The notes below the pieces were generated by a model that was not told where the DNA came from, did not search any database, and saw nothing but the letters and a program-made list of their open reading frames with translations. A DNA stretch of 25,786 nucleotides from a virus. The DNA is taken from IMG/VR virus record IMGVR_UViG_3300047357_000006, positions 1-25,786 of that record. The stretch is one strand, 5' to 3'. How positions within the stretch are numbered: position 1 is the first letter of the stretch; each line of letters opens with the position of its first letter. The translations under genes were made by a program, and so were the position numbers. Shown piece after piece: positions 1-25,786 of the stretch.

Positions 1-1
1 C

Positions 2-121
2 ATGGCTTATGCGATGTGCCATGATGCTGATAAGTATCCTGATCCTGAACTATCTAGGATTGCAGATGGGTTACGCATGATGTCTACAATCTTAGAGGAA
101 GAGTTGGATGCAAGAGGATAG
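2..121 (+). CDS. C-terminal end of an unidentified small protein (5' end not certain)
   Basis: An open frame runs from the left edge to a TAG at 119-121 and reads MAYAMCHDADKYPDPELSR... ending in EEELDARG. It may be a complete 39-residue protein starting at the ATG at 2, or the tail of a longer gene cut by the window, because the frame is open to the edge. The peptide looks soluble and acidic, with a helical C-terminal half. It overlaps the start of the primase-helicase gene by 14 bases, the same tight packing seen throughout the window, which supports it being real coding sequence. I do not recognise a family. Confidence 0.5.
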   Translation: MAYAMCHDADKYPDPELSRIADGLRMMSTILEEELDARG

Positions 122-1718
122 TGAGTTCATCAGGCATGAAGCCTGTCCTCACTGTGGTAGTAGTGATGCCAATGCTTTATACAGCAACGGTAATCACTAC
201 TGCTTCTCTTGTCAGACACTAACCCCTGCTGATGGGCAGGAGATACAGGAGATGGTAATGCCGAAAGCAAATGCTAACTTCCTAGAGGTCACGCCCCAAG
301 CTTTCGGTAAGCGTAGGATCAGCGAGGCTACATCTAAACACTGGAAGTATGGTGTGTCTGAGTATCATGGTAGCAAGGTACAAGTAGCCAACTACTATGA
401 CGATCACGGTACACTACAGGCACAGAAGGTACGCTTTCCCAACAAGGACTTCACCGTTATCGGTGACTTAAAGAAGGCTGGCCTGTATGGTCAGAACCTA
501 TGCCGTGATGGTGGTAAGATGATTACTATTGTCGAGGGTGAGCTTGATGCCCTGTCACTTAGCCAAGCCTTTGGTAACAAGTGGCCTGTCGTTAGCATAC
601 CCTCAGGCATAGACAGTGCTAAGAGAGCTATTGGACGTTCAATTGAATGGCTTAGTAAGTACGACAGCATCATCCTTATGTTTGATAATGATGAGGTAGG
701 TCAGGCTGCTGCACTTGATGTAGCTTCTATCCTTCCACCCAACAAGGCTAAGATTGCCAAGCTTCCCCTCAAGGATGCTAGTGATATGCTACAGGCTGGA
801 CGGACAGAGGAACTAATCAATGCAGTGTGGGGTGCTAAGACATTCCGGCCTGATGGCATTGTGTCAGGCACAGACCTGTGGGATGTGGTTACATCAGTAG
901 ATGAACGTGCCTCTATCCCATACCCATACACTGGACTCAATGAGAAGGTGGGTGGTTGCCGTAAGGGTGAGATCGTTACCCTGACAGCAGGATCAGGCAT
1001 TGGAAAGTCTCAGCTAGCACGTGAGCTAGCACACAGTCTCATTAAGAATGGTGAGACAGTAGGCTACATAGCATTAGAGGAGAACGTAAAGCGTACTGCA
1101 CTAGGGCTTATGTCTATTGAGATGAACAGGTTGCTACACCTACAGAGTAACGAGGATGTATCAACAGAAGAGATGAAGGAAGCCTTTGATGCTACCGTAG
1201 GTTCAGGCAGGGTGTACCTGTATGACCACTGGGGTAGCACCGACAGCGACAACCTACTATCTAAGATACGTTATCTTGTACGTGGTTGTGGTTGTAACTT
1301 CATTGTCCTAGACCACATCAGTATTGTGGTGTCAGGACTAGAGGGTGGTGATGAAAGGCGTATCATTGACAACACCATGACTAAGCTACGTGGTTTAGTT
1401 GAGGAGTTGAACTGTGGTATGATCCTGATCTCACACCTCAAGCGTCCATCAGGTGACAGAGGACATGAGGATGGCGCACAGACATCACTTGCCCAGCTAC
1501 GTGGTAGTGCTGCTATCGGTCAGCTATCCGATATCGTGATTGGATTAGAACGTAACCAGCAGGACAAGGACAACTCTAACATCAGTGATGTCAGGGTGTT
1601 AAAGAACAGATGGTCAGGAGATACAGGCATAGCCTGTCACTTGTCCTATTCAGCAGATACAGGAAGGATGACTGAGACATACTGGGACGATGAGGATGAG
1701 GTAGAGATAGACTTTTAA
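108..1718 (+). CDS. T7 gp4-like bifunctional DNA primase-helicase
   Basis: Unwinds the replication fork and primes lagging-strand synthesis. Domains visible in order: a zinc-binding primase motif with Cys13, Cys16, Cys32 and Cys35 (the same spacing as T7 gp4); a TOPRIM fold with EGELDAL at 143-149 and DNDEVG from 193; a RecA-like helicase domain with Walker A GSGIGKS at 295-301, a catalytic Glu near 325-326, Walker B NFIVLDH at 397-403, the ISHLKRP switch around His443, and an arginine-finger region near LRGSAAIGQLSD. The 536-residue length is close to T7 gp4A (566). The C-terminus is strongly acidic (WDDEDEVEIDF) and ends in Phe, like the T7 tail that contacts DNA polymerase. The ATG at 108 overlaps the preceding frame and leaves the full zinc motif intact. 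The polymerase gene follows within 20 bases, consistent with a replisome operon. Confidence 0.97.
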   Translation: MQEDSEFIRHEACPHCGSSDANALYSNGNHYCFSCQTLTPADGQEIQEMVMPKANANFLEVTPQAFGKRRISEATSKHWKYGVSEYHGSKVQVANYYDDHGTLQAQKVRFPNKDFTVIGDLKKAGLYGQNLCRDGGKMITIVEGELDALSLSQAFGNKWPVVSIPSGIDSAKRAIGRSIEWLSKYDSIILMFDNDEVGQAAALDVASILPPNKAKIAKLPLKDASDMLQAGRTEELINAVWGAKTFRPDGIVSGTDLWDVVTSVDERASIPYPYTGLNEKVGGCRKGEIVTLTAGSGIGKSQLARELAHSLIKNGETVGYIALEENVKRTALGLMSIEMNRLLHLQSNEDVSTEEMKEAFDATVGSGRVYLYDHWGSTDSDNLLSKIRYLVRGCGCNFIVLDHISIVVSGLEGGDERRIIDNTMTKLRGLVEELNCGMILISHLKRPSGDRGHEDGAQTSLAQLRGSAAIGQLSDIVIGLERNQQDKDNSNISDVRVLKNRWSGDTGIACHLSYSADTGRMTETYWDDEDEVEIDF

Positions 1719-1736
1719 CTAGTGCGGAGACACGGT

Positions 1737-3443
1737 ATGAAATACATATGGGATATAGAAGCAGACAACTTACTTGATGAAGTAACACAGGTATGGTGTC
1801 ATGTCTTCAGAGATGTTGACACTGATGAGGTACACACCTTTGACCCAACACAGACGCAGGAAGCCTTGGACTTTATGGACAAAGCAAAGACACTCATTGG
1901 TCATAATGTTACTGACTATGACTTGCGTGTGATTAAGAAACTACATGGCTACACCTACAAGGGTGAGGTCATTGATACGTTGGTATACTCTAGAACAGTA
2001 TGGCCTGATGTAAAAGAGATTGACTTCAAGTTAAACAAGAAGGGTAACTTCCCTCAAAACCTAATAGGTAGTCACTCACTTAAGGCATGGGGTCACAGAC
2101 TAGGAGAATTAAAAGGTGATTACAATAGTGGCAGCGAGAGCTTTGCAGCATATACCCCTGAGATGCTCGACTACTGCATCCAAGACACAGCAGTTACAAA
2201 CAAACTGTATCGTAAAATTATGGAGAAAAATTTTAGCCAATTGGCACTAGACCTAGAAGCTGAAATCCATACCCTACTACTACAACAACAAGAGCATGGC
2301 TTTGACTTCAATGTACAGGAAGCTCAGGCTCTTTACAGTAGGCTAGCACAACGTAGGTCTGACATTGAGGATGAGTTAGTCAGTACCTTTGAACCTACTA
2401 TCATTGAGTTAAAGACTAAGACAAAGACTATCCCATTCAACCCAGCATCACGTATGCAGATTGCAGACAGACTAATGAAGCGTGGTTGGAAACCCAAAGC
2501 GTTCACTGACAGTGGTGAGCCTAAGGTAGATGAGACTGTCCTATCTGGTATTGACATGCCAGAGGCTAGACTACTACAGGAATATCTACTACTCAACAAA
2601 CGCATAGGCCAACTAGCTACAGGCAAACAGGCATGGCTGAAGATGGAGAAGGGTGGAAAGATTCATGGACGTGTCAATCATATGGGTGCTGTCACCTCTC
2701 GTTGTACTCATTCCAATCCTAACACAGCGCAGATACCAAGTGTGGGTGCGCCATATGGCAAGGAGTGTAGAGAACTATTCATCTCTCCTAGCGGGTATAG
2801 TCTACTTGGTGCTGATGCTAGCGGTCTTGAGCTACGTTGTCTTGCTCATTATATGGCTGCTTATGACGATGGATCGTATGCTGATGTGGTCTTGAATGGT
2901 GACATTCATACTGCTAACCAGAAGGCTGCTGGTCTTGAGTCACGTAATCAGGCTAAGACATTCATCTATGGATTTCTTTATGGTTCAGGTGATGAGAAGA
3001 CAGGCAAGATCATAGGCAAGGGTGCGAAGGAAGGTAAGGCAATCAAGCAGAAGTTCTTGAAGAAACTACCAGCCCTCAAGTATCTTAAGGATGCAGTATC
3101 TAAGGCTGCTGATGAACGAGGCTGGGTCAAGGGATTGGATGGACGTATCATTCCTATCCGACACAGCCACGCTGCACTGAACACTCTACTACAGAGTGCT
3201 GGTGCTATAATCTGTAAGACATGGTATGTGTTTATCTCACGTGCCATTAAGAAAGCCAAGCTGGACGCACAGATTGTAGCGTTCATCCATGATGAAGTTC
3301 AAGTAGTAGTAAAGAAGGGACAGGAAGATGAGACAGGGCGAGTTATTCTTGAGTGTATGCGGGACGTTGAAAGACACTTCAACTTCAGATGTAGACTCGA
3401 CAGTGAGTACAAGTACGGAAGCAACTGGGCAGACACCCACTAA
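1737..3443 (+). CDS. T7 gp5-like family A DNA polymerase with 3'-5' exonuclease
   Basis: Replicative polymerase. I chose the ATG at 1737 (568 residues) over an in-frame GTG at 1722 because GGAGA lies at 1726-1730 and the resulting N-terminus MKYIWDIEADN puts the exonuclease DxE (Asp6, Glu8) where T7 has Asp5 and Glu7. Further exonuclease residues are Asp60 (HNVTDYD) and Asp150 (YCIQD). Polymerase motif A is GADASGLELR (Asp360), motif B is RNQAKTFIYGFLYG (Arg403, Lys407, Tyr411) and motif C is HDE at 518-520. Tyr411 matches T7 Tyr526. The protein is about 135 residues shorter than T7 gp5 (704). Much of the deficit is in the thumb, where the thioredoxin-binding loop should interrupt the stretch between TFEP and FNPASR; only about a dozen residues are there. 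A host thioredoxin processivity factor is therefore unlikely to bind as in T7. Confidence 0.97.
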   Translation: MKYIWDIEADNLLDEVTQVWCHVFRDVDTDEVHTFDPTQTQEALDFMDKAKTLIGHNVTDYDLRVIKKLHGYTYKGEVIDTLVYSRTVWPDVKEIDFKLNKKGNFPQNLIGSHSLKAWGHRLGELKGDYNSGSESFAAYTPEMLDYCIQDTAVTNKLYRKIMEKNFSQLALDLEAEIHTLLLQQQEHGFDFNVQEAQALYSRLAQRRSDIEDELVSTFEPTIIELKTKTKTIPFNPASRMQIADRLMKRGWKPKAFTDSGEPKVDETVLSGIDMPEARLLQEYLLLNKRIGQLATGKQAWLKMEKGGKIHGRVNHMGAVTSRCTHSNPNTAQIPSVGAPYGKECRELFISPSGYSLLGADASGLELRCLAHYMAAYDDGSYADVVLNGDIHTANQKAAGLESRNQAKTFIYGFLYGSGDEKTGKIIGKGAKEGKAIKQKFLKKLPALKYLKDAVSKAADERGWVKGLDGRIIPIRHSHAALNTLLQSAGAIICKTWYVFISRAIKKAKLDAQIVAFIHDEVQVVVKKGQEDETGRVILECMRDVERHFNFRCRLDSEYKYGSNWADTH

Positions 3444-3888
3444 TCCAAAGACAGGTAAACCTTTTTTCTATAAGGATAATCCAGAAGCAGTACGTAAACG
3501 TGATGCTAATAGAATGTATGTTAATGGTAAAGAAGTTTCCAAGAAGCACCCACTACATAAAGCTGGTAGGTATAAATCTTGGGATGACGTACACAGTCAT
3601 AACTTAATTAACACTGTTAAAGAAGGTAGTGTTTATATCATTACTAATAGTGCTTGGCCTGAGTGGGTAAAGATAGGCATGGCTCTTGATGCAGAAGATA
3701 GACTAAACGGTTATCAGACTAGTAGTCCAATGCGTGATTACAAGCTGATGTATTCTGTATCTACTAATGACAGACGTAAGACTGAGGCTGCTGCACACAA
3801 GGCTGCTGAGAAGATAGCTGAACGTAGGGGTGAATGGTTTAAGATGTCTGTTGGTCAGGCAAAGGAGTGTATCCAGAATGGACTTTGA
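3328..3888 (+). CDS. GIY-YIG / T5orf172-type putative nuclease
   Basis: A 186-residue protein. Its second half looks like the compact GIY-YIG-like fold of the T5orf172/MUG113 group: GSVYIITN at 100-107 (GIY equivalent), WVKIG at 113-117 (YIG equivalent), Arg125 in RLNGYQTSSP, Glu153 in a TEAAAHKAAE helix and GEWF at 168-171. The N-terminal half (NPKTGKPFFYKDNPEAV..., then GRYKSWDDVHSH) is unassigned. The ATG at 3328 has AAGGGA at 3315-3320 but overlaps the polymerase gene by 116 bases in the +1 frame. Protein-like sequence begins near the polymerase stop, yet no ATG, GTG or TTG lies between 3443 and the ATG at 3514, so the true start must be inside the polymerase gene (3328, or a GTG at 3403) or at 3514. 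It may act on host DNA or on replication intermediates, in place of a T7 gp3-type endonuclease. That role is inference. Confidence 0.75.
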   Translation: MRQGELFLSVCGTLKDTSTSDVDSTVSTSTEATGQTPTNPKTGKPFFYKDNPEAVRKRDANRMYVNGKEVSKKHPLHKAGRYKSWDDVHSHNLINTVKEGSVYIITNSAWPEWVKIGMALDAEDRLNGYQTSSPMRDYKLMYSVSTNDRRKTEAAAHKAAEKIAERRGEWFKMSVGQAKECIQNGL

Positions 3889-4060
3889 TTTTGTATGGAA
3901 GCTAATACTAACCTGCTCGTTTATGAGTGTAAGTATTTGTCTAAGCATTAAGTGGATTGTTGAGGCATACCTAGACTACATTCAGGTACAGACAGGGCTA
4001 CATATCCTAAGGAAACATGAAAGAAAAGAGGAGATAGATGATGACCCTACTGCTTATTGA
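3878..4060 (+). CDS. Small single-pass membrane protein, unknown function
   Basis: A 60-residue protein starting MDFDFVWKLILTCSF. It has one hydrophobic segment at about residues 6-28, then a polar, charged tail ending HERKEEIDDDPTAY. The ATG at 3878 has AGGAG at 3863-3867; an ATG at 3830 in the same frame would add 16 residues from inside the preceding gene and has no comparable site. It overlaps the upstream gene by 11 bases and the exonuclease gene by 23, so it is translationally linked to the replication block. No family is recognised. A membrane-anchored regulator, a holin-like protein or a superinfection factor are all possible, and nothing in the sequence distinguishes them. Confidence 0.6.
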   Translation: MDFDFVWKLILTCSFMSVSICLSIKWIVEAYLDYIQVQTGLHILRKHERKEEIDDDPTAY

Positions 4061-4766
4061 TGGTGACATCATAGCTTACAAGGCTGCTGCATCTGCTGAG
4101 ACACCCATCAATTGGGGTGATGGTCTGTGGTCACTACATGCCTTTGAGCCTGATGTTGAGGCACGACTAGAGGATCAGATACACAAGTTAATGGATGCTC
4201 CTGCTCAGGATTGTATCATTACACTAAGTGATAAGGCTAACTTCCGTAAGAATGTAGCACCCTACTACAAGGCTAATCGTAAGGATACACGTAAGCCTAT
4301 GCTACTTGGCTGGGCTAGGGAATATCTTACATCTAAATACAATACAATAATGTACAGGAACTTGGAGGCTGATGATGTTCTTGGAATACTGGCTACTAAA
4401 AATCCAGATACTATTATCTGGTCTGAAGACAAAGACCTACTCACTATACCAGCAAAGCATTGGATTAACGGTGAACTGGCTACAATCACTGAAGAAGAAG
4501 CTAACTACAATTTCCTTTTCCAAACTCTGGTTGGGGACAGTACAGATAACTACAGCGGCTGTCCAACTGTTGGCCCCAAGACTGCTAATAAACTTTTATC
4601 ATCTGGTTGTACGTGGGATACGGTGGTTGCTGCGTTTAAGAGTAAAGGTTTATCTGAAGACGTAGCACTAGAGAACGCAAGGCTAGCACGTATCCTACGT
4701 GATGGTGAGTACAACACAGAGACAGGAGAAGTAAAGCTATGGCAACCACCTTTGGCATCCCTCTAG
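4038..4766 (+). CDS. T7 gp6-like 5'-3' exonuclease (FEN/PIN family)
   Basis: A flap-endonuclease-type nuclease expected to remove RNA primers, degrade host DNA and assist recombination. Metal-binding motifs appear in family order: LLIDGD at 5-10 with Asp8 and Asp10; EADDVLG at 110-116; SEDKDL at 129-134; and the helix-hairpin-helix region GDSTDNYSGCPTVGPKTA at 166-183, which carries Asp167 and Asp170. At 242 residues it is somewhat shorter than T7 gp6 (300). AGGAG lies just upstream of an ATGATG pair at 4038-4043, so either Met could initiate. It overlaps the preceding membrane protein by 23 bases and the next gene by 28. Assignment to the family is firm; the exact T7 gp6 role is by position and motif. 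Confidence 0.93.
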   Translation: MMTLLLIDGDIIAYKAAASAETPINWGDGLWSLHAFEPDVEARLEDQIHKLMDAPAQDCIITLSDKANFRKNVAPYYKANRKDTRKPMLLGWAREYLTSKYNTIMYRNLEADDVLGILATKNPDTIIWSEDKDLLTIPAKHWINGELATITEEEANYNFLFQTLVGDSTDNYSGCPTVGPKTANKLLSSGCTWDTVVAAFKSKGLSEDVALENARLARILRDGEYNTETGEVKLWQPPLASL

Positions 4767-5053
4767 GGCATGAAGAATACATGAAAGCTAAAGCAGCAGA
4801 GTTAGATAATAAAGATAGAGACATGGTAAACAGTCCTGCTCACTATGCAGAGGGTGAGATCGAAACCATTGATTACATAGTAGATGTACTAGGTGAGTAT
4901 GAAGCTATTAGTTACTGTCATGGTAATCTTCTCAAGTATACAGGTTCACGCTTGTGGAAGAAGGGTAATCCTATTGAAGACGCTGAGAAAGCTGCATGGT
5001 ATCTGGATAAGATGATTGAACTAATGAAGAAAACTAAAGGAGTGAACTGGTAA
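4739..5053 (+). CDS. DUF3310 protein (T7 gp1.7 nucleotide-kinase-related)
   Basis: A 104-residue soluble protein with the DUF3310 signature: VNSPAHY at 30-36, an IETIDYI helix, a HGNLLKY segment around 61-67, and DAEKAAWYLDKMI at 81-93. In T7 this domain occurs in gp1.7, a nucleotide kinase acting on dTMP and dGMP. No P-loop is visible here, as expected for that unusual kinase. The gene overlaps the exonuclease end by 28 bases and its stop shares one base with the MazG-like gene start (TAATG at 5051-5055). Sitting directly before MazG and ribonucleotide reductase, it fits a nucleotide-metabolism role, but kinase activity is inferred only from the domain. Confidence 0.82.
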   Translation: MATTFGIPLGHEEYMKAKAAELDNKDRDMVNSPAHYAEGEIETIDYIVDVLGEYEAISYCHGNLLKYTGSRLWKKGNPIEDAEKAAWYLDKMIELMKKTKGVNW

Positions 5054-5376
5054 TGATGAACTTCTATGAGTACCAGATAGGTGCGTTAAAGACAGCCGTG
5101 TACCCTAAGAAGTATGCTGTATCCTATGCAGCCTTAGGTCTTGCTGAAGAGGCAGGTGAGGTAGCAGGTAAGATTGCTAAGATGATGCGTGATGAGATAC
5201 CAATGCAGGATCAGAAGCAAGCTATTGCAGCAGAGATGGGTGACGTACTATGGATGCTGGCTGCACTAGCACATGACTGTGGCCTGTCGTTGCAAACTAT
5301 TGCAGAGATGAACATAGAGAAACTAAAGAAACGGCAGCAAAATAATACACTACATGGAGAGGGTGACAACCGATGA
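5053..5376 (+). CDS. MazG-like nucleotide pyrophosphohydrolase
   Basis: A compact all-alpha NTP pyrophosphohydrolase of 107 residues. The metal-binding signature is complete: EEAGE at 32-36 (the EExxE motif) and EMGDVLW at 61-67 (the ExxD pair Glu61 and Asp64). Family members hydrolyse (d)NTPs to (d)NMPs and pyrophosphate. Marine phages often carry MazG, where removal of unwanted nucleotides or a change in alarmone pools has been proposed. The start at 5053 follows TAATG; a second Met follows immediately. Its end overlaps the reductase ATG by four bases (ATGA at 5373), so it is likely translated together with the reductase. Confidence 0.93.
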   Translation: MMNFYEYQIGALKTAVYPKKYAVSYAALGLAEEAGEVAGKIAKMMRDEIPMQDQKQAIAAEMGDVLWMLAALAHDCGLSLQTIAEMNIEKLKKRQQNNTLHGEGDNR

Positions 5377-7271
5377 GAAGCAATTATCTACCAACAGACT
5401 ACCAGACTTTCATTGCTACTAGTCGGTATGCACGATGGCTTGAGGAAGAAAATAGGCGAGAGACATGGCCTGAGACAGTGCAGCGATACATCAACTACAT
5501 TGCTACTACTGGTCTACCAGCTAAAGACTTAGAAGAGATTGAAGAAGCTATCATCAGCCTTGAGGTCATGCCTTCTATGAGGGCGTTGATGACAGCAGGT
5601 GTAGCAGCAGACCGTGACAACACCTGCATCTACAACTGTAGCTACTTACCAGTAGATCACATCCGTGCCTTTGATGAGGCTATGTTTATCCTACTGTGTG
5701 GTACAGGTGTAGGCTTCTCAGTAGAGCGTCAGTCTATTGCAAAACTACCTGAAGTACCTGATGCACTAGACATTAGTGATGATGTCATTGCAGTCAAGGA
5801 CAGCAAGGAAGGTTGGGCTAGGGCTTTGCATAAGCTACTGTCACACCTCTACTCAGGTGACATCCCTAAGTGGGACTTGTCTGCTATCCGTCCAGCAGGT
5901 GCTAGGCTCAAGACCTTTGGTGGTAGAGCTAGTGGGCCTGAGCCTCTTGATGACTTGTTCAAGTTTGTTGTGGCTAAGTTCAAGGGTGCAGCAGGACGTA
6001 AGCTAACTAGCATTGAGTGCCACGATATCATGTGTAAGATTGGTGAGGTAGTAGTAGTTGGTGGTGTACGTAGATCAGCAATGATTAGCCTGTCTAACCT
6101 TAGTGATGGACGTATGGCACATGCCAAGTCTGGTAGCTGGTGGGAGAACGAGGGTCAACGTGCGTTGGCTAATAACTCTGTAGCCTACACAGACAAGCCT
6201 GATATGGAAGGGTTCATGCGTGAGTGGTTATCCCTAGTAGAGTCTAAGTCTGGTGAGCGTGGTATTTTCTCTCGTATAGCAGCCGACAAGCACGTAGAAA
6301 TGAATGGACGTAGAGAGACAGGACATGAGTGGGGAACCAACCCTTGTTCTGAGATTATCTTGAGGCCATATCAATTCTGTAATCTAACAGAGGTTGTTGT
6401 TAGGCAGGGTGATGACTTAGAAAACTTACGCCGTAAGGTTCGACTGGCTACCATCCTTGGTACAGCACAGTCTACCTTTACTAAGATGCCATACTTGCGT
6501 AAGATTTGGCAGAAGAATACAGAAGAAGAACGTCTGCTTGGTGTTTCGCTAACAGGTATCATGGACAACTACTTACTATCTAAGACCACTGACAGTAAAA
6601 AATGGTTGAAAGAATTGAAAGCACAGGCCATTGATGTCAACCGTGTCTACGCTGATAAGTTAGGTGTGCCAGCCTCTGCTGCTATCACCTGTGTTAAACC
6701 ATCTGGTACTGTGTCACAGCTAACTGATACTGCTTCTGGTATTCATGCAAGGCATAGTGAGTACTACATTCGTACTGTGCGGGGTGACAACAAAGACCCA
6801 CTAACACAGTTTATGAAGGACAGTGGTATCCCTGCTGAACCATGTGTGATGAAGCCCGACTCTACTACAGTGTTTAGCTTCCCTACTAAATCACCATCTG
6901 GTGCTGTTACTCGCAATGATATGACTGCACTACAGCAGTTAGAACTATGGAAAAACTACGCACTACACTGGTGTGAACACAAACCATCTGTGACTATTAC
7001 AGTCAAGGATGCAGAGTGGATGGCAGTAGGTGCATGGGTCTATGAGAACTTTGACATCTGCTCAGGCATTTCATTCCTACCCCACAGTGACCACAGTTAC
7101 GCACAGGCTCCCTATCAAGAGATTGACAAGGAACAGTACAAAGAACTTAAGAAGCAGATGCCTGAGTCTATTGACTGGGCTGCTCTATCCCTGTATGAGA
7201 AGGAAGATACTACATCTGGTAGTCAGACACTAGCCTGTACAGCAGGTGCATGTGAGTTGGTAGATATCTAA
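5373..7271 (+). CDS. nrdJ: Class II (adenosylcobalamin-dependent) ribonucleotide reductase
   Basis: Converts ribonucleotides to deoxyribonucleotides using a thiyl radical generated from coenzyme B12. Active-site motif NPCSEI at 323-328 places the thiyl Cys at 325 with Asn323 and Glu327; CNLTE follows with Cys336. The Cys325-Cys336 spacing of 11 equals that of Lactobacillus RTPR (Cys408-Cys419). The other redox Cys is probably Cys85 or Cys89 (TCIYNCSYLP). VKPSGTVSQL at 441-450 is the phosphate-binding segment. The C-terminus TLACTAGACELVDI carries the CX4C pair Cys622/Cys627 that relays electrons from thioredoxin. There is no small-subunit gene nearby and no glycyl-radical motif, both of which favour class II. 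At 632 residues it is shorter than RTPR (739). The gene overlaps MazG by four bases. It implies that the infected cell makes or imports B12. Confidence 0.95.
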   Translation: MRSNYLPTDYQTFIATSRYARWLEEENRRETWPETVQRYINYIATTGLPAKDLEEIEEAIISLEVMPSMRALMTAGVAADRDNTCIYNCSYLPVDHIRAFDEAMFILLCGTGVGFSVERQSIAKLPEVPDALDISDDVIAVKDSKEGWARALHKLLSHLYSGDIPKWDLSAIRPAGARLKTFGGRASGPEPLDDLFKFVVAKFKGAAGRKLTSIECHDIMCKIGEVVVVGGVRRSAMISLSNLSDGRMAHAKSGSWWENEGQRALANNSVAYTDKPDMEGFMREWLSLVESKSGERGIFSRIAADKHVEMNGRRETGHEWGTNPCSEIILRPYQFCNLTEVVVRQGDDLENLRRKVRLATILGTAQSTFTKMPYLRKIWQKNTEEERLLGVSLTGIMDNYLLSKTTDSKKWLKELKAQAIDVNRVYADKLGVPASAAITCVKPSGTVSQLTDTASGIHARHSEYYIRTVRGDNKDPLTQFMKDSGIPAEPCVMKPDSTTVFSFPTKSPSGAVTRNDMTALQQLELWKNYALHWCEHKPSVTITVKDAEWMAVGAWVYENFDICSGISFLPHSDHSYAQAPYQEIDKEQYKELKKQMPESIDWAALSLYEKEDTTSGSQTLACTAGACELVDI

Positions 7272-7299
7272 AGTACCCCTATTAGCGAAAGTTTGATAA

Positions 7300-7482
7300 A
7301 TGAAAGTATTAGGTAATGATTTCAACATCACTGACGGACTATTAAATACGTTATTAGAACTGTATCCAAACAAACTTCCGCATAATCAAATTACCCCTGA
7401 GGAGCTTGGGTTCCTTAGGGGGCAACAGTCCGTGATACAGAAACTAGTTGAATTACAAAACCAAGATTATGAGGAATTTTAA
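7300..7482 (+). CDS. Small conserved-looking phage protein, unknown function
   Basis: A 60-residue, soluble, mildly acidic protein. It contains LLNTLLELYPNKLPHNQITPEELGFLRGQQSVIQKL; the 'LYPNKLP ... ELxFLxGQQSVI' pattern resembles small proteins that sit just before the head genes of other marine T7-like phages, from memory of the family rather than a search. It is in the position of T7 gene 6.5. The ribosome site is weak (GCGAAAG upstream) and the 28-base gap after the reductase gene is one of the larger ones here, so translation may begin independently. It ends two bases before the next gene. Function is not recognised. Confidence 0.75.
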   Translation: MKVLGNDFNITDGLLNTLLELYPNKLPHNQITPEELGFLRGQQSVIQKLVELQNQDYEEF

Positions 7483-7484
7483 AT

Positions 7485-7709
7485 ATGGGTGGAATGTTCA
7501 GACCTAAAATGCCAGCACCCCCACCACAGGTAGCACGTCCAGTTACAGCAGTACAGAAGACACCTGACTTGGAGATGGCTGACGAAGAAACCCCAGCAAT
7601 GGGTATTAAGAAGAAGCAAAAGGGTAAGAAACAACTAAAAGTTACAACTGATACATCCTTACAAACAGGTAGTACTGGTTCAGGATTACAGATAGGGCAG
7701 GGATCATAA
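7485..7709 (+). CDS. T7 gp6.7-like small virion protein
   Basis: A 74-residue protein rich in Pro, Lys and Gln. The N-terminus (MFRPKMPAPPP) is proline-rich and the C-terminal third reads KKKQKGKKQLKV and then GSTGSGLQIG. T7 gp6.7 similarly has an N-terminal PKxxTPKM segment and a central GRKGLKVERD, and lies in the same place before gene 7.3 and the portal gene. In T7, gp6.7 is a minor virion protein ejected into the host. A good GAGGAA site lies before the ATG. Homology is judged by eye on a short, low-complexity sequence, so position carries much of the weight. Confidence 0.65.
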   Translation: MGGMFRPKMPAPPPQVARPVTAVQKTPDLEMADEETPAMGIKKKQKGKKQLKVTTDTSLQTGSTGSGLQIGQGS

Positions 7710-7710
7710 C

Positions 7711-8022
7711 ATGGGTGCTGTAAAAAAACCAATTAAAAAAATTGCACGTGCTGTAAAGAAGCAAGTTAAGAAAGCAAGTTATGCTGTACAGGGTGGTAAA
7801 GCAAAAGCACGTGGTACACCTAGTAAACCTGCTTCAGTTACTGCTGCACCATCTACAGCCGCAGCTAAACAACAAGAAGAAGAAGTAGCGACTACAGTAG
7901 AAACAGGTGCAGGTGTACAACGCCGCAGACGTAGGGGCAAGAAGGCTCTCGTTTTAGGTCAGGGTTCAGCACAGGTAGCTGGTGCTTCTGGTGGTACTGG
8001 TTTAAATATACCTAAGACTTAA
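7711..8022 (+). CDS. T7 gp7.3-like virion/tail assembly protein
   Basis: A 103-residue, very basic protein. It begins MGAVKKPIKKIARAVKKQVKK, has a middle rich in Ala, Thr and Glu, and ends RRRRRGKKALVLG then GGTGLNIPKT. T7 gp7.3 has the same plan: MGKKVKKAVKKVTKSVKK at the start, an acidic middle, and GGKKSLSVARSSGGGINI at the end. The gene sits between the gp6.7-like gene and the portal gene, as in T7. T7 gp7.3 is needed for tail assembly or adsorption and is ejected with the internal proteins. The ATG follows the preceding stop (TAACATG). The C-terminal motif is shared with the neighbouring 74-residue protein, suggesting both are recognised by the same partner in the capsid or tail. Confidence 0.75.
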   Translation: MGAVKKPIKKIARAVKKQVKKASYAVQGGKAKARGTPSKPASVTAAPSTAAAKQQEEEVATTVETGAGVQRRRRRGKKALVLGQGSAQVAGASGGTGLNIPKT

Positions 8023-8053
8023 GATCACAAGTGTTGATTATGAGGTACAATAA

Positions 8054-9616
8054 ATGGAACAAGATGTAGGTACAGTAGCTAAACGCTACAGCCAACTAAA
8101 TGGAGAGAGAGATACTTTCCTAGAAAGAGGCCGTGAGGCGGCGAGGCTTACTATTCCTACTCTTTTGCCTGAAGAGGGTCATAGTAGTTCATCTATCTAT
8201 GCGACACCATATCAGGGCATTGGAGCGAGGGGTGTAAACAACCTTGCATCTAAGCTTCTTCTCGCCCTACTACCACCTAACAGTCCATTCTTCAGGCTGA
8301 CTATTGATGACTTTGATCTACAACAGATCGCAGGTGATAACCGTGGTCAGGTAGAAGAAGGTCTAGCACGTATTGAACGTGCGGCAATGCAAGAGATTGA
8401 AGGTAAGTCAATTCGTGTACCCACCTTTGAGGCACTAAAGCTGCTTATCGTTACTGGTAATGCGCTGGTATATATGCCAAAGGAAGGCGGGATGAAAGTA
8501 TTTAGACCAGACCGTTATGTTGTTAAGCGTGACGCAATGGGCAAGGTACTAGAAATTATTACCAAAGAGACTATGGCTCCTCAGACACTACCTGATGAGG
8601 TACGTGAACAACTACCACCATCAGAAACACCAGTTAAGAGCCATGATCTATATACAAGAGTGACTCGCACACCCAAAGGCTTTGAGGTTATCCAAGAAGT
8701 ATCTGGGATATTGCTTGAGTCTACTAAGGGTATGTTTAAGGAAGATCAAAACCCCTTCATCCCACTACGGTTTATTCGTATTGATGGTGAGGACTATGGG
8801 CGTGGCTTCATTGAGGAATACATTGGTGACCTACGCAGCCTAGAAGCTTTGACTAAAGCTATCGTACAGGGCAGCGCAGCCTCAGCAAAGGTATTGTTCC
8901 TTGTACGTCCTAACGGTACTACAAAGACTAAAGACCTTTCTGCTGCACCTAACGGTGCGTTCCTACAGGGTGACAGTAATGATGTGTCTACCCTACAGGT
9001 ACAGAAGGGTGGTGACTTCCGTGTAGCCCTTGAGACTATGCAGATGATTAACGACAGACTTGGTGCTGCCTTCCTACTTAACTCCTCTGTACAACGAGCA
9101 GCAGAGCGTGTTACAGCAGAAGAAGTACGCTTCATGGCGCAGGAACTAGAGACAGCCCTTGGTGGTGTATACTCTATTCTGTCTCAGGAGTTCCAGCTAC
9201 CCTTGATTAATCTACTTCTTAACTTGCTTCAGAAGCAGGGTAAGATGCCTAAGATGCCTAAGGATAGTGTCAAGCCTACAGTAGTAACAGGTATTGAGGC
9301 ACTAGGCCGTGGGCAAGACTTGAACAAACTAGCTTCATTCTTACAGTATCTTCAGCCACTAGGCCCAGAAGTTATTGCTAATGAAATGAACCTAGGTGAC
9401 TACATTGATAGACTAGCTGCATCACTTGGTATTGATACCTCTGGACTTATTAAGTCAGAAGAACAGAAGGCTCAGGAACAGATGATGCAACAGCAAATGA
9501 TGCAACAACAGATGCTGGAACAGGCGGGTGCAGGTGCATTGCAGAAAGCAGCACCAGCAATTGCGGGAGCAGTTGACCCAGAACAAGTACAACAAGCTAT
9601 GGAGCAAATGAGTTAA
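8054..9616 (+). CDS. Portal protein (T7 gp8-like head-tail connector)
   Basis: Forms the dodecameric ring at one capsid vertex through which DNA is packaged and ejected. The N-terminal region matches T7 gp8: a tyrosine/arginine-rich helix (KRYSQLNGERDTFLERGREAA), then TIPTLLPEEG and the diagnostic GARGVNNLASKLLLALLPP (T7: GARGLNNLASKLMLAL). The middle holds FIPLRFIRIDGEDYGRGF, typical of the clip/stem region, followed by VQRAAERVTAEEVRFMAQELE, which is the long stem helix. The length of 520 is close to T7 (536). The C-terminal tail is low-complexity Met/Gln (MMQQQ twice), encoded by a tandem 15-base repeat. GAGGT lies upstream of the ATG. The scaffold ATG follows the stop codon directly. Confidence 0.97.
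   Translation: MEQDVGTVAKRYSQLNGERDTFLERGREAARLTIPTLLPEEGHSSSSIYATPYQGIGARGVNNLASKLLLALLPPNSPFFRLTIDDFDLQQIAGDNRGQVEEGLARIERAAMQEIEGKSIRVPTFEALKLLIVTGNALVYMPKEGGMKVFRPDRYVVKRDAMGKVLEIITKETMAPQTLPDEVREQLPPSETPVKSHDLYTRVTRTPKGFEVIQEVSGILLESTKGMFKEDQNPFIPLRFIRIDGEDYGRGFIEEYIGDLRSLEALTKAIVQGSAASAKVLFLVRPNGTTKTKDLSAAPNGAFLQGDSNDVSTLQVQKGGDFRVALETMQMINDRLGAAFLLNSSVQRAAERVTAEEVRFMAQELETALGGVYSILSQEFQLPLINLLLNLLQKQGKMPKMPKDSVKPTVVTGIEALGRGQDLNKLASFLQYLQPLGPEVIANEMNLGDYIDRLAASLGIDTSGLIKSEEQKAQEQMMQQQMMQQQMLEQAGAGALQKAAPAIAGAVDPEQVQQAMEQMS
9482..9511 (+). repeat. Tandem 15-base repeat in the portal tail
   Basis: Two adjacent, nearly identical 15-base units (ATGATGCAACAGCAA then ATGATGCAACAACAG) encode MMQQQ twice in the disordered-looking C-terminus of the portal protein. 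The repeat could change length by slippage in whole-codon steps without disturbing the frame. Confidence 0.8.
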
Positions 9617-10375
9617 ATGGCTGAAACCGTAAACACTTATCAAGAACCTGCTGCTGAATCTCAGGAGCATGTAAACGAAATGTTAGCTAAGGTAGAGGGA
9701 ACTCAACAAGACCCTGAACGTCCTGAGTGGCTACCTGAGAAATTCAAATCAGTTGAGGAAATGGCTAAAGCATACTCTGCATTAGAGGGTAAGCTAGGCC
9801 AGCCTCAGCAGGAAGAACAAGAAGAAGTTGATGAAGACGTAACAAACCAGAGTGCCTCTGAAGTATCAGAGGTTCTTGGTGCTAACGGCATTGACTTTGA
9901 TGTACTACAGCAAGAGTACGCAGAACTAGGTGGACTGTCTGAGGATGCTTATGCAGCCTTGGAAGAAGCTGGGTTCCCTGAAGCTGTAGTAGATCAGTGG
10001 ATTGCTGGGCAAGAAGCTATGTCCCAACAAGTACAATCTGAAATGCACTCCCTAGTAGGGGGTTCAGAACAGTATCAAGAACTAGTAGGCTGGGCAGCAG
10101 ATGCTCTACCTGACAATGAGATTGATGCTTTTAATGCAACAATGGAAACGCAAGACCCTAATATGATTAGGCTTGCTATTCAAGGTCTTAATGCACGGTA
10201 TCGTTCTGAGGCTGCCCCTAACCTTATTGAAGGTAGCACAGGCGCAGTATCCACAGGCGGGAAGTTCTCTAGTAATGCAGAATTAACTGCTGCTATGGGT
10301 GACCCTAGATACGCTAAAGACCCCGCCTACAGGCAAGCAGTCGCTGATAAGTTGGCACGGTCTAGTCTGTTCTAA
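9617..10375 (+). CDS. Capsid assembly scaffolding protein (T7 gp9-like)
   Basis: Directs assembly of the procapsid and then leaves before maturation. The 252-residue sequence is acidic and helical. Near the N-terminus is RPEWLPEKFKSVEEMAKAY, common in podovirus scaffolds. The middle has LSEDAYAALEEAGF followed by WIAGQEA, which matches T7 gp9 (LSAESYAKLAEIGY, then YIRGQEA). The C-terminus MGDPRYAKDPAYRQ...KLARSSLF matches T7 gp9 (MSDPRYRTDANYRR...KVIDSNF); this helical end contacts the capsid protein in related scaffolds. It is shorter than T7 gp9 (about 307 residues), missing part of the acidic N-terminal half. Its ATG directly follows the portal stop, and it is separated from the capsid gene by the longest non-coding stretch in the window. 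Confidence 0.94.
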   Translation: MAETVNTYQEPAAESQEHVNEMLAKVEGTQQDPERPEWLPEKFKSVEEMAKAYSALEGKLGQPQQEEQEEVDEDVTNQSASEVSEVLGANGIDFDVLQQEYAELGGLSEDAYAALEEAGFPEAVVDQWIAGQEAMSQQVQSEMHSLVGGSEQYQELVGWAADALPDNEIDAFNATMETQDPNMIRLAIQGLNARYRSEAAPNLIEGSTGAVSTGGKFSSNAELTAAMGDPRYAKDPAYRQAVADKLARSSLF

Positions 10376-10647
10376 CATTGTTGCATGGGGTTGGGGGATA
10401 TATTGCTTCCCCCTTCCTTCTAGTTACATTACGGTGTGCCTAGAAGGGATCACATCCCAAGACCTTACAGGAATGTGCAATCCGCACTGTAGGGTGTAGA
10501 AAGGATTGTTAACTCTAACTAACACGAAGCTAAACATAACAAACGATTACCCCTGACCCCTTGCGAGGGACAATCTTGGAGAAAGGATGTAGTGTAATGC
10601 AGAGTGTATTTCAACTCAACATTATACTCACTAAGGAGTAATTTAAA
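10376..10647 (+). promoter_or_regulatory. Structured intergenic leader of the major capsid gene
   Basis: The only stretch without a substantial gene that approaches 300 bases. It holds several inverted repeats: GGGGGA (10393-10398) with TCCCCC (10408-10413); CCTTCTAG (10416-10423) with CTAGAAGG (10440-10447); GGGAT (10446-10450) with ATCCC (10454-10458); TACA/TGTA enclosing GTGC/GCAC across 10466-10491; and CCCT (10558-10561) with AGGG (10566-10569). None is followed by a run of T, so these look more like RNA processing, stability or attenuation elements than intrinsic terminators. A likely reading is a 5' leader that stabilises or raises expression of capsid mRNA. I see no convincing host-type promoter with both boxes. 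The capsid Shine-Dalgarno AAGGAG lies at 10633-10638. Confidence 0.6.
10597..10641 (+). CDS. Possible 14-codon leader peptide before the capsid gene
   Basis: An ATG at 10597 with AAAGGA upstream (10583-10588) opens a 14-codon frame reading MQSVFQLNIILTKE and ending TAA at 10639-10641. Its last two sense codons, AAG GAG, are the Shine-Dalgarno of the capsid gene, and its stop is six bases before the capsid ATG. A ribosome finishing it would sit on the capsid initiation region, so translational coupling or competition is possible. The frame is short enough to occur by chance. Confidence 0.3.
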   Translation: MQSVFQLNIILTKE

Positions 10648-11769
10648 ATGGCATCAGCCGCTTCAAATCCGGCCTATAGCGTAAGCTTCCAAGGCCAAAA
10701 TAATAATACAGGTGATGTACGTGACCTGTTTCTCAAGCTGTATGCAGGGGAAGTCCTAACAGCCTATGAGGAAAAGAAAGTCCTTATGGACAAGGTACGT
10801 ACTCGTACAATCTCTAAAGGTAAGTCTGCTTCATTCCCAATGACAGGCCGTGCAACTGCTGAATACTTGACCCCCGGAAACGAAATCACAGGCGGGGCTA
10901 TTCGTGCAGGTGAGCGTATCGTAACAATTGACGATTTGCTTATCTCAAGCCAGTTCATTGCTAACATTGACGAAGCTATTAACCACTACGATGTACGCTC
11001 AATCTACTCTAAGGAAGCTGGTATTGCACTAGCTAACGAAGCAGATCGAAACGTAGCACGTATGCTTGTTAAGGCTGCACTATCAACTAACGCAACAGCC
11101 GCTGCTGGTCTTATCCAAGACTACAAGGCTTTCACTGAAGAAGACTTCACTGGTAACGTCACTGTTGGTACAGCTACTGCTGACCTACTTGATCCTGCAA
11201 AGCTGGCTAAGGCTATCTTTGATGCCAAGAAGACTATGGACATTGCTAATGTTCCTTCAGAAAACGCAGTTGTTGTTCTTCCACCAGCACAGTACTATGC
11301 ACTGATGGATGTGACTGATGGTTCTAAGCTGACCTACATGAACCGTGACTTTGGTGGTAATGGTTCTGTTGCTTCAGGTATGGTTCCAGCTATTGCAGGT
11401 ATTCCTGTAATTATGTCTAACCATGCTGACGTATCTGCTTTGTACAAGAACTTTACAACAGGTAATGCTGATGAAGGTAAGACAGCAGACAACGCACCGC
11501 TGGCAAACACTGCTGGTTCAGGCCGCACAACACACTATGACCTTCCGACTGCTGCTGTAGACGGACGCGACATGGTTGCAGAAGCTGCTCTGATTAAAGG
11601 CTTTGTCTTTACACCAGAAGCTGTAGCTACTGTTAAGTTGCTTGACCTTGGTATGGAGTCTGAGTATCAGATTAACCGTCAGGGTACATTGATGGTTGCT
11701 AAGTACGCAATGGGACATAACGTCCTGCGTCCTGCTTCATGTATTGCATTGATTGATGCAAACGCTTAA
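10648..11769 (+). CDS. Major capsid protein (T7 gp10-like, HK97 fold)
   Basis: Builds the icosahedral head. The 373-residue protein is slightly longer than T7 gp10A (345) and begins MASAASNPAYSVSFQGQ. Typical features of the family are the N-arm followed by DLFLKLYAGEVLTAYEEKKVL, the strand region RTRTISKGKSASFPMTGRATAEY, then DDLLISSQFIANIDEAINHYDVRS and the spine-helix area. Near the C-terminus is KLLDLGMESEYQINRQG, a segment shared by podovirus capsids, before YAMGHNVLRPASC. A strong AAGGAG site lies 9 bases before the ATG, the best in the window, consistent with a highly expressed product. It is preceded by the structured leader and followed directly by a strong intrinsic terminator. No slippery site for a gp10B-type longer form was seen at the end of the gene. 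Confidence 0.96.
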   Translation: MASAASNPAYSVSFQGQNNNTGDVRDLFLKLYAGEVLTAYEEKKVLMDKVRTRTISKGKSASFPMTGRATAEYLTPGNEITGGAIRAGERIVTIDDLLISSQFIANIDEAINHYDVRSIYSKEAGIALANEADRNVARMLVKAALSTNATAAAGLIQDYKAFTEEDFTGNVTVGTATADLLDPAKLAKAIFDAKKTMDIANVPSENAVVVLPPAQYYALMDVTDGSKLTYMNRDFGGNGSVASGMVPAIAGIPVIMSNHADVSALYKNFTTGNADEGKTADNAPLANTAGSGRTTHYDLPTAAVDGRDMVAEAALIKGFVFTPEAVATVKLLDLGMESEYQINRQGTLMVAKYAMGHNVLRPASCIALIDANA

Positions 11770-11777
11770 ATAAACTT

Positions 11778-11807
11778 GGGGGTAGCTTAACGGCTACTCC
11801 CTTTTTT
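11778..11807 (+). terminator. Intrinsic terminator after the capsid gene
   Basis: GGGGGTAGC (11778-11786) pairs with GCTACTCCC (11793-11801) as a nine-pair stem with one G-T pair and a six-base loop, followed by six T (11802-11807). It lies nine bases past the capsid stop. T7 has its T-phi terminator at this same place, just after gene 10, where partial read-through lowers tail-gene expression relative to capsid. Confidence 0.92.
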
Positions 11808-11821
11808 CTTTGGAGAATGAT

Positions 11822-11935
11822 ATGCCAAATGTAGCAGGTAAAGAGTACAAGTATACTAAAAAGGGTATGGCACAGGCTAAGGCTGCGGCTAAAAAGACTG
11901 GTGCTACCATGAAGTATAAGAAGAAAAAGCAATGA
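11822..11935 (+). CDS. 37-residue highly basic protein
   Basis: Reads MPNVAGKEYKYTKKGM, then an Ala/Lys-rich helix-like stretch, ending KYKKKKQ; about a third of the residues are Lys. GGAGA lies at 11812-11816, seven bases ahead of the ATG, and the last bases overlap the next start as ATGA at 11932, so it is very probably translated. Short 'MPxVxGKxYxYTxKGMxxAKxAAKK' proteins are common next to head or tail genes in marine phages, from memory of such genomes. The charge suggests binding to DNA or to an acidic capsid surface; that is inference. It is the first gene after the capsid terminator. Confidence 0.75.
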   Translation: MPNVAGKEYKYTKKGMAQAKAAAKKTGATMKYKKKKQ

Positions 11936-12198
11936 GTACAGGTGTAGCTTTATCAATAAAGAAGGGTGAAAAACTTTCTACCAAACAAGGCGCAGGACTT
12001 ACTGCAAAAGGTAGAGCTAAGTATAACAAGGCAACAGGTTCTAAGCTAAAAGCACCCGCACCTAACCCAAAATCAGATAAAGAACAGGGACGTAAAAATT
12101 CCTTCTGTGGGCGTATGAACGGTGTACGTAAAAGAGCTAAAAATAATGACAGGGCAATAGCATCAATGAAACGATGGAACTGTCCACAGGTATCATAG
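11932..12198 (+). CDS. DUF6321-like small basic phage protein
   Basis: An 88-residue basic protein. The core GLTAKGRAKYNKATGSKLKAPAP, then KNSFCGRMNGV and NNDRAIASMKRWNC, matches a widespread phage family I believe to be DUF6321, in which GLTxKGRxxYNxxTGSxLKxP and SFCxRMxGV are the conserved blocks. Cys and Trp residues near the end (SMKRWNC) are also typical. No enzymatic motif is visible. The start overlaps the preceding gene by four bases (ATGA), and tail tubular protein A begins nine bases after its stop. Family membership is fairly secure by pattern; function is unknown. Confidence 0.78.
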   Translation: MSTGVALSIKKGEKLSTKQGAGLTAKGRAKYNKATGSKLKAPAPNPKSDKEQGRKNSFCGRMNGVRKRAKNNDRAIASMKRWNCPQVS

Positions 12199-12207
12199 GT
12201 AAACAAC

Positions 12208-12792
12208 ATGGCAGGAACAACACAATTAGATGCAGTCAACATTATGCTTTCTGCCATTGGCGAAGCACCAGTTAGTAGTCTCTCCTCTGGCTTGATTGAA
12301 GCAGAGATTGCAGAGACTATCCTTAACACAGTTGACAAAGAAGTACAGTCTATGGGCTGGCACTTTAACACAGAATTAAACAAGAGTTTCCCTAAAGATA
12401 CTAATGGTGAGATTATTCTCCCCGCTGACATTCTTAGAGCAGACTCAACACTAAAAGCCAATGCGCCTAATCTAGTGCAGCGTGGCCTTAAAATGTACGA
12501 TAGGACTAATCATACCTTTAATGTAGGTACTGATGCAGCCCTTGATGTTGTAGTACAATTAGTCTTCAGCGATGTACCAGAAGTAGCAAAGCGTTACATT
12601 GTACTACGTGCTACTCGCATCTTCCAAGACCGTGTAGTAGGATCAGATAGCCTACACTCATACCATCAGGAAGATGAGAACCGTGCCTTTATTGAGTTGC
12701 GGGACTTTGATAAAGCAGCAGATGACCACAACATCTTTGACAACTATGACACCTTTAGTATTATTGATAGGCAGGGACGGAGAACAATCTAA
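12208..12792 (+). CDS. Tail tubular protein A (T7 gp11-like)
   Basis: Adaptor (gatekeeper) ring joining the portal to the tail nozzle. The 194-residue length equals that of T7 gp11 (196) closely. The N-terminus TQLDAVNIMLSAIGEAPVSSL is diagnostic for the family, followed by EVQSMGWHFNTE, a strand-rich centre (NHTFNVG) and DVVVQLVFSDVPEVAKRYIVLRATRIFQDRVVGS near the C-terminal helices. Its stop shares one base with the start of tail tubular B (TAATG at 12790-12794), so the two are coupled, as expected for ring proteins made in fixed proportion. Confidence 0.96.
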   Translation: MAGTTQLDAVNIMLSAIGEAPVSSLSSGLIEAEIAETILNTVDKEVQSMGWHFNTELNKSFPKDTNGEIILPADILRADSTLKANAPNLVQRGLKMYDRTNHTFNVGTDAALDVVVQLVFSDVPEVAKRYIVLRATRIFQDRVVGSDSLHSYHQEDENRAFIELRDFDKAADDHNIFDNYDTFSIIDRQGRRTI

Positions 12793-15131
12793 TGGCACTC
12801 ATCAGTCAATCAATCCCAAACCTTATTAACGGTGTATCACAGCAGCCACCCTCACTACGCCTAAATACTCAGGCTGAGTTACAAGAGAATGGGCTGTCCA
12901 GTGTTGTATCAGGTTTGTCTAAACGCCCAAGTTCACAGCATGTTGCTGACTTAGGAGTTATTTCAAACCTAGACAAAGCGTTTATCCACACTATCCGTAG
13001 GGATGAGAATGAGTTTTACTCTATGGTTGTGGATACTGCTGGTACTATTAGGGTGTTTGACAAAGATGGTGTAGCTAAGACTGTTACCAATAATGCTGCG
13101 TCCTACCTATCAGGATTAACAAACCCTAATGAAGAACTAGCTGCTGTCTCAATTGCTGACGCAACTTTTATTATTAATAAGAATACTACAGTAGCTAAAG
13201 CAGCTACGGTATCCCCAACACGTAATCCAGAAGCATTGGTATATGTAAAGAACGCTGACTATGCTTCTACATATCGCTTAAAATTAACGAAGGGTGGCAG
13301 TACAAGTACGGTACAATTTGCTACTAAGTCTAGTACACAAGCTTCTACAGCACTAACACAGAACGCAGAACGTGGCGCATCAACAGACTTGATTGCGCTA
13401 TATTTAAATACATTTTCTGGCAGTGTTGTTAGTACTACTTACTATGATGGTATTACCAACGCATCAGCAGTATCAGGTTTAACATTGACAAGATATGGCT
13501 CTGTTATACACGTCCAGTCTACCGATGCTACAGACTTTGTAGTAGAGGTGGGTGACTCTCATGGTGGAGATCATCTTAAAGTATTTAAGGGTGAGACACC
13601 TGACTTTAAACAGCTTCCTGTAGAGGGGCCAAACGATTTTGTTATTGGTGTCTCAGGTGACAACTCAAAGGCACAGGATGACTACTATGTTAAGTTTAGT
13701 AACGGTGTCTGGAAAGAAACAGTAGAGCCTAATATTGAAATTGCACTAGACCCTGCTACTCTACCTCATAAACTTTCTAAACTTGTCAACGGAAACTTTG
13801 AATTTAATCCTGCTGCGTTTGCAAATAGAAAAGTAGGAGATGATGACACTAACCCATTCCCTTCATTTGTAGGGTTTAAGTTAGCAGATATTTTCTTCCA
13901 TAAGAATAGACTTGGAGTACTAGCTGACGAGAATGTCATATTTAGTAGTGCTGGTGAGTTTCTTAACTTTGACTTCTTCCGCAAGTCAACGCTAACCATT
14001 ATTGATAGTGACCCCATTGATGTGGCAGTGTCCTCTAATAAGGTTAGTATTCTTAAACACGCAGTACCGTTTAACGAAGCACTGCTGCTCTTCTCTGATT
14101 TAACTCAGTTTAAGGTAACAGGTGATCCTGTACTAACTCCTGAGACTGTTGACGTATCTAATACTACAGAGTTTGAAACAAGCCTACGAGCTAGACCAGC
14201 AGCAGCGGGTAAGTATGTTTACTTTGCCTCTAAGCGTGGTGCGTGGTCAGGTATGTGGGAGTACTTTGTAGATAGTGACACTGATACAAATGATGCTACA
14301 GAGATTAGCTCACATATTCCTGAGTATCTTAACGGTGAGATTATTAATATTCAAGCCTCATCAAATGAGGATATGATACTAGCACAAACCGACAATGATC
14401 CTACAGCCATATACGTGTATAGATACTACTGGTCTGGCAGAGAAAAGCTACAGGCTTCTTGGTCACGTTGGGTATTTAATGGTGATGTAGTAGGCATGTC
14501 TTTTAATCGTGCTGATATCTATATCCTAATTAAACGAGGTACAAACCTATTTCTAGAACGTATTAATCTATCAGTAGATGAAGCTACTACTTACACTACA
14601 GGCAGCTTTTCTATACACTTAGATAGACGTGTTAGGTTGGAAACAGGTGGACTTACTGCTATACCTTATGTAGATGCTAATACAATCTACATTGACCAAA
14701 CAGGTAAAATCATTACTCTTGCACAAGTAGCAGCTAAACTAGCTAACTCTGAAAAGGTATTTGCGGGTATCCCCTTTACTTTTAAGTATGAGTTTTCTGA
14801 ACCAGTAATTAAGCAAGACAACAAAGCTATAACAACAGGACATTTACAGCTTAGAAATTATGCTGTGGTCTTCAATAAGACAGGCTTCTTTAATGTAATA
14901 CTAAGACCCCTAAAACGTACAGCCTACACACGTACTTTTACAGGGCGTGTAGTTGGCAGTGCTGCTAATATTCTTAACTCAGCCGCTATTGAGTCTGGAA
15001 CATATCGTTTTGGAGTTATTGGTAACGCTAGTGAAACCTCAGTAACACTTGAAAGTGATAGTCACTTACCCTGTGTATTCCAATCAGCAGAATGGGAAGG
15101 TTTCTTCCAACTACGTTCAAGGAGAATGTAA
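12792..15131 (+). CDS. Tail tubular protein B / nozzle (T7 gp12-like)
   Basis: Forms the hexameric nozzle of the short tail, to which the fibres attach. The N-terminus MALISQSIPNLINGVSQQPP is nearly the same as T7 gp12 (MALISQSIKNLKGGISQQP), and the length of 779 residues is close to T7's 794. Later family blocks include a beta-propeller-like core (DIFFHKNRLGVLADENVIFSSAGEFLNFDFF), IDVAVSSNKVSILKHAVPFNEALLLFSDLTQFKV, and a C-terminal strand-rich end. No signal or membrane segment is present. The start and stop both use one-base TAATG overlaps with neighbours, so it lies in the middle of a coupled tail operon. Confidence 0.96.
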   Translation: MALISQSIPNLINGVSQQPPSLRLNTQAELQENGLSSVVSGLSKRPSSQHVADLGVISNLDKAFIHTIRRDENEFYSMVVDTAGTIRVFDKDGVAKTVTNNAASYLSGLTNPNEELAAVSIADATFIINKNTTVAKAATVSPTRNPEALVYVKNADYASTYRLKLTKGGSTSTVQFATKSSTQASTALTQNAERGASTDLIALYLNTFSGSVVSTTYYDGITNASAVSGLTLTRYGSVIHVQSTDATDFVVEVGDSHGGDHLKVFKGETPDFKQLPVEGPNDFVIGVSGDNSKAQDDYYVKFSNGVWKETVEPNIEIALDPATLPHKLSKLVNGNFEFNPAAFANRKVGDDDTNPFPSFVGFKLADIFFHKNRLGVLADENVIFSSAGEFLNFDFFRKSTLTIIDSDPIDVAVSSNKVSILKHAVPFNEALLLFSDLTQFKVTGDPVLTPETVDVSNTTEFETSLRARPAAAGKYVYFASKRGAWSGMWEYFVDSDTDTNDATEISSHIPEYLNGEIINIQASSNEDMILAQTDNDPTAIYVYRYYWSGREKLQASWSRWVFNGDVVGMSFNRADIYILIKRGTNLFLERINLSVDEATTYTTGSFSIHLDRRVRLETGGLTAIPYVDANTIYIDQTGKIITLAQVAAKLANSEKVFAGIPFTFKYEFSEPVIKQDNKAITTGHLQLRNYAVVFNKTGFFNVILRPLKRTAYTRTFTGRVVGSAANILNSAAIESGTYRFGVIGNASETSVTLESDSHLPCVFQSAEWEGFFQLRSRRM

Positions 15132-15595
15132 TGAAGGTTTATGTGAGAGCAAGTACTCAGTCTGATGTAGATCATCTGGCAACAAACTTAAGACCAGAAG
15201 ACACTGAAGAAGTACTTGCTTCACATGGCGATGTTAAGGAAGCTCTACAGCAGGGATTGGATGAGTCAGAGGAGTGCTGGACTATAGTTGTAAAAGAAAC
15301 AGGTGAGATTGCTGGTATCTATGGTGTCGTAGGTTTAGATAACCTAACAGGCATACCGTGGTTGCTTACAGCACCGCCTATAACTAAAGTCTGGCTACCC
15401 TTTCTTAGAGGTTCTCTCAAATGGGTAAAAGAAACAAATAAGAAATATCCCATCCTAACTAATGCCTGTGATGCTGATTATAGTGTAGCTATTAACTGGT
15501 TAAAGTTTGTAGGATTTACGTTTATTCAAAGGCATGAAACTTGGGGTGTAGGAAACAAACCCTTTTTAGAATTTGTGAGGATACAAGATGTGTGA
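15131..15595 (+). CDS. gp13-like internal virion protein with acetyltransferase-like fold
   Basis: A 154-residue protein starting MKVYVRASTQSDVDHLATNL. I chose the ATG at 15131 because it overlaps the preceding stop (TAATG) and has AAGGAG at 15119-15124; the longer frame from 15092 would lie inside the tail gene. The layout resembles a GNAT fold: an N-terminal strand and helix, WTIVVKETGEIAGIYGVVGLDN, a middle hairpin, then NACDADYSVAINWLKFVGFTF, where GNAT proteins have the final helix and strand. The acetyl-CoA loop (Q/RxxGxG/A) is not recognisable, so it is probably structural. T7 gp13 (138 residues) has the same position and a similar pattern (NTSHIRFLKTIGAVF) and is needed for assembly of the internal core. 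Confidence 0.8.
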   Translation: MKVYVRASTQSDVDHLATNLRPEDTEEVLASHGDVKEALQQGLDESEECWTIVVKETGEIAGIYGVVGLDNLTGIPWLLTAPPITKVWLPFLRGSLKWVKETNKKYPILTNACDADYSVAINWLKFVGFTFIQRHETWGVGNKPFLEFVRIQDV

Positions 15596-16193
15596 CCCAG
15601 TTACTATGGCTGTGCTTACAGTAGCACAAGGGGCTGCTCAATACCAAGAAGGTGTAGCACAAGCACAAGCACAACAATCAAGATTTGATGCTAACCGCTT
15701 GGCTGCTAACGAAGCTAGAGATTTAAAAGTACAGACCCTTAACCAGAGAGCTACTCAAGAAGCAGAAGCTGCCTCTGAAGAGAAGCTAGCCTTAAGCATT
15801 AAAGCTATGGAAGGCAGGGGTGCTGCTCTGGTTGCTCAGGGTGAGTCAGGTCTTACTGGTAATAGTATGGACTTACTACTACAGGATTACGAAGCACAGA
15901 AGCTACGTGGTGTAACAACAATCAATAGAAACCTTGAGAATGTAGAGAAACAGATTGAGCTTGAAAAGCGTGGTGCATCTGCGGAAGCACAGAATAGAAC
16001 TAACTCTCTACAACAGGGTGTGATGCCAAACTTCCTAGCTGCGGCTGTAGGAACTGCGGCTAATGCTACGTCTGCATATCAATCAGCTAAAGTAAGTCAA
16101 CCTGATACTTATAAACCTACATTTAATAAACCGAAAATGGAATACATTAACGCTGAGTCTTACAAAGGCATGGGTTACACACGTGGCAGATAA
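15588..16193 (+). CDS. gp14-like internal virion protein B
   Basis: In T7 gp14 forms the pore in the outer membrane during DNA ejection. This 201-residue protein (T7: 196) begins MCDPVTMAVLTVAQGAAQYQ, echoing the MCW...A start of gp14, and is mainly helical. A long coiled region with many Ala, Gln and Glu includes QQSRFDANRLAANEARDL, EEKLALSIKAMEGRGAALVA, then GESGLTGNSMDLLLQDYE, a motif shared by gp14 homologues. A weakly hydrophobic Ala-rich helix follows (MPNFLAAAVGTAANATSAY). The start overlaps the gp13-like gene by eight bases and GAGG lies upstream. Position between the gp13- and gp15-like genes is exactly that of T7. Confidence 0.9.
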   Translation: MCDPVTMAVLTVAQGAAQYQEGVAQAQAQQSRFDANRLAANEARDLKVQTLNQRATQEAEAASEEKLALSIKAMEGRGAALVAQGESGLTGNSMDLLLQDYEAQKLRGVTTINRNLENVEKQIELEKRGASAEAQNRTNSLQQGVMPNFLAAAVGTAANATSAYQSAKVSQPDTYKPTFNKPKMEYINAESYKGMGYTRGR

Positions 16194-16203
16194 GGATTAA
16201 ACA

Positions 16204-19200
16204 ATGGCTAGAAAACAAGTAGAACGGTTGCGGCCTTCTGCAAGGCTACAAGCTGTAGCTCGTCCAGTAGAGACATATGTACGTCCTGCTGAACAACCTG
16301 CGCCTAAGACTGGTTTGGGTGAGTTTATTCGTGCTATTGCACCAGCAGCTAAAGACTTGGCTCAGCTTGAAAAGCAGAAACAACTTAAGCTTCAGCGAGA
16401 AGCAGAGCAGGGTATTGCCTCTGCACGTACTATGGATGCTAAACTTGGCGTGTCTAGTGCTTTAAGGGCTGCTCAAAAGGATTTTATAAACAACGAACCT
16501 GACTATCTAGAAATGTCTGATGAACAGGTAGCTGCAAGACGTGCTGAAATTATGCAGCCCTTCCTTCAGCAAGCCGAAGACTCAGGTGATGACTTACTAT
16601 TTCAAGCCGTCAAGGGCAACATTGAAATGGGAAACCTTGCGTGGTTTAACAGAGATTATGATCCTGCAAAGTTTAAACATAACTTTACTATTAATATGGG
16701 TAAAGTAGGTAATGAAGTTCTTGGGATTACTTCAGATGTTGGTTATATACCACAGACTGAAGAAGACGGTACTATAGAAGAAAACCGTGCTATCCAGAAA
16801 AAGAACATTGATGAGGTTGTAAGACAGGCTTCACAAGCCTATGGCTACAATCAAACTATGGTTAATGACTATATTATGGAGAAGGTAATTGCTCCTAATG
16901 TAAGAACAGGTGGTAGAAACGCAGCCTATGAGTGGGCAGAGGAGCGTAAGTTCCGTGGTATTCCCCGCTACCAAGCGATGTATAAGACTATAGATAGTGA
17001 CCTTAGGGCTTATGATAAAGAGTTTAAGAAACAGAATGATAATATTCTTTTTACTCAGCAGTTAAATCAAGGTTTTGAAAACTTTGTCTTTGGTGGTTCT
17101 AATAATCAACAGGATTATTTTAGGGGTGAGACATTAACTGGTGCTGGTGGTACTAAACTTGTCATGGATGATGATGAGACAATAGCACGTTTTGAGGCTT
17201 ATGCAGCCAGCCGTGGCTTAAATCAGGATCAATTTGAAGACTTCTTTAAAAAGAATAATCTTCTTCCTTCTAATATGAAGAACAATATTCAGAATGGTAT
17301 TTATGCTTTAAACAGTGGTGATATCATTTCTAATCCTACGGATGCAGCTACTGCTGAGTTAGCCTTTAATAGTATATTCAAAGCACAGGCAATGGGTATA
17401 GATATTCCTACGTCAGTGGTAGATGCGGATCAATTGAAACGCTTTGAGATAGCTAAGATACTTGCTATGAGAACTGCCACTGTAGGTAGTAAGGATGATG
17501 GTACTGTTAATATTGCTAACGCTATGTTCACGGCTCAATCGGCTGACTTAAGTATTGGTGAAACTTTAAGTGCTGCTAATAAAGAGAAACTAGCTAATAC
17601 TATTAGTACTTTCTTAGGCACTGACCACACTGACACAGGTAATGCTAGAGCTAACATCGAAGAACTTTCGCGTATGACAGGGCTGCTTATGCAATTAGAG
17701 GGTGGCTTATCCTTAGAAAACGCAGCTACTATGGCAGCAGAAGCCTTTAAGAAAGATAGTGTAATCTATCAGGCTGCTAATGGTCTGAAGATGTCTTTCC
17801 GACAGCTTAACACTGACCCTAATGTTAGTGCGCCTGTAGCACAAAGATTAACAGACCTTTCTAAAGTAATGAGTGATGATCCAGACATAAAGATTATTAT
17901 GAATGGTGAATTAGGAATGATCGAAAACCCTACTGTTGGTTTTTCTAATGATCGTCTTAAACCTAACGCTGTTAGAGTTGCCATTATGGATGAAAATGGT
18001 TTTCCACATATTTCTCTTGGAGTTGTCAAGAAAGATGATTTGCTTAATGACCCACAAATTGTTGCTAAACTTATAGCAAGTAATAAGAACAAGGTTATCC
18101 TAGCTAAAAAGAAAGCATTTACTGGCGGCTCTCTAGCCCCAGAGGATGATCCTGTTAATGCTCCTATAAATGTTAGTGCAGCATGGGCTAACAATAACTT
18201 AGGTAACTCTGTTACTAGCCTTCCTGATACGTTTAAACCACTAACAGCCCAGCCTATTGTTGTTGATGGTGAGCCTACAGGACAGTACTACTACACAGGT
18301 ATTACAGCAGATGGTTCTAAACCTACTTATGTATCCACTCAGAGTCCAGAGTACATTAAGCCTGAACCTGTAGAGCCACCTGACGTAGTTGAGGATGAGT
18401 CTACGGTAGAAGAACAACAGACTAGCTCGTTAGCTGATGATGCTTTAAACGTGGTAACTAATCTTATTGATAATACCGTTGGAATATCTACAGCTAATGC
18501 TACTGCTACTATCATAGATGATGAGGGTTTCTCTTACACTCCTTATGATGACATGGGTAAAGACTCCGTAGGTCATGGGCTTCAAATTGAATCCCTTGAG
18601 CCTGATGAAAAAGCTTTAATTAGTGATGTAAACAACGTACAGCCAGAGGAATCTGCTGCTGTTGTAGCACTTAAAGTATCTAAGATTGACAACTATTTTA
18701 CTGATGTAGTAGAAGGTTTTCAAAACCTACCAGACACAGCAAAGTCTGGCATGATCCAGATGGGCTATCAGCTAGGTAGATTTAATGTCACTAAGGAGTG
18801 GCCTAAGTTTATGGAGTCAATTAAGGAAGCTGCACAGTATGCTGAAGGTTCTGTAGAACAAGCCTCTGCGCTATTAGAAGCTAAGTTTAATATGCTTTAC
18901 AATGTAGCAGCAGATGGTACTGTTAGTGCTACTAAGTGGGCTACACAGACTAAAGACAGAGCTATGAAAGTAGCTGAAGAGATCATATCAGACGCTGAGT
19001 TACCTTCTATCATACAAGAAGCTGCTGCAAGTACAAGGGCATTTCCTTTACCTAAACCAAAGCCAGAACGAGGAACAGTACTAGATGCTTTAAACGAAAA
19101 AGAAGCATCATCTAACTTTATAGCTGCTCCTTATAAAGCTTTGTTTGCTAACACTTTAGGTAATATGCTAGGTGCAGACTTTGAATTTAGTACTGAGGAT

Positions 19201-19662
19201 ATAGGTGAAGATACGCTAAGTGTAATCAAAACAGCAACAGCTACGGCTGAGGCTAGGGGTTCAAGGAGTGTTGAGTATGGTGACTACCCACTAACTAAGA
19301 GAGGGTTGCCAGTATCAGCAGTTATAGCTAACTTTAAGTCTATTGATGGTACACGCTTATCTAAAGCTGAACGTAAGAAGATGGAAAAAGCAGTTAATGA
19401 TGTCTACCCTAACAATCCAATAGGATTAGCCATGTTTGCTTATGATCTACAAACAGACCCTGTGCTTAAAGCAGCAGGATTTGTGGGCGGTTTCTCTATT
19501 CAAAAGGATAATAGTGGTAGAAAGTTTATTAAGGAAAGATGGAACTTTAATAATAAAAGTACCTCTGAAGGAACTATCTATAAAAAGATGAGAGCTTTCT
19601 TTAGTAACTATGCTCCTATCACAGAAGATGAAGGATCAGAAGTAATTGTTGAATTGAACTAA
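16204..19662 (+). CDS. gp15-like internal core protein with an embedded T4-type lysozyme domain
   Basis: An ejected core protein of 1152 residues, far longer than T7 gp15 (747). Residues 1 to about 740 are helical and gp15-like, with no membrane segment. Residues about 768-930 resemble T4 lysozyme (GH24): Glu774 in IIDDEGFSY, Asp783 nine residues later (the same spacing as T4 Glu11-Asp20), Ser788 where T4 has Thr26, then VGHGL (T4 IGIGHLL), a helix GMIQMGYQLG matching INMVFQMG, and WATQTKDRAMKV matching WYNQTPNRAKRV. These support a working muramidase that opens peptidoglycan during DNA entry. Residues 940-1152 form a further domain, unassigned, containing YGDYPLTKRGLPVSAV and FIKERWNFNNK. 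T7 instead carries its transglycosylase on gp16. Alternative: a separate core protein fused to gp15. The fusion is one uninterrupted frame. Confidence 0.9.
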   Translation: MARKQVERLRPSARLQAVARPVETYVRPAEQPAPKTGLGEFIRAIAPAAKDLAQLEKQKQLKLQREAEQGIASARTMDAKLGVSSALRAAQKDFINNEPDYLEMSDEQVAARRAEIMQPFLQQAEDSGDDLLFQAVKGNIEMGNLAWFNRDYDPAKFKHNFTINMGKVGNEVLGITSDVGYIPQTEEDGTIEENRAIQKKNIDEVVRQASQAYGYNQTMVNDYIMEKVIAPNVRTGGRNAAYEWAEERKFRGIPRYQAMYKTIDSDLRAYDKEFKKQNDNILFTQQLNQGFENFVFGGSNNQQDYFRGETLTGAGGTKLVMDDDETIARFEAYAASRGLNQDQFEDFFKKNNLLPSNMKNNIQNGIYALNSGDIISNPTDAATAELAFNSIFKAQAMGIDIPTSVVDADQLKRFEIAKILAMRTATVGSKDDGTVNIANAMFTAQSADLSIGETLSAANKEKLANTISTFLGTDHTDTGNARANIEELSRMTGLLMQLEGGLSLENAATMAAEAFKKDSVIYQAANGLKMSFRQLNTDPNVSAPVAQRLTDLSKVMSDDPDIKIIMNGELGMIENPTVGFSNDRLKPNAVRVAIMDENGFPHISLGVVKKDDLLNDPQIVAKLIASNKNKVILAKKKAFTGGSLAPEDDPVNAPINVSAAWANNNLGNSVTSLPDTFKPLTAQPIVVDGEPTGQYYYTGITADGSKPTYVSTQSPEYIKPEPVEPPDVVEDESTVEEQQTSSLADDALNVVTNLIDNTVGISTANATATIIDDEGFSYTPYDDMGKDSVGHGLQIESLEPDEKALISDVNNVQPEESAAVVALKVSKIDNYFTDVVEGFQNLPDTAKSGMIQMGYQLGRFNVTKEWPKFMESIKEAAQYAEGSVEQASALLEAKFNMLYNVAADGTVSATKWATQTKDRAMKVAEEIISDAELPSIIQEAAASTRAFPLPKPKPERGTVLDALNEKEASSNFIAAPYKALFANTLGNMLGADFEFSTEDIGEDTLSVIKTATATAEARGSRSVEYGDYPLTKRGLPVSAVIANFKSIDGTRLSKAERKKMEKAVNDVYPNNPIGLAMFAYDLQTDPVLKAAGFVGGFSIQKDNSGRKFIKERWNFNNKSTSEGTIYKKMRAFFSNYAPITEDEGSEVIVELN

Positions 19663-19677
19663 TAGAAAGGAACAGTA

Positions 19678-19881
19678 ATGGGTAATAGCGGAATTGAGTG
19701 GGTAGATAACGTATTTGATTTCTGTGTTATAATACTTGTTAGAATGGCTGAGATGTTAGGTATTTCCTATGAAGAAATAAACATTTGGTTATTTGTAGTT
19801 ATACAACCAGCTATTACTATATTACTGTTCTTTGAGCTTTTAAGGCTTAGACGCAAACTAAAAGGAAACTCACATGGCTGA
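19678..19881 (+). CDS. Small membrane protein between the core protein genes
   Basis: A 67-residue protein. A strong hydrophobic segment lies at about 35-55 (INIWLFVVIQPAITILLFFELL) and is followed by a basic tail (RLRRKLKG); a weaker hydrophobic stretch lies at 11-22 (NVFDFCVIILVR). This suggests one or two membrane passes with the C-terminus in the cytoplasm. AAAGGA lies before the ATG, and it overlaps the following gp16-like gene by eight bases. Similar 'EEINxxxFVVIxPxxT' proteins occur in marine phages, from memory. A holin-like role is possible since no lysis gene is otherwise visible, but nothing proves it. Confidence 0.75.
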   Translation: MGNSGIEWVDNVFDFCVIILVRMAEMLGISYEEINIWLFVVIQPAITILLFFELLRLRRKLKGNSHG

Positions 19882-22800
19882 GAAATCTAATACTATCCTC
19901 ACTGGCCTAGGATTTGAGTCAGGGATTACAGCCCCTGACGTAACTCCTATGGTTAGCGAAGGTACAATATTTAAGGCACAAGAGGAAGTAACAACAAAGG
20001 GTGGCTTCTTTTCTTCCTTGCCTACAGCAGTCGTGGAAGAACAAATAGCACCTATTCTCTTTAAAAGTGCCGACAGATTAAGAACACCAGAGGGTGAAGC
20101 TGTCGGTACTTTAACTGATGAGATGACTTTTGAACTGACTAACGGTCTAACTGATGAACGTGCTATTAGTGAAGTGTTAGATGAAGCCACCAACGTCAAC
20201 CTTAATAGTGCAATGAGGCTCAGAAAAGATTACTTAGAGACACAGACTAACCGCCAGAAACTAGCTGATGCTGGTTGGGGTGGAACAGCCGCTACTTTCT
20301 TTGCTGCAATGTTTGATCCAGTAGAATGGGCTACCATTGGAGCTTCTACGGCTGCTATAGCTTCTCTAAGTGGCCCTGCTGCCCCTTTAACCGCTACTAC
20401 TGCACTAACCGCTGGTGCGGCTATGAGGGCTAAGAAAGCCTATAGTGCAGCTAAAGCTTTTAGTGCAGGTGCAGCAGTTACTGGTCTTGAATTAGCTGCT
20501 TTTGAAAGCATCCGTGCTGGTCTAAAATATGATGTAGATGCTAATGATGTGCTTATAGCTATGGGTGCTGGTTCAGTACTAGGCGGCACTTTAAACGCAG
20601 GTATATCTACGTTTATTAAACGTGGTAACGTATCACGACTAGCTAAGAAGGTAGCAGAGGGTGGACAACTCACTCCTGCTGAACGAGCCTTCTATAACGC
20701 TAATAATGCAGAAGCTACTGCACAGCGTTTAATTAACGAAACAATGGCTAACGATACCATGTTTAACGTAGCTGATGCTACTACTGCTGCTACTAGGGTT
20801 AGTGATACAGGAGTATCTGAGCGTGTGGCTCTTGCTGCAACGCCTGAAGAGACTGCCGAAGCTATCCCTGAGATTGCTGGTTTTGGTTTACTAGGTGTAC
20901 GTAAGCTAGTATCCTCTGGGTACAAGGCTGGTATGTCTAAGCTCTCACGGATTCGTCAGGGTGCTAGAGCCTTAGGTGCTAATACTGTAGGCTATAAAGG
21001 CGGCAACTTACATGCCAACGACTCAGCTTCAGAAATTGCAGAGCGTATCCAAGGTCAGTATAGGCAAAGTTTTGGTTCAGTGTTCTATCCTGCTCAGGAA
21101 GCTTTTACTAAAAGAACAGGGCTATCTATCCCTGACTTTAATGATTTAGTTAGTAAGTACGCACGTGGTATTATTACAGAGGCAGACCCTGAAGTTAAGG
21201 CTGTAGCTGAACTGGTACAGAAACAAGAACGTGAACTTGCTGAGATGGGTATTAAGTATGATGTTGCTGGTTTTACACCATCAATACTAGATAAGCATAA
21301 GAACTACCTAGCTCGTATCTTTAATGATGAGAACATTGTTAATTTAAGAAAACGTCTTGGTGCTGATGCTGATGAAAAGATTGCTCAACTAGTAGAAGAA
21401 GCTCTACGTAAGGGTCAGCCTGATATACTTGATAATGTTATTAAGAGCATTATGAAAAAGGCTGAGAAGGCTGCTAAGAAAAAACCTAGCCGAAAGTCCA
21501 CTAAGGATATAGAAGCAGAAGCTAACGAAATGATTAGACGTATAGCTGCTGGTTATACTAAAGGTATCGTTGATCGCACATTTGGAAAATCAGGCGGCGC
21601 ACAAGGTCTTAATGAGATGACCCTAGAAGATTTGGGTGATCTTATGAAGCGAGAGTTTAAGGATGAATTATCAGACGATCAGATAGATGATGTCGTAGAA
21701 CTCTTTGCAAACGGTAGACCTACAAAGGCTGAACACAAGCGCAGCCGCCCACGTTTACTACTTGACGAAAGTGCCTCTATTAGCGTAACACGTGCTGATG
21801 GGGAAGTAGAAGAGATACGGTTTGAAGAGTTGTTAGAGACTGATATCGAACAGCTACATAACTCTTATATCTTCCAACTTTCAGGAGCTATTGGACTAGC
21901 TAGAAATGGTATCAATACCAACCAAGCAGGTTCTAGCTGGGACGCTTTTAAAGAGACTATTAAAAGTCAAGCTAAAATGCAGAACATTTCTGAGGGAGAA
22001 TATAGGTCTGAGTTAGATGCTTTGGATTTTATGTATGATGGGATAACTGGTAGACTAGCTCACAGAGAACCATTCAGCAAGGGTGTAAAAGAATTTAACG
22101 TAGGTATGAGAGCCTTTAGCTTTGCTGTTAATATGGGAATGTCAGGTATGTCTTCTATGATGGAGATATCCAACGCTGTCTTTGAGTATAGTGTAAGCAC
22201 TATTCTTAGGACTAACCCAGCTATGAACAGCTTCTATACTAAGGCTTCTCAAGGGCGTATGGAAGACAGTCTACTAAAGGAATTAATTGATGATCTTGGT
22301 ATGGGTGAGGAAGTACTACTAGGTAAGTATTCTACTATTAATCGTTTTGATGGTGGTAACTTAGAGGGTACTTTAGTTCCTAGGGCTGGTTGGAAAGCCT
22401 CTAAAGCTCAATGGTTGCAGCAGAAAGTAGCTTATGGTTCTGGACTGCTGGGTGTAACTCAAGTCTTAAGACGTAGAGCTATGCGTGGTTTTGCTCAGGA
22501 ATGGGCAACAGCAGCTACAAAAGATAAGATGCCCTTTGCTACAGTTAAACTAAGACAACTAGGCTTAACTGACGATATGACTACTAAGATTAGTAACACA
22601 ATTAAGGATAAGGCTGACATTGAGAATGGTACTCTGGTTAGAATGAACCTTAAGGATTGGCCTAAGGATGTACGAGATTCTTTTCAGGCTGCTGGTTTTA
22701 AGGAAGTAAGAAACAGTGTACAAGAAATGAACATTGCTTCTACTAATAAATGGTTAAGAAGTGAAATAGGTAAGACTTACTTTCAGTTCTTAAGCTTTAC

Positions 22801-23281
22801 TATGGCTTCTATTGAACAGCAGACCATGCGTTTAGGTATGCGAATGGTGGGTGGTGATCTTAGAACTGTTTCTAAAGTATTTGCAAGCTCTGCTATGTTA
22901 GGTATGATGATGTATACGGCACGTGTTCAGATGAACGCTATTGGGCGAGGTGATGCAGATGAGTACATTAAAGAACGTATGACTCCTAAAAACTTTGCAG
23001 TAGGTGCATTAAGTCAAATCGGAGCAGCTTCTATCTTTGGTTATATCTATCAAATAACCACAGGTGCAATGGGTGGTAACACTCATGCTATAACACCCCC
23101 CGCTTTATCATATGCGTCAGCATTACTACAAGCTACTCAAGCTTATAATGATGGTAAGATGTCAGAAGCAGAGTACAGGAGAATATTACGTCTAGCACCT
23201 GCTCAATCTCTTTATGGTGTAAGACAAATTCTTAACGCTACAGCTAACCAACTATATAAATCTACCTCTGGAAGCTTTTAA
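19874..23281 (+). CDS. gp16-like internal virion protein D, without a transglycosylase domain
   Basis: The 1135-residue protein is in the place of T7 gp16 (1318 residues), the ejection motor/channel protein. No lytic transglycosylase motif (catalytic Glu with GLMQ-type sequence) is visible at the N-terminus; the first 130 residues are polar and helical. An Ala-rich, weakly hydrophobic stretch at about 140-200 (WGGTAATFFAAMFDPVEWATIGAS onward) and another near the C-terminus (MLGMMMYTARVQM; FAVGALSQIGAASIFGYIYQI) could insert into the host membrane. A Lys-rich charged section (KKAEKAAKKKPSRKS) lies in the middle. Closing segment: LAPAQSLYGVRQILNATANQL. The start overlaps the small membrane gene by eight bases. 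Assignment rests on position, size and the pattern of amphipathic helices. Confidence 0.85.
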   Translation: MAEKSNTILTGLGFESGITAPDVTPMVSEGTIFKAQEEVTTKGGFFSSLPTAVVEEQIAPILFKSADRLRTPEGEAVGTLTDEMTFELTNGLTDERAISEVLDEATNVNLNSAMRLRKDYLETQTNRQKLADAGWGGTAATFFAAMFDPVEWATIGASTAAIASLSGPAAPLTATTALTAGAAMRAKKAYSAAKAFSAGAAVTGLELAAFESIRAGLKYDVDANDVLIAMGAGSVLGGTLNAGISTFIKRGNVSRLAKKVAEGGQLTPAERAFYNANNAEATAQRLINETMANDTMFNVADATTAATRVSDTGVSERVALAATPEETAEAIPEIAGFGLLGVRKLVSSGYKAGMSKLSRIRQGARALGANTVGYKGGNLHANDSASEIAERIQGQYRQSFGSVFYPAQEAFTKRTGLSIPDFNDLVSKYARGIITEADPEVKAVAELVQKQERELAEMGIKYDVAGFTPSILDKHKNYLARIFNDENIVNLRKRLGADADEKIAQLVEEALRKGQPDILDNVIKSIMKKAEKAAKKKPSRKSTKDIEAEANEMIRRIAAGYTKGIVDRTFGKSGGAQGLNEMTLEDLGDLMKREFKDELSDDQIDDVVELFANGRPTKAEHKRSRPRLLLDESASISVTRADGEVEEIRFEELLETDIEQLHNSYIFQLSGAIGLARNGINTNQAGSSWDAFKETIKSQAKMQNISEGEYRSELDALDFMYDGITGRLAHREPFSKGVKEFNVGMRAFSFAVNMGMSGMSSMMEISNAVFEYSVSTILRTNPAMNSFYTKASQGRMEDSLLKELIDDLGMGEEVLLGKYSTINRFDGGNLEGTLVPRAGWKASKAQWLQQKVAYGSGLLGVTQVLRRRAMRGFAQEWATAATKDKMPFATVKLRQLGLTDDMTTKISNTIKDKADIENGTLVRMNLKDWPKDVRDSFQAAGFKEVRNSVQEMNIASTNKWLRSEIGKTYFQFLSFTMASIEQQTMRLGMRMVGGDLRTVSKVFASSAMLGMMMYTARVQMNAIGRGDADEYIKERMTPKNFAVGALSQIGAASIFGYIYQITTGAMGGNTHAITPPALSYASALLQATQAYNDGKMSEAEYRRILRLAPAQSLYGVRQILNATANQLYKSTSGSF

Positions 23282-23290
23282 GGAAAACAC

Positions 23291-24493
23291 ATGGCTTTTT
23301 CATATCATAATTACCAACCAACAAACAATACTACGGATACCTTTAGTATCCCTTTTACATTCACGGCTCAGTCTGAGATTAGTGTAACAGTAGATGGTGT
23401 GGCTCAGACAGGTCTTACTTTTCCTTCTAGCTCTAGCGTACAGCTAACATCCCCTGTTGCATCTGGCTCACTAGTACAGGTCAGACGTACTACTAGTTTG
23501 GCATCACGTGCTATTGACTTTGCCTCTGGCTCAGTCCTGACTGAAGAAGACTTGGATGATAGTAATATTCAGGTCTTCCACGCAGCACAGGAAGCTATTG
23601 ATACTGCTGGTGATTCAATTACACTAACACCTGCCAATCGGTGGGATGCTGGTGGTAGCGTCATCAACAACGTAGGTACACCTGCATCTAATACGGATGC
23701 AGCTACTAAGGCTTACGCTGACGGTATTTCAACCGCAGCAGCGGCAGCAGCGGTTACAGCGGCTAATGCAGCCGTGGCAACAGCAACAGGTAACATCATC
23801 CCTGATGCTACTAAACTAGCTATTCACCCTATTGGCTCACAGTACACACTGTCAGACGGTTCTACTACTGACTACTCAGCTAAACACTATCAGGATGCTG
23901 CATCTACTTCAGCTACTAATGCTGCAACTTCTGAGACTAATGCAGGAACATCTGAGACTAACTCTCAAAACTGGGCAGTTAAGACAGATGGTGAAGCAGT
24001 AACAGGTCAAGGCTACTCAGCCAAGGCTTGGGCTGTTGGTGATTCTGGCGGTGTAAGTAATACTGCTGGTGCTGGTAATGCTAAAGATTGGGCTACTGAA
24101 ACTGCCACTGCTGTAGATGGTTCTGAGTTTTCAGCCAAAGAATATGCAATTGGCTCACAGGCAGCAAACCCCAACGGTTCTGCAAAACAATGGGCTTTAG
24201 GTGGCGGTGCAGGGTTCACAACCAACACTGCTGTTGAGGGTACTAACTACTCAGCTAAGTACTACGCCGAACTCGCTGCCTCTAACTTTGATTCATTTGA
24301 TGATAAATTTCTTGGGGCAAAGAGCAGCCCACCAGCCCTAGACAATGACAATAATGCGTTAATTGACGGTGCTTTGTATTACGACAACGTGGGTAAATAC
24401 CTGTCTGTCTATGACTTAGGCACAACATCGTGGAACCCAATACAAGCTGGCGCATCTGCTGGTTTCGCCATTGCAATGGCAATAGCCCTTTAG
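23291..24493 (+). CDS. Tail fibre protein with a T7 gp17-type N-terminal anchor
   Basis: A 400-residue trimeric fibre component. Residues 1-115 match the T7 tail fibre anchor domain: FSIPFTFTAQSEISVTVDG, then VQVRRTTSLASRAIDFASGSVLTEEDLDDSNIQVFHAAQEA (T7: ...R.T...R...F..GS.L...DL...Q...). Next come GGSVINNVGTPASNTDAATKAY, a short connector seen in many fibres, and an Ala-rich coiled stretch at 145-170. Residues 195-325 contain six SAK/NAK-[YW] units (see the repeat entry). The end (LDNDNNALIDGALYYDNVGKYLSVYD) is a small domain common in marine phage fibres. No receptor-binding tip is present in this protein, so the two following genes probably complete the fibre. Spacing of nine bases follows the gp16-like gene. 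Confidence 0.9.
   Translation: MAFSYHNYQPTNNTTDTFSIPFTFTAQSEISVTVDGVAQTGLTFPSSSSVQLTSPVASGSLVQVRRTTSLASRAIDFASGSVLTEEDLDDSNIQVFHAAQEAIDTAGDSITLTPANRWDAGGSVINNVGTPASNTDAATKAYADGISTAAAAAAVTAANAAVATATGNIIPDATKLAIHPIGSQYTLSDGSTTDYSAKHYQDAASTSATNAATSETNAGTSETNSQNWAVKTDGEAVTGQGYSAKAWAVGDSGGVSNTAGAGNAKDWATETATAVDGSEFSAKEYAIGSQAANPNGSAKQWALGGGAGFTTNTAVEGTNYSAKYYAELAASNFDSFDDKFLGAKSSPPALDNDNNALIDGALYYDNVGKYLSVYDLGTTSWNPIQAGASAGFAIAMAIAL
23876..24265 (+). repeat. Imperfect SAK-[YW] repeats in the tail fibre shaft
   Basis: Six units sharing (S/N)AK followed within one residue by Y or W occur at fibre residues 196, 243, 263, 281, 297 and 321 (DYSAKHY, GYSAKAW, GNAKDW, EFSAKEY, GSAKQW, NYSAKYY). Spacing is 16-47 residues, so they are degenerate at DNA level. 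Such units are typical of fibre shafts and usually build helical or triple-stranded stalk segments; they favour length change by recombination. Confidence 0.75.
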
Positions 24494-24502
24494 GAGTAAT
24501 AA

Positions 24503-25177
24503 ATGGCACAGAATTTTATAAGATACAAATTAACAGGTGTAGGCACAACCGCAGCCGATATTCCGAATGGTTCAGATTTTAATTCCGTAGATGCACTCGT
24601 AGGTATTCATATGACGAATACATCAGCAAATGCAATTACGGTTGATGCTTTTCTAACCAGCGCAGCCCTAGATAGAGGTGCTGGAGATTATTTTAATTAT
24701 GCAGTTACAGTAGCTGGTGGTGTGTTTGTACTAGGTGGTGTAACCAAACCAGCTATTACATTATACAAAGGCTTTACTTATGTGTTTGACCAGTCAGACG
24801 CTACAAACGCTGGTCATACTATTGCCTTCAAAACGGCGGCTGGTGGTTCATCATATACAACTGATGTAACAACTACAGGTACAGCGGGACAAGCTGGTGC
24901 TAAGACCACCATTGTCATATCCGACACTACACCGACATCGTTGTACTATTATTGCACAGCGCATGGTGATGGCATGGGTAACACAGTTGCTATTGATAAC
25001 GCACACTACCTTATCAAAGGCGCACCTATTGCAGCAGGTGGTGCTTTGCAGTTGCTTGATGGCGGCGCAAAGATAGTTGTTGAGTCTGGCGATAGGTTGT
25101 TTGTGAAAAGTTCAAACGTAAGCTCTCTTGATTGTTGGGTAAGTGCGGTTGATGCAATTAGCACCGCAGTAACATAA
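24503..25177 (+). CDS. Tail-associated protein with a nested cupredoxin-like domain
   Basis: A 224-residue protein. The outer part is split: residues 1-60 (DALVGIHMTNTSANAITVDAF) and 166-224 (HYLIKGAPIAAGGALQLLDG, then KIVVESGDRLFVKSS and CWVSAVDAIS) together make one beta-sandwich known as an uninterrupted small protein in other phages. Between them, about 63-163, sits a cupredoxin-like domain: YKGFTYVFDQSDATNAGHTIAF with His105, then GAKTTIVISDT and LYYYCTAHGDGMG with Cys151, His154 and Met158. This is the complete His-Cys-His-Met set of a type-1 copper site, with the CxxHxxxM spacing. Cupredoxin-like domains are recurrent in marine phage tail proteins. The gene sits between two fibre genes, so it is likely part of the tail tip. 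Copper binding is inferred from residues only. Confidence 0.82.
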   Translation: MAQNFIRYKLTGVGTTAADIPNGSDFNSVDALVGIHMTNTSANAITVDAFLTSAALDRGAGDYFNYAVTVAGGVFVLGGVTKPAITLYKGFTYVFDQSDATNAGHTIAFKTAAGGSSYTTDVTTTGTAGQAGAKTTIVISDTTPTSLYYYCTAHGDGMGNTVAIDNAHYLIKGAPIAAGGALQLLDGGAKIVVESGDRLFVKSSNVSSLDCWVSAVDAISTAVT

Positions 25178-25188
25178 GGGAGAGAGAC

Positions 25189-25786
25189 ATGGGTTACATT
25201 GGTAATCAACAAACCGAAGGGTATTCTCAGGCTCCCTCTAAGCAAGACCTGACTGGTGCGACTGGCACTAGCCTGACGCTGTCACACGCTGTAGCCAGCG
25301 CAGAAGGCATTGACCTGTTTATCAATAATGTCCGGCAGGAACCAACCACAGCCTATTCTATTGGGGCTGATGGCGTCACAGTAACGCTCACAGGCTCAGT
25401 GGTAGCGACAGACGATATTTATGTAGTCTACAACTCACTAGCTCTTCAGACATCTACACATCCATCTAACCAAGCCTTGCAAGCAACTAGCGGTTTATTT
25501 TCTGGAACTGTATCTGCTGCATCTGCGACTGTTACTGGTGACTTAACCGTTGACACTAGCACCCTATACGTTGACAGCACTAACAATAACGTGGGCATTG
25601 GGACTGCTTCGCCATCAAGGACACTCACTGTCAATTCTGGTACTACTAACACTGCGTTGCGCTTGGAAGGCACTGACGCAGAAGTCGCTATGCAATTTTA
25701 CGATGGAACCAAAACATCTACTATTTCTGGTGGAACCTCTGGCATAATATTTACTCCAAATACAACGGTTGGAGATGCATTATCCA
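25189..25786 (+). CDS. Tail fibre/adhesin, 5' part (cut by the window end)
   Basis: The ATG at 25189, preceded by GGGAGAGAG, opens a frame to the window edge without a stop (199 codons visible). It begins MGYIGNQQTEGYSQAPSKQDL and continues with a strand-rich anchor domain (LFINNVRQEPTTAYSIGADG, then IYVVYNSLAL). A shaft-like section then contains VTGDLTVDTSTLYVDSTNNN and VGIGTASPSRTLTV, a hallmark of marine phage fibres and of proteins ending in a peptidase-S74-type chaperone domain. The terminal receptor-binding or intramolecular-chaperone domain would lie past the window. It is probably a second fibre subunit that works with the 400-residue fibre and the cupredoxin-like protein. Confidence 0.85.
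   Translation, partial: MGYIGNQQTEGYSQAPSKQDLTGATGTSLTLSHAVASAEGIDLFINNVRQEPTTAYSIGADGVTVTLTGSVVATDDIYVVYNSLALQTSTHPSNQALQATSGLFSGTVSAASATVTGDLTVDTSTLYVDSTNNNVGIGTASPSRTLTVNSGTTNTALRLEGTDAEVAMQFYDGTKTSTISGGTSGIIFTPNTTVGDALS

What the first reader, a model, noticed from the sequence alone, without database searches (positions are those of the whole stretch)
24689..24991. Cupredoxin-like domain with a complete copper ligand set nested in a small tail protein
His105, Cys151, His154 and Met158 form a type-1 copper set inside a domain that interrupts another beta-sandwich fold (residues 1-60 plus 166-224). The inserted block has clean edges, suggesting a mobile domain dropped into a loop. Copper in a tail tip could serve structural stability, redox sensing at the host surface or binding to host metal-acquisition receptors; the last ideas are speculation.
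Basis: partly seen in the sequence, partly recalled or inferred. Interest (0 to 1): 0.7.

Follow-up and report, generated by a model that had tools for sequence, protein, structure and literature searches.

The report
Copper-protein-like domain inserted in phage protein
A small protein, probably part of a marine virus's tail, carries a plastocyanin-like domain inserted into one loop, with the residues normally used to hold copper almost perfectly conserved; the same domain recurs in the tail proteins of many marine phages, which makes a metal-loaded phage tail directly testable.

Summary
ORF 24503-25177 (224 aa) of a T7-like marine podovirus carries His105, Cys151, His154 and Met158 inside a domain (about residues 54-166) that interrupts another fold. 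Uninterrupted orthologues of 108-115 aa are common, with the same neighbour genes. In 136 distinct copies of the domain from many carrier proteins, His105 is 136/136, Cys151 135/135, His154 134/135 (the exception has a His one residue later) and Met158 132/135. AlphaFold models the insert confidently; its structural matches are cupredoxins (nitrite-reductase cupredoxin domain Z 8.9, rusticyanin 8.1, plastocyanin 7.9). A profile alignment to real plastocyanins pairs both His and the Cys. The carrier without the insert models as an 8-strand jelly roll; the insert replaces one hairpin turn. Trees favour one insertion; one orthologue pair shows later exchange of most of the insert. The domain recurs in cyanophage and pelagiphage baseplate and fibre proteins and in lipoproteins of marine archaea and SAR86. 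Ligand distances in the model, copper binding, virion location and function are untested. Best reading: a metal-site-stabilised display module of the tail. The receptor and redox ideas stay speculative.

The parts
24503..25177 (+). Gene of the 224-aa small structural protein with nested domain
   Evidence: ORF and translation; identical or near-identical in L003-L010
24503..24661 (+). N-terminal part of the jelly-roll carrier (residues 1-53)
   Evidence: aligns to uninterrupted 111-aa orthologues; fold
24662..25000 (+). Inserted block (residues 54-166), replaces a hairpin turn of the carrier
   Evidence: absent from the short orthologues
24686..24997 (+). Cupredoxin-fold core (about residues 62-165)
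   Evidence: AF2 model; structural matches to cupredoxins
24815..24817 (+). His105, putative metal ligand
   Evidence: 136/136 copies; pairs with plastocyanin His
24953..24955 (+). Cys151, putative metal ligand
   Evidence: 135/135 copies; pairs with plastocyanin Cys
24962..24964 (+). His154, putative metal ligand
   Evidence: 134/135 copies; pairs with plastocyanin His
24974..24976 (+). Met158, putative axial ligand
   Evidence: 132/135 copies; loop length differs from plastocyanin
25001..25174 (+). C-terminal part of the jelly-roll carrier (residues 167-224)
   Evidence: aligns to uninterrupted orthologues
23291..24493 (+). Upstream neighbour: tail fibre with T7 tail-fibre N-terminal domain (PF03906)
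   Evidence: Pfam E 2.6e-26
25189..25785 (+). Downstream neighbour, 'MGYIGNQ' protein, weak tail-fibre similarity; runs off the window
   Evidence: the same neighbour follows interrupted and uninterrupted forms

Best explanation
The gene encodes a small jelly-roll protein, probably part of the tail-fibre or tail-tip assembly. One hairpin turn of it has been replaced by a cupredoxin-fold domain with a complete His/Cys/His/Met metal site. Shown by computation: nested architecture, existence of the uninterrupted form, predicted fold, conserved ligands, presence of the domain in many other marine phage tail proteins, and one case of exchange of most of the insert between close relatives. Inferred: the site binds copper (possibly another soft metal), the metal mainly locks and stabilises the domain, and the domain's variable surface is displayed outward as an accessory adhesion or decoration module, perhaps three per trimer of the carrier.
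For: Ligands near-invariant across 136 copies in many carriers. Cupredoxin matches for the confidently modelled insert. Profile alignment to plastocyanins scores 24.0 against at most 15.2 in 40 shuffles and pairs both His and the Cys. Uninterrupted orthologues with the same gene order. Carrier is a jelly roll whose best match is a trimeric phage cement protein. Domain occurs in proteins annotated as baseplate and fibre proteins and in lipoproteins of marine archaea and SAR86. Within a near-identical carrier, residues 80-168 differ at 32/87 aa and 16/32 four-fold sites, against 1/107 and 4/45 outside, yet the Cys, His and Met are kept.
Against: No metal, virion or binding data. Foldseek E-values to solved cupredoxins are weak (best 0.003) and no Pfam copper family reaches its cut-off. 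Met is replaced in 3 of 135 copies. The C-x2-H-x3-M spacing differs from that of the plastocyanins compared (x4). Ligand distances in the model were not measured. Placement at the tail rests on gene position and on annotation of other carriers.
Confidence: 0.5

Rival explanations
1. The domain is a beta-sandwich display domain of cupredoxin descent whose conserved Cys, His and Met are structural or bind zinc or nothing; there is no copper role.
For: Sequence searches of solved structures hit Ig domains through the YYC motif. Met is lost in three copies, and one copy has an extra residue between Cys and His. No Pfam copper family passes its cut-off.
Against: Structure comparison lists cupredoxins first, and the two His and the Cys pair with plastocyanin ligands. 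These three residues are among the most conserved positions in very different carriers, which pure packing would not obviously require of exposed His.
Confidence: 0.3
2. The copper site is used functionally at the host surface: redox trigger of ejection, or docking on copper or siderophore uptake receptors, in the manner proposed for iron in phage tails (Ferrojan Horse).
For: Occurs in baseplate and fibre proteins, which contact the host; ligands kept while the rest of the domain is exchanged. Papers discuss iron in phage tails.
Against: No receptor or redox partner is identified; most orthologues of this carrier do without the domain, so it is not required for infection in the group.
Confidence: 0.12
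3. The interrupted form is ancestral and the domain was lost in the many short orthologues.
For: With junction columns left out, the split between the two forms has weak bootstrap support (53/97), so the direction is not firmly fixed by the tree.
Against: More distant relatives (HMO-2011, HTVC104P, Hodr, L302, L308) are uninterrupted and lie outside. The inserts form one clade, 96/92.
Confidence: 0.08

Closest known systems
Plastocyanin/azurin-type cupredoxins (PF00127; plastocyanin 1bxu, rusticyanin, auracyanin A, N-terminal domain of Hyphomicrobium nitrite reductase)
   Same: Predicted fold (Z 7.7-8.9) and paired His, Cys, His.
   Different: Only 13-17% identical to these structures; below Pfam cut-off; different Cys-to-Met loop length; nested in a viral structural protein instead of acting as a free electron carrier; copper not shown.
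Cupredoxin-like domains of cyanophage, pelagiphage and Methylophilales phage tail proteins (PHROGs 30742, 677, 693, 708, 6005, 27200)
   Same: The same domain by sequence, with the same ligands.
   Different: There it sits within or at the end of long baseplate and fibre proteins; here it is inside a hairpin of a small jelly roll. None of the annotations seen names it as a cupredoxin.
Small uninterrupted structural protein of HMO-2011 (phage1322_42), HTVC203P gp43 and relatives
   Same: Orthologous carrier in the same gene order.
   Different: No insert.
Trimeric cement protein of Helicobacter phages KHP40/KHP30 and turret of HFTV1
   Same: Fold of the carrier, Z 9.9 (KHP40) and 8.8 (HFTV1).
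   Different: About 10% identity; head or turret proteins rather than tail; trimerisation of our protein not tested.

Membership tests
Cupredoxin fold (mononuclear type-1 copper domain) | Greek-key beta-sandwich matching solved cupredoxins | tested here: met
   Insert modelled at pLDDT 78-98; best solved-structure matches are cupredoxins, Z up to 8.9 over 95 residues
Cupredoxin fold (mononuclear type-1 copper domain) | His, Cys, His ligands conserved at equivalent places | tested here: met
   Near-invariant in 136 copies and paired with plastocyanin ligands
Cupredoxin fold (mononuclear type-1 copper domain) | Axial Met (or Gln/Leu) at a spacing seen in cupredoxins | tested here: inconclusive
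   Met in 132/135, but x3 spacing here, x2 in part of the family, x4 in the plastocyanins compared
Cupredoxin fold (mononuclear type-1 copper domain) | Ligands within bonding distance of one site | not testable with these tools
   Model coordinates not readable
Cupredoxin fold (mononuclear type-1 copper domain) | Binds copper | not testable with these tools
   Needs purified protein
Pfam PF00127 Copper-bind | Score above the gathering cut-off | tested here: not met
   No match in the window; best copy of the insert family E 0.015
Small uninterrupted structural protein family (HMO-2011 phage1322_42 type) | Both halves of the carrier align, in the same gene order | tested here: met
Trimeric jelly-roll cement/knob proteins | Jelly-roll fold | tested here: met
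   Uninterrupted orthologue modelled at pLDDT 89; KHP40 cement protein Z 9.9
Trimeric jelly-roll cement/knob proteins | Trimer formation | not tested
   No complex prediction was available

The most novel reading that the evidence does not exclude
Marine phage tails are commonly copper-loaded: a cupredoxin-like module, spread through baseplate, fibre and small tail proteins and exchanged by recombination, holds copper and uses it at the host surface (adhesion, redox trigger or docking on copper-uptake receptors).
Probability: 0.15. Interest if true: 0.9.

Novelty: new variant of a known kind. Interest (0 to 1): 0.6.

Why it matters
If the site holds copper, many marine phage tails carry a metal centre that no paper I could find describes, with consequences for virion stability, infection and possibly the marine copper budget. 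Even without a metal function, the locus is a clean natural example of a whole domain entering a hairpin of a viral jelly roll, with intact and interrupted versions side by side in nature, and it gives a likely fold to a domain now labelled only 'tail fiber' or 'unknown'.

Tried and rejected
Pfam and NCBIfam on the protein and on 26 copies of the insert gave nothing above cut-off. PDB sequence searches hit mostly nanobodies and antibodies through the YYC motif; I treat this as motif coincidence because structure comparison puts cupredoxins first. DNA repeats or a composition break at the edges of the insert: one 15-nt imperfect pair (80%) at 24726 and 25029, no inverted repeats, no clear GC step, so no sign of a mobile element. 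Several independent insertions at one site: the inserts form one clade (96/92), so one insertion is preferred. The L013/L016 pair looked like a second exchange (insert 70% DNA identity, outer parts 87-92%), but four-fold sites in the main part of the insert differ 11/35 against 15/53 outside, so I do not claim it. A first attempt to align reference plastocyanins failed on a wrong frame and was redone in a script. With the narrower alignment A2 the profile comparison to plastocyanin was weaker and the first His was off by one; only the broader 136-copy profile pairs it. Literature searches for cupredoxin or plastocyanin-like domains in phage tails found no description; the library is open-access only.

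Full report
What was claimed.

The sequence. ORF 24503-25177 (+) encodes 224 aa. The four residues are at the stated positions. Cys and His are rare in this virus (0.5% and 1.3%); C-x2-H-x(2-4)-M is expected 0.037 times in the 7,227 aa of window proteins tested and occurs once, here. The window is a T7-like podovirus: T7-type helicase-primase, family A polymerase, B12-dependent ribonucleotide reductase, portal, Gp10A-like capsid, a large tail protein (tail tubular protein B by its relatives) and a T7-type tail fibre directly upstream of this gene. Its capsid and tail proteins are at most about 43% identical to isolates, so the host is not known.

The insert is real. A scan of viral contigs with the protein returned three classes: full-length orthologues (L003-L022), the insert alone inside other proteins (most of L023-L055), and orthologues of about 111 aa without it (most of L056-L082). 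The last class matches residues 1 to about 53 and about 167-221 and has a turn such as 'NGGTN' in place of residues 54-166. Gene order is the same with and without the insert: a fibre gene, this gene, then an 'MGYIGNQ'-like gene.

The fold. AlphaFold on 47 aligned sequences models residues 61-165 at pLDDT 78-98, but the outer part poorly, at about 40-66. Solved-structure matches to the insert are cupredoxins: the N-terminal cupredoxin domain of Hyphomicrobium nitrite reductase Z 8.9 (rmsd 2.5 over 95), rusticyanin Z 8.1, small laccases about 8, Synechococcus plastocyanin Z 7.9 over 89 of 91 residues, auracyanin A Z 7.7. These Z values are middling on the tool's own scale, and Foldseek E-values are weak, best 0.003; the case rests on the consistency of the list and on the ligands. 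An uninterrupted orthologue modelled alone gives an 8-strand jelly roll at pLDDT 89, with strands 45-52 and 58-66 joined by the turn that the insert replaces. Its best match is the trimeric cement protein of phage KHP40, Z 9.9 over 102 residues.

The ligands. In 136 distinct copies from many carriers, His105 is 136/136, Cys151 135/135, His154 134/135 and Met158 132/135. The one His154 exception, L229, has a His one residue later. Met158 is Gln in L018 and Lys in L241. The scans used patterns that include the His105 segment but not Cys151, His154 or Met158, so for those copies the last three were not selected for; the scan did include the Cys-His segment. Against real plastocyanin-family proteins from the same collections (cyanophage petE, SAR86, marine group II archaea), the profile alignment scores 24.0, while 40 column-shuffled controls reach at most 15.2, and it pairs His105, Cys151 and His154 with the known ligands; the Met falls in a loop of different length. 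The spacing is C-x2-H-x3-M here, C-x2-H-x2-M in part of the family and C-x2-H-x4-M in the plastocyanins. From memory, x2 is the amicyanin spacing. Distances in the model could not be measured, so clustering is implied, not shown.

Where else the domain occurs. 267 phage records match at E <= 1, nearly all cyanophages, plus pelagiphages and Methylophilales phages, in proteins annotated as baseplate wedge, fibre connector, tail fibre or hypothetical (sequences). In L302-L306, L308-L311, L313, L258 and L267 the small protein is uninterrupted and the gene directly upstream carries the domain; these loci were found with queries that favour this, so their frequency means nothing. In cellular contigs the domain is at the C-terminal end of marine group II archaeal proteins with a lipobox-like start and, in the one scanned (L171), collagen-like repeats, and in SAR86 proteins with a lipobox-like start: probably exported proteins.

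History. In a tree of the carrier, interrupted and uninterrupted rows split once (100/99). When the columns at the junction are left out and distant outgroups are added, the split remains but with weak bootstrap support (53/97); the outgroups are uninterrupted. In a tree of the domain all inserts form one clade (96/92), sister to the copies in a 246-249 aa protein. One insertion is therefore the preferred reading, not a proven one. Later exchange is clear in one case: L282 and L286 differ at 0/53 and 1/54 residues of the two carrier parts and at 4/45 four-fold sites there, but within residues 80-168 at 32/87 residues and 16/32 four-fold sites (Fisher p = 1e-4). Raised synonymous divergence points to import of a diverged allele, not to selection alone. 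Both alleles keep the ligand residues.

How it most likely works. The carrier is probably a trimeric knob or cap of the fibre or tail tip, and the inserted domain stands out from one loop. A conserved metal site under a surface that is exchanged between relatives fits a stabilised display module with a part in host contact. Shown here: architecture, fold by prediction, conservation, exchange. Inferred: copper, virion position, trimer, adhesion. Redox sensing and docking to metal-uptake receptors (compare the Ferrojan Horse papers) have no direct support.

Novelty. No Pfam or NCBIfam model covers the domain above cut-off, PHROGs hold it only within 'tail fiber', 'baseplate', 'virion structural' or unknown families, and no paper in the open library that I found describes a cupredoxin in a phage virion. 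A full-length public relative, 50% identical, exists in BFVD without a name. I file it as a new variant: a known fold in a new setting.

Noticed in passing
L171, L172, L176, L178-L186 (genome contigs, mostly marine group II archaea): Lipoprotein-like proteins, collagen-like repeats in at least L171 and L172, that end in the same cupredoxin-like domain; function unknown.
   Followed up: partly
L169, L173 (SAR86 contigs): Short lipoprotein-like proteins made almost only of this domain: possible cellular source of the phage module, or the reverse.
   Followed up: partly
L276 (ACG-2014d), the 661-aa open frame that holds SYFCRYHGLMG: A second C-x2-H-x2-M copy in another open frame of the same stretch as the gp9-like connector; several cyanophage records hold two or three places.
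   Followed up: no
window 16204-19662: 1152-aa protein in the tail and internal-protein region with no PHROG match at E 0.1.
   Followed up: no
L281/L289 and L013/L016, about 1 kb around the gene: Blocks of 90-100% DNA identity alternate with unalignable stretches upstream and downstream: a mosaic fibre region.
   Followed up: partly
A0A516LVH8 (BFVD): Unnamed 216-aa viral protein, 50% identical over the full length: the same nested architecture is already in public databases.
   Followed up: no
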